Part shown: piece after piece, positions 1 through 44,153 of the stretch | How the letters are laid out: the number at the start of each line of letters is the position of its first letter | How positions within the stretch are numbered: the stretch's first letter is position 1 | Assembly (NCBI GenBank): GCA_015066465.1 | Contig: SVOI01000002.1 | Coordinates: 1-44,153 of the forward strand | Source: Oscillospiraceae bacterium | GTDB lineage: Bacteria > Bacillota > Clostridia > Oscillospirales > Acutalibacteraceae | Length of the DNA: 44,153 nucleotides | Reading direction: 5' to 3' | Position numbers and translations under genes: made by a program | Notes under the pieces: generated by a model | Database searches by the model: none | Told to the model about the DNA's origin: nothing | The model's input: the letters and a program-made list of their open reading frames with translations, nothing else

Positions 1-28
1 GCGAGTTCGAATCTCGCCATCTCCACCA
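1..28 (+). tRNA. tRNA, 3' end only (isotype uncertain)
   Basis: The window opens inside a tRNA. A 5-bp T stem (GCGAG/CTCGC) closes a TTCGAAT T loop. It is followed by seven acceptor-stem bases (CATCTCC), discriminator A and an encoded CCA. The 5' part with the anticodon lies outside the window, so the isotype cannot be read. The predicted 5' acceptor strand GGAGATG and the A discriminator would suit a leucine tRNA better than serine, but this is a guess. Confidence 0.85.
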
Positions 29-71
29 AAAAGAAACGACAATTTTCAACAGAAGATTGTCGTTTCTTTTT
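29..71 (+). terminator. Intrinsic terminator of the tRNA gene
   Basis: Directly after CCA, a near-perfect hairpin pairs AAGAAACGACAAT with ATTGTCGTTTCTT around a short loop. It runs into a T-rich tract (TTTTTGTTCTTTTCT), giving a standard factor-independent terminator. A partial copy of the right arm (ATTGTCGTTTC) recurs near 114-125 without a partner of its own. Confidence 0.85.
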
Positions 72-190
72 GTTCTTTTCTCTATTCTCTTTTAATTTTT
101 CTCTCTTCTCTCAAATTGTCGTTTCCAGATAAGAGTTAAGAGATAATAACGAATAGTTAAAATTCATTGTAGTCAGTACGTTTCTATCTT

Positions 191-239
191 TATTCTTTAT
201 TCTTTATTCTTTATTCTCTATTCTTTATTATTTATTCTT
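191..239. repeat. Heptamer tandem array (TATTCTT)n
   Basis: Seven consecutive 7-bp units of TATTCTT fill 49 bp, with single-base variants in units 4 (TATTCTC) and 6 (TATTATT). A degenerate unit precedes the array. It lies between the convergent tRNA and minus-strand operon ends. The rest of 72-275 is AT-rich and shows no gene; a direct repeat of AAAATGCAAGTC is present at about 252-275. Confidence 0.8.
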
Positions 240-275
240 TAAATGAATCTAAAAATGCAAGTCAAAATGCAAGTC

Positions 276-305
276 AAAAACCACCCGCAATTTGCAGGCG
301 GTTTT
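276..305 (-). terminator. Terminator of the six-gene operon
   Basis: On the minus strand AACCGCCTGC and GCGGGTGGTT form a GC-rich hairpin around AAATT, followed by a run of T. It sits a few bases after the stop codon of the DNA glycosylase gene and is the natural end of the minus-strand operon that starts at the promoter near 5556. Confidence 0.8.
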
Positions 306-309
306 CACT

Positions 310-786
310 TTACTTTTTTATTTTCTCCCATTCCTCAACCAAGCTTTCAACATTCCACATAGCATTCGCTGGTGAGGTTGAGGGCAGACACACGGCATCT
401 CTGCCAATTTTATTCTTTATATATCTATTGTAGTATTTTTCAGCAGTTTTACCATTGACAAAGATTTTTTTAATATTGGCAGTTTCTAAAATCTCAGTTA
501 AATCGTTTGCAACAACGTTTTTAATGGAACTATCAGAACTGCCGGTAATTTCACAAGAAGCTATAACATCCCACAATGCGATATTTGAAGAAAGCAAAAA
601 AGCACGTTTTTCTTCAATCGTTGTGGGAATTTCTTTTTCTAAAACTGTCGCTACCACTTTCCAGAATCTGTTTTGTGGGTGACCGTAAAAAAAGTTTTGT
701 TCACGTGATTTTACAGATGGAAAACTACCGAGTATAAGAATCTTTGAGTTTTTATCATATAGTGGCGGAAATGGGTGTTGTAGCAT
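310..786 (-). CDS. DNA-deoxyinosine glycosylase (UDG superfamily, family 6-like)
   Basis: The 158-residue protein matches the pattern of the hypoxanthine/deoxyinosine DNA glycosylases of the uracil-DNA glycosylase superfamily. The N-terminal active-site region reads GSFPSVKSREQNFFYG, followed by HPQNRFW (residues 20-42). LWDV with GSSD follows near 71-85, and the C-terminal LPSTSPANA loop is at 134-142. Such enzymes excise deaminated adenine (hypoxanthine) from DNA; the length is normal for the family. The ribosome site AATGGAG lies within the last codons of the upstream gene, so the two are probably translationally coupled. It is the last gene of the attenuator-controlled operon. A repair enzyme beside acetyltransferases and nucleotidyltransferases is unexpected and may point to nucleic-acid damage, or may simply be a passenger. 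Confidence 0.85.
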   Translation of the reverse strand: MLQHPFPPLYDKNSKILILGSFPSVKSREQNFFYGHPQNRFWKVVATVLEKEIPTTIEEKRAFLLSSNIALWDVIASCEITGSSDSSIKNVVANDLTEILETANIKKIFVNGKTAEKYYNRYIKNKIGRDAVCLPSTSPANAMWNVESLVEEWEKIKK

Positions 787-788
787 AA

Positions 789-1724
789 TTATTCTCCATT
801 AAATACTTTTAATAACAAATCATATTCATAACTGTCGCCTTGATAGCTTTCTTTTATTCTTGCAATAGGTTCCGCAAAGCCGTTCTTTTCGTACATATAA
901 CGAGCTCTTGCATTATCATCTTCAACACCTACTGTAAACTCACTATATCCATTTTCTTTAAGTATAGTTAACACATTTTCAAGCAAATATGAGCCTAACC
1001 CTTTACCTTGATAGTTTGCGTGGATACGAAATGCATATAAATATGCTCGTTTGCCTTTCTCAGCAAAACGGTTATCATTACTAATATATTTTACTCTCAG
1101 TTCACCGATAATTTTATTACCGTCAAACAAAGCGAAAACATCAATAACCCCGTTTTCAATTTCTTTTGTGTTTTCGACAATCATATCGTTAACATCTTTG
1201 TAGTTGAAAAGATTGGTAAGTATAGAAAGTTCAGTTACTTCAAGCTTTCTAACTGGATACAGCATCCTTTTTATAAACTCAATCTTCTGATTATCTTGTT
1301 TTTCTTTAACATTCATCCTATAACCGTCTTGTGAAGATTTTTGATAAACCTTCAGATATTGCTCCAATGATAAAAGCATAAAATCGATTCCTTTTACATT
1401 TCGGATTTCAATGTCACAAATATCAATATCTGCAAAATCTTTCAATCCGTCAATTGAAGCATAGGAATAATCAACTGCATCTTTGCGAAATGTGTGTTCG
1501 TGTTCATCAATTAATATATATCCGTGACTTTCTAAAAACAATTTAAACTCTGTCCATTTGTCACCTGTTACAAACACTTGTGGAATAAGGATATCAATAT
1601 CATCTGCATTTAATGATGAATCTGTTAAAACCTCTAATCCTAACGAGCCATAAAGCAATGGAACAATATTAAATTTGTCATTAAGCATTTCTGCATTTTG
1701 TAAAAAGTAATCAAACTTTGTCAT
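789..1724 (-). CDS. Nucleotidyltransferase-like domain fused to GNAT acetyltransferase
   Basis: A two-domain protein of 311 residues. The N-terminal part has the hallmarks of a minimal nucleotidyltransferase fold: YGS at 25-27 and paired acidic residues DDIDIL at 41-46, with a further DIDICD near 99-104. The C-terminal part (about 160-305) is a GNAT acyltransferase with the acetyl-CoA loop QGKGLGS at 239-245 and a typical NARARYMYEKNGF strand-helix near 271-283. Nucleotidyltransferase and GNAT folds are both common in antibiotic-modifying enzymes, but the substrate here is unknown. The start follows an AGGGTG ribosome site with good spacing, 11 bp after the upstream stop codon. Confidence 0.75.
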   Translation of the reverse strand: MTKFDYFLQNAEMLNDKFNIVPLLYGSLGLEVLTDSSLNADDIDILIPQVFVTGDKWTEFKLFLESHGYILIDEHEHTFRKDAVDYSYASIDGLKDFADIDICDIEIRNVKGIDFMLLSLEQYLKVYQKSSQDGYRMNVKEKQDNQKIEFIKRMLYPVRKLEVTELSILTNLFNYKDVNDMIVENTKEIENGVIDVFALFDGNKIIGELRVKYISNDNRFAEKGKRAYLYAFRIHANYQGKGLGSYLLENVLTILKENGYSEFTVGVEDDNARARYMYEKNGFAEPIARIKESYQGDSYEYDLLLKVFNGE

Positions 1725-1735
1725 ATTACACCCTG

Positions 1736-2287
1736 TTATAAATTAAACCTATCTTTTATCATATTGGCAACAATATCCGGTGCCAAGTTTGAGTTATCAA
1801 TTTTTATATAATTCGGGAATGTTATTTCACCATCATAACTTTCTGTACGATATTTTTCATCAGTATCAAGCAAATCCTTCCTTGCAAAATCAAGATCACG
1901 CTTTGACGGTTTATTGTTAAGTCGGTTTTCTGATGAATTTCTCTTTAATCGTATTTCCTGAGAAGCAACAAGTTCAACATAATAAACTTCTGCACCTTGC
2001 TCTTTGAATAAATCAGTAACATATTTTATGTAATCCCAATCACCTTGGTGGTCAAGCGCCCATACATAAGTGAATATCATTCCGTAATTGTTGCTCTTTG
2101 AAAACTCTTCAAAAAAAACCTGTCGTAATCTATTGACTGTTTTTCCCTCGTAATATCCGAATATCTCTATAACAGGTTCAATAGTCATATGATTATGAAA
2201 CAGTTTTAAGTCTGTGATTTTTGCAAGTTCTTGTCCGACAGTCATTTTCCCAACTGCCAGATTACCAAATATTATAACTAATTTCAT
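1736..2287 (-). CDS. P-loop kinase-like protein (shikimate/AAA-type nucleotide kinase fold)
   Basis: A small P-loop protein of about 183 residues. The first strand runs straight into a Walker A-type motif, GNLAVGKMT. Here methionine follows the lysine, a variant known from a widespread group of small uncharacterised kinase-like proteins. A basic lid-like segment (SQEIRLKRNSSENR) lies in the second half. It probably phosphorylates a small molecule; the substrate cannot be told. A longer reading would begin at a TTG at 2296, but AAAGGA abuts that codon and stands nine bases from the ATG at 2287, so the ATG is chosen. It is the fourth gene of the operon. Confidence 0.7.
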   Translation of the reverse strand: MKLVIIFGNLAVGKMTVGQELAKITDLKLFHNHMTIEPVIEIFGYYEGKTVNRLRQVFFEEFSKSNNYGMIFTYVWALDHQGDWDYIKYVTDLFKEQGAEVYYVELVASQEIRLKRNSSENRLNNKPSKRDLDFARKDLLDTDEKYRTESYDGEITFPNYIKIDNSNLAPDIVANMIKDRFNL

Positions 2288-2305
2288 AGTATCCAATCCT
2301 TTAAT

Positions 2306-3496
2306 TCATATTCTTTCAACAAAGTCAATCAACTGTTTCAGATTATGTATCGTCCATTCATCATTACTTTCACCGCTTCGGTCAAGATGAAATGCCGTAA
2401 AACCTTGTTCTCTCGCACCGTCTGCTTCATCTTTACAATCATCAACAAATATGCTTTCTGTAGCGGTTACACCTTGTGCCTCAAGTGCAGCATTGAAAAT
2501 AATCGGACTTGGTTTTCCTGCACCGACTAAGGAGCTTGCAGTAAATGAGGTAAAATACTTTGCGATACCAAGCTGTTGCAAAGTAAATTCGAGTGATGGT
2601 GAAGTATCACTGATAACGCCCATTTTATAGCCGTGTTTTTTGAAATATTCAAGCACCTCTACCGTCTCAGAGAATAAGGCTCTGTCTCCGTTACACCAAA
2701 GTTCATTCAGAAGTAATTCAGCCTTATTTTCAACATCTTCTGTAACACCTTCGGCTATAAGCAAGTGATAATAGTATCTCTTAAAAAACTCACGCTCGTC
2801 TTGGAGTGTCTTATACCATGGCTTTCTGCCTTCGCTTGCGAGTTGAAACAGCGACATCATTTTATCGTAATCAAGTTCAAACGGCTTGCTACTCCACTCG
2901 CTAATTGTCTTATCACGCCACGCTTCTTTTTCAGCAGTAAAATATGTCAGTGTTCCGTCACGGTCAAAGAATATTGCTTTGTATTTTTTTAGTCCGCACT
3001 TATTATAAATCTCCTCAATACACGGTGACTTATAATTAATATAATCATCTATACTATCAGGGAATAATTTTGCCCCATCTTCTTTTACTTTGCTGTATTT
3101 CAGCACAGCTTCAGGATTATTTCTCAAATAGTCTCTGAAAGAAATATGTCTGTGAAGCTCCAAAGAAAATTCAGGACAAACATATAAATGATGTTTCGGT
3201 AAATCTACATCGCCCTTATAATCAAAGGCTTCTCTGTCTTTTATGCCAAGATTTCCTTCGTGTATGTAACCGAGAGTTGCTAATCTTTCAACTACTGTAT
3301 TGAATACTGAATAGTCTTTGATGACAATATCAATGTCAATAATCGGTTTTGCAGAAAGTCCTTCAACAGATGTGCTGCCAATATGCTCAATGCTAATTAT
3401 TATATCTTTTATTGCTGTCAAAAGACACTTTTTAATTGTCTCAAAATCCCTTTTCCATTGTTCATTATACGGAACAACTACAACTCGTTTTGCCAT
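2306..3496 (-). CDS. GrpB/UPF0157 nucleotidyltransferase-like domain fused to HAD hydrolase
   Basis: A fusion of 396 residues. Residues 1 to about 170 form a GrpB (UPF0157) domain, a nucleotidyltransferase-fold family, with VPYNEQWKRDFE, IEHIGSTSVEGL and KPIIDIDIVI. Residues 175-396 form a HAD-superfamily hydrolase with all four motifs: nucleophile loop FFDRDGTL, VISDTSPS, GKPSP and IFVDDCKDEADGA. A large helical cap lies between motifs I and II. GrpB proteins normally stand alone; the fusion suggests coupled transfer and hydrolysis of a phosphorylated or nucleotidylated compound. The GAGGTG ribosome site is well placed. The gene lies 2 bp from its upstream neighbour. Confidence 0.85.
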   Translation of the reverse strand: MAKRVVVVPYNEQWKRDFETIKKCLLTAIKDIIISIEHIGSTSVEGLSAKPIIDIDIVIKDYSVFNTVVERLATLGYIHEGNLGIKDREAFDYKGDVDLPKHHLYVCPEFSLELHRHISFRDYLRNNPEAVLKYSKVKEDGAKLFPDSIDDYINYKSPCIEEIYNKCGLKKYKAIFFDRDGTLTYFTAEKEAWRDKTISEWSSKPFELDYDKMMSLFQLASEGRKPWYKTLQDEREFFKRYYYHLLIAEGVTEDVENKAELLLNELWCNGDRALFSETVEVLEYFKKHGYKMGVISDTSPSLEFTLQQLGIAKYFTSFTASSLVGAGKPSPIIFNAALEAQGVTATESIFVDDCKDEADGAREQGFTAFHLDRSGESNDEWTIHNLKQLIDFVERI

Positions 3497-3498
3497 TT

Positions 3499-4383
3499 TT
3501 ACACCTCATTTAATAAAGATACGATGTATTTGTCTAAGTCATCCGGTGGCGTTTTATTTATAAAATCTCTTGTTAATGACTTTACTAAATATTCCTCAAA
3601 TGCATTAAGTTTTCCGTTTTCACTATTGGAAAGGTAATATGAAGAATCTATACAATCAAAAACTTTCTTGTTCACTAAAATTATATTTTGATTTTTACAC
3701 ACATGCGGATGAACTATCCGATGCAAAAACTCATGTACCACAGATTCTAAACTAAATTGACCTGAACTAAAAATAAACTCGCCATTTACAAAGTGATAAT
3801 CACTTGAATATGCACATTTAATGGGAGACAACACTATTTTAATGTTACTAATTTGTGCATTATATTTACTTGTGCAAATTTTAATAATTTCTTGAAGTGT
3901 TATTAAATTTTCTGCATTTGTTTGGTTTTCTCGTTCTATCCAAGTATTTTCCCAAATTAAATATTTTTTAAAATACTCATTATTTATAACTTTGTTTAAC
4001 TCCATGGGAAAATAAGAAATCCAATCCCAGAAATTTTCATTTCTTTCTATGTCTTGCAAATTGCTTGCTAACATAACAAAATTCTTGTAAGCCTCAAAAT
4101 CCGAAAATTGTTTCAAATCACTATCAAGATAAAACACAGCCGATTCTAACAAAGCCGCTCTCGGCCAATATGAATATGTTTCACAAGTGTTTTGTTTAGT
4201 TTGTGAAAAGAAATCACAACAAAACTCTGGGTTATAAAATGATTTTACGGTTTCAAGTTCTTCCTCTGTTCTTCCAAGAGAGTAGTAATCATACCCCGAC
4301 TGTAACAATGCAAAATAAATTGCTGATATTGCAGGCATGTTAGTTATTGATATATTTCTAATAGACTTATCTAACTTTGCCAC
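3499..4383 (-). CDS. Putative zincin-like protein with HEFLH motif, function unknown
   Basis: This 294-residue protein was not recognised as a characterised family. It contains a clear HExxH motif (HEFLH, residues 217-221) preceded by small hydrophobic residues (SVV). A downstream NAFEEYL at about 260-265 could supply a third metal ligand, as in gluzincin-type metallopeptidases. There is no signal peptide or membrane segment, so it is probably cytoplasmic. The start is a GTG with GAGGTG six bases upstream. It is the second gene of the operon, 3 bp from the acetyltransferase gene. The metal-dependent peptidase role is inferred from the motif alone. Confidence 0.6.
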   Translation of the reverse strand: MAKLDKSIRNISITNMPAISAIYFALLQSGYDYYSLGRTEEELETVKSFYNPEFCCDFFSQTKQNTCETYSYWPRAALLESAVFYLDSDLKQFSDFEAYKNFVMLASNLQDIERNENFWDWISYFPMELNKVINNEYFKKYLIWENTWIERENQTNAENLITLQEIIKICTSKYNAQISNIKIVLSPIKCAYSSDYHFVNGEFIFSSGQFSLESVVHEFLHRIVHPHVCKNQNIILVNKKVFDCIDSSYYLSNSENGKLNAFEEYLVKSLTRDFINKTPPDDLDKYIVSLLNEV

Positions 4384-4386
4384 TAA

Positions 4387-5364
4387 TTACACCTCTTTGC
4401 ACATAGTAATCTCTGCTTTAGACTTACCAACAATACTAAACCCACATTTACTATAAAGTCCTATTGCTACTAAATTATCTTTCGTTGTATGTAATTTTAC
4501 TTGTTTATAGCCACGTTGTTTCAGATATTGAATTGCAAATTCTACAGCGAATTCCCCTACACCTTGATGTTTGAATTTACCAGAAACAACAAGCATTGAA
4601 ATCCAAGCAACATCTTTATTATGCAATCCGTTCAACTTCAACCAAGCACATTGCAAATCAATTTTACAAACGATAAAATTCTCTTCGTCAGAATCTTGTG
4701 GTTCTGCAAATGCTTTTTGCCATTCTTCCAATGAAATAATTTCTGTATGCAAAGCAGAAAGATTATTTTCTTCAGACATAAGATTGTAAATGAAGTTAAC
4801 ATCTTTTTCTGTAAATGGTCGTACAGCATATTGATTCTGCAAGTCAATTTCAAATCGCAATGAAGTTTTACCATCCTCACAGAATTTTTCTTTTAGTTTG
4901 CCGCCATTTTTCAATATCGTTTTAATTGCACCATGGTTATTTTCATAAGGAACGATTTCTACACTTTTGAATTCGGTATCTCTACAAATATCTAAAGCAA
5001 GACGCAACATAATTGTTCCTAAACCTTTGCTTCTATGCCAAGGAGCAATACCTGAATGAAGATGTCCCCTGCGAGTATTGGAACTATTTATAACTATAGC
5101 ACCATATATTTCTTTGCTGTCGTCAACAAGAAAATACAGTGTACAAGGTACTCCTGTGGATAGCATTGAGCCTGTTGTTCGGTCATCTTCGCACCATTCC
5201 AACCATTTTGAATACGAAACATTTTCACCTAATGATTTACTATATCTGCGTAACAACTGAGGTTGAATATTATCTTCAATGGACTCCCATTTATCCATCA
5301 TTGCAGTATATTGTTTTTCATAGGTTTCGTCTGGTATAACAAGTTTATAATTTTTAATATCCAT
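4387..5364 (-). CDS. Tandem-domain GNAT acetyltransferase
   Basis: Two GNAT folds lie in one chain of 325 residues. The first (about 1-175) has the acetyl-CoA loop RSKGLGT at 111-117, after HLHSGIAPWH. The second (about 178-320) has KHQGVGE at 265-271 and a NLVAIGLYSKCGF segment near 297-309. Double GNAT proteins include drug-modifying and small-molecule N-acetyltransferases; the acceptor is unknown. This is the first gene behind the attenuator. A strong AGGAGG ribosome site lies nine bases before the ATG, immediately after the terminator's T run. Its translation therefore does not depend on the leader peptide. Confidence 0.8.
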   Translation of the reverse strand: MDIKNYKLVIPDETYEKQYTAMMDKWESIEDNIQPQLLRRYSKSLGENVSYSKWLEWCEDDRTTGSMLSTGVPCTLYFLVDDSKEIYGAIVINSSNTRRGHLHSGIAPWHRSKGLGTIMLRLALDICRDTEFKSVEIVPYENNHGAIKTILKNGGKLKEKFCEDGKTSLRFEIDLQNQYAVRPFTEKDVNFIYNLMSEENNLSALHTEIISLEEWQKAFAEPQDSDEENFIVCKIDLQCAWLKLNGLHNKDVAWISMLVVSGKFKHQGVGEFAVEFAIQYLKQRGYKQVKLHTTKDNLVAIGLYSKCGFSIVGKSKAEITMCKEV

Positions 5365-5390
5365 AATAGTTTTCCTCCTGTAAAAAATAT

Positions 5391-5415
5391 AGGCACCTCC
5401 GAAACGGAGATGCCT
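5391..5415 (-). terminator. Leader terminator of a transcriptional attenuator
   Basis: On the minus strand AGGCATCTCCG and CGGAGGTGCCT form an 11-bp stem around TTT, followed by ATATTTTTT. All positions pair in the minus-strand RNA, one as a G-U wobble. In the plus-strand RNA that same position would be a C-A mismatch, which shows that the minus strand is the functional reading. It stands between the leader peptide and the tandem-GNAT gene, so it must be bypassed for the operon to be expressed. Confidence 0.85.
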
Positions 5416-5478
5416 TTTAAATTTACAGAAAGATATATTACATCAATCGCAAATGGACAAAATGGCATCTCTGTTTCG
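5400..5478 (-). promoter_or_regulatory. Antiterminator pairing within the leader RNA
   Basis: Leader codons 8-12 on the minus strand (CGAAACAGAGATGCC, 5478-5464) are complementary at 14 of 15 positions to GGCATCTCCGTTTCG (5414-5400). That second segment is the 5' arm and loop of the leader terminator. The two structures are mutually exclusive. Ribosome position or speed on the leader ORF would decide whether the first segment is free to block the terminator. This is the classical layout of ribosome-mediated attenuation; the direction of the response is inferred. Confidence 0.75.
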
Positions 5479-5499
5479 TAAATAAAAATTCATTGTCAT
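5443..5499 (-). CDS. Attenuator leader peptide, 18 residues
   Basis: A short ORF reads MTMNFYLRNRDAILSICD and ends in TGA. It lies about 30 bases downstream of the -10 box and is preceded by GGTAGGTGG, with AGGTGG five bases before the ATG; an in-frame ATG at codon 3 is also possible. Its codons 8-12 form the first half of the antiterminator. The segment FYLRNRD resembles FQMRNVD of the ErmB leader, a known macrolide-dependent arrest peptide, though this similarity is short and could be chance. It is probably a regulatory peptide without a function of its own. Confidence 0.75.
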   Translation of the reverse strand: MTMNFYLRNRDAILSICD

Positions 5500-5527
5500 T
5501 TCGTCCACCTACCTTTCATTTTTTATC

Positions 5528-5556
5528 ATTGTAACAATATATTTCTTTTTTGTCAA
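5528..5556 (-). promoter_or_regulatory. Sigma-A promoter of the attenuated operon
   Basis: On the minus strand TTGACA (5556-5551) and TACAAT (5533-5528) are separated by exactly 17 bases. Transcription should start near 5520, about 20 bases before the leader ATG. The promoter is strong, so control is likely exerted after initiation by the attenuator. No terminator is seen between the dehydrogenase stop codon and this promoter. Confidence 0.85.
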
Positions 5557-5570
5557 TATTATTCTATACC

Positions 5571-6536
5571 TTAATATCCCCTGTCAAAATCCACAACGTT
5601 TTTAAAAGTGCCACCACACAAGTAGCTTTCAATATTTTCGAAGCAGATTTTCCAAATTTTATCCTTTGTAGCTTCGTCGCCACTGAATGACGGACCAGCA
5701 ATATGAGGTGTAATAATTACATTTTCCATATCCCAGATTTCTGAACCTTGTGGAATAGGCTCAGCTTCAAAAACATCTAAAACTGCACCTTTAATTTTAT
5801 TCTGCTTCAAAATTTCAATTAAATCGCTTGTAACTATAAGGCTACCACGACCAACGTTTACTAAAACAGAATTTTCTTTCATAAGAGAAAGCATTTCTTC
5901 ATTTAACACGCCAATAGTAGCATTTGTTTCTGGTAAACAGCAAACTACAATATCTGCTTTTGGCAACAAAGTTTCAAGCTCAACTATATCAAAAATCTCG
6001 TCGAAATTTTCTAAAAAATCTTCTTTCGATTTTCTTCTTATACCAAATATTTCTTTAACACCCAAAACTTTAAGCTTTTTAGCAGTTGTTCTGCCTATAT
6101 CACCTGTGCCTAAAATAAGAACAGATTTGCCATTTATAGTTTCAACTGTCGCTCTTTTTTGCCAGATATGGTTTTGCTGATTTTTAATATAGAAATGAAA
6201 ATCTCTGTAAAGGGCAAATATTCCGCCAATTACATATTCAGAAATAACTTCGCCAAATGCTCCACTTGCTGTCAAAAGAGTAACGTTTTGCGGAAAGTTT
6301 TTTATTTTCAAAAATTTATCGGCACCAGCCCAGGTAAGCTGTAACAATTTTAAATTTTCTGCCAACGATAATTCATTCTCAGTAGGCTCACCAACAATCA
6401 CAGTTGCAGTTTTAAGGTCGTTTTCGCTTATTTCACCATCGCAGAAAACAATCTCTGCCCTGTTACTGAAGCATTCAAAAAATTCTTCTCGTATTTCTTC
6501 ATCAGTACTAACCTTAACTAAAATCTTTTCAGTCAT
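5571..6536 (-). CDS. D-isomer-specific 2-hydroxyacid dehydrogenase (NAD-dependent)
   Basis: The 321-residue protein has the full set of family signatures. The NAD-binding loop GTGDIG is at 143-148. The catalytic arginine is in VNVGRGSL (R230), the glutamate in DVFEAEP (near 257-259) and the histidine in ITPHIAG (H278). The N-terminal substrate-domain sequence TWAGADKF fits the subgroup of glyoxylate/hydroxypyruvate-type or uncharacterised reductases found in clostridia. It reduces a 2-oxoacid with NAD(P)H, but the exact acid is unknown. It is transcribed alone from a promoter back to back with the plus-strand operon. Confidence 0.88.
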   Translation of the reverse strand: MTEKILVKVSTDEEIREEFFECFSNRAEIVFCDGEISENDLKTATVIVGEPTENELSLAENLKLLQLTWAGADKFLKIKNFPQNVTLLTASGAFGEVISEYVIGGIFALYRDFHFYIKNQQNHIWQKRATVETINGKSVLILGTGDIGRTTAKKLKVLGVKEIFGIRRKSKEDFLENFDEIFDIVELETLLPKADIVVCCLPETNATIGVLNEEMLSLMKENSVLVNVGRGSLIVTSDLIEILKQNKIKGAVLDVFEAEPIPQGSEIWDMENVIITPHIAGPSFSGDEATKDKIWKICFENIESYLCGGTFKNVVDFDRGY

Positions 6537-6554
6537 TTAAACATCACCGAATTC

Positions 6555-6583
6555 ATTGTATCATTTTAATTAATTCAAATCAA
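6555..6583 (-). promoter_or_regulatory. Promoter of the 2-hydroxyacid dehydrogenase gene
   Basis: On the minus strand TTGATT (6583-6578) and TACAAT (6560-6555) lie 17 bases apart, a short distance upstream of a GGTGA ribosome site and the ATG at 6536. Its -35 box is only seven bases from that of the divergent promoter, so the two may compete or be co-regulated. Confidence 0.7.
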
Positions 6584-6589
6584 TAGTTC

Positions 6590-6618
6590 TTTACTATACT
6601 TTAAAACTGTGATATAAT
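6590..6618 (+). promoter_or_regulatory. Promoter of the EEP-patatin-fucosidase operon
   Basis: TTTACT and a consensus TATAAT are separated by 17 bases, about 39 bases before the chosen start codon of the first plus-strand gene. It is arranged back to back with the dehydrogenase promoter. Confidence 0.75.
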
Positions 6619-6656
6619 TTTTACATATTATTCCAAAGAAAAAGAGTGTGAATGTG

Positions 6657-7529
6657 ATGATAACTGAAAAAGAAATGCAACAAATTGATGAGCTTGTTAA
6701 AAGAGATATTGAAAATGGCACTATTGAATTAATGCCACAAGATAAAATCTACGATTTTCTTCCTAAAAAAGAAGATACAATCAGAATTATGTCTTTTAAT
6801 ATACGCTGTGGTGACGTTGGTGTTCAGACTGCTGAATCCCGATACACTCTTGTAAGCGACACTATTTTTAAAGGTGAACCTGATTCTGTTGGTCTTCAGG
6901 AAGCAACACCTGAATGGATGGAATATTTAAAAACTGCTTTAAGCGATAAATATGATTTCGTGGGCATACCACGTGAAGATGATGGTGAATATTCATCTAT
7001 ATTCTACCTTAAAGATAAATACACAGTGACAGAGAGCGGTAACTTCTGGCTTTCTGAAACACCAGAAAAAGAATCTAAAGGCTGGGATGCTGCTTGTTAC
7101 AGAATTTGCACCTGGGTAGTTTTAGAGAATAACGAAACTAAAGAAAAATTTGTTCACATTAACACCCACCTTGACCACGTTGGTGTTTTAGCACGTAGAA
7201 ATGGCGTAGAGCTTATGCTCCAACATCTCAAAAAATACAGCGATATTCCAGCAGTATTCACTGCGGATATGAACATTGAAGAAGGCACAGAAAATTACCT
7301 TCAATTTGTGGATTCTGGCTTTATGTATGACACAAAGCACCAAGCAGAAAACACAGTTGATTGCCTTACATTCCACAATATCAAACCATCGGTTTTCCAC
7401 GATGTAATTGACTACGTTATGATTAACGATAAATTTTCTGCCGATACTTATAGAGTAGTAACAAAAGGTATTGACGGAAAGTACGTTTCTGACCACTTCC
7501 CGATTTATGCTGACCTCTACATAAAATAA
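6657..7529 (+). CDS. Endonuclease/exonuclease/phosphatase (EEP) family hydrolase
   Basis: A metal-dependent phosphodiesterase/phosphatase fold of about 290 residues. Its motifs appear in order: MSFNIR (strand 1 and Asn ligand), QEAT (catalytic Glu), NTHLDH, FTADMN and the C-terminal SDHFP with the catalytic His. Substrates in this family range from DNA to inositol phosphates and sphingolipids. The lack of a signal peptide and the neighbours (a lipase and a fucosidase) point to a small-molecule or lipid substrate rather than DNA; that is inference. Two in-frame GTG codons precede the ATG at 6657. The ATG is preferred because AAGAG lies about 10 bases upstream and is too close to the GTGs. Confidence 0.8.
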   Translation: MITEKEMQQIDELVKRDIENGTIELMPQDKIYDFLPKKEDTIRIMSFNIRCGDVGVQTAESRYTLVSDTIFKGEPDSVGLQEATPEWMEYLKTALSDKYDFVGIPREDDGEYSSIFYLKDKYTVTESGNFWLSETPEKESKGWDAACYRICTWVVLENNETKEKFVHINTHLDHVGVLARRNGVELMLQHLKKYSDIPAVFTADMNIEEGTENYLQFVDSGFMYDTKHQAENTVDCLTFHNIKPSVFHDVIDYVMINDKFSADTYRVVTKGIDGKYVSDHFPIYADLYIK

Positions 7530-7551
7530 TTGTAAGTTGAAGGTATTTTAA

Positions 7552-8403
7552 ATGAACAAATATGGTTTAATTATGGAAGGCGGAGCAATGCGCGGCTTAT
7601 TTACCGCAGGTGTAATGGATGTTTTAATGGAAAATGAAATTCATTTTGACGGTGCAATTGGTGTTTCGGCAGGTGCAGCCTTCGGATGTAATATAAAATC
7701 AAATCAGATAGGCAGAGTACTTCGCTATAATAAAAAATACTGCAAAGACCCTCGCTTTTGCAGTATTCGTTCACTTATTAAAACTGGCGATTTATACGGC
7801 GCAGAATTCTGCTATATAACCATTCCTTATGAATTAGATTTATTTGACTGCAAGGCATACCTTGAAAACCCTATGGAATTTTACGTTGTATGCACTGATG
7901 TTGAAACCGGCAAGCCTCTTTACAGAAAATGTATTACTGGTCGTGATGAAGATTTAACCTGGATAAGAGCTTCAGCCTCAATGCCTATTGCATCAAAGGT
8001 TGTCGAAGCAGATGGGGTTAAGCTTCTTGATGGTGGTATTTCTGACTCAATTCCACTTTCATATTTTGAGAGCATCGGCTATAACAAAAACGTTATTATT
8101 CTTACTCAGCCAAAGGGTTACGTGAAAAAGCCAAGCAAGGCTTTACCTCTTATTAAAGCATCCCTTAAAAAATATCCTAATGTTTATAAAACAATGCAAA
8201 ACAGGCATAATGATTATAACAACACCATTAAAAAGATTGAAGAAGCTGAAAAAAATGGTGATGCTTTAGTTATAAGACCACCAGAAAAATTACCTGTTGG
8301 CAGAGTTGAGCATAATCCTGATAAATTACAGCTTGCTTATGATATAGGCAGAGAAACCGCATTAAAGCAATTAGAAGAGATAAAAGAATTCGTTACAAAG
8401 TAG
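7552..8403 (+). CDS. Patatin-like phospholipase/acyl hydrolase
   Basis: The 283-residue protein has the patatin catalytic dyad layout. The oxyanion-hole glycine loop is EGGAMRG (residues 9-15), the nucleophile elbow is GVSAG with Ser39, and the catalytic aspartate is in LLDGGISD (Asp160). It belongs with the bacterial YjjU/RssA-type cytoplasmic patatin proteins, which hydrolyse acyl ester bonds; the physiological lipid is unknown. A GAAGG ribosome site precedes the ATG. The gene follows the EEP gene by 22 bp and leads into the fucosidase after 7 bp, so the three are co-transcribed. Confidence 0.88.
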   Translation: MNKYGLIMEGGAMRGLFTAGVMDVLMENEIHFDGAIGVSAGAAFGCNIKSNQIGRVLRYNKKYCKDPRFCSIRSLIKTGDLYGAEFCYITIPYELDLFDCKAYLENPMEFYVVCTDVETGKPLYRKCITGRDEDLTWIRASASMPIASKVVEADGVKLLDGGISDSIPLSYFESIGYNKNVIILTQPKGYVKKPSKALPLIKASLKKYPNVYKTMQNRHNDYNNTIKKIEEAEKNGDALVIRPPEKLPVGRVEHNPDKLQLAYDIGRETALKQLEEIKEFVTK

Positions 8404-8410
8404 GTTTATT

Positions 8411-9760
8411 ATGGAACTCAAAGAATTTTTAAAAATTGCGGCAAATGTTAAGCCAGACCACACACAATTAGAAAGACTTCGCGAAACACCATTTTATGCA
8501 TTCGTTCACTTCTCCCCTAACACCTACACCAATTTAGAATGGGGAGATGGCACAGAAGACCCTGCAATTTTCAATCCGACAGAGCTTGACTGTGAGCAAT
8601 GGGTTAAGGCGGTAAAATCTGCTGGTATGAAAGGCTTGATATTAACCGCAAAGCATCACGATGGTTTTTGCCTTTGGCAGACAAAATATACTGAGCATTC
8701 TATGAAAAACAGCCCATATAAAAACGGCAAGGGTGACATTGTAAAAGAATGCGCAGAAGCGTGTAAAAAGCACGGAATTAAATTTGGCTTTTACCTCTCT
8801 CCTTGGGATAGAAATTCAAAATATTATGGCACAGATGAGTACAATGATTATTATGTAAATCAGTTAACCGAGTTACTCACAAACTACGGCGAAATTTTCC
8901 ACGTGTGGTTTGACAATGCCTGTGGCGAAGGTCCTAACGGCAAAAAGCAGGTTTACGACTTTGACCGCTACATAAAGACTATAAGAAAATATCAACCAAA
9001 TGCTACATTCTTTAACGATAGAGGCGGTATGCGCTGGTGTGGTAACGAAGCAGGTGCTACACCTTATGCTCAATGGGCGGTTGTCCCTTACGAGCTCTGC
9101 CCTATTGCAGAGCATAAGACAGATGTTGAACCACTTATGCAAGGTGATTTAGATGGCATTTTCAACTGGGATAAGGATATAGGCTCAATTTCTAACATTA
9201 TGTATTCAAAGGCACTCACCTTCTGCCCTGCCGAAACAGATATGTCTATAAGACCAGGCTGGTTTTACCACGAAAACGAAGAACCACACTCATTAGAAAG
9301 ACTTTTTGAAACTTATTTAAGAACAGTCGGTGGTAACACAACGTTTAACCTCAATATTCCGCCAATGAAGAATGGTAAATTCAATGAAAAAGATGTTCAA
9401 AGGCTTAAAGAATTAGGCGACAAAATCAATGCAGAACTCGGCACTAACCTTGCAGAAGATGCGGAAATCACCGAAAACAAAAAGCCTGACTCTTACCAGA
9501 CAGAATTTATTGTTAAGTTAAACGATAAATGTAAAGTAAAATACCTTGACATAGCAGAAGCAATCGCCAAAGGTCAAAAGGTAGAGTCTTTTAAAGTGTA
9601 TGCAAAAGACAACCATAACCTCTGGCAATTCAAAGCTTCTGAAACTACAATCGGTAGCAGAAAAATTGTAGTTTTAGGTGAAGTAACAACCAACGAACTC
9701 AAAATTCAAATAACCTCTGCAAGAGATGAGGTTAAACTCGATTGGGTGAGGGTTTATTAA
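8411..9760 (+). CDS. Intracellular alpha-L-fucosidase, glycoside hydrolase family 29
   Basis: A GH29 enzyme of 449 residues. It has the family start (FYAFVHFSPNTYT), LILTAKHHDGFCLW (about 77-89) and the nucleophile strand VWFDNACGEG with Asp168. A short C-terminal beta-rich segment, possibly a carbohydrate-binding remnant, follows from about residue 360. There is no signal peptide, so the enzyme should act on imported fucosides in the cytoplasm. No fucose-catabolic or transport gene lies beside it. Its pairing with a patatin-like and an EEP protein could hint at a fucosylated lipid or glycan fragment, but this is inference. Confidence 0.9.
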   Translation: MELKEFLKIAANVKPDHTQLERLRETPFYAFVHFSPNTYTNLEWGDGTEDPAIFNPTELDCEQWVKAVKSAGMKGLILTAKHHDGFCLWQTKYTEHSMKNSPYKNGKGDIVKECAEACKKHGIKFGFYLSPWDRNSKYYGTDEYNDYYVNQLTELLTNYGEIFHVWFDNACGEGPNGKKQVYDFDRYIKTIRKYQPNATFFNDRGGMRWCGNEAGATPYAQWAVVPYELCPIAEHKTDVEPLMQGDLDGIFNWDKDIGSISNIMYSKALTFCPAETDMSIRPGWFYHENEEPHSLERLFETYLRTVGGNTTFNLNIPPMKNGKFNEKDVQRLKELGDKINAELGTNLAEDAEITENKKPDSYQTEFIVKLNDKCKVKYLDIAEAIAKGQKVESFKVYAKDNHNLWQFKASETTIGSRKIVVLGEVTTNELKIQITSARDEVKLDWVRVY

Positions 9761-9772
9761 AATCACAAACAA

Positions 9773-9809
9773 AAAAAGTTGTTGTCATAACTTATGACAA
9801 CAACTTTTT
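9773..9809. terminator. Bidirectional terminator between convergent operons
   Basis: A long perfect inverted repeat, AAAAAGTTGTTGTCATAA and its complement, has A and T runs on both sides. It separates the plus-strand fucosidase operon from the end of the minus-strand surface-polymer cluster and should stop transcription from both sides. Confidence 0.9.
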
Positions 9810-9810
9810 A

Positions 9811-11034
9811 TTATTCGCTAAATAATACTAAATAATTAGTAAAACCCAATTTTTCTAAATAAATTTTTATTTCTTTGCCATATGTTGAAGTAGCAGCAAT
9901 AATTACAATGCAATTATCTTTTAAATTGATGAAATCAGTTATGTCCTTTATAGGATTTCCTAAAAGACTCCTTTTGCTATTTTGTGTATTACTTACAGCA
10001 ATGCCTTTTATAAAAATATCTTTTTCATCTAAATAATTTATTACTTCTCTTGCAAAATCACCAGCTCCGTAAACTATAACATTCTCAGCGGTTTTTATTC
10101 GGTAAATTTGTTCATCTGTAAAGTTTATTCTTGTAGCTATATTTGCCATAAGCGGTGCATAAATATTCTGGAGTTTTCGGTGTTGGGTTAGTTCTTCAAT
10201 TTTTTCTGTATCATTAACATGACTAACCAACTGTTTATATCTTCTTATATAAGAATATCCTACAAACCTTAAAAAACGTTCTATTGAAACGCTCATTTTT
10301 GGTGAAAAATCGTTTTCTAAATATTCTTTTGTCGCCTTCCATAATGAATAAAATGTATCATCAACATTTTTAGGCTTCAGTTTTTTTGTCATAGTGGATT
10401 CTGGTCTTATTCTATATATATACAACTTATCGTCAATACACCTTATATTTTTAGCTTTTAATACACAATAAAAATAAAACAAAAAATCTTCATAGAATAA
10501 ACCTGGTACAAATCTAATATTATTTTCGAGTAAAAAATTTTTTCTGTACAATTTATTCCACGCTACAACTATCATAGAATAAGTTTTAGCGGCATCAAAG
10601 AAATATTCTTCATTAGAATACACTTTGTTCTCAAACAAATAATTATGTGTAAAACTTCCTATTTTATCAGGATTGTGTTCCTTATAATCAAAGCAAACTA
10701 TATCAACATCATTCACATATTTAAGGGCTATTTCTAAAAGATTGGGTTCTATGAAATCATCTGAATCAACGAATAATACATACTCGCCTTTTGCTATTTC
10801 AAGACCTTTATTTCTTGCCACAGATTGTCCCGAATTTTGTTCATTTTGAAGAACAACAATTCTTTTATCGTTCTTTGCGTACTCTTGCAAAATATTTAAT
10901 GAAGAATCAGTAGAACAATCATCAATACATATAATTTCAATATCCTTTTCTGTTTGATTTATAACACTATCGAGACATTCAGCCAAATATTTTTCAACAT
11001 TATAAACCGGAATTATTACAGAAACCTTTGGCAC
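9811..11034 (-). CDS. GT2 glycosyltransferase with C-terminal Rossmann domain (paralogue A)
   Basis: A family 2 glycosyltransferase: the GT-A start VSVIIPVYNVEKYLAECLD, the nucleotide-binding IDDCSTDSS, and the metal-binding VDSDDFIEP about 90 residues in. The C-terminal 85 residues form an added Rossmann-like domain (VIVYGAGDFAREVINYLDE), as in three other glycosyltransferases of this cluster. It likely transfers a sugar to the surface polymer on the cytoplasmic side of the membrane. The start is the GTG at 11034: GGAGGAG lies eight bases before it and overlaps an in-frame ATG at 11052. It is the last gene of the 13-gene cluster. Confidence 0.85.
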   Translation of the reverse strand: MPKVSVIIPVYNVEKYLAECLDSVINQTEKDIEIICIDDCSTDSSLNILQEYAKNDKRIVVLQNEQNSGQSVARNKGLEIAKGEYVLFVDSDDFIEPNLLEIALKYVNDVDIVCFDYKEHNPDKIGSFTHNYLFENKVYSNEEYFFDAAKTYSMIVVAWNKLYRKNFLLENNIRFVPGLFYEDFLFYFYCVLKAKNIRCIDDKLYIYRIRPESTMTKKLKPKNVDDTFYSLWKATKEYLENDFSPKMSVSIERFLRFVGYSYIRRYKQLVSHVNDTEKIEELTQHRKLQNIYAPLMANIATRINFTDEQIYRIKTAENVIVYGAGDFAREVINYLDEKDIFIKGIAVSNTQNSKRSLLGNPIKDITDFINLKDNCIVIIAATSTYGKEIKIYLEKLGFTNYLVLFSE

Positions 11035-11056
11035 TATAAAACACTCCTCCATTAAA

Positions 11057-11911
11057 TTAAAGACCTTTGAACCCTGACAAATGTATGCTTGGTTTTTGTT
11101 TTTCTTCTGGTGGAAGCTTCATATAATCATTATAAAGCATTGTAAGATATTTTTCATAATCTTTAACCACCATAAACTCTTTGCCTTCAAACTCAATAGT
11201 TGTAAATTCAGTTAAAAGTTTTTTAGGAATTCCATACTTACACACTTTCTGATTTGGGTACGGGTGTGTATTGTGGCGAATTAGTTCAGTTTCTTTTCTG
11301 TTACATAACCAAGCTACAAAATCATTACTTTTAAATGCAACTTTTTTTGGTATCAATGAAACCAAAGTAAACCATATTCTTTTAAAAAATGTTGGTGCAA
11401 GTTTTTTCCCTGTTTTAGACCATAATATTTTCCTATTGCAAAAACATAGAAAGTAATGTAACTCTCGTAAAATTCTATTATCAGGCACATTATCAAGAAC
11501 AAATAAATCAATAAACACGCCTGAATGATATTTCATATGCTCGTGACCAGCTCTTTGATAAACAGTGTTGTTACGCCTGATTCTCGGGTAACCCACATTA
11601 TAAAACTTATCTGTTCTGTGCTCCTGCAAGAAAAAGCGTTCTGTATCAAGCTCTGTTTTACAAACCTCAAAAAATTTTTCATAATCTTCACGAAGCATTA
11701 TAAGGTCAATATCGTCATCCCAAGGGATAAAGCCTTTATGTCTCACTGCCCCTAACAGAGTGCCACCATCAAGAGAATAATTAATATTATTTTCTCTGCA
11801 AATTTTATCCAACTCAACAAGACATTCAAGCTGAATATTCTGTAATTCTTTTAATATATTATCAGTAATTTCTATTTCCTTGAATTGCTTTTCTTCGCCT
11901 AAACTTCCCAT
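11057..11911 (-). CDS. LicD-family phosphotransferase
   Basis: The N-terminal third carries the LicD signature: SLDGGTLLGAVRHKGFIPWD followed by DDIDLIM, with acidic residues of a nucleotidyltransferase-like fold. LicD proteins transfer phosphocholine or other phospho-alcohols from CDP-activated donors to teichoic acid or capsule sugars. No choline kinase or choline cytidylyltransferase is present. The adjacent TarI/TarJ pair instead suggests that the donor is CDP-ribitol or another CDP-polyol. The gene overlaps the TarJ-like gene by 13 bp and has a GGTGA ribosome site inside it. Confidence 0.88.
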   Translation of the reverse strand: MGSLGEEKQFKEIEITDNILKELQNIQLECLVELDKICRENNINYSLDGGTLLGAVRHKGFIPWDDDIDLIMLREDYEKFFEVCKTELDTERFFLQEHRTDKFYNVGYPRIRRNNTVYQRAGHEHMKYHSGVFIDLFVLDNVPDNRILRELHYFLCFCNRKILWSKTGKKLAPTFFKRIWFTLVSLIPKKVAFKSNDFVAWLCNRKETELIRHNTHPYPNQKVCKYGIPKKLLTEFTTIEFEGKEFMVVKDYEKYLTMLYNDYMKLPPEEKQKPSIHLSGFKGL

Positions 11912-12918
11912 TTCATCACCGTTTTAAAGTCATTTAAAATACTTTGTTCAAAAGCATGCATCATATCTGTTTCTTTTTTAATTGTTATTGTCTCTGATAT
12001 GAGCATTCTTAAATATTTTCTGCATACAGAATTTTCGCTAATAAGCTTCACTGCTTTTTGCATATCAGCAACAGTACTTCTGCTATTGCCAATAAGAATA
12101 AGTCCTTTATCTAACACAGTTCTTGTTGAAATAGCAACAGGATTTTCACTTACACCAAGTAAGCTAACACATCCCTGTGGTTCTATTACATTCAATATTT
12201 GCTGTATAGCAATATCACTATTTTTACCACCGACACATTCAAAACAATGGTCAACTGTAAAATTAATCGGAAGTTTATCAATTAAATAAACACCATCTAC
12301 AAATGGAAAGTGCTGTAATTTACGAAAAGATTTGCCTAAAACAAAGATTTTAGCATTTGGGTAAAGACAACGAAGCACGAGACTCACAACAACCCCCATA
12401 TTGCCATCGCCCCAAACACCTATTGTCTCAACATCTCTTACTTTTGCCTTTTCAAATGCTTCTATAGCATTAACTACTACACTGACTAATTCAGTAAAAA
12501 CGTATTCAACAGAATAGTCTTTCTCAATAGGAATTACTCTACTGTGAGGCACAGAAATCAAATCTTGCATAAATCCATCAACACCACTTGAAGAAAACTT
12601 GTTTTCAGGATTGTAATTAGCTTTAATTTTTTCAGTAGATTCATTTTCAATTAACGGAACAATCACAACCTTTGAACCACGTGATAATTCGCCTTTGCCA
12701 TCGTAAAGCACTGTAGCAGTTGCTTCGTGAATAAGCGCCATAGGGAGTTTCTCACTAAGAATTTCTGGTGGCCTGTTGCCAAAATAATACCTTTGGTCTG
12801 CTGCACAAATTGATAAATAGTCAGGTTTTAAAATCAAATCATTTTCATTAAATTTTAATTCACGCTGAACCATTTCTATGCGTTTAGCATCCATTAGTCT
12901 GTAAATACGCCCTATCAT
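11899..12918 (-). CDS. tarJ: Ribulose-5-phosphate reductase, TarJ-like alcohol dehydrogenase
   Basis: A medium-chain, zinc-type dehydrogenase of 339 residues. It has CAADQRYYFGNRP near the start (catalytic-zinc region) and the NADPH-binding loop GVWGDGNMG near residue 167. It directly follows a TarI-like cytidylyltransferase with the overlapping stop-start ATGA. TarJ reduces ribulose-5-phosphate to ribitol-5-phosphate, which TarI activates to CDP-ribitol for wall teichoic acid. The assignment rests on both sequence type and the tarI neighbour. Confidence 0.85.
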   Translation of the reverse strand: MIGRIYRLMDAKRIEMVQRELKFNENDLILKPDYLSICAADQRYYFGNRPPEILSEKLPMALIHEATATVLYDGKGELSRGSKVVIVPLIENESTEKIKANYNPENKFSSSGVDGFMQDLISVPHSRVIPIEKDYSVEYVFTELVSVVVNAIEAFEKAKVRDVETIGVWGDGNMGVVVSLVLRCLYPNAKIFVLGKSFRKLQHFPFVDGVYLIDKLPINFTVDHCFECVGGKNSDIAIQQILNVIEPQGCVSLLGVSENPVAISTRTVLDKGLILIGNSRSTVADMQKAVKLISENSVCRKYLRMLISETITIKKETDMMHAFEQSILNDFKTVMKWEV

Positions 12919-13631
12919 ACTTTCTTCTCCCTTAAAAGAGCATTTGCCACTTCTAAATCATAAGGGGTAATAATTTTCATGTTTTGATTTTCACCACGTA
13001 CTATATGTATTGTTCTGCCTAAATTTATACACAAACGTGCGAGTTCAGTCTCTTTTTCTATTTTAACACCAGCCTCATCAGCTTCTCTAAAAATTTGCAT
13101 AAGTTCCTGAACTTTAAAAGTTAACGGGGTTTGCTCTGCAAAAATTGTTTGCTTTCGTGGAATGCTTTGGATTGTATCTCCGTCTTCAGATACAACCATT
13201 GTATCATTTGTAACCATTAATGTACTTGCTATACCATACTTTTGTGCTGATTCAATATTTTCATTGATTATGCGCCCAGTAACAAACGGGCGAACAGCGT
13301 CGTGCGTTATTAGAATATCATCTGAATTCATTTCAAAATTTTCATTTAGGTATTCTACAATTCTTTTTACTGATTCGGTCTTATTTTCACCACCAGTAAT
13401 AACCTTTACTTCTGTGCCCATTGCATCGTATTGAGATAAAAGATCGTCTGTAAACAGTTTCCATTCGTTAGGTACTACTACAATTACTTTATCTATAACA
13501 GGGTTCACATAAAACTGTTCTAACGTATTTATAATTATTGGTTTTTCGCCGAGTGGCAAAAATTGCTTTGGCATATCTTGCCTGTGCATTCTCGTACCCA
13601 TTCCTGCGGCTAATATTCCAGCATAAACCAT
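12915..13631 (-). CDS. tarI: Ribitol-5-phosphate cytidylyltransferase, TarI-like
   Basis: An IspD/TarI-family nucleotidyltransferase with the N-terminal CTP-binding loop ILAAGMGTRMHRQDMPKQF, then ITHDAVRPFV and PRKQTIFAEQTP. IspD would make the isoprenoid precursor CDP-methylerythritol; the overlap with a TarJ-like reductase favours CDP-ribitol synthesis. The start is the ATG at 13631. AAAGGTG lies six bases before it and contains the GTG that would begin a longer reading at 13640. Confidence 0.85.
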   Translation of the reverse strand: MVYAGILAAGMGTRMHRQDMPKQFLPLGEKPIIINTLEQFYVNPVIDKVIVVVPNEWKLFTDDLLSQYDAMGTEVKVITGGENKTESVKRIVEYLNENFEMNSDDILITHDAVRPFVTGRIINENIESAQKYGIASTLMVTNDTMVVSEDGDTIQSIPRKQTIFAEQTPLTFKVQELMQIFREADEAGVKIEKETELARLCINLGRTIHIVRGENQNMKIITPYDLEVANALLREKKV

Positions 13632-13659
13632 CTGAATCACCTTTCATATAACAACTAAA

Positions 13660-14385
13660 TTATAGAAGTAAAAGCTTTCCTGCAATTTCAGGAAATTTTC
13701 TGTAATCATCTATTTTTATAAACTTAATATCCGATTCAAAAACATCGTTATCATTACCACCTGCACCATAATCATCCCCAAAGAAAACAACATCTTTTCT
13801 TTCGTAATTATATAACTTGAGATACTTATCTAAAGCATAAAGCTTATTGTATGGTTTGGGCGCTATGTCAAAGGAAGATGTACCGCCTATAAAGACATTG
13901 TAACCTTCAAATATTTCACAAACTCTTGGAAAATACATTTTTCGTTTTTTTCTATCAGGATCATATTTAAGCTTATCCTCCAAAAGTGCTTTTGTACCTA
14001 ATATAGGGAAAGTTATAAGTCCTGAACTATGAAACTCAACCGAGTCACCAACATACTCTGTAAATCCAAATTCTTTACGTATTAACTCACCGTACACAGA
14101 AACCATTTTTTTATTAATCTCTACTACATTTTTTTCAACAAGTTTAAATTCACCATCTACAACTTTTGAAAATTCCATTCCGTAACAGCCGAGTATATCA
14201 ACTGGAAAACTTTCTAATTGATTGTAAACTCTTTCGCAACTACCCGCACAAACCATTACAAGCTTATATTTTTCTGAAAGTTTTTCTAACACTTTGCGGC
14301 ACTCGGGCTCTAACGGGCTTTTATGCTGAGTTAATGTTCCATCTAAATCCATTGCTATGATTTTAAAGTTGCTTTTCACTTTCAT
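13660..14385 (-). CDS. HAD-superfamily phosphatase (IIB/phosphomannomutase-like)
   Basis: The 241-residue protein has motif I MDLDGTLT and motif IV GDDYGAGGNDNDV, with a cap between them of the type IIB (phosphomannomutase/Cof) group. It overlaps the end of a cytidylyltransferase gene by 23 bp, a sign of tight coupling. It may dephosphorylate or isomerise a sugar or polyol phosphate that this enzyme then activates, or remove a phosphate later. An ATG at 14385 is used here. A GTG at 14379 has better spacing from GGAG and could be the true start. Confidence 0.75.
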   Translation of the reverse strand: MKVKSNFKIIAMDLDGTLTQHKSPLEPECRKVLEKLSEKYKLVMVCAGSCERVYNQLESFPVDILGCYGMEFSKVVDGEFKLVEKNVVEINKKMVSVYGELIRKEFGFTEYVGDSVEFHSSGLITFPILGTKALLEDKLKYDPDRKKRKMYFPRVCEIFEGYNVFIGGTSSFDIAPKPYNKLYALDKYLKLYNYERKDVVFFGDDYGAGGNDNDVFESDIKFIKIDDYRKFPEIAGKLLLL

Positions 14386-15031
14386 TCTCTCCGTTGTATA
14401 ATTTCATAATTTGTTCAGCTATTAATAAATCTTCTGGATAAGTAATTTTCATATTCCTTGTAAAATCAAAATATTGCATTACTTTTGAGTTAGCCGGCAA
14501 CTGCTGAGAAGTTGCTGTAATAGGTGACCCAGCATCAAAACTATTGTAAATAGAATTAAACTCAAATGCCTCAGGTGCTTGTACAAGATAATATTCATCG
14601 CGCATTGTAATATGTTCTCCGTATTTACCAAGGCTATCGGTAATATGTTTAGTTGTAATTACGCCATCGTACTCATCAAGATAGTCAAAATATTTGTCTA
14701 CAAGCTCCGCTGTTATAAATGGTCTTGCGGCTTCAGTAATAAAAACTTTTTCACATTCAGGGAAATTTACTTTTATGTAATCAAGCCCTTTTCTTAAAGA
14801 AGCATTTCGTGAACTACCACCCGTAACACAAATAACGTCATATTGTGAAGTAAGGCGTTCTGCAAAAGAGTTATCACAAATAACAATAATCACGTCTGTA
14901 AACTTTGATTTTTTTAAAGCTTCAATTGAGTATGAAATTACTTCTTTACCAAGTAGCTTATTATACTGTTTAGGCAAATCAGTGCCAAAACGGCTACCCG
15001 TTCCACCGGAAAGAATCATTGCTACATTCAT
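14363..15031 (-). CDS. Second IspD/TarI-like cytidylyltransferase
   Basis: This 222-residue protein has the same fold as the TarI-like enzyme but is clearly divergent. The nucleotide loop is ILSGGTGSRFGTDLPKQY, with ITEAARPFI and a product loop YYLVQAPEAF. Having two cytidylyltransferases in one cluster suggests two different CDP-activated alcohols, or one surface enzyme plus a cluster-borne IspD. The gene overlaps a HAD phosphatase gene, favouring the first reading. An AAGGA ribosome site lies ten bases before the ATG. Confidence 0.8.
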   Translation of the reverse strand: MNVAMILSGGTGSRFGTDLPKQYNKLLGKEVISYSIEALKKSKFTDVIIVICDNSFAERLTSQYDVICVTGGSSRNASLRKGLDYIKVNFPECEKVFITEAARPFITAELVDKYFDYLDEYDGVITTKHITDSLGKYGEHITMRDEYYLVQAPEAFEFNSIYNSFDAGSPITATSQQLPANSKVMQYFDFTRNMKITYPEDLLIAEQIMKLYNGENESEKQL

Positions 15032-15053
15032 TTTTTACCAATCCTTTAAAACA

Positions 15054-16280
15054 TTAAAACAATTTAATGTAATTCTTAAACCCTTGTTTTTTTAGATAAT
15101 CCTCAATTTCACTACTAAATTTTGAAGAAACCGCTATAATTACAAGACAATCTTCTTTTATATTCTTATAATCGCTCAGTTTTCTTACAGGGTTACCCAT
15201 CAAACTTTTTCTATTGTTTTGGGTATCGCTAACCGCAACACCCATTATCGGAATATCATTAAGGTCACAACAATTTATTACTTCTCTTGCTACCTCTCCT
15301 GCACCATAAACAATAATATTAGTTTTCCTCTTTGGAATTCCACTTAATTTATTATTTAACAACATTGTATAATCAGTAAGTCCCATAAATGCATTAGAAA
15401 AAACTCTCTGCAACTTGGTAGGTTTTGTATCATCTTGATTAATCAATTCAGTTTTTTCTAGATTTTGATAAAAATATTTTCTATAAAGTCGTACGTAATC
15501 TCTTTCTAATTTTTGGATGTATTTTTCAATTATAACATTTAATTCATTTGAATATTTTTCTGAAATATACATTTCGCTTAGTTTATACAAAGAAAAAAAG
15601 TGATCTTTAATATTTTTTTCTTCTAACTTTGATGTCATTGTAGAATTCGGTCTAATTCTATAAATATAAAACGAATGTCCAATACTATATACTTTTGTTG
15701 AACTAATCATACAAAAAAAATTAAATAGTACATCTTCGTATATAATATCCTCAGGAAATCTTATATTGTTTTCGACAAGAAATCCTCTTTTATACAACTT
15801 AGTACATGGACCAAAATCCAAATAATTACCTAACAAGGCATTTAAATAATATTCATTTGCAGAAAACTCCCCTGTTGGAAGTAAAGAAATATCATTTTTT
15901 GTATAATTTTGTTTAATATCATATTTTTTCAGATCAAAAAACACCATATCAACATCATTTGCATATTTAAGAGTTTCTTCTAAAAGATTCGGCTCAATAA
16001 AATCATCTGAATCCACAAACAAAATATACTCGCCTTTAGATGCAACCAAACCCTTATTTCGTGCCACAGACTGTCCGGAATTCTCTTCATTTTGAATAAC
16101 GACAATTCTATTGTCTTTTTTTGCATATTCCTGCAAAATTTTTAAAGATGAATCTGTAGAACAATCTTCAATACAAATAATTTCTATATCCTTTTCTGTC
16201 TGTCTTATGACACTATCTAAGCATTCGGCTAAATACTCTTCCACATTATAAACTGGTATAATTATTGAAACCTTTGGCAC
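15054..16280 (-). CDS. GT2 glycosyltransferase with C-terminal Rossmann domain (paralogue B)
   Basis: A close relative of the genes at 9811 and 18747. The first 120 residues are nearly the same as theirs (VSIIIPVYNVEEYLAECLD, IEDCSTDSS, VDSDDFIEP). The last 85 are a Rossmann domain (IIVYGAGEVAREVINC) almost identical to that of the gene at 18747, down to the ending NYIKLF. The middle, which should determine acceptor or sugar choice, differs. The start is the GTG at 16280, seven bases after AGGTGG; a longer frame from a GTG at 16301 lacks a ribosome site. Confidence 0.85.
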   Translation of the reverse strand: MPKVSIIIPVYNVEEYLAECLDSVIRQTEKDIEIICIEDCSTDSSLKILQEYAKKDNRIVVIQNEENSGQSVARNKGLVASKGEYILFVDSDDFIEPNLLEETLKYANDVDMVFFDLKKYDIKQNYTKNDISLLPTGEFSANEYYLNALLGNYLDFGPCTKLYKRGFLVENNIRFPEDIIYEDVLFNFFCMISSTKVYSIGHSFYIYRIRPNSTMTSKLEEKNIKDHFFSLYKLSEMYISEKYSNELNVIIEKYIQKLERDYVRLYRKYFYQNLEKTELINQDDTKPTKLQRVFSNAFMGLTDYTMLLNNKLSGIPKRKTNIIVYGAGEVAREVINCCDLNDIPIMGVAVSDTQNNRKSLMGNPVRKLSDYKNIKEDCLVIIAVSSKFSSEIEDYLKKQGFKNYIKLF

Positions 16281-16324
16281 GTTTTCACCACCTAAAAACA
16301 CGGTAAGTCAATTTGAAGTGTATT

Positions 16325-17416
16325 TTACAAACTTTGATATACACTAAAACTACAAATATTTTTCTCGCTTAAAATATTAATCATATCATATATATTAATA
16401 CCACTTATAGCTATTAAAATGTTATATTCACTTTTCTTATTCGCCATTTCGTCTATTGAAATAATTTTTACGCCATTTTTATATGTACCAACTTTTTCTT
16501 TATCTTTATCAGCGTAGTACTTCACATTATCTTTTAACAATTCAAATGCTTTATCTCCAAATTTGCCTGCACCATAAACAATTGTCTGTTTTGTTGGATC
16601 CAAATCCTTTTCCTCTTTCAACACAGGAGCATATGATAAAAATTCTTTTTCAATATCTGAAATATCAAAATTTTTTTCTTTGAAGTCATAATATAACGCA
16701 CACAAGTATTTCGGATTATTTTTATAATATTTTAAAAGATGTATAAAATTCTTTTTTCTTAGCTTTAATAATTGCTGCCTTATTTCATTTTCTCTTGTAG
16801 AAGTTAAACTTCCTGGATGAGTTCTGTATAAATACAATGTTTCGTCTAAATGACCAATTTTTTTATATCTGAATAAAATCCTCAGCCAATAATCATAATC
16901 TTCTACAAGAAACTTTGTTGAATCGTATTCACCTATGTCTTCTAACACTTCTCTTCTATACATAAAAGAAGCTCCGACACAGTCATTATAATACATAAAC
17001 TTTTCATCATAAGACATAAATGGTCTGATTTTATTACCATCTAAATCAATTAAATCCATATTACTACAAACCATATAAATATCAATATGATTATTTAAAT
17101 AATCACACATTTTTCCTATTGCCTCTGGTAAATAGAGATTATCATCAGAAGTCCAAGTTAAAAAATCACCTCTTGCTTCTCTGAAACCTATGTTTAGAGA
17201 ATTAGGAAGTTTCTGATTCAGTTTATTATGTATAACCCTTATTCTCTTATCTTTTCTGGCATATTCGTTAACCAACTGAGGCGTTGAATCTGTTGAGCAG
17301 TCGTTAACTATAATCAATTCCCAATCAGTAAAAGTCTGATTTATGATACTCTCTATAGATTCTCGAAGATATTTTTCACCATTATATGTAGGTAATACTA
17401 TTGATACTTTAGGCAT
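16325..17416 (-). CDS. GT2 glycosyltransferase with C-terminal Rossmann domain (divergent)
   Basis: A family 2 glycosyltransferase of 363 residues: VSIVLPTYNGEKYLRESIES, VNDCSTDSTPQ and the metal site WTSDDNLYLP. It is of a different subgroup from the three mosaic paralogues (VEDYDYWLRI is typical of hexosyl- or rhamnosyl-type GT2). It still ends with the shared domain type, here TIVYGAGKFGDKAFELL followed by KYYADKDKEKVG. The ribosome site AAGGAG stands eight bases before the ATG. It lies 5 bp downstream of the UDP-GlcNAc epimerase gene. Confidence 0.85.
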   Translation of the reverse strand: MPKVSIVLPTYNGEKYLRESIESIINQTFTDWELIIVNDCSTDSTPQLVNEYARKDKRIRVIHNKLNQKLPNSLNIGFREARGDFLTWTSDDNLYLPEAIGKMCDYLNNHIDIYMVCSNMDLIDLDGNKIRPFMSYDEKFMYYNDCVGASFMYRREVLEDIGEYDSTKFLVEDYDYWLRILFRYKKIGHLDETLYLYRTHPGSLTSTRENEIRQQLLKLRKKNFIHLLKYYKNNPKYLCALYYDFKEKNFDISDIEKEFLSYAPVLKEEKDLDPTKQTIVYGAGKFGDKAFELLKDNVKYYADKDKEKVGTYKNGVKIISIDEMANKKSEYNILIAISGINIYDMINILSEKNICSFSVYQSL

Positions 17417-17421
17417 TACAA

Positions 17422-18528
17422 TTACTCCTTAAAATAAGTTTCAATTATATCTGCAATTTTACAAGAAGCCGTACCATCTCCATAAGGATTTTTAGCTTCA
17501 CTCATTTTTTTATATTCATTTTCATTTTCTAACAAAAGCTTTGCCTCATTAAATATTGCAACTGCATCAGTTCCAACAAGCTTTAATGTACCAGCATTTA
17601 TGCCTTCTGGGCGCTCAGTTGTATCTCTTAACACTAAAACCGGCTTACCTAAAGATGGTGCTTCCTCCTGTATTTCACCACTATCAGTCATAATTAAATA
17701 ACTACGCTTCATAAAATTATGAAAATCGAAAACATCTAATGGCTCAATCAATCTTATTTTATCATTGCTTTTTAGATATTTATCCGCTATCTCTCTAACT
17801 CTTGGATTAAGGTGTATAGGGTAAATAAACTTTACGTCTTCAAAAGTTTCTGTTAATTTTACTACCGCTTTAAATATATTCTCCATAGGCTCGCCAATAT
17901 TTTCACGCCGATGCGCTGTGAGTAATATAAGGCGACTATCTTTTGCCCACTCTATATGTTCATTAAAATAACTATCTGTTACAGTAGTTGACAAAGCATC
18001 AATCACAGTATTCCCTGTAACAAAAACCCTATTTTCACTCTTACCTTCATTCAATAAAGTATCTTTAGCTTTTTCTGTTGGCGCAAAATAAAACTCAGTC
18101 ATAACGTCAATTGCTTGTCTATTAAATTCTTCTGGATATGGTGATTTCAAGTTATATGTTCTAAGCCCTGCTTCAACATGTCCAATCGGAATTTGATGAT
18201 AAAAAGCCGCAAGAGCAGCAACAAATGCCGTTGAAGTATCACCATGCACAAGTATTAAGCCTGGCTTTTCTTTAGAAATAATATCGTCCATTTTTTCTAA
18301 AATACTCGCTGTTATCATAGAAAGTGTCTGATTTGGTTTCATAATATCTAAATTATAATCTTCTTTTAATTTAAAAACATCCATAACCTGCCGAAGCATC
18401 TCGCGATGCTGACCCGTTAAACACACAACAGAGTTTATATTCTTTCTTTTATTTAATTCTTTTACTACAGGGCACATTTTTATTGCTTCAGGGCGTGTAC
18501 CAAATATTGATAATACCTTTATTGCCAT
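17422..18528 (-). CDS. wecB: UDP-N-acetylglucosamine 2-epimerase (non-hydrolysing)
   Basis: The 368-residue protein begins with the diagnostic IFGTRPEAIKM, followed by LTGQHREML, HVEAGLRTYN, TAHRRENIGEP and MTDSGEIQEEAPSLGKPVL. It interconverts UDP-GlcNAc and UDP-ManNAc, the precursor of the ManNAc in teichoic-acid linkage units and many capsules. In the usually conserved SGGIQEE loop the second glycine is glutamate here. A GAGGTG ribosome site lies five bases from the ATG. In Gram-positives the gene is also called mnaA. The upstream 218-bp gap may hold an internal promoter. Confidence 0.93.
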   Translation of the reverse strand: MAIKVLSIFGTRPEAIKMCPVVKELNKRKNINSVVCLTGQHREMLRQVMDVFKLKEDYNLDIMKPNQTLSMITASILEKMDDIISKEKPGLILVHGDTSTAFVAALAAFYHQIPIGHVEAGLRTYNLKSPYPEEFNRQAIDVMTEFYFAPTEKAKDTLLNEGKSENRVFVTGNTVIDALSTTVTDSYFNEHIEWAKDSRLILLTAHRRENIGEPMENIFKAVVKLTETFEDVKFIYPIHLNPRVREIADKYLKSNDKIRLIEPLDVFDFHNFMKRSYLIMTDSGEIQEEAPSLGKPVLVLRDTTERPEGINAGTLKLVGTDAVAIFNEAKLLLENENEYKKMSEAKNPYGDGTASCKIADIIETYFKE

Positions 18529-18746
18529 CTTTTCACCTCATAATACAACAGTTCCCGAATATAAAAAACTTGTATAACATTCACTAGCTTCTTGACTAAA
18601 ATAAAAGATGAACGACAAAAATCTTGTATTAAGATATACATTGAAACATGAAATTGACAACAAAAATCAGATTCAGATCAACACATGCACCGTTCATTCT
18701 TGCGTTTTAATGATCTTTTACCAATATCTCCATTTTGTAGTAATCA
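18529..18746. other. Intergenic gap inside the surface-polymer cluster
   Basis: These 218 bp are the largest gap in the cluster. There is no convincing ORF, no clear hairpin terminator and no consensus promoter. A weak minus-strand -10-like TTATAC lies near 18570. The gap directly follows the 3' end of a glycosyltransferase whose terminal sequence (AAACAATTTAATGTA) is repeated at the end of the paralogue near 15058. This could mark a recombination boundary. Confidence 0.5.
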
Positions 18747-19952
18747 CTAAAACAATTTAATGTAGTTCTTAAATCCTTGTTCTCTTAAACAATCTTCAAT
18801 TTCATTACTAAATTTTGAAGAAACTGCGATAATTACTACGCAATCATCTTTTATTCTTTCATAATCACTCAAAAGTTTTACAGTATGACCCATCAAACTT
18901 TTTCTATTATTTTTGGCATCACTTACAGCAACACCTGTTATTGATACATCAAGCAAATCCAAGTAATTTATTGTTTTTCTCGCAATATCTCCTGCGCCAT
19001 AAACAAGCACTTTACCTTTATTATTTAGCGTTTCTATTTGATTTGTCGAGAACTTAATTCGATTATCAAGACCAATTATTTTGCTCGAAAATACACGTTG
19101 CAACTTATTACAAACAGTGCCATCAAAATTTGCATTGTCATATATATATTGTTTATTCATATTTATATATGTATTTATTATCGCAGCAATAAAATGTTCA
19201 ATAGCTATAGAAAATTTTTCAGAAACATCATTTTCAATATATTCTAGCGTTGTTGTAAATATCAATTTAAAGTAATCATTAACATTTTTGGGTTGCAACT
19301 TTTTAGTCATTATAGAATCTTGTCTGATTCTATAAATGTAAAGTTGCTCATTTACACTATAAATTTTATTTGCTTTTAATACACATTGAAGATAAAACAA
19401 ATTATCTTCATAAAGCATATCCGGTTCAAACTGTAAATTATTCTGTATCAAAAATTCTCTTCTGTACAACTTTGAAACTGCCACTACTACAAAAGAATTC
19501 TTATCTGCTGACTCAACAAAATAATCTTCATTAGAATATAAACCATCTTCTATTAAATAGCTGTGTGAAAAGTTACCAATATTCTGTGGATTATATTCTT
19601 TATAATTAAAACAAACCATATCCACATCGATTGCATATTTAAGGGTTGTTTCTATAAGTGTTGGTTCAATTAAATCATCAGAATCAACAAACAACACATA
19701 TTCACCTTGTGCTATATTGAGTCCGTTATTACGTGTTACAGAAAGACCCGAATTGACCTCATTCTGAAGAATAACAATTCTATCGTCTTTTTTAGCATAC
19801 TCGTGTAAAATTCGTAAAGATGAATCGGTTGAACAATCTTCAACACAAATAATCTCAATATCCTTTTCTGTTTGGTTTATAACACTATCAAGACATTCTG
19901 CTAAATACTTTTCCACATTATAAACTGGTATTATTACAGAAATCCTTGGCAT
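18747..19952 (-). CDS. GT2 glycosyltransferase with C-terminal Rossmann domain (paralogue C)
   Basis: A third mosaic paralogue, 401 residues. The N-terminal catalytic part (ISVIIPVYNVEKYLAECLD, VEDCSTDSS, VDSDDLIEP) matches paralogues A and B. The middle part resembles A (LYIYRIRQDSIMTKKLQPKN) and the C-terminal Rossmann domain (VLVYGAGDIARKTINYLD) resembles B, ending NYIKLF. It probably transfers one sugar residue during assembly of the repeat unit. The ATG follows AAGGA at about ten bases. Confidence 0.85.
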   Translation of the reverse strand: MPRISVIIPVYNVEKYLAECLDSVINQTEKDIEIICVEDCSTDSSLRILHEYAKKDDRIVILQNEVNSGLSVTRNNGLNIAQGEYVLFVDSDDLIEPTLIETTLKYAIDVDMVCFNYKEYNPQNIGNFSHSYLIEDGLYSNEDYFVESADKNSFVVVAVSKLYRREFLIQNNLQFEPDMLYEDNLFYLQCVLKANKIYSVNEQLYIYRIRQDSIMTKKLQPKNVNDYFKLIFTTTLEYIENDVSEKFSIAIEHFIAAIINTYINMNKQYIYDNANFDGTVCNKLQRVFSSKIIGLDNRIKFSTNQIETLNNKGKVLVYGAGDIARKTINYLDLLDVSITGVAVSDAKNNRKSLMGHTVKLLSDYERIKDDCVVIIAVSSKFSNEIEDCLREQGFKNYIKLF

Positions 19953-20024
19953 AACTAATCATTCCTTAAATATTAAAAAATCCTATATTCATTCTATAAA
20001 TTTCATATAATACTAATATTTTTC

Positions 20025-21452
20025 TTATATCATATCTAAACTTTCTTTTAAAATAAAATACTTGTCCCAATCATTATTTTCATCATACTTATTTAAAAGT
20101 TTAAACACACTTTCTGGATAATATTTATATGCCCCATTACATTCTAACCATATATCCTTACAAATTTCAAATATTCCTTTTATATACTCTGGCGTTCTGA
20201 TATTTGCAAAGCCTTGATATGGATCAATCCACTGCTTTTGTGTTGAATCTGATCGAATATTTGAATCAAATATTTTATAAAACTCCTCAAAATATTTCGT
20301 ACGAATTTCATTTTTGATTAATCGTTTTTCAATATCACTTGAAAACTCTTTATCCCAAAGTGTTGTATTATCTGAAATACCCACTCTACCTATGGGAAGA
20401 TTCATATGAATTGCAAAACCTATATGTGTTCCAACATCACCACCAACTACGGCATCTGCAATTTCCAACAAACTTTTTTGACGAGAATTAAAGCGTTGAT
20501 CAAATCTAAATCCGTTGGTTACTATTTTAAATCCCTTTGATTCCGCATAATCACACACAGCATCCAAAATATCAGCCCAATAAACACATAGAATAAAGGT
20601 ATTATACTTATCACTATAAAGCTTCAACACTTCATCAATAAAATCCTCTTTTTTATAATCTCTGGAAACATATTCCAAACTGTGTGGCAAATAAACTAAC
20701 AATGTTTTTCCATTTTTTTCTTTTATGCTTTTAATCTCATCTGCTGTATATACACCTTTAGCATAATGAATATATGGACCAACTGTAAAAACAGGATTAT
20801 ATGGATAATATTCACGTATCTTTTTTTTACAAAAATCACCCGAAAAAACGACTGCAGTCAAGCTACTGTGAATAGCATTAAAATTAAAGTCACAATCCAT
20901 ATGTGAAACAAATGGTGAGTAAATCAGATTAAAATCATTCTTCACACCAGCATATTCTAATAGATTATTCAAATTGCCGTAATGATGCCCTTCTTTTTCA
21001 TAACCATAATACACAGAAGAAATTTTATTTTGCTTGTATTCTTCCATAAAATTCTTTACTACCAATTTAAAACGACTAACATCCTCTAATAACTCTTTGT
21101 CGCCTGATAAATTAGCATAGGCTCTTAACTTATCGTTGTTTGTTTTATAGATAGGTAAATTTTTTTCAATATCACAAAGCAAACCGTCATTTGAGAGAAC
21201 AGAAAAATTGTTAATACCAGCAAACTCTAACTGAGCAATCAAAAGAGTATAGTTACCTGGTGTTATAACAATATTGTATTGACTCAATTCTAATTGTTGT
21301 AATTTTTCAAAACTGATAACTTCTATATCTTCAATAAAAGTACCTTGTTTAGAATTATCATTATCGCAGAAATATGCAACATTTTCTTTACCATATTTCT
21401 TTAATGCTTTCAATCCGTTTTTGCCAGCTCCAAATAAAATGATTCGCTTCAA
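20025..21452 (-). CDS. N-terminal Rossmann domain fused to GT-B-like domain, function unknown
   Basis: A 475-residue protein whose first 90 residues (RIILFGAGKNGLKALKKYG, then FCDNDNSKQGTFIEDIEV) are the same type of Rossmann domain that the glycosyltransferases carry at their C-termini. The rest has alternating strands and helices of GT-B type. A late segment (IADAVVGGDVGTHIGFA) sits where CDP-glycerol and related transferases have their donor-binding loop. A role as a glycosyl- or glycerophosphotransferase is inferred from context. The start is a TTG nine bases after GGAGG, which lies in the last codons of the upstream gene. Confidence 0.55.
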   Translation of the reverse strand: MKRIILFGAGKNGLKALKKYGKENVAYFCDNDNSKQGTFIEDIEVISFEKLQQLELSQYNIVITPGNYTLLIAQLEFAGINNFSVLSNDGLLCDIEKNLPIYKTNNDKLRAYANLSGDKELLEDVSRFKLVVKNFMEEYKQNKISSVYYGYEKEGHHYGNLNNLLEYAGVKNDFNLIYSPFVSHMDCDFNFNAIHSSLTAVVFSGDFCKKKIREYYPYNPVFTVGPYIHYAKGVYTADEIKSIKEKNGKTLLVYLPHSLEYVSRDYKKEDFIDEVLKLYSDKYNTFILCVYWADILDAVCDYAESKGFKIVTNGFRFDQRFNSRQKSLLEIADAVVGGDVGTHIGFAIHMNLPIGRVGISDNTTLWDKEFSSDIEKRLIKNEIRTKYFEEFYKIFDSNIRSDSTQKQWIDPYQGFANIRTPEYIKGIFEICKDIWLECNGAYKYYPESVFKLLNKYDENNDWDKYFILKESLDMI

Positions 21453-21455
21453 AAC

Positions 21456-22589
21456 TCAAGCCCTCCACTTTAATTTCGTGTATATTTTTTCTCCAATATT
21501 ATTCGCCTTTTGTTCCCTCGATTTAAAACTTTCCATACATCTTATAAATGTTTCGAGTTTAAAATACTTACATTCTTTAAACACATTTTCGAATCTTTCA
21601 CTATTCAATATTTTATTTATCAGCTCAGACTCATCTAATTCATAGTCCACCAAATAATCCTCAAGATTTTCTACGTCATAGCACCAAAAAAACTCATTTT
21701 TTATCGAAGAAAAGTATATTTTTTCATCTACTATTTGACTTGAAAAATTATTCACATCATAATGTTTAGAACCTTTTACAACATTGATTTTATATTCATC
21801 ATTGCTATTTTTTTCAAAGACAAACCCACTATTTTCGTTTGTAGAAATAAAAAGCAATTTTTCTTTAATGTTAAAAACATGAAACATAATTATATCGTCG
21901 TTTAATGGGATAGTATCATCATAATAAAATATTTTTTTTATATCTAAGTCATCACTATCAATTTGTAAAATTACAGATTCAGCGTTTTTATTCCTTCCAA
22001 GTACAAAAATTCCATCAGCTTTTGATACAACACTTTTTATAAATCTCAAGTCGTGCAACTCATTAGACTTTATTGCTTTTGTTTTAGTATTATACTCAAA
22101 TATGCTAATTTGATTTTCAGTTCTTGAAGCAAAATATATTTTTTCTTCATATAAAAAAGCATGTGTATGAATTTGCTCGTTCTCATCAAAAACAGGCTCA
22201 GACACGATTTCTGACACAAAACTATCAAAATTTAGTTTTAATATAGAGTCTTTTCCAAAACGCGGTATTATATAAATAAAATCGTCCATTTGTATAAAAC
22301 TAATAGCGCTGAATGACAAATCTGTTGTATAAACATGGTGTGCCAATTCTTTTTTATCTAAATTAAGCACCCAATAATCTGGACCAAGAGAAGAAAAGAA
22401 ATACAACTTATTTTTATACTTTAAAACCTTACTTATAATCCAACCATTTTTCACCTGATAATCTTTAAAGCTACCTATAACCTCAGTTTTGCCATTTTTA
22501 TCAATATGGCAAAGTATATTGTATTCAGAAGCAGGGATCCAAAGTTCATTATTTTCATCAATAAATGTTGATTGCGAAGCTAATCTCAT
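21456..22589 (-). CDS. Beta-propeller-like protein of the surface-polymer cluster
   Basis: Not recognised as a named family. The sequence is made of repeated beta-strand units of about 45 residues with patterns such as 'KIYFASR', 'KLYFFSS', 'KIYFSS' and 'IYIIPRFG', like a six- or seven-bladed propeller. A short helical tail (LINKILNSERF onward) follows. There is no signal peptide or membrane segment, so it is predicted cytoplasmic, perhaps as a scaffold or sensor. The ATG at 22589 is chosen because AAAGGA precedes it by eight bases and the longer frame from 22610 would overlap the previous gene. Confidence 0.6.
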   Translation of the reverse strand: MRLASQSTFIDENNELWIPASEYNILCHIDKNGKTEVIGSFKDYQVKNGWIISKVLKYKNKLYFFSSLGPDYWVLNLDKKELAHHVYTTDLSFSAISFIQMDDFIYIIPRFGKDSILKLNFDSFVSEIVSEPVFDENEQIHTHAFLYEEKIYFASRTENQISIFEYNTKTKAIKSNELHDLRFIKSVVSKADGIFVLGRNKNAESVILQIDSDDLDIKKIFYYDDTIPLNDDIIMFHVFNIKEKLLFISTNENSGFVFEKNSNDEYKINVVKGSKHYDVNNFSSQIVDEKIYFSSIKNEFFWCYDVENLEDYLVDYELDESELINKILNSERFENVFKECKYFKLETFIRCMESFKSREQKANNIGEKIYTKLKWRA

Positions 22590-22602
22590 TTCATTAATCC
22601 TT

Positions 22603-23949
22603 TCACACATCTTGTAACATAACAGGCATATTCACTTTTAGACACAACTGAACTACTGAACTAACATCACCATAATAAATATCACTTAACGCAATTGCCC
22701 TGTCCAGATCAGGAGTATCGTCATAAATACCCCATCCAGCATCAATGTATTGATCAACTATTTTTTTATAATCATTCCAAAGTTGCGGTCTCATAGACTC
22801 AATAGTTGCTTTTATGAGTGGGTGCGGACGCCAGATAAGAGCCATTTCACCCTGATTCTCATAAAATACTTTTAATACATTTTCGATTTTTAAAATCATT
22901 TTTTCGCTATGTTGTAAAAGTGGCTTTACACTCGTGTTATATAGAACTATTTTTTTGAATCTTCCATCTTTTTTTTGGATAATTTTTAACCATTCATCAG
23001 GAATTTCAATATCATCTCTTGCTGTGTTGCAAACTTTATCAAATTTAGGTGAACCTGTACCAAAAATCTTACTATCGAAATACTTACGATTCTCAGGAGT
23101 ATCACCGTAAACCCCCAACAATGCTTTTATATAAATCTCTTTTACAGTTTCAGATTGAAGTATAACCTTATGTGCATTAATAACACCTGGAGTATTAGCA
23201 AAATGGCCCATACTTTCAATTATCGCAGGATCATTAGCATTATTGGGTTCAGCGTGAACAAAATACGGAATATACACAAGGCAATCTGTGTATTCCTTTA
23301 ATTTACTCGAATAAAACCTTGGATCGACGCTTGTTACATAGTTACACTCGTCGTAGGGGTTATGTATATAGATCGCATCCGGGTGGCGAGTTTCAAGATT
23401 ATATGCATTATAGTGTGTAATTGGCACGTAGTCAGGGAACTCTTCGCCCTCGTAATGCATTTCGCCAAAACTAAAGTCATTTTTTCTGTCGTAATAAGGA
23501 ATAGGAACAACGTAAGCATCGCAATCAGGGTCTTCATCTGCTGCTTTCCACACGCTTTCTAAAGCATCCCACATAGAAGCTTTATAAGGCATAAACACAA
23601 TTTCTTGTCTTACCTTAATATCATTCTTTATGCTATAAAGCACGTCTTTAAGCTTTAATGCAATTCTTTTAAAAAGCTTGTTAAAATTAGGCTCACTATT
23701 TTCAGCAATAACAAGAGAAACTTCATAAAGTTCGTCGCAATAGCTTTGCAAAAATTCAATTGTTTTATGGTTCTCGCCTTCATTTTCTTCGATTACCTCA
23801 CCTATTTTTACCATTGCCTCCTGACATTCAGTAAAAACAGACATAACCAAGTCAATTTCACCTGACTTAGCATACTTTAAAGCTATTTCGTGAGCATCCA
23901 ATATTGTTGGAATTATATCAATTAAACTTTCTTTTACGTTCTTTCTCAT
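22603..23949 (-). CDS. CDP-glycerol glycerophosphotransferase-like protein
   Basis: First gene of the surface-polymer cluster, 448 residues. A helical N-terminal segment (1-110) precedes two Rossmann-like halves. The second half holds VLYNTSVKPLLQHSEKM, LIWRPHPL and ALSDIYYGDVSSVVQLCLK. These correspond to the nucleotide-recognition features of TagB/TagF-type CDP-glycerol transferases, where a D-x-SS pattern near the C-terminus is typical. It likely adds a glycerol- or ribitol-phosphate unit. AGGAG lies five bases before the ATG. The protein lacks the obvious polybasic membrane-binding tail of classical TagF. Confidence 0.7.
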   Translation of the reverse strand: MRKNVKESLIDIIPTILDAHEIALKYAKSGEIDLVMSVFTECQEAMVKIGEVIEENEGENHKTIEFLQSYCDELYEVSLVIAENSEPNFNKLFKRIALKLKDVLYSIKNDIKVRQEIVFMPYKASMWDALESVWKAADEDPDCDAYVVPIPYYDRKNDFSFGEMHYEGEEFPDYVPITHYNAYNLETRHPDAIYIHNPYDECNYVTSVDPRFYSSKLKEYTDCLVYIPYFVHAEPNNANDPAIIESMGHFANTPGVINAHKVILQSETVKEIYIKALLGVYGDTPENRKYFDSKIFGTGSPKFDKVCNTARDDIEIPDEWLKIIQKKDGRFKKIVLYNTSVKPLLQHSEKMILKIENVLKVFYENQGEMALIWRPHPLIKATIESMRPQLWNDYKKIVDQYIDAGWGIYDDTPDLDRAIALSDIYYGDVSSVVQLCLKVNMPVMLQDV

Positions 23950-23974
23950 TGTTACTCCTAAAAAACTATATAAT

Positions 23975-24004
23975 TATACTGTATAATTATATTATTCTAC
24001 AAAT
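23975..24004 (-). promoter_or_regulatory. Likely promoter of the surface-polymer cluster
   Basis: On the minus strand a perfect TATAAT (23980-23975) lies in a very AT-rich stretch between a terminator and the first gene. The best -35 match is TTGTAG with an 18-base spacer, which is weak. A second TATAAT (23993-23988) overlaps. Position and AT content support a promoter; the exact boxes are uncertain. Confidence 0.45.
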
Positions 24005-24022
24005 TACCAAAAACTAAAGCAA

Positions 24023-24057
24023 AAAGGTGTATAAAATTTGACATTTTATTCACCTTT
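24023..24057 (-). terminator. Terminator of the GH109-kinase-GH4 operon
   Basis: On the minus strand AAAGGTG and CACCTTT, with inner arms ATAAAAT and ATTTTAT, form a hairpin with one internal mismatch, followed by a short T run. It stands about 35 bases after the stop codon of the membrane-anchored protein and before the promoter of the surface-polymer cluster. Confidence 0.7.
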
Positions 24058-24090
24058 CTATAATTTTTTTACATATTTTTTTGAGAGAAT

Positions 24091-24711
24091 TTACTGCACG
24101 AATTCTCGTTTGTCTTTACTGTCTAATACAGTGACTTTTGCATCTTTTATGCAAGATAGTCCGTGATTTGAGGAAACTATGCCCACAACGTCAATCCAAG
24201 CGCCATTTTCTGGGACTTCGCCCTCGAAAATAATCTCGGTTGAAACCTTGTTTTCATCACCCTCAACGTCGATATATTTTCTGTAAATAAGATACTGCTC
24301 TGTGTTACCGAATGGTACAATTTCAAAAACGCCCTGCATATGAATTGTGTTACCCTCAAAGCAACCCTCTTCGACCTCGTGCTCGTCACCGTGGCTGACG
24401 TATGAGTGGAAAATTTCTTCACTCCAGTCAACAAAGGTTTCGTCGGTAACTTCAATATCAATGATACTCGGGTCGCTATCGGTAACAAGTGCCGCCTGCT
24501 TTGCCGCTTCAACTTCCTGGGCAAATCTTTCTGGGTAGCTCTCGGTTTTAGCCCATGAGTACACCAAAAACACAACCAAGCCTATTGTAAACGCAAGAAG
24601 AATACAACCATTAATTATAGTAACCTTCTTTTTAAAAGCAGCATCTGCGATATCTGACTTTTTGATTTCTTTTTGTTGTGGTTGTGGCTTTTTCTTTTTA
24701 TTCTTTGCCAT
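24091..24711 (-). CDS. Single-pass membrane protein with OB-fold-like extracellular domain
   Basis: A 206-residue protein with a lysine-rich cytoplasmic start (MAKNKKKKPQPQQKE) and one membrane helix at about 33-52 (IINGCILLAFTIGLVVFLVY). The outside part of about 150 residues holds repeated short strands (IHMQGVFEIV, AWIDVVGIVSS, IKDAKVTVLD), suggesting an OB-like barrel. No known family was recognised. It is the last gene of the glycoside operon, 12 bp after the GH4 gene, with GGAG six bases before the ATG. A link to sugar use is only positional. Confidence 0.65.
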   Translation of the reverse strand: MAKNKKKKPQPQQKEIKKSDIADAAFKKKVTIINGCILLAFTIGLVVFLVYSWAKTESYPERFAQEVEAAKQAALVTDSDPSIIDIEVTDETFVDWSEEIFHSYVSHGDEHEVEEGCFEGNTIHMQGVFEIVPFGNTEQYLIYRKYIDVEGDENKVSTEIIFEGEVPENGAWIDVVGIVSSNHGLSCIKDAKVTVLDSKDKREFVQ

Positions 24712-24723
24712 AATATTCTCCGA

Positions 24724-26007
24724 TTAATCTTTAAAGAATTGTGGTAAAAATGCCTTGTGAGCTGCCTTCATTTCTTCATAGCAAGCTTTTGCCTGAGCAA
24801 AGTCGCCACAAAGTGGGTGAAGCATAAGTGCATTAAGAGCATCTTCATCTGAACCCTTCATAGCAGCATCAACAGTATATTTCTCATAAGATTTAACTGT
24901 TCTCATAAGGCTTATGATATGACGGTTGTTGAATTCTTCAATTTCGACTGGCTTTGCACCATCTGCACCGATAACTGCAGCAATTTCAACAATATCATCG
25001 TCATCCATAAACTTAAGAGTACCATTGTTCTTGATATTAACAACGTGAACCTCTTGTTTATCATTTGCAATAGCATCAATTAAAGAAACTGCTGCAAGTG
25101 AATATTTGTAACCACCACGTTCTTCAAGAAGAGCTGGTTTAATAACGAGTTCATTATCGCTGTATAATTCAAGAAGTTGTTCTTCAATTTCCATACAAAC
25201 CTGAGCTCTGCTCTTTGAACCAGCCTTCAAATGCTGTAATTTTGCCTGACGGCTGTAGTAATATTGAAGATATGATGATGGGAAACCTTTACAAGCGTTA
25301 AGACATTCCATATCGAAGCCATCATCGTGAATATTTTTCATAACTGTTGGTGCAAAATCATCGTCAAAGATTTTATCGATATTTTCAACGCCGTTAACTT
25401 TAACTGAAGTAATCCAGCTTAAGTGGTTAAGACCTAAATATGTAATTTTTGCATCCTCACCAACTGCAGCTTTAACGTCATCAATCATAGCAATTGGCAC
25501 GTTGCAAAGACCCATTGTTTTAACATTTGTGTGGTTAATAAGGAATTCAGAAATAATACCTGATGGGTTTGTGAAGTTAATAAGCCAAGCATTAGGGCAA
25601 ATTGCTTCAATTCTTTCTGCAATGTGAGCCATAACAGGAATAGTTCTTAATGCTTTGAAGAAACCGCCGATACCAGTTGTTTCCTGACCGATAAGATCGT
25701 GCTTTAATGGAATTGATTCGTCAATGTGACGGCAAGGAAGCTTACCAACACGAATTTGGGTAACAACGAAATCTGCACCCTGTAAAGCTAAATCGAGGTC
25801 ATCTGTCATTACAACTTCGCAGTCAATACCAGCGCTCTTTAACATACGAACGCAAAGAGAGCCAACGATTTCACGTTTTCTGTCGTCAATATCCATAAAA
25901 GCAACTCTTTTAAGCTTTAAAGAGTCTTTTGCTTCTATAAATCCGTAAATGAGTTCTGGGCAATATGTACTACCTGAACCAATAACTGTAACATTAATTT
26001 CTTTCAT
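24724..26007 (-). CDS. Family 4 glycoside hydrolase, 6-phospho-glycosidase type
   Basis: A GH4 enzyme of 427 residues. It has the NAD-binding loop GSGSTYCPELI (about 10-20), INFTNPSG, the metal-binding GLCNVP (Cys near 172) and GLNHLSW (near 197-203). GH4 enzymes need NAD and Mn and cleave by a redox-elimination route, usually on 6-phosphorylated substrates. The adjacent sugar kinase and GH109-like protein, and the lack of a PTS, suggest that the substrate is phosphorylated inside the cell. 6-phospho-beta-glucosidase is the closest general type; the true sugar is unknown. Confidence 0.88.
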   Translation of the reverse strand: MKEINVTVIGSGSTYCPELIYGFIEAKDSLKLKRVAFMDIDDRKREIVGSLCVRMLKSAGIDCEVVMTDDLDLALQGADFVVTQIRVGKLPCRHIDESIPLKHDLIGQETTGIGGFFKALRTIPVMAHIAERIEAICPNAWLINFTNPSGIISEFLINHTNVKTMGLCNVPIAMIDDVKAAVGEDAKITYLGLNHLSWITSVKVNGVENIDKIFDDDFAPTVMKNIHDDGFDMECLNACKGFPSSYLQYYYSRQAKLQHLKAGSKSRAQVCMEIEEQLLELYSDNELVIKPALLEERGGYKYSLAAVSLIDAIANDKQEVHVVNIKNNGTLKFMDDDDIVEIAAVIGADGAKPVEIEEFNNRHIISLMRTVKSYEKYTVDAAMKGSDEDALNALMLHPLCGDFAQAKACYEEMKAAHKAFLPQFFKD

Positions 26008-26026
26008 ATTTTATCAGTCCTTTTTA

Positions 26027-26962
26027 TTAATCTTCTAATAACCAGTTGATGCAACCTGTAACTGGTGCCGCTGTGAGTTTAATAAAGTTAAACTTCTTAT
26101 TTGTATTCTTATGTAAAAGCTCGCTCATTCTGTTAATATAAATATCAGATGGGAGTTTGGTGTGCATTGAGCCTGAAAGAACAACGTTAATTGTTTCTTC
26201 ATCGAACTGCATCTTTTTAATATGACCGCCGATGAAATCTGAACCACGCTGTGCCATTTCTTCAATAACCTCAAGTGCTGCTTCGTCACCATTGTTTGCA
26301 GCTTCAAAGAAACTACCAATGAGTACACGAATAAACGCTTCACTCTTTTCTTCATCTTCAATAATCTGAATTGAATCAAGAAGAGTAGCTCTGTCTTTAA
26401 TTCCTAATTTTTCAGTAAGTAAAGCAGTAATTTTGCTTTCTTTTTTACCTAAGCAAACGTCATCGTAAACAATTCTGAATGCTTCGTACGCTACCCAATG
26501 GCCGTTACCCTTGTCACCTGAAAGACGGTCAAAACCACCAATCTGGAGCATTTCGCCACGGCTATCTATAGAGTTACAGCAAGTACCAGTACCGCAGTTG
26601 TAGCCGATACCAGCACCAGCCTTACCACCAGCTTTAATAACAATGAAACCATCATTATAAATTCTGAAATCTTTAAGACCACGTTTTGTTAATTCCTCGC
26701 ACATAGCATCGTGCTGATAAGGATGGTCAATACCAGCAAGACCCATAAGCATTGCTGTAATATCGTCACGGGTTTTGCCTGTCTTTTTAAGAAGCTCGTC
26801 AACACCAGCAGTAATTATATCTGCTGCCTGAGGGAAAGAGCCCTCCATATTTTCATGGTTAGAAGCAGGGCCTTCGTGAAGCTCTAACATATTTTTATTT
26901 TCATCGAAAAGTGCAAATGCAGTTTTGGTTCCGCCACCATCAACACCAATATAAAATTTCAT
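26027..26962 (-). CDS. BadF/BadG/NagK-type sugar kinase (N-acetylglucosamine kinase-like)
   Basis: The 311-residue protein has the ASKHA ATPase signatures: phosphate-1 loop GVDGGGTKT (6-14), GLAGID, GTGTCCNS (phosphate 2) and GGFDRLSGDKGNGHWVAYEA. This is the pattern of N-acetylglucosamine kinase in the BadF/BadG family. It likely phosphorylates an amino sugar released or imported by the cell, feeding the GH4 phospho-glycosidase or amino-sugar-phosphate catabolism. AAGGAG stands seven to eight bases before the ATG; the gene begins 2 bp after the GH109-like gene. Confidence 0.85.
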   Translation of the reverse strand: MKFYIGVDGGGTKTAFALFDENKNMLELHEGPASNHENMEGSFPQAADIITAGVDELLKKTGKTRDDITAMLMGLAGIDHPYQHDAMCEELTKRGLKDFRIYNDGFIVIKAGGKAGAGIGYNCGTGTCCNSIDSRGEMLQIGGFDRLSGDKGNGHWVAYEAFRIVYDDVCLGKKESKITALLTEKLGIKDRATLLDSIQIIEDEEKSEAFIRVLIGSFFEAANNGDEAALEVIEEMAQRGSDFIGGHIKKMQFDEETINVVLSGSMHTKLPSDIYINRMSELLHKNTNKKFNFIKLTAAPVTGCINWLLED

Positions 26963-26964
26963 AA

Positions 26965-28227
26965 TTATTTCTCCTTATGCTCTTCGCTAACTTCACAAAC
27001 TTCATTTAAGCAATATGTACCAGTTCTGTATGGTTCTCTGTCAATCCATTTGCCATTTGTAAAGTCAGGGAATGCAACTGGTGCACCACCTAATGCAACA
27101 GATTGTTCTGAAAGGCAAGTAACTGCCATCCATGCTGCTGTATCATAAACGTCAATAGGTGAACTACCGTGATTTAAGCTATCAACATAAGCTGAAAGAA
27201 CAAGGAAGTCCATACCACCGTGACCAGCTTTAATACCATCATTCTCATAAGCCTGCCAGAGTGGGTGTTCATATTTTTCACGCCATGTTTTAAAGCTATC
27301 CCACTCGTGTTGCTTTTCAGACTGACCCTCAATATAAATTCTGCCGTAGCCGTCTGGTGCTTCTTCATAAATACCCTTTGTACCCTGAACCATATAATCT
27401 CTTGAATATGGTCTTGGTAAACAGCAGTCGTGATTTAACGTAATTGTTTCGCCGTTAGCACATTTGATAATTGTTGTTGTAACGTCACCGCAATTAAAGT
27501 CTGTGCCATAAAGGTCATAATCTTCACCTTTATTTTCTTTAATCCAAACATTAAGACCTTTTGACTTGCTTGAAACAGATGTAAGTGTCAAGAAACGGTT
27601 ACCACGGTTAATACCTATAAGCTTTGCAATAGGACCTAACTGATGAGTAGGATAAAGCTCACCGTTTCTCATCATAAAGTTAAAGAGTCTGCCGTGGATA
27701 TTTTCACGACCTAATGAAATTTCATCTCTTAAATCGTGACGATAGCCACCCTCAAGGTGAATGATTTCGCCTAAAAGACCTTTTCTTACCATATTGAAGA
27801 CAGCCATTTCATTTCTGTCGTAACAGCAGTTTTCAAGAAGCATACAAATTTTGCCTGTTTCTTCACTTGTTCTGACAAGTTGCCAGCATTCTTCAATAGA
27901 AGCTGCACCGCCAACCTCCATTGCAACGTGAAGACCAGCCTTCATTGCATCTACTGCAATTCTTGAGTGAGTAATCCAGGTTGTAGCAATTAAAACTGCA
28001 TCAAGTTCTTCTTTCTGGAACATTTCTTTATAATCAAGGTAAGCTTTTACAGGGTATTCTTTATTGTTTCTGTTTTCAACAATTTCAATACCCTTTTCAG
28101 CTCTTTCAACAACAAGGTCACAAACTGCTGGAACCTTTACACCCTCAACCTGAAGAAGTAAATCGAGCATACTTGAACCTCTGCCGCTGATACCGATAAA
28201 ACCAATTCTTTGTACTTTGTTTGCCAT
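26965..28227 (-). CDS. GH109-like Gfo/Idh/MocA oxidoreductase family protein
   Basis: The N-terminal NAD-binding domain (IGFIGISGRGSSM) is followed by the C-terminal alpha/beta domain of the Gfo/Idh/MocA superfamily. The sequence GELYPTHQLGPIAKLIGINR is the hallmark of glycoside hydrolase family 109, which includes NAD-dependent alpha-N-acetylgalactosaminidases. There is no signal peptide, unlike many Bacteroidetes GH109s, so it acts inside the cell. It leads the amino-sugar operon. The start is the ATG at 28227, eight bases after AAAAGG; the longer frame begins with a GTG inside that ribosome site. Confidence 0.82.
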   Translation of the reverse strand: MANKVQRIGFIGISGRGSSMLDLLLQVEGVKVPAVCDLVVERAEKGIEIVENRNNKEYPVKAYLDYKEMFQKEELDAVLIATTWITHSRIAVDAMKAGLHVAMEVGGAASIEECWQLVRTSEETGKICMLLENCCYDRNEMAVFNMVRKGLLGEIIHLEGGYRHDLRDEISLGRENIHGRLFNFMMRNGELYPTHQLGPIAKLIGINRGNRFLTLTSVSSKSKGLNVWIKENKGEDYDLYGTDFNCGDVTTTIIKCANGETITLNHDCCLPRPYSRDYMVQGTKGIYEEAPDGYGRIYIEGQSEKQHEWDSFKTWREKYEHPLWQAYENDGIKAGHGGMDFLVLSAYVDSLNHGSSPIDVYDTAAWMAVTCLSEQSVALGGAPVAFPDFTNGKWIDREPYRTGTYCLNEVCEVSEEHKEK

Positions 28228-28265
28228 AAAAATCACCTTTTAAAATAATTTAAACATACAGGTTT

Positions 28266-28294
28266 ATTGTAGCATAGATTTTTATGTTTTTCAA
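28266..28294 (-). promoter_or_regulatory. Promoter of the GH109-kinase-GH4 operon
   Basis: On the minus strand TTGAAA (28294-28289) and TACAAT (28271-28266) are 17 bases apart, about 40 bases before the GH109 start codon. No palindromic operator is obvious next to it. Confidence 0.75.
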
Positions 28295-28311
28295 TGATAT
28301 TTATAAAATAA

Positions 28312-28342
28312 TTTAAGGATTAGGGTTGACCTAATCCTTAAA
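28312..28342 (-). terminator. Terminator of the OPT-PqqD operon
   Basis: TTTAAGGATTAGG and CCTAATCCTTAAA form a perfect 13-bp stem around five bases. The minus-strand left arm includes the last codons and TAG stop of the PqqD-like gene, so the hairpin starts inside the coding sequence. The following tract is only moderately T-rich (TTATTTTAT). Confidence 0.7.
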
Positions 28343-28681
28343 CTCAATAAACTTATAACTTTCCAAAATCTGAAAATACTTTGCGAGTCTTTCATAAAGC
28401 GGCTCTGCCTTTTCGCCGAAGTGTTCTTTTACTAAAACACCCAAAGTTAAAATAGATTTTTCTCCATCTAAAAGTGGCCACAAAAAGCTACCATTTTCAT
28501 CAAGATGAACGTATGAAACTTTAGGCTTTTTAAAGATTTTCTGAGCAACTGTATTAAAGAAGCCTGTGTTTTCAATTTCAAGTGTCACTTTATTTTCATC
28601 ATCTTGTTTCCACTGAATATTTTCATTTCTTACTGGTATTTTTTCAAGATAATTTTCAACTTTTATTTCTTTCTTAGCCAT
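28331..28681 (-). CDS. PqqD-like protein
   Basis: The 116-residue protein has a C-terminal half of PqqD type: FLWPLLDGEKSILTLGVLVK, then a helix ending in YFQILESYKFIEF. PqqD-type domains are small winged-helix peptide-binding modules (RiPP recognition elements), best known for presenting precursor peptides to modifying enzymes. The first 60 residues add a beta-rich segment. The gene overlaps the end of the OPT transporter gene by 8 bp, with GAAGG in that gene, so both proteins are made together. No peptide-modifying enzyme or precursor is nearby, so a transport-linked role is more likely here. Confidence 0.75.
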   Translation of the reverse strand: MAKKEIKVENYLEKIPVRNENIQWKQDDENKVTLEIENTGFFNTVAQKIFKKPKVSYVHLDENGSFLWPLLDGEKSILTLGVLVKEHFGEKAEPLYERLAKYFQILESYKFIEFKD

Positions 28682-30605
28682 TTTTAGCCTTCTTTTCTTT
28701 TTTTAATACAGAGAACATTAAAAGCGAAAGAATAATGAGTGCGAAAACAACAAGACTTAAAATCTGTGAAACACCTGAAGAGAAGTTTAAAACACCAGAA
28801 ATATTAATAAATTTATCTACACCAAATATTGCAAGCACAGCAAGAACAATACCAATTAAGCCCTCGCCTGCAATCATACCTGAGCAGAAGAGAATACCAT
28901 CATTCGTTGCTTTACTCTTTTTCTCTTCGTTCTTCATTTTATCAAAGCAGAGACGAACGAGACCACCAATCATAATACAAGCATTAAGGTGAACTGGAAG
29001 ATAAATGCCAATAGCAAAAGGAAGAACAGGAACACCTAAAATCTCAACTACAACTGCAATAAGAGCACCAATAATTATGAGAATCCAAGGCAATTCGCCA
29101 CCCATAACGCCCTCAACAATCATTTTCATAAGAGTTGCCTGAGGAGCAGCAATTTCTTCAGAACCAAATCCCCAAGCTGTATCTAAAAGATAGAGTGTAC
29201 CACCAATTGCAAGAGCAGAAGCCGTAACACCAAAAACTTCACCGATTTGTTGTTTCTTAGGTGTTGAGCCTAAAAGATAACCAGTTTTTAAATCCTGTGA
29301 AGTGTCACCCGCAATAGCGGCAATAATGCATATAACTGAACCAATTGCAATAGCACTTTCCATGCCACTGGCAACGCCTTGAGGAGTATTATCTACAGTC
29401 AATTTAAGTGTTAATGTTGCAATTAAAAGTGTTGCAATAGCCATACCAGAAACAGGATTATTGCTACTACCAACTAACCCTACCATTCGTGAAGAAACCG
29501 TTGCAAAAAAGAAACCGAATATTACAACAATAACAGCGCCTATTAATGAAATAGGAATAGCAGGAACGAGCCATACGAGTAATGTTAAAACTGCAATTAC
29601 AATAAGAACAATTTTTATGTTAAGGTCTTGCTCTGTACGTAGTCCACTTGCTGAACCCGCATTTTTCATACTCTTTAATGCACCCTTAAAGGTATTTATA
29701 ATAAGTGGTAAAGATTTTATAAGACTTATAATACCACCAGCCGCCAAAGCGCCAGCACCTATATAACGGATATATGAGCTCCATATACCAGCGGCACCAC
29801 TTGAAGCGTAAATTTCGCCTATAGTAGCATCTACTGATGGATACATAATAATATTCTCGCCAAAGAGTACAATAAGTGGAATTAAAACCATCCAGCTTAA
29901 AATACCACCAGCGAACATGTAAGAAGAAATTTTAGGACCACAAATAAAACCAACGCTCATAACTGCAGGGTAAATCTGAGTACCAATTTCACCAGCAAAG
30001 CCTTTGAATTTTAATGCAACTTCACCTGGTACAGCTTTTAAACCATCTATTATAAATTTGAATGCAGCCGCAAAGCCCATACCAGCAAAAACCGTAGAAG
30101 CATTTGAGCCACCCTCTTCACCTGCCAAAAGCACCTCTGCACAAGCAGTGCCCTCAGGGTAAGGCAACACGTTATGCTCTTTAACAATAAGTGCATTTCT
30201 TAAAGGTATCATAAAAAATACACCTAAAAGACCACCAAGAAGTGCGATAGTTGTTATTTCTAACATATCTGGCTTATCCATTTTACCTTCGTTTGCCCAG
30301 AGGAAAAGTGCCGGTAAAGTAAATATTGCACCAGCCGCAACAGATTCACCAGCTGAACCTATAGTCTGCACAATGTTGCTTTCAAGAATTGAATTTTTTC
30401 TTAAAACAACTCTTATTACACCCATAGCGATAACCGCCGCAGGAATTGATGCAGAAACAGTCATACCAACCCTGAGACCTAAATAAGCGTTAGCCGCACC
30501 AAACACAACTGCTAAAAGCACACCCATAATTATTGAAGTAACCGTAAGCTCAGGTGTAACCTTTGAAGCAGGAATATAAGGCTTAAATTCTTTTTTGTTA
30601 TCCAT
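28674..30605 (-). CDS. OPT-family oligopeptide transporter
   Basis: A 643-residue polytopic membrane protein starting FKPYIPASKVTPELTVTSII, followed by the conserved NAYLGLRVGMTVSASIP and many hydrophobic helices; NNPVSGMAIATLLIATL lies near the middle. This is the prokaryotic oligopeptide transporter (OPT) family, which imports small peptides or metal chelates using the proton gradient. The length is typical. TAGGAG precedes the ATG by six bases. It is transcribed with a PqqD-like gene from its own promoter, beside a possible palindromic operator. Confidence 0.9.
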   Translation of the reverse strand: MDNKKEFKPYIPASKVTPELTVTSIIMGVLLAVVFGAANAYLGLRVGMTVSASIPAAVIAMGVIRVVLRKNSILESNIVQTIGSAGESVAAGAIFTLPALFLWANEGKMDKPDMLEITTIALLGGLLGVFFMIPLRNALIVKEHNVLPYPEGTACAEVLLAGEEGGSNASTVFAGMGFAAAFKFIIDGLKAVPGEVALKFKGFAGEIGTQIYPAVMSVGFICGPKISSYMFAGGILSWMVLIPLIVLFGENIIMYPSVDATIGEIYASSGAAGIWSSYIRYIGAGALAAGGIISLIKSLPLIINTFKGALKSMKNAGSASGLRTEQDLNIKIVLIVIAVLTLLVWLVPAIPISLIGAVIVVIFGFFFATVSSRMVGLVGSSNNPVSGMAIATLLIATLTLKLTVDNTPQGVASGMESAIAIGSVICIIAAIAGDTSQDLKTGYLLGSTPKKQQIGEVFGVTASALAIGGTLYLLDTAWGFGSEEIAAPQATLMKMIVEGVMGGELPWILIIIGALIAVVVEILGVPVLPFAIGIYLPVHLNACIMIGGLVRLCFDKMKNEEKKSKATNDGILFCSGMIAGEGLIGIVLAVLAIFGVDKFINISGVLNFSSGVSQILSLVVFALIILSLLMFSVLKKEKKAKNG

Positions 30606-30641
30606 AAAATACTCCTAACCGTCTATAAAAAATACTTTCTC

Positions 30642-30670
30642 AGTTTATCATTTTTTTATTAGTATTTCAA
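30642..30670 (-). promoter_or_regulatory. Promoter of the OPT-PqqD operon
   Basis: On the minus strand TTGAAA (30670-30665) and TAAACT (30647-30642) are separated by 17 bases, about 35 bases upstream of the OPT start codon. Confidence 0.65.
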
Positions 30671-30697
30671 GTTTTTTAGAGAATTAACAAAATTTAG

Positions 30698-30711
30698 TTG
30701 CACGTGTGCAA
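30698..30711. promoter_or_regulatory. Possible operator palindrome TTGCAC-GT-GTGCAA
   Basis: A 14-bp inverted repeat with perfect 6-bp arms lies about 27 bp upstream of the -35 box of the OPT promoter. It is unusually GC-rich for this intergenic region. Its position would suit an activator or a looping repressor. No regulator gene is next to it, and the protein is unknown. Confidence 0.35.
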
Positions 30712-30725
30712 GTTGGAGTATAAAT

Positions 30726-30771
30726 AAAAAGTTCTACCATTTTCAATTCACAAAAATGATAGAACTTTTTT
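30726..30771 (-). terminator. Terminator of the ABC exporter operon
   Basis: AAAAAGTTCTA-C-CATTTT pairs with AAAATG-A-TAGAACTTTTT. The single C-A mismatch on the plus strand is a G-U wobble in the minus-strand RNA, so the hairpin serves the minus-strand ABC transporter operon. It is followed by TTTTTATTTAT. Confidence 0.85.
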
Positions 30772-30803
30772 CATTCAATTTATAATGCTAACGCAGTTCC
30801 AAA

Positions 30804-30831
30804 ATTCTGCATTCTGAACTCTGCATTCTGC
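30804..30831. repeat. Heptamer tandem array (ATTCTGC)n
   Basis: Four 7-bp units follow each other exactly: ATTCTGC, ATTCTGA, ACTCTGC, ATTCTGC. They lie between the stop codon of the ABC transporter gene and its terminator, and so are part of the mRNA 3' end. The unit length equals that of the array at 191-239 although the sequence differs. Confidence 0.75.
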
Positions 30832-30848
30832 ATTTAAGAACAGGATTA

Positions 30849-33605
30849 TCATTCTGTTCGAAGTGCTTCAACCGGGTCTTTATTCGCAGCAATTCGTGAT
30901 GGGAAGAGACCAGCTACAAGTGTAAGTGAAACACTTATTATTACAAGTGCAAAGCCACCTACAAATGGTAAAGCCGCAGAAGCCGGAATATTTAAAACTT
31001 CGTTCAAAATGAAGTTTATTGGTAATTGTAGGAATAACGTTGTACCTATACCAATTAAACCTGCACCAAGACCTATAACCGTAGTTTCGGCATTGAATAC
31101 ACGGGCAATATCCTTTTTAGAAGCACCAATACTTCTCAATATACCTATTTCTTTAGTTCTTTCAAGAACAGAGATATAAGTAATAATACCAATCATTATT
31201 GAAGAAACTACGAGTGAAATTGCAACGAATGCAACTAAAACGTAAGTAACAATATCAATAATAGTTGTAATACTGCTCATAAGTACACCTATAAGGTCGG
31301 TAACCTTAACTGCGTATTCATCGTGACCGTCTTCCGTTACCTTGTTGTTATAAAAATCAATAAGCTCGTTAAGTTTTTCTTTACTTTCAAAGCTTTTCGG
31401 GTAGAAATAAATCGCAGATGGTGAATCAGATGTTGAATACCCCAACGTTTCAAGTGTTGCAGAGAGCGAGTTATTAGCCGCCATCGTGTCAACATAAGCT
31501 TGCTTTAATGCCAAAACCTGTTCTTCTGTAAGAAAGCCTTCCATAAGCTTTTTCTGAAGATTTGACATATCATCAAAGCCAAACATTGCCATCATATTTG
31601 TCATATCAACTTGTGACATATCAATTTCCATTTGCTCAACCATTGATAAGAACGGTTGAATATCAAGGTAATTGAAATCAATTTTACTTAAATCAACATC
31701 TTTTAAATCAAAGTCGTTAACTGTAAGATTAGAGAATTCCAACCCAGTCATAACGTCTTTTGTCTGGTCTTCTAACTGTGCTTTAACAACATCTGTTTTA
31801 GCATTTTCAGCTACAACGTAATCCATAAGGTCGGTTCTGTAGCCTATACCACCAGTACCAATAGAAAGGGTGTTATCTTCGTCAGGTCTTAAAATACCAA
31901 CAATCTTAAGAGTAAGACCATCTTCAACGAGATTTTTAACAAAGTAATCGTTTTCACGGTTATCTTCCCAAAGACCTGTTTTCTTGTTTTTGGTGTAATA
32001 ATCACCAGTGTTTACAACTTTGAATTCCATATTAAGAATATCATCGTAAGAATATTTTGAAACACCTGCACTCTCGAGTTCTTCGCCATTTGCAAGAGCA
32101 GACATAATATGCTTTGAAAATTCTTCCTGATCTTTAATACCTAAACCGTAAACTACGAGTTCATTTATCTGATGGTTTGCATCAACAATTAACACAATTT
32201 CATCCTTACTTTCAGGAAGTTTGCCAGCAATAACATCATACTGGCTTTCCATAAGCTTATCGTCACCGATAAGCTCTATCCACACAGACATCTGTGCCAT
32301 AGAACCAGCCATAGAAGTCATTGCTTCCATATCAGCACCCATACTCATACTTTCCATCATAGTACTTGGGTTAACCTGAACTACACCCTCTGAAGTATCA
32401 GCTTTATAAATATTTAAATCTGTACTGTATTTATACTGAACGTCGTTACAAATTTCATCGAATTCAGCTTTATTATCTTCAATATAATTCTTAAAGCTCT
32501 TAAGATTGTTTGAAGATGCCTGAGAAATAAAGGCGTTAACCATTTGCATAAATGCTTCATTTACATAAACGGTATCTTCTTCAACATCAATACCCTGCAT
32601 CGCTTCCATGCCAAGACCTGTTACAGAAGTCATAATACTGCTTATATCCATAGTCTGCTTTTCAACTGACATAGGGTATGAAAGAAGCATATCTTCCTGA
32701 ACTTTATCTATATACCCTTGAATACCATTAGAAAGTGCTAAGACAAGTGCAATACCAATAATACCGATACTACCAGCAAAAGCAGTTAAAAATGTTCTTG
32801 CTTTTTTAGTTTTCAGGTTATTAATACTGAGCGAAAAAGCAGAAGCAAAAGACATTGATGTTTTTGTGCCTTTTGATTGTTCCCTCTCAGCAAAAGCAAG
32901 TTCATTCTGGTAATCTTCTTCAGTTGGTTCAAATGGGTTAGTGTCGCCAATAACCTCACCATCAAGACATCTTATAATTCTGTTAGAATATTCCTCTGCT
33001 AAATCAGGGTTATGAGTAACCATAATTATGAGCTTATCTTTTGAGATTTCTTTTAAAAGCTCCATAATCTGAACACTTGTTTCAGTATCAAGCGCACCAG
33101 TAGGTTCGTCAGCTAAAAGAATATCGGGGTCATTAATAAGCGCACGGGCAATAGCAACCCTTTGCATCTGACCACCAGACATCTGACTTGGCTTTTTATA
33201 CATCTGATTTTCAAGACCAACCTGTTTCAACGCTTCCTGAGCACGTGCTTTACGCTCTTTTTTAGAAACGCCCGAAAGAGTCAAAGCAAGTTCAACGTTA
33301 GAAAGAACTGTCTGATGCGGAATAAGGTTATAACTCTGGAATATAAAGCCTATTGAGTGGTTACGATAAACGTCCCAGTCAGTATCAGTAAAACGCTTTG
33401 TGGATTTACCGTTAATTAAAAGGTCACCACTTGTGTATCGGTCAAGACCGCCGATAATATTAAGCATTGTTGTTTTACCACAACCAGAAGGGCCGAGAAT
33501 TGAAACGAATTCATTTTCTCTGAAATTTATGCTGACACCCTTTAAGGCTCTTACCGTGGTATCACCAGTAACATAATCTTTAACTATATTTTTTAAAATT
33601 AACAT
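30849..33605 (-). CDS. MacB-like ABC exporter, ATPase fused to FtsX-type permease
   Basis: A 918-residue fusion. The N-terminal ABC ATPase has Walker A GPSGCGKTT (about 38-46), signature MSGGQMQR, Walker B ILLADEPTG and the H-loop VTHN. A first membrane helix near 270-295 is followed by about 480 extracytoplasmic residues with unusually Met- and Asp-rich stretches (MEAMTSMAGSMAQM, SQVDMTNMMAMFGFDDM). The last 130 residues hold three membrane helices of the FtsX type. This is the mechanotransmission family (MacB/LolCD/BceAB-like). It is 11 bp downstream of the gene for the duplicated surface protein, which is its likely partner or cargo. Confidence 0.88.
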   Translation of the reverse strand: MLILKNIVKDYVTGDTTVRALKGVSINFRENEFVSILGPSGCGKTTMLNIIGGLDRYTSGDLLINGKSTKRFTDTDWDVYRNHSIGFIFQSYNLIPHQTVLSNVELALTLSGVSKKERKARAQEALKQVGLENQMYKKPSQMSGGQMQRVAIARALINDPDILLADEPTGALDTETSVQIMELLKEISKDKLIIMVTHNPDLAEEYSNRIIRCLDGEVIGDTNPFEPTEEDYQNELAFAEREQSKGTKTSMSFASAFSLSINNLKTKKARTFLTAFAGSIGIIGIALVLALSNGIQGYIDKVQEDMLLSYPMSVEKQTMDISSIMTSVTGLGMEAMQGIDVEEDTVYVNEAFMQMVNAFISQASSNNLKSFKNYIEDNKAEFDEICNDVQYKYSTDLNIYKADTSEGVVQVNPSTMMESMSMGADMEAMTSMAGSMAQMSVWIELIGDDKLMESQYDVIAGKLPESKDEIVLIVDANHQINELVVYGLGIKDQEEFSKHIMSALANGEELESAGVSKYSYDDILNMEFKVVNTGDYYTKNKKTGLWEDNRENDYFVKNLVEDGLTLKIVGILRPDEDNTLSIGTGGIGYRTDLMDYVVAENAKTDVVKAQLEDQTKDVMTGLEFSNLTVNDFDLKDVDLSKIDFNYLDIQPFLSMVEQMEIDMSQVDMTNMMAMFGFDDMSNLQKKLMEGFLTEEQVLALKQAYVDTMAANNSLSATLETLGYSTSDSPSAIYFYPKSFESKEKLNELIDFYNNKVTEDGHDEYAVKVTDLIGVLMSSITTIIDIVTYVLVAFVAISLVVSSIMIGIITYISVLERTKEIGILRSIGASKKDIARVFNAETTVIGLGAGLIGIGTTLFLQLPINFILNEVLNIPASAALPFVGGFALVIISVSLTLVAGLFPSRIAANKDPVEALRTE

Positions 33606-33616
33606 TGCTTGTTACC

Positions 33617-36196
33617 TCAATAATAAAGTTTCTTACGATTAAGATAGAACACTAAACCTACAACTGCACCAAAAAGTGCAACACCACCCACAATGAATAA
33701 AACTGTGTAATCCTTCGGTGGTTCTTCATAAATAATAGTCGGGTTATAAGTTTCGCCCTCTTCTAACGGAACAATTACACGTTCTTTAAAAAGAAGATTG
33801 TGAAGCCACTCGATTATCTGGTCGGTAGTCATTGCTTCAAACTGCTCAAATATCTGTGAGGCATAAAGTGCAAAGCTATCCTCAGCGCCACCACTCATCA
33901 TTCCATTTAATGCGCCTTTGTTTTCTGGCATTTTGAGTGTATCTACAAGATATCTTAAAACTGTAAGAAGCAACGCTTCTTTATCAGCCTTTATATAAGT
34001 GTAGCTTGTATTTTTACCATTTAAAACTTGCTTGCTTTGTTTGGTTTCAGTTTCACCGTAAGAATAAAGAGTCTTTAAATCTGCAGTTTTAAGTTTAAGA
34101 CCTAAACCTTCACCTAAAGAGCCCATAATATCATTTACGTTCATAGAAGACGTTATTGAGGACGTATCTAATTCCACTTTATAAATCGGCTCAATTTTCT
34201 CTAAAAGTGCCGTTACTGGTAAAAGAAGATTAGTAATGCAAACCTCTAAATTACCACTATCTATGAAATAAATAACGTTCGGTAAAATCTCTAACGCTGT
34301 TTTTACAGGCTTTTTAAATAAATCATCAAGCAAATCGAAAACTGGTGTAGTAATATTCTTTAAAACTGCATCTTTACTTGTATCATTCTTATACTGATTG
34401 TAAGTTTTTATTGCAGAATTTTTACAACCTAATGCTTCTAAAATAGGAATAACAGCTGTGTTATAGCCCTCGCCACCAGTTATTTTTATACTATCCATAA
34501 ACGTGATTGTTTTTCCTCTTAAAACAACCTCTAAAAGTGGGTAAAGTGGGCGAAGTGTTGCAACAAATGCATTTTCAAAACCACTTCTTCTGCCGTTATA
34601 AAATCCCCAGCTAACACCGTTAAGATTTACCTTTGACCACGAAGAAGCTCTGTTTAAAGCATTTCTTGCTTCACTATAATCACCTTCTGTAAGAAGTGAT
34701 GCAACGCCTTTAGGAGTTGCATCTACACCCATAACAGAAAGCATTTCAATAAGACCTTCTTTTTCAAGTGCAGAATAAATACCAACAGCAAAGCTACCAA
34801 CGTTAGCATTGGTGTAAATTGTGTTTTCTAAAAGGGTTTCTAACTTTTTATAATCAGAATATTCAGCGACAAATTCGTCAATCAAATCGTCAATTCCGTT
34901 TAAAACCTTTTTAAATTCCTTTTCAGTTAAATTCTCTGTATAAGTAATCTGACTGAATGAAATTGCAGGGAATTTATACTCCTGAGGCTCTTGCAGCTGA
35001 CTGTCATTAAAAATAAGAATAATTGTCTTTACAACGTTCTTTGTATCCGTTTCTAAAAGCTTTGTGATTACATCACTGGATAACAATGCATTTTCGCCAC
35101 CAGTTGTATTGAAACCTTTTAAAAGCTCTGGCAAAGCAGATTTATTAAGCTTTAAAGCGTCAACAAGCCAAGACATAATTTCTGCGTAAGCAAGTGCTTT
35201 ATTCGGAGTAAAATTCACACCATCGCTACTACCACATTTGCTCAAAGTAGCAAAATCAATTGGTGGAAGCTGAAGCCCTGTCTCCTGAGACATAGAAGTT
35301 AACATATCATTTAAAATAACCTCTAAATCAAGGTTCATTGACTCAAGGTCTATTATTTTAAGAAGAATTGCAAGTCTTACGTAAGCATTTTCTTTAACTG
35401 GTGCCAAAAGATTATTAAAGCACTGATTTAATTGTCCGCTTTCATTGAAATAAGCAAGAGTAGGTAAAACTGTAACTAAAGTATCTACTGGCTTTTTCTC
35501 TAATTTATCAAGAATTGTTAAAGCAGACATAAGAATATTATAAATCATTGTGCTCTTATCTTCTTTAGCTTCATTCTTGAATTCTTCCTGTGTTAACTTA
35601 ACTTCACAACCCAATGCATTAAGGAGAGGAACTATTGCAGTTTCATAGCCGTTGCCACCTTTTATGGTTGTAATACCAGCTAAATTATATTTGCCTGAGC
35701 AAAGAAGCATAAATAAAAGATTATTAAAAGGACTGAGCGTAGCACTTATTGCCTTTGAAAAACTCTTTTTATCATTTACGCCCCATTTAACGTTTGTTAA
35801 ATCAAGTGTACTGAAAGAACCAGCATTTATAACCGCTTTTTGCACCTCAGGGTAGTTTTTAAGCCCCTTTGCAACACCGGTTACTGTTACGTCTATGCCA
35901 ATAGTTTTCAAATCAGATGCATTTTCTTCCATAGAAGAATAAATTGAAACAAGTAATTCTGAAACAACCTCATCACTATAAATCATTGGTTCTATTAAGG
36001 TTTTTAAATCTGTTTTAAGATAATTCTTCAAAATATATGAAACAAGCTGTTCAGTTCCTGTAACGGCGTTCTGCGCTTGCTTTTCTGTTACACCATCGGG
36101 GTAGCCAGAACCAGCAAACGCTACAATATTCATACTACTTGCAGAAAAGGCAAGCAATACCGCTAAAACTAAGCATATAAACTTTTTTAATTTCAT
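33617..36196 (-). CDS. Internally duplicated, membrane-anchored extracytoplasmic protein
   Basis: About 859 residues: signal peptide (MKLKKFICLVLAVLLAFSAS), two homologous halves and a C-terminal membrane helix with basic tail (FIVGGVALFGAVVGLVFYL, then NRKKLYY). Each half of about 350 residues holds matching segments: IKGGNGYETAIVPLLNALGC versus ITGGEGYNTAVIPILEALGC, KKPVDTLVTVLPTLAYFNES versus KKPVKTALEILPNVIYFIDS, and VKWGVNDKKSF versus VSWGFYNGRRSG. No known family was recognised. The start at 36196 is chosen because the signal peptide begins there and the promoter would place the RNA start near 36250, ruling out the longer frame from 36256. It is co-transcribed with the ABC exporter. Confidence 0.75.
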   Translation of the reverse strand: MKLKKFICLVLAVLLAFSASSMNIVAFAGSGYPDGVTEKQAQNAVTGTEQLVSYILKNYLKTDLKTLIEPMIYSDEVVSELLVSIYSSMEENASDLKTIGIDVTVTGVAKGLKNYPEVQKAVINAGSFSTLDLTNVKWGVNDKKSFSKAISATLSPFNNLLFMLLCSGKYNLAGITTIKGGNGYETAIVPLLNALGCEVKLTQEEFKNEAKEDKSTMIYNILMSALTILDKLEKKPVDTLVTVLPTLAYFNESGQLNQCFNNLLAPVKENAYVRLAILLKIIDLESMNLDLEVILNDMLTSMSQETGLQLPPIDFATLSKCGSSDGVNFTPNKALAYAEIMSWLVDALKLNKSALPELLKGFNTTGGENALLSSDVITKLLETDTKNVVKTIILIFNDSQLQEPQEYKFPAISFSQITYTENLTEKEFKKVLNGIDDLIDEFVAEYSDYKKLETLLENTIYTNANVGSFAVGIYSALEKEGLIEMLSVMGVDATPKGVASLLTEGDYSEARNALNRASSWSKVNLNGVSWGFYNGRRSGFENAFVATLRPLYPLLEVVLRGKTITFMDSIKITGGEGYNTAVIPILEALGCKNSAIKTYNQYKNDTSKDAVLKNITTPVFDLLDDLFKKPVKTALEILPNVIYFIDSGNLEVCITNLLLPVTALLEKIEPIYKVELDTSSITSSMNVNDIMGSLGEGLGLKLKTADLKTLYSYGETETKQSKQVLNGKNTSYTYIKADKEALLLTVLRYLVDTLKMPENKGALNGMMSGGAEDSFALYASQIFEQFEAMTTDQIIEWLHNLLFKERVIVPLEEGETYNPTIIYEEPPKDYTVLFIVGGVALFGAVVGLVFYLNRKKLYY

Positions 36197-36255
36197 ATTT
36201 ATCACACTTTTTCTATCAATCATAATAGACACAGGTTTTTCATAATAATATATCA

Positions 36256-36284
36256 ATTGTATTATACAATTATACTAACAGCAA
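36256..36284 (-). promoter_or_regulatory. Promoter of the duplicated-protein/ABC exporter operon
   Basis: On the minus strand TTGCTG (36284-36279) and TACAAT (36261-36256) are 17 bases apart. The RNA would start near 36250, about 50 bases before the signal-peptide start codon. Confidence 0.55.
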
Positions 36285-36317
36285 AATGTTAAAAATATGT
36301 TAAAATTAGGTGTTTTT

Positions 36318-36806
36318 ATGAAAAAATTTATAATTTTACCACTTATTTCAATATTTTTATTGAGCGGATGCTCAATTATTAAAAACGGAAGTGATTTATC
36401 TGGCTTCATTTTCAGAATGAACGAAAAAAATGAAGGTTATACACTTACTGAAAACGGATTTTTGTACGATAGTGAAAAAAGTGAATTTTACAAGTATTTT
36501 ATTCTTGATGAGCACGAGCTATTATTATCATTCAAGTCAGACGAAAAAGGCAGACTTACAGAAATGAATATAACTACCGGCTGTTTTCTTAACGAAAGTG
36601 ATTTTTTATTATCATTCATTACAGATACCCTTTTCTGCTTTATAAATGACTCTCAGATTACAGAAACACTCTTAAACGAAACAGATTTCTATAACTCTAT
36701 ACTTACAACAAAAAATGAAACTATAAAAGCAAAAAACGGCAACACCGAGTTACTGCTCGATGTTACCGAAATAGGCACTGTTATTACAGTTTACAAAGAT
36801 TTATAA
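36318..36806 (+). CDS. Small predicted lipoprotein
   Basis: The 162-residue protein begins with a lipoprotein signal peptide, MKKFIILPLISIFLLSGC, with the lipobox LSGC and Cys18 as lipidation site. The mature part is short and beta-rich and matches no family I know. The ATG at 36318 is preferred over 36297 because AGGTG lies five bases before it and the longer frame puts extra residues before the signal peptide. It diverges from the duplicated-protein operon, so a role in the same envelope process is possible. Its last 16 bp overlap the end of rdgB on the other strand. Confidence 0.75.
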   Translation: MKKFIILPLISIFLLSGCSIIKNGSDLSGFIFRMNEKNEGYTLTENGFLYDSEKSEFYKYFILDEHELLLSFKSDEKGRLTEMNITTGCFLNESDFLLSFITDTLFCFINDSQITETLLNETDFYNSILTTKNETIKAKNGNTELLLDVTEIGTVITVYKDL

Positions 36807-37390
36807 TCATTTAATTTTTCCAAGAGAAGCTTCAAAGCCTTCCCCCTGTGACTTAGTTTATCCTTTTCTTCATCTGAGATTTCAGCAAAGCTTTTACCAT
36901 CAACCATAAACACGGGGTCGTAACCGAAGCCACCCTCACCCAATTCTTTATAGCCAATAGTACCCTCGCACTCGCCTCTTGCAGAAATTATATCACCATT
37001 CGGAAAAACACAACAAACAACAGAAACAAATCGTGCTGTTCTCTCATTTTCAGGCACGTCAGACATAAGCTTTAAAAGCTTTTCGTTATTTTTCTTATCA
37101 TTGCCATGCTCACCTGAAAAACGTGCAGAATAAACACCCGGAGCACCAGCTAAATAATCAACCATAAGACCTGAATCATCAGCTACACACGGATAACCGC
37201 TTTCTTCACAACCCATTTTTGCCTTAATGAGAGCATTTTCGTAAAAGGTTTCACCATTTTCTTCAGGCTCTGTAAGTGTTAAACCCAATTCACTGTCTGT
37301 TTTAACATCTATTCCTAAAGGGGAAAGAATTCTTAAAAGTTCATTTTTCTTTTTCGCATTATGGGTTGCGATTAAAAATGTTTTTGCCAT
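36791..37390 (-). CDS. rdgB: XTP/dITP diphosphatase (RdgB/HAM1)
   Basis: A 199-residue non-canonical purine NTP pyrophosphatase. It has the N-terminal IATHNAKKKNEL substrate/metal loop, FYENALIKAKMG, VADDSGLMVDYLAGAPGVYS, GGFGYDPVF and the C-terminal LSHRGKAL. It removes deaminated purine nucleotides (dITP, XTP) from the pool. The start codon overlaps the ftsY stop (TAATG), with GGGAGG inside the end of ftsY. It is the last gene of the trmFO-rnc-smc-ftsY operon and runs into the convergent lipoprotein gene with no terminator in between. Confidence 0.93.
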   Translation of the reverse strand: MAKTFLIATHNAKKKNELLRILSPLGIDVKTDSELGLTLTEPEENGETFYENALIKAKMGCEESGYPCVADDSGLMVDYLAGAPGVYSARFSGEHGNDKKNNEKLLKLMSDVPENERTARFVSVVCCVFPNGDIISARGECEGTIGYKELGEGGFGYDPVFMVDGKSFAEISDEEKDKLSHRGKALKLLLEKLNDYKSL

Positions 37391-38661
37391 TATTTAAAAA
37401 GCCTCCCGAAAAAGCCTTTTTTCTTTTTAGGCTCATCGTCAGAATCAGAAGTCACAGCCTCTTCAGCTTCAGCATCTATTGCGTCAACCACTTCTTGCAT
37501 TTCGTCGATTTTCTCATCAATTTCTTCTGCGACTTCATTTATTTCTTCTTTTACTTCTTCTTTAATATCTTCAACAGCTTCTTTTACGTCTTCTCTGAAT
37601 TCTTCAATTTCTTCAGAAACGTCATCTTTGATTTCATTAAATGCTTCAACAACCTCTTCAAGCATTTCTTTCAATTCGTTGCTTTCTTCATTTTCTGGAA
37701 GTTCTTCTCTGATTTCAGATAAATCAATTTCATCCTCTTTAAAATCTTCTGGCAATGCTTCAAAAAGTCCTTCTGCAAAAGCATGTGGATTGAATGGTTG
37801 TAAATCGTCAATACCTTCACCAACACCAACAAATTTAACAGGAACTTTGAGGTCATTTTTTATAGAAAGAACTACACCGCCCCTTGCAGTACCATCAAGC
37901 TTTGTAAGAATAATGCCGGTAATTTCTGCAATTTTAGCAAATTCTCTTGCCTGATTTACTGCATTCTGACCAGTTGTAGCATCAAGAACTAAAAGCACCT
38001 CGCGGTCAGAGTATGGAAGCTCTCTATCAATAACTCTGTAAATTTTTGCAAGCTCATCCATAAGATTTTTCTTGTTATGAAGACGACCAGCAGTGTCACA
38101 GATAATAATATCATTACCTCTTGCCTTTGCAGCAGAAATAGTATCAAAAATTACAGCTGCCGGGTCAGCGCCTTCTTTGTGGCTTATTATATCAACACCT
38201 GCACGCTCTGCCCATACAGTAAGCTGGTCAATAGCAGCCGCACGGAATGTATCTGCTGCACCAAGAATAACGCTTTTACCCTCTGCTTTATACATAGCAG
38301 CCATTTTACCGATAGTTGTAGTTTTACCTACACCATTTACACCTATAACAAGAATGATTGAAGGAATGGTAATAAGACCCATATCTTCGCCACCCTCAAG
38401 CATTTCGGCAACTATTTCTTTAATTTCAGTCTTAACGTCATTAGGGTTTTTAAGACCTTTTTTTCTCACTCTTTCGTTGAGTCTTTTTGTGATTTCAGAA
38501 GCAGTTGTAACACCAACGTCACCCATAACGAGTGCTTCTTCTAATTCATCAAAAAGCTCTTCATCTATTGAAGTGTAACTGTCAAGCACGTTATCAATAG
38601 CACCTGACATATTATTTCTTGTTTTTCTTAAACCGAAGTTAATTTTCTTAAATACGCCCAT
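37390..38661 (-). CDS. ftsY: Signal recognition particle receptor FtsY with C-terminal acidic extension
   Basis: Residues 1-303 form a complete NG domain: P-loop [10 protein letters not shown] (107-116), [28 protein letters not shown] and [13 protein letters not shown]. The remaining 120 residues are a highly acidic, probably coiled-coil segment rich in EE, EI and EV heptad-like runs, ending in the basic-aromatic tail [12 protein letters not shown]. In other bacteria the acidic A domain and a motif of this kind (KKRGFF in E. coli) lie at the N-terminus. The extension is in frame with a clear stop codon and overlaps rdgB, so it is not an assembly artefact at a gene end. FtsY docks ribosome-SRP complexes at the membrane. 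Confidence 0.93.
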
Positions 38662-38682
38662 AAGAACACCTGCTAAAAATTA

Positions 38683-41600
38683 TTATGCTTCTAAACCAAG
38701 TTGTTTTGCCATTTCTGCAGTCTTTAATTCAAGAAGCTTTGAAACGCCCTTTTCCTGCATTGTAACACCATAAAGCATATCTGCTTCTTCCATTGTACCA
38801 CGACGGTGAGTAATGAGAATAAACTGTGTATCATCAGTCATTCTTCTTACGTAAGAAGCATATTTTGCAACGTTAACGTCGTCAAGAGCAGCCTCAACCT
38901 CGTCAAAGATACAGAACGGACAAGGGTTAACCTTAAGAATTGCAAAAAGAAGTGCAATAGCAGAAAGACCCTTTTCACCACCTGAAAGAAGTGAAATATT
39001 CTGAACGTTCTTGCCTGGTGGCTGAACCTTAATGTCAATATCACTTTCTAAAACATCAAGCTCATCACTTAATACGAGTGAAGCTTTACCGCCACCGAAG
39101 AGTTCAGCGAAAGTTTCACCAAAGTTAATATTGATTTTGTTGAACTGAGTTCTGAATTGTTCACCCATTTTACCGGTGAGCTCCTGAATTAATTTAATAA
39201 GCTCTGCTTTTGATTTTTCAACGTCATTAACCTGAACGTGCATAAATTCATAACGCTCAGAAACCTCACTGTATTCTTCAATAGCACTAAGATTAACTGA
39301 ACCAAGACCTTTGATTTTTGCTTTGAGCTCATTAAGTCTTTTTCTTGCTTCGCCTACGTCTTCAATCTCAATATTTAATTCTTCAGCTTCACGACGGGTT
39401 AATTCATATTCCTCATAAAGTCTGTTAGAGATATTTTCAAGGTCTTGTGACATTGACTCTTTTCTTTCAGTAAGACGAGCAATTTCACCACTTAATTTTT
39501 CTCTTTCTTCTGTTTTTTCACGTTCAAGAATACGAAGCTCTGCACTAATCTTTTCAAACTCTTCACGCTGTTTTATGAGATTTTCGGTATCTGCTTTAGA
39601 AGTACCACTCTGGCTTCTTAATTTACCTGCATCTTCTCTTAAAACATCTATGAGTTTTGTGAGCTCTTCATTCTTCTTTTCTATTTCTTCAATTTCACTG
39701 TTAAGCTGTGAAAGACGGTCTTTGTGGCTTGTGCTTCTGCCAATAAGTCTTTCAATTTCTTCTTTCTTTGCTTCAATTTCTTTTTCATTTGTAGCAATAA
39801 GAAGATTAATATCTGCCGCTTTCTGAGTAACCTCTTCACGTTTTAAAAGAAGTGACTCTCTGTCACCTGTAAGAACAGATAACTGATTTTCAATCTTTGA
39901 AAGCTCTTCCTGAAGCTCTGTAAGCTCAGCTTCGGCAGTTTTAGCATTTTCTTTAATATCAGTTTTTCTCTTTATGAGATTTTCTTTTTCTTCATCTGCT
40001 TCATTCTTAGCACCAAGAATTGCTTCTAACTGACCTTTTTTAAGTGCTAAAACGCCTTCCATTCTGATTTTTTCTTCACCAGTAAATGCGATTTCAGCTT
40101 TACAGCCTTCAAGCTCTGCTGAAAGAGATGAATAATTTTCTTGTTGCTCAGCTACGTCTTTTACAGCAATATCCAATTTTTCTTGTATATCGTTACATTC
40201 TTTAGTAAGCTTTTCAATCTCATTTGCACGGCTTAAAATACCAGCATTCTGAAGACGAGCACCACCAGTCATTGAACCACCAGCGTTAACAACCTGACCA
40301 TCAAGTGTTACAACCTTGAATTTATAAGAATATTTCTTAGCGATTTCTACCGCTGAGTCAAGGTCTTCACTTACAACAGTTCTACCTAAAAGTGATGTAA
40401 TTACACCTTGGTATTTATTGTCATACTCTACTAATTCAGATGCTAAATTTATATAGCCATAGCAATCATCAAGACCTTTTTCCTGAAGAAGATTACCCTT
40501 AACAGAAGTAAGTGGCAAGAATGTTGCACGACCAGCCTTGCTTTCTTTCAAGAAATTAATAGCCTTTTTAGCATCATTTTCTGTTTCAGTAATAATATTC
40601 TGAATTGCGGCACCTAAAGCAGTTTCAACCGCTAAAGCATACTTATCCTTAACAGAAATAATCTGAGATACAGGAGCGTGAATACCCTTTAACACATTGT
40701 GCTTTACTTCACGCATAACAGCCTTAACGCTACCCTGATAGCCCTCCATATTTTTCTCTAAATCTGTGAGCATTGCTACTCTTGAATTTTTAATATGAAG
40801 GTCATTTCTTAAAGCATTTTCTTTCTCTTTTAAAGTGTTCAACTTCTCAAGACGCTTTTCTGCTAAAAGCTCAATACCTGAAAGAGAATTGTTTAAATCA
40901 TTATTCTTTTCAGTTACCTTATCTAATTCTTCCTGTGCTTCATTTTTAGCCTTTTCTAATTCATCTAAAATCGGCTTTCTTTGTGCTTCTGCTTCATCAA
41001 TAGCTTTAATTCTGTTGTCAATTTCTTCAATAGAAGATGTAGCAGTTGACACTAAAACACGTTTATCAGCGATAGAAAGAGAAAGCTGTGACATTTTTTC
41101 GGAAAGCTCTACGCTCTCTGCTGCACTTTCAGTATTTTTATTTGTGATAATCTCAATTTCGTTTGAAAATTCCTGAAGCTCTTCTTTTTTTGCTTTAATA
41201 GCAGATTCTAAAAGCTTGATTGCAATATTAGTTGATGCAATCTGCTCATTGATTTCTGCTTCAGTTTCATTTTCATTTTCTTTGTCACGTTCAATTCTTT
41301 CAATAGCTTCTTTGTTATGTAAAATACTATTTTCGTGAACAAGAGCCTGACTTTCAATTAAAGCAGCCTGTTCTTCAAGCTGTGAAGATGCTCTGTGAAT
41401 TTCATCGACTTCAATTGTAATTCTTTGTGTTTCATAAATCGCATTATCAATTTTCTTAGCAGCATCCTCTAAAACACGGCAAACGTCTGTATATTGTGAC
41501 TCTGCAATTGTTATTTTCTTTTCTTGCTCACGTAAAGTACTCTTTGTTCTTTCTAACGTGTGAAGGCAAAGACCTATATCAAGTGTTTTCTTTTCAGCTG

Positions 41601-42255
41601 AATATTCAAGGAATTTTTCTGCCTTTTCTTTCTGAGCCTTTAAAGGACCAACACGTGTTTCAAGCTCAGTTAAAATATCACGAAGTCTTAAAAGATTTTC
41701 TTCTGCCTGGTCAAGACGGCGCATTGCATCAGCACGGCGATATCTGTAATGTGAAATACCTGCCGCTTCTTCGAGCATATCTCTGCGCTCTTCACTTTTA
41801 CCAGAAATAAGAGTTTCAATCTTACCCTGGCTGACCATAGAATAGCCATCTCTACCAAGACCAGTATCCATAAATAATTCGTGGATATCCTTAAGTCTTG
41901 ATGGCTGACCATTTATTTTATATTCACTTTCACCTGAACGATAATATCTTCTTGTAACGCTTACTTCGTCATTATCGTTATTAAGTGCTCTGTCAGTATT
42001 ATCTAATTTAAGAGTAACTTCTGCAAAGCCTACTGCACGACGAGCATCAGTACCACTGAAAATAACGTCTTCCATTTTTGAACCACGAAGATTTTTAGTG
42101 CTCTGCTCACCTAAAACCCAACGCATAGCGTCAGAAATATTACTCTTACCGCTACCGTTAGGGCCAACAACTGCAGTTATGCCTTTACCGAACTCAAGTA
42201 AAGTCTTGTCCGGAAAGGATTTGAAGCCTTGCAATTCAATTGCTTTCAAATACAT
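38683..42255 (-). CDS. smc: Chromosome segregation ATPase SMC
   Basis: A full-length SMC of 1190 residues. It has Walker A GPNGSGKSN near 32, long coiled coil, and the hinge at about 500-680 (YQGSVKAVM ... VVNAGGSMTGGA). The second coiled coil is followed by the C-terminal signature LLSGGEKGLSAIALLFAI and Walker B CIFDEVEAALDD. It forms the condensin core with ScpA and ScpB, which are not in this window. GGAG precedes the ATG by eight bases. It lies between the radical SAM gene and ftsY, the usual order in clostridia. Confidence 0.97.
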   Translation of the reverse strand: MYLKAIELQGFKSFPDKTLLEFGKGITAVVGPNGSGKSNISDAMRWVLGEQSTKNLRGSKMEDVIFSGTDARRAVGFAEVTLKLDNTDRALNNDNDEVSVTRRYYRSGESEYKINGQPSRLKDIHELFMDTGLGRDGYSMVSQGKIETLISGKSEERRDMLEEAAGISHYRYRRADAMRRLDQAEENLLRLRDILTELETRVGPLKAQKEKAEKFLEYSAEKKTLDIGLCLHTLERTKSTLREQEKKITIAESQYTDVCRVLEDAAKKIDNAIYETQRITIEVDEIHRASSQLEEQAALIESQALVHENSILHNKEAIERIERDKENENETEAEINEQIASTNIAIKLLESAIKAKKEELQEFSNEIEIITNKNTESAAESVELSEKMSQLSLSIADKRVLVSTATSSIEEIDNRIKAIDEAEAQRKPILDELEKAKNEAQEELDKVTEKNNDLNNSLSGIELLAEKRLEKLNTLKEKENALRNDLHIKNSRVAMLTDLEKNMEGYQGSVKAVMREVKHNVLKGIHAPVSQIISVKDKYALAVETALGAAIQNIITETENDAKKAINFLKESKAGRATFLPLTSVKGNLLQEKGLDDCYGYINLASELVEYDNKYQGVITSLLGRTVVSEDLDSAVEIAKKYSYKFKVVTLDGQVVNAGGSMTGGARLQNAGILSRANEIEKLTKECNDIQEKLDIAVKDVAEQQENYSSLSAELEGCKAEIAFTGEEKIRMEGVLALKKGQLEAILGAKNEADEEKENLIKRKTDIKENAKTAEAELTELQEELSKIENQLSVLTGDRESLLLKREEVTQKAADINLLIATNEKEIEAKKEEIERLIGRSTSHKDRLSQLNSEIEEIEKKNEELTKLIDVLREDAGKLRSQSGTSKADTENLIKQREEFEKISAELRILEREKTEEREKLSGEIARLTERKESMSQDLENISNRLYEEYELTRREAEELNIEIEDVGEARKRLNELKAKIKGLGSVNLSAIEEYSEVSERYEFMHVQVNDVEKSKAELIKLIQELTGKMGEQFRTQFNKININFGETFAELFGGGKASLVLSDELDVLESDIDIKVQPPGKNVQNISLLSGGEKGLSAIALLFAILKVNPCPFCIFDEVEAALDDVNVAKYASYVRRMTDDTQFILITHRRGTMEEADMLYGVTMQEKGVSKLLELKTAEMAKQLGLEA

Positions 42256-42270
42256 TTTGTATTCTCCGTT

Positions 42271-43287
42271 TCAATTTTCTTCTATTAAAATCTGATATTT
42301 TTCTAATGTTTCAGAGCCTTTTATTGTGACAGAAAAACCATCACTTAAAAGTAACTCTTTGTTTTTTCCTTTTTGACCTGTTGCTTTTGAAATTTCTTTA
42401 TTGTTAACAAATATTGTAACATTTTTCGTTTCTGAAATCTTCTCATTTTTGTAAATTTCAAAAAGTTTTTTTCTTATAATTTTTAAATATATTTCACTCT
42501 CACAAAGCTCCCCGAATGCAGGGTGGTAAGGTCCACTTAAATAACCATCCAACACATTACCGCCCGAATGAAGCCCGAGACGGATAACCTTTATGTTATT
42601 TTCTCTGAACATCATAAGCAATTCTGCACAAAAGGAAACTGTTTCTTCTAAAGATGGTGAAGAGTATTCACCCGAAGCCAAAAGCTCTGCAAGATGAGTG
42701 TTTTCTAAAACTATTGTAGGATAAATCCTTACTGTGTCTGGCTTTAAAGCTATTATATCACTTGCGGTTTTTACATCTTTTTCTCTGGTACTTTTGTAAA
42801 GCCCTGTCATCATCTGGAGCCCTAAAGAGAAACCATATTTTTTTATAAGTAAAGAAGCGTTTATAACATCACTTACTGTATGACCACGTCTGTTTTGAAG
42901 AAGCACATCATCATTCATACTCTGTGCGCCTAATTCTATTGCTGTAACGCCGTATTTTTTAAGAAGTAATAAAACTTCTTCATCAATGGCATCTGGTCTT
43001 GTTGAAATTCTTATACCACCAAAAATGCCTTTATCAATAAATGGCTTTGCTTCTTCTAAAAAAGAAATCATATATTCTCTGTTTATTGCAGTAAAGCTTC
43101 CGCCGAAAAATGCTATTTCAGTATTTTCAGGTACTAAGCCACTCTTTTCTGCTTCTTCTAAAGTTTTTCTTACCTCTTCAGCAGTCAACTCACTCACGCT
43201 ACCAGAAATAGTTTTCTGATTACAGAAAGAGCATTGATTAGGGCACCCAGCATGTGGTACAAAAAGTGAAATATTAGAGTGCTTCAT
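42271..43287 (-). CDS. Elp3-like radical SAM protein
   Basis: The 338-residue protein has the radical SAM cluster motif CPNQCSFC (CX3CX2C) in its first 20 residues, then AFFGGSFTAI, RISTRPDAI, ELGAQSMND and LQMMTGLY. These match the bacterial Elp3-like radical SAM group commonly found between rnc and smc. The acetyltransferase domain of true Elp3 is missing; the end is a short beta-rich segment. The exact reaction is unknown, with RNA modification a reasonable guess. The ATG at 43287 is chosen because the radical SAM domain begins there. The longer frame from 43362 would lie inside rnc. Confidence 0.85.
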   Translation of the reverse strand: MKHSNISLFVPHAGCPNQCSFCNQKTISGSVSELTAEEVRKTLEEAEKSGLVPENTEIAFFGGSFTAINREYMISFLEEAKPFIDKGIFGGIRISTRPDAIDEEVLLLLKKYGVTAIELGAQSMNDDVLLQNRRGHTVSDVINASLLIKKYGFSLGLQMMTGLYKSTREKDVKTASDIIALKPDTVRIYPTIVLENTHLAELLASGEYSSPSLEETVSFCAELLMMFRENNIKVIRLGLHSGGNVLDGYLSGPYHPAFGELCESEIYLKIIRKKLFEIYKNEKISETKNVTIFVNNKEISKATGQKGKNKELLLSDGFSVTIKGSETLEKYQILIEEN

Positions 43288-43954
43288 TGTAAATTTTCTC
43301 AAGAGCACTGCCGGCGGCATTCTGCTCTGCTTCTTTTTTGCTTTTGCCTTTACCCTCACCAATTACTTCGCCGTTAAGACTGACTTTAAAAATGAAGGTT
43401 TTGTCGTGGTCAGGGCCTTCTTCGCCTACTTCTTCGTAAGTTAAAGTATTCCCTTTAACCTTCTGAATTTCTTCCTGTAAAAGAGACTTATTATCTTTAA
43501 AGCTTGCTTCTCTTTTAACCGCATCTTTTATAAATCTTAAAATATACGGTTTTACTGCATCAATTCCACCATCGAGATAAATAGCAGCAACTACTGCTTC
43601 AAAAGCATCTGACACAACTGATGGGCGATTTCTGCCACCTGTACTTTCTTCACCACGACCTAAAAGAATGTATTTACCTAAATCTATCTGCTCAGAGAAT
43701 TTAAAAAGTGATTTTTCACACACTACCGCCGCACGAAGCTTTGTCATTTCACCTTCAGGGCGGTTTTTATATTCAGTGAAAAGATATTCAGCTGTAACAA
43801 AGCCTAAAACTGAATCGCCTAAGAATTCGAAACGTTCATTATTCTTTTTCAATTTATTTTCGTTAGCGTAAGATGAATGTGTAAGTGCTAATTCTAAAAG
43901 AGTTTTATCTTTAAAAGAATAACCTATTTTTTCTTCAAATTCTAAGAAATTCAT
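43274..43954 (-). CDS. rnc: Ribonuclease III
   Basis: The 226-residue protein has the RNase III catalytic signature NERFEFLGDSVLGF and a second acidic site in VSDAFEAVVAAIYLDGG. A C-terminal double-stranded-RNA-binding domain (KSLLQEEIQK ... GKGKSKKEAEQNAA) follows. It processes rRNA precursors and other duplex RNA. The ATG at 43954 is used: GAGGTG lies six to seven bases before it and contains both the trmFO stop codon and the GTG of the longer frame. The end overlaps the radical SAM gene by 14 bp. Confidence 0.96.
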   Translation of the reverse strand: MNFLEFEEKIGYSFKDKTLLELALTHSSYANENKLKKNNERFEFLGDSVLGFVTAEYLFTEYKNRPEGEMTKLRAAVVCEKSLFKFSEQIDLGKYILLGRGEESTGGRNRPSVVSDAFEAVVAAIYLDGGIDAVKPYILRFIKDAVKREASFKDNKSLLQEEIQKVKGNTLTYEEVGEEGPDHDKTFIFKVSLNGEVIGEGKGKSKKEAEQNAAGSALEKIYNEAL

Positions 43955-43959
43955 TCTTT

Positions 43960-44153
43960 TCACCTCAAGTCAAGTGTATCAAAATAATCTAAACTACGCT
44001 TTGCGAGTGCTTCGTAGCGTTCTTTTTTATCTCTTATTTTTTCTTCCAATGGAGTTACTATACCGAATGCCGCACCCATTGGCTGAAAGTTTTTAACAGC
44101 TTCATCTGCTATGTAATCAGTCAATGCACCGAGCATTGTGATTTTAGGAAGAA
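43960..44153 (-). CDS. trmFO: TrmFO C-terminus (methylenetetrahydrofolate-tRNA methyltransferase), partial
   Basis: The last 64 residues of a gene that continues beyond the window. The translation contains LGALTDYIADEA, FQPMGAAFGIVTPLE and KIRDKKERYEALAKRSLD, the conserved C-terminal pattern of TrmFO. This folate- and FAD-dependent enzyme makes ribothymidine at tRNA position 54. The reading frame is open from the window edge to TGA at 43962-43960. That stop codon overlaps the ribosome site of rnc, so the two genes are tightly linked. Confidence 0.85.
   Translation of the reverse strand, partial: LPKITMLGALTDYIADEAVKNFQPMGAAFGIVTPLEEKIRDKKERYEALAKRSLDYFDTLDLR

Follow-up and report, generated by a model that had tools for sequence, protein, structure and literature searches.

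In Bacillus subtilis, the vmlR leader carries a uORF within an anti-antiterminator hairpin, followed by an antiterminator, an intrinsic terminator and a hairpin that sequesters the SD sequence, as described in the available part of PMC9226507. According to the same text, drugs that stall initiating ribosomes induce vmlR, uORF translation is required, and the gene remains uninduced when the uORF start or SD function is abolished. In Clostridioides difficile, the cplR leader has a 5′ hairpin that sequesters the uORF and a terminator region that sequesters the SD of the main gene, and mutation of the uORF AUG leaves a reporter inactive (available part of PMC10201436). Both systems precede ABC-F genes; the uORF of vmlR has 3 codons and an SD described as single-stranded (PMC9226507, in part), and that of cplR encodes the tripeptide MRI (PMC10201436, in part). 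The bmrBCD genes of B. subtilis are controlled by ribosome-mediated attenuation in response to protein-synthesis inhibitors, with a predicted anti-anti-terminator and a 162-bp ORF that contains the terminator (available part of PMC4191407). In Escherichia coli toiL, several classes of ribosome-targeting drugs are sensed through arrest positions, by means of Rho-dependent termination and translation attenuation (available part of PMC12121999).

We analysed a window of 44,153 nucleotides, contig SVOI01000002.1 of an Oscillospiraceae bacterium whose assembly comprises 92 contigs and is 80.6% complete. Here, an operon is headed by a leader whose architecture resembles that of vmlR and of the clostridial cplR: the anti-antiterminator (helix P1) includes the uORF start, and the SD of the main gene is sequestered. 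Unlike in these two systems, uORFs of the present family have 16-25 codons instead of 3-4, both the SD and the AUG are included in P1, and the genes behind the leaders, like gene 1 of the window, are mainly GNAT genes rather than ABC-F genes. The leader also resembles bmrBCD, but without the long terminator-containing ORF, and toiL in the kind of sensing proposed, but with an intrinsic terminator. Ribosome-mediated attenuators with an anti-antiterminator are a known kind of regulator. What appears to be new is this particular family, along with the burial of its start site, the rewriting of its terminator sequences and the set of target genes. Indeed, no Rfam family covered the leader (0 matches reaching the gathering score in the window), and the 2 Rfam matches obtained in 14 related loci both fell outside the leader. 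No title or abstract describing this leader was found in literature searches whose coverage is thin for subscription journals and bioRxiv, and the word acetyltransferase was absent from the available main text of PMC2965389 and PMC8040213. Near two other leaders, a malK-I RNA (L114:3673-3853, minus strand) and an ssNA-helicase RNA (L105:4039-4087, plus strand) were recognized by Rfam; both are apparently unrelated to the element.

Leader architecture and alternative folds

Along the transcript, the leader of the window is composed of the following elements:

5528..5556, minus strand: sigma-A-type promoter TTGACA-17-TACAAT, read directly from the sequence (-35 TTGACA 5556-5551; spacer 17 nt; -10 TACAAT 5533-5528)
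5497..5512, minus strand: strand a, leader SD and AUG; 5′ side of P1, predicted anti-antiterminator (MFE fold)
5443..5499, minus strand: leader ORF MTMNFYLRNRDAILSICD, 18 sense codons and TGA (ATG 5499-5497; TGA 5445-5443; sequence read)
5464..5478, minus strand: strand b, codons 8-12; antiterminator 5′ side (complementarity, z -7.7)
5449..5464, minus strand: strand c, codons 12-17; 3′ side of P1 (MFE fold, codon limits)
5441-5436 with 5368-5363, minus strand: outer helix beyond helix P4, reaching the gene 1 start codon
5422..5433, minus strand: strand f, post-stop segment; 5′ side of P4 (MFE fold)
5400..5414, minus strand: strand d, terminator 5′ arm and loop; antiterminator 3′ side
5382..5415, minus strand: intrinsic terminator with an 11-bp stem, a 3-nt loop and a T run (stem 5415-5405 with 5401-5391; loop 5404-5402; T6 5387-5382; sequence read)
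5373..5384, minus strand: strand g, end of the T run and gene 1 SD; 3′ side of P4
5379-5374, minus strand: gene 1 SD AGGAGG, with the ATG from 5364

The promoter, the leader SD, the 18-codon ORF, the 11-bp terminator with its T run and the SD of gene 1 (AGGAGG) were all found where an earlier reading of this DNA (hereafter, the sequence-only reading) had placed them. A short ORF with an SD therefore stands upstream of an intrinsic terminator, as in ribosome-mediated transcription attenuators. A promoter-like site (at most 1 mismatch) was also present 5′ of 59 of the 64 related leaders, a main set of non-redundant sequences from which 6 redundant leaders, out of 70, had been removed.

The sequence-only reading had moreover proposed that codons 8-12 pair with the 5′ arm and loop of the terminator. 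This was confirmed: strand b (5478-5464) was complementary to strand d (5414-5400) at 14 of 15 positions, with an energy of -24.1 kcal/mol versus a shuffled mean of -6.9, and an energy as low was obtained in 0 of 200 shuffles. The bipartite leader pattern matched once in the window and never in 100 shuffles of it. The whole leader had an MFE of -56.2 kcal/mol (z -8.37), and none of 200 shuffles was equally stable. In the MFE fold of the window leader, computed without a ribosome, two helices absent from the sequence-only reading were observed, P1 and P4, which nest with the terminator without conflict. The b:d pairing conflicts with all three: it overlaps the terminator, has C5464 in common with P1, and crosses P1 as well as P4. 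The leader RNA is therefore a system of two alternatives, consisting of either P1, the terminator and P4 together, or b:d. As in an attenuator, the antiterminator excludes the terminator and overlaps the ORF.

In the window, P4 had an energy of -15.3 kcal/mol (z -4.1, p 0.005), and the SD of gene 1 was paired at 5 of 5 positions. Among relatives, P4 reached p ≤ 0.05 in 25 of the 51 testable leaders (13 of the 64 being left out), and at least 3 SD bases were paired in 37 of these 51. On the basis of the folding model, P4 would add translational control in the window leader.

Conservation and covariation of the pairings

Conservation in homologous leaders had been set beforehand as one of the points on which the sequence-only reading could fail. 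Both the complementarity and the short ORF were kept, which supports a switch between terminator and antiterminator that overlaps the leader ORF. Compared with shuffled versions of strand b, the native b:d pairing was the better one at p ≤ 0.05 in 55 of the 64 leaders and at p ≤ 0.01 in 46; the nine leaders missing p ≤ 0.05 were L133, L155, L072, L016, L017, L019, L147, L073, and L021. Among 30 loci obtained with a two-strand P1 pattern (see below), 21 repeated members of the 64, 2 were chance matches, and all 7 new leaders exhibited b:d at p ≤ 0.05.

The terminators of the 64 leaders formed 14 sequence groups by crude k-mer clustering. The mean b:d energy was -14.8 kcal/mol with a leader's own terminator versus -8.6 kcal/mol with those of other groups. 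The own pairing was better on average in all 14 groups, and in 35 of the 64 leaders the own partner was matched or surpassed by no more than 5% of those from other groups. Examples of rewritten pairs are TTATACGACGCCG with CGGCTTCGTATAA (L099), CTGATAAAGTCAA with TTGATTTTATCAG (L035), and AAACCGAAGTGC with GGCATCTTCGGTTT (L027). If the switch works as proposed below, the family would constitute a natural experiment, in which the architecture was kept while the terminator sequence was rewritten many times.

P1 and the terminator were examined in alignment A6 (73 matches, 72 distinct), which replaced a set of 102 matches (A5) that included antisense and weak matches. In A6, which is fitted to the P1/terminator model and so leans the counts towards it, and which includes the 18 sequences used to build the model, 97.5% of the P1 and terminator cells were paired, versus 86.9% in shuffles and 42-52% when the strands were slid; 0 of 500 shuffles scored as high. 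For P1 alone, 98.1% of cells were paired across the 72 distinct sequences, and for the terminator alone 96.8%, with changes on both sides in 11 of 11 pairs. Covariation in P1 was thin, with both-side changes in 2 of 13 pairs, corresponding to 4 cells. The exchanges GGACATAATG with ATTATGTC and GGACGATATG with CATATTGTTC were found in L088, L083, and L037. By eye, GGACGAGATG with CATCTTGTCC was seen in L034, and related copies within the genus (L077, L081, L085, L086, and L089) were inspected in the same way.

The codons of strand c were restricted as well: its leucine codon was TTG in 61 of 63 leaders (ATG in the other 2), and its serine codon was exclusively TCC or TCT (63 out of 63). As these are the codons that pair, it is the RNA pairing that seems to be conserved, rather than the peptide. 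Indeed, the leader peptide was variable, and the amino acids between the start and strand b changed freely among relatives. The start-to-c distances of 34, 37, 40, and 52 share one frame, with L037 (47) out of frame. P1 and b:d had 1-4 nt in common in 47 of the 64 leaders and abutted exactly in 12, which fits the expectation for an anti-antiterminator.

Ribosome position and the proposed switch

We consider it probable (roughly 70%) that the element attenuates transcription through a leader ORF and competing layers of RNA structure, in the manner of vmlR and cplR. In the OFF state, P1, the terminator and P4, with the SD of gene 1 buried, would fold together, RNA polymerase would stop, and leaked transcripts would be poorly translated. 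The leader ORF is presumably translated, and a ribosome arrested on its first codons would cover the 5′ strand of P1; the freed codons 8-12 could then pair with the 5′ arm of the terminator, allowing transcription to read through. In this ON state, b:d would prevent the terminator and, by crossing it, P4 also. A ribosome held in mid-leader would cover codons 8-12 and leave the terminator free, and with no ribosome P1 would close over the leader start site and lock the OFF state.

The preferences of the 64 leaders were modelled by masking the ribosome footprint on the nascent RNA up to the end of strand d. When codon 1 or codon 2 occupied the P site, b:d was formed in 128 of 128 cases. It was formed in 2% of 642 cases with a mid-leader ribosome and in 34% of the 64 leaders with no ribosome, and it was allowed in 66% of them when the stop codon occupied the A site. 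The modelling bore out the claim of the sequence-only reading that a ribosome on codons 8-12 opposes the antiterminator. By this modelling and by analogy with vmlR and cplR, we conclude that the ON signal is probably arrest at the leader start, with P1 acting as a putative anti-antiterminator that would also shut the sensor ORF; the direction of switching, from OFF to ON upon such arrest, is likewise the one expected from these two sources. In mechanism, the element stands nearest to vmlR and cplR, and not to ermK or the tet genes with which the layout had previously been compared. The candidate signal would be any arrest of the ribosome at the start codon, and the inducing drugs might include tetracyclines, pleuromutilins, lincosamides, or streptogramin A. 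The available part of PMC12121999 names drugs believed to stall ribosomes on start codons.

The sequence-only reading had expected slowed initiation or early elongation to switch the operon ON. Early arrest agrees with the modelling. Slowed initiation as such does not find support, since P1 hides both the SD and the AUG of the leader and overlaps or directly adjoins the antiterminator strand; moreover, start mutants of vmlR and cplR are uninduced. There is a counterpoint in favour of the earlier view: without a ribosome, and before the 3′ arm of the terminator exists, the window leader prefers b:d at equilibrium (14.9 expected pairs, versus 0.0 for P1). The order of folding therefore matters, and the OFF state proposed for the window rests on P1 forming first, presumably because it is transcribed first.

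The same equilibrium preference would suit a different mechanism, in which any loss of leader translation gives ON, with P1 and b:d co-forming an H-type pseudoknot and P1 latching the ON state. Its geometry is possible, with strand b in the P1 loop directly 5′ of strand c and a loop 1 of 8-35 nt (median 17). We nevertheless hold this mechanism to be unlikely: the two helices compete for the nucleotides common to P1 and b:d in most leaders, as given above, and the ribosome-free nascent state remained below 5 expected b:d pairs in 66% of the 64 leaders. In addition, vmlR and cplR leaders without uORF initiation are uninduced in the available parts of the cited papers, and P1 would often be closed before the first ribosome arrives, so that a latch of this type would probably entail high basal expression.

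Start-site arrest is also to be weighed against arrest at the end of the leader, where a ribosome at the stop codon would mask strand c and free strand b, giving ON. The stop codon lies 2-4 codons 3′ of strand c in 62 of the 64 leaders, the stop-codon ribosome was permissive in the 66% of leaders reported above, and msrDL and toiL were reported to arrest ribosomes near the stop (available part of PMC12121999). The ends of the peptides, however, differ by leader group (SICD, SAN, SAR, SASC, SVI), so no arrest signal of the nascent chain shared by the groups was seen, and we regard leader-end sensing as quite improbable. More improbable still is an amino-acid or tRNA-charging attenuator of the trp/his kind: the terminator/antiterminator logic would be the same, but no run of a single residue was seen by eye in the leader peptides, the codons before strand b vary among relatives, and the downstream gene families are not biosynthetic. 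An ordinary terminator of the upstream dehydrogenase gene, which lies on the same strand and ends at 5571, accompanied by a chance ORF, is hardly credible and already contradicted, given the promoter between that gene and the leader, the recurrence of the element beside unrelated neighbours, and the tracking of the terminator by b:d across the 14 sequence groups.

Macrolide sensing through R/K-X-R/K codons was considered as a family trait and rejected: the motif was present in just 15 of the 64 peptides, and arrest there would cover strand b.

Range of the family and genes behind its leaders

The source genome holds three copies of the leader, the other two being 88% and 89% identical to that of the window over the aligned leader. 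Searching 250 genomes of the GTDB family at the DNA level gave 21 matches in 14 genomes, 18 of which (12 genomes) were accepted as leaders by sequence and formed alignment A3. Within the genus, the covariance model built from A3 (R1) recognized 17 of 22 genomes at E ≤ 0.01, with 29 matches in all, including 17 matches with E < 1e-9 in 13 of these genomes. In 300 family genomes, a two-strand P1 pattern had 32 matches, spread over 24 of the genomes (16 of 135 genera), and its reversed control gave 0 among the matches listed for these genomes. Of 30 P1-pattern loci, 28 had the element's ORF and terminator and 2 were chance matches (L259, L270). A similar pattern was found at no fewer than 80 loci, that is at least 80, in named GTDB genomes.

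Relatives recognized by the leader element belonged to Clostridia, mostly from gut and rumen samples. Records were split by their titles into Clostridia-type and others: a short ORF with strand c in frame was present in 41 of 44 Clostridia-type matches, 2 of the 41 (L101 and the plus strand of L113) being regarded as chance or antisense, and was accompanied by a terminator in 35 of the 44; in other records, the corresponding values were 1 and 0 out of 37. At the class level, 39 of 391 genomes passed E ≤ 0.01 in a covariance search, and 5 of the 391 were confirmed as carriers beyond the source genome (G549, G333, G324, G257, and G575). The weak covariance-model matches L038-L041 were rejected as the element by eye. 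None of L038-L061 fitted the P1 regular expression, which misses some variants, such as the locus of G333. At the phylum level, hand counts gave 56 pattern matches in 50 of 398 genomes versus about 32 for the reversed control, and, judged by the matched string alone, only the three matches of the source genome looked real among these 398. Overall, the range of the leader family is narrow.

Left out of the main set of 64 were L109 and L112 (leader at the sequence edge, without terminator), L101 (a coding match in a Holdemanella record that had been counted as Clostridia), the plus strand of L113 and the minus strand of L035 (antisense of P1), as well as L036 and L034, P1 variants missed by the regular expression. 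By itself, L036 exhibited b:d at p below 0.005.

A mobile or phage element was also considered and rejected. The window leader had no match in plasmids or phages, and a composite leader query gave partial matches there, none covering 80% of the query. In IMG/VR, 20 stretches fitted the pattern and 0 combined a short ORF containing strand c with a terminator.

The operon behind the window leader comprises six genes:

4387..5364, minus strand: gene 1, tandem GNAT acetyltransferase, 325 aa (Pfam Acetyltransf_1 5.5e-24, 2 stretches)
3499..4383, minus strand: gene 2, 294 aa, with an HEFLH (HExxH) motif (our reading of the motif)
2306..3496, minus strand: gene 3, GrpB domain fused to a HAD hydrolase
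1736..2296, minus strand: gene 4, P-loop kinase-like protein, 186 aa (weak AAA_18 match, E 0.043)
789..1724, minus strand: gene 5, fusion of a nucleotidyltransferase-like N-terminus with a GNAT (GNAT 1.1e-15)
310..786, minus strand: gene 6, DNA-deoxyinosine glycosylase (TIGR04274 5.9e-42, above cut-off)

The product of gene 2 had no Pfam or NCBIfam match. Five relatives of gene 4 were found behind other leaders of this family. The resemblance of gene 5 to aminoglycoside nucleotidyltransferases was weak (Aminoglyc_resit E 0.049, below cut-off). The enzymes of the operon may act on drugs. As a separate observation, the HEFLH motif of gene 2 resembles that of zincin-type metalloenzymes, and a relative of gene 2 is located behind the leader in L014.

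In the source genome, one further leader copy is followed by genes for a methyltransferase, a GNAT, an HD protein, an S66 peptidase, and a methyltransferase, and the other by genes for a methyltransferase, a TIM barrel, an APH-kinase fusion, and two GNATs. The S66 (LD-carboxypeptidase) peptidase gene lies at L004:4188-5222, within the operon of the second leader copy. Among 57 first genes behind leaders (at least 100 aa), 32 encoded Acetyltransf_1 proteins, the next commonest being ABC transporters and methyltransferases (3 each); no ABC-F-specific family was present among the best 25 of the 42 families found for these 57 genes. Another of these first genes encodes an MFS protein resembling Mef(A), with a score under the curated cut-off. 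The leaders of L083 and L088 are followed, as next long ORF, by the gene for an ABC transporter, which recalls the ABC exporter encoded by bmrBCD (available part of PMC4191407).

The 129 downstream protein entries, in which three loci were entered twice, formed 47 groups by BLAST clustering. Some groups of small enzymes recurred at differing positions in different leader-headed operons, which suggests that gene order may have been shuffled among them. A broader proposal, to which we give somewhat less than even odds, is that one portable RNA sensor of start-arrested ribosomes is common to gut and rumen Clostridia and recombines as a module before reshuffled arrays of acetyltransferase, methyltransferase, phosphotransferase, nucleotidyltransferase-like, and exporter genes. 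If so, the leaders would delimit a xenobiotic-response regulon that has gone unrecognised, and searching with them could uncover antibiotic-modifying enzymes hidden from sequence similarity. A recognisable leader of 140 nt would mark the genes that uncultured gut anaerobes activate upon ribosome arrest, a vague class of GNAT and kinase operons would become testable drug-response genes, and the logic of vmlR and cplR would extend from ABC-F proteins to enzyme operons.

Finally, a second branch of the leader was observed in the genus (L077, L081, L083, L085, L086, L088, and L089), with P1 of the GGACATRATG / RTTRTGTC type and leader peptides ending in NYPVIMSASC or similar.
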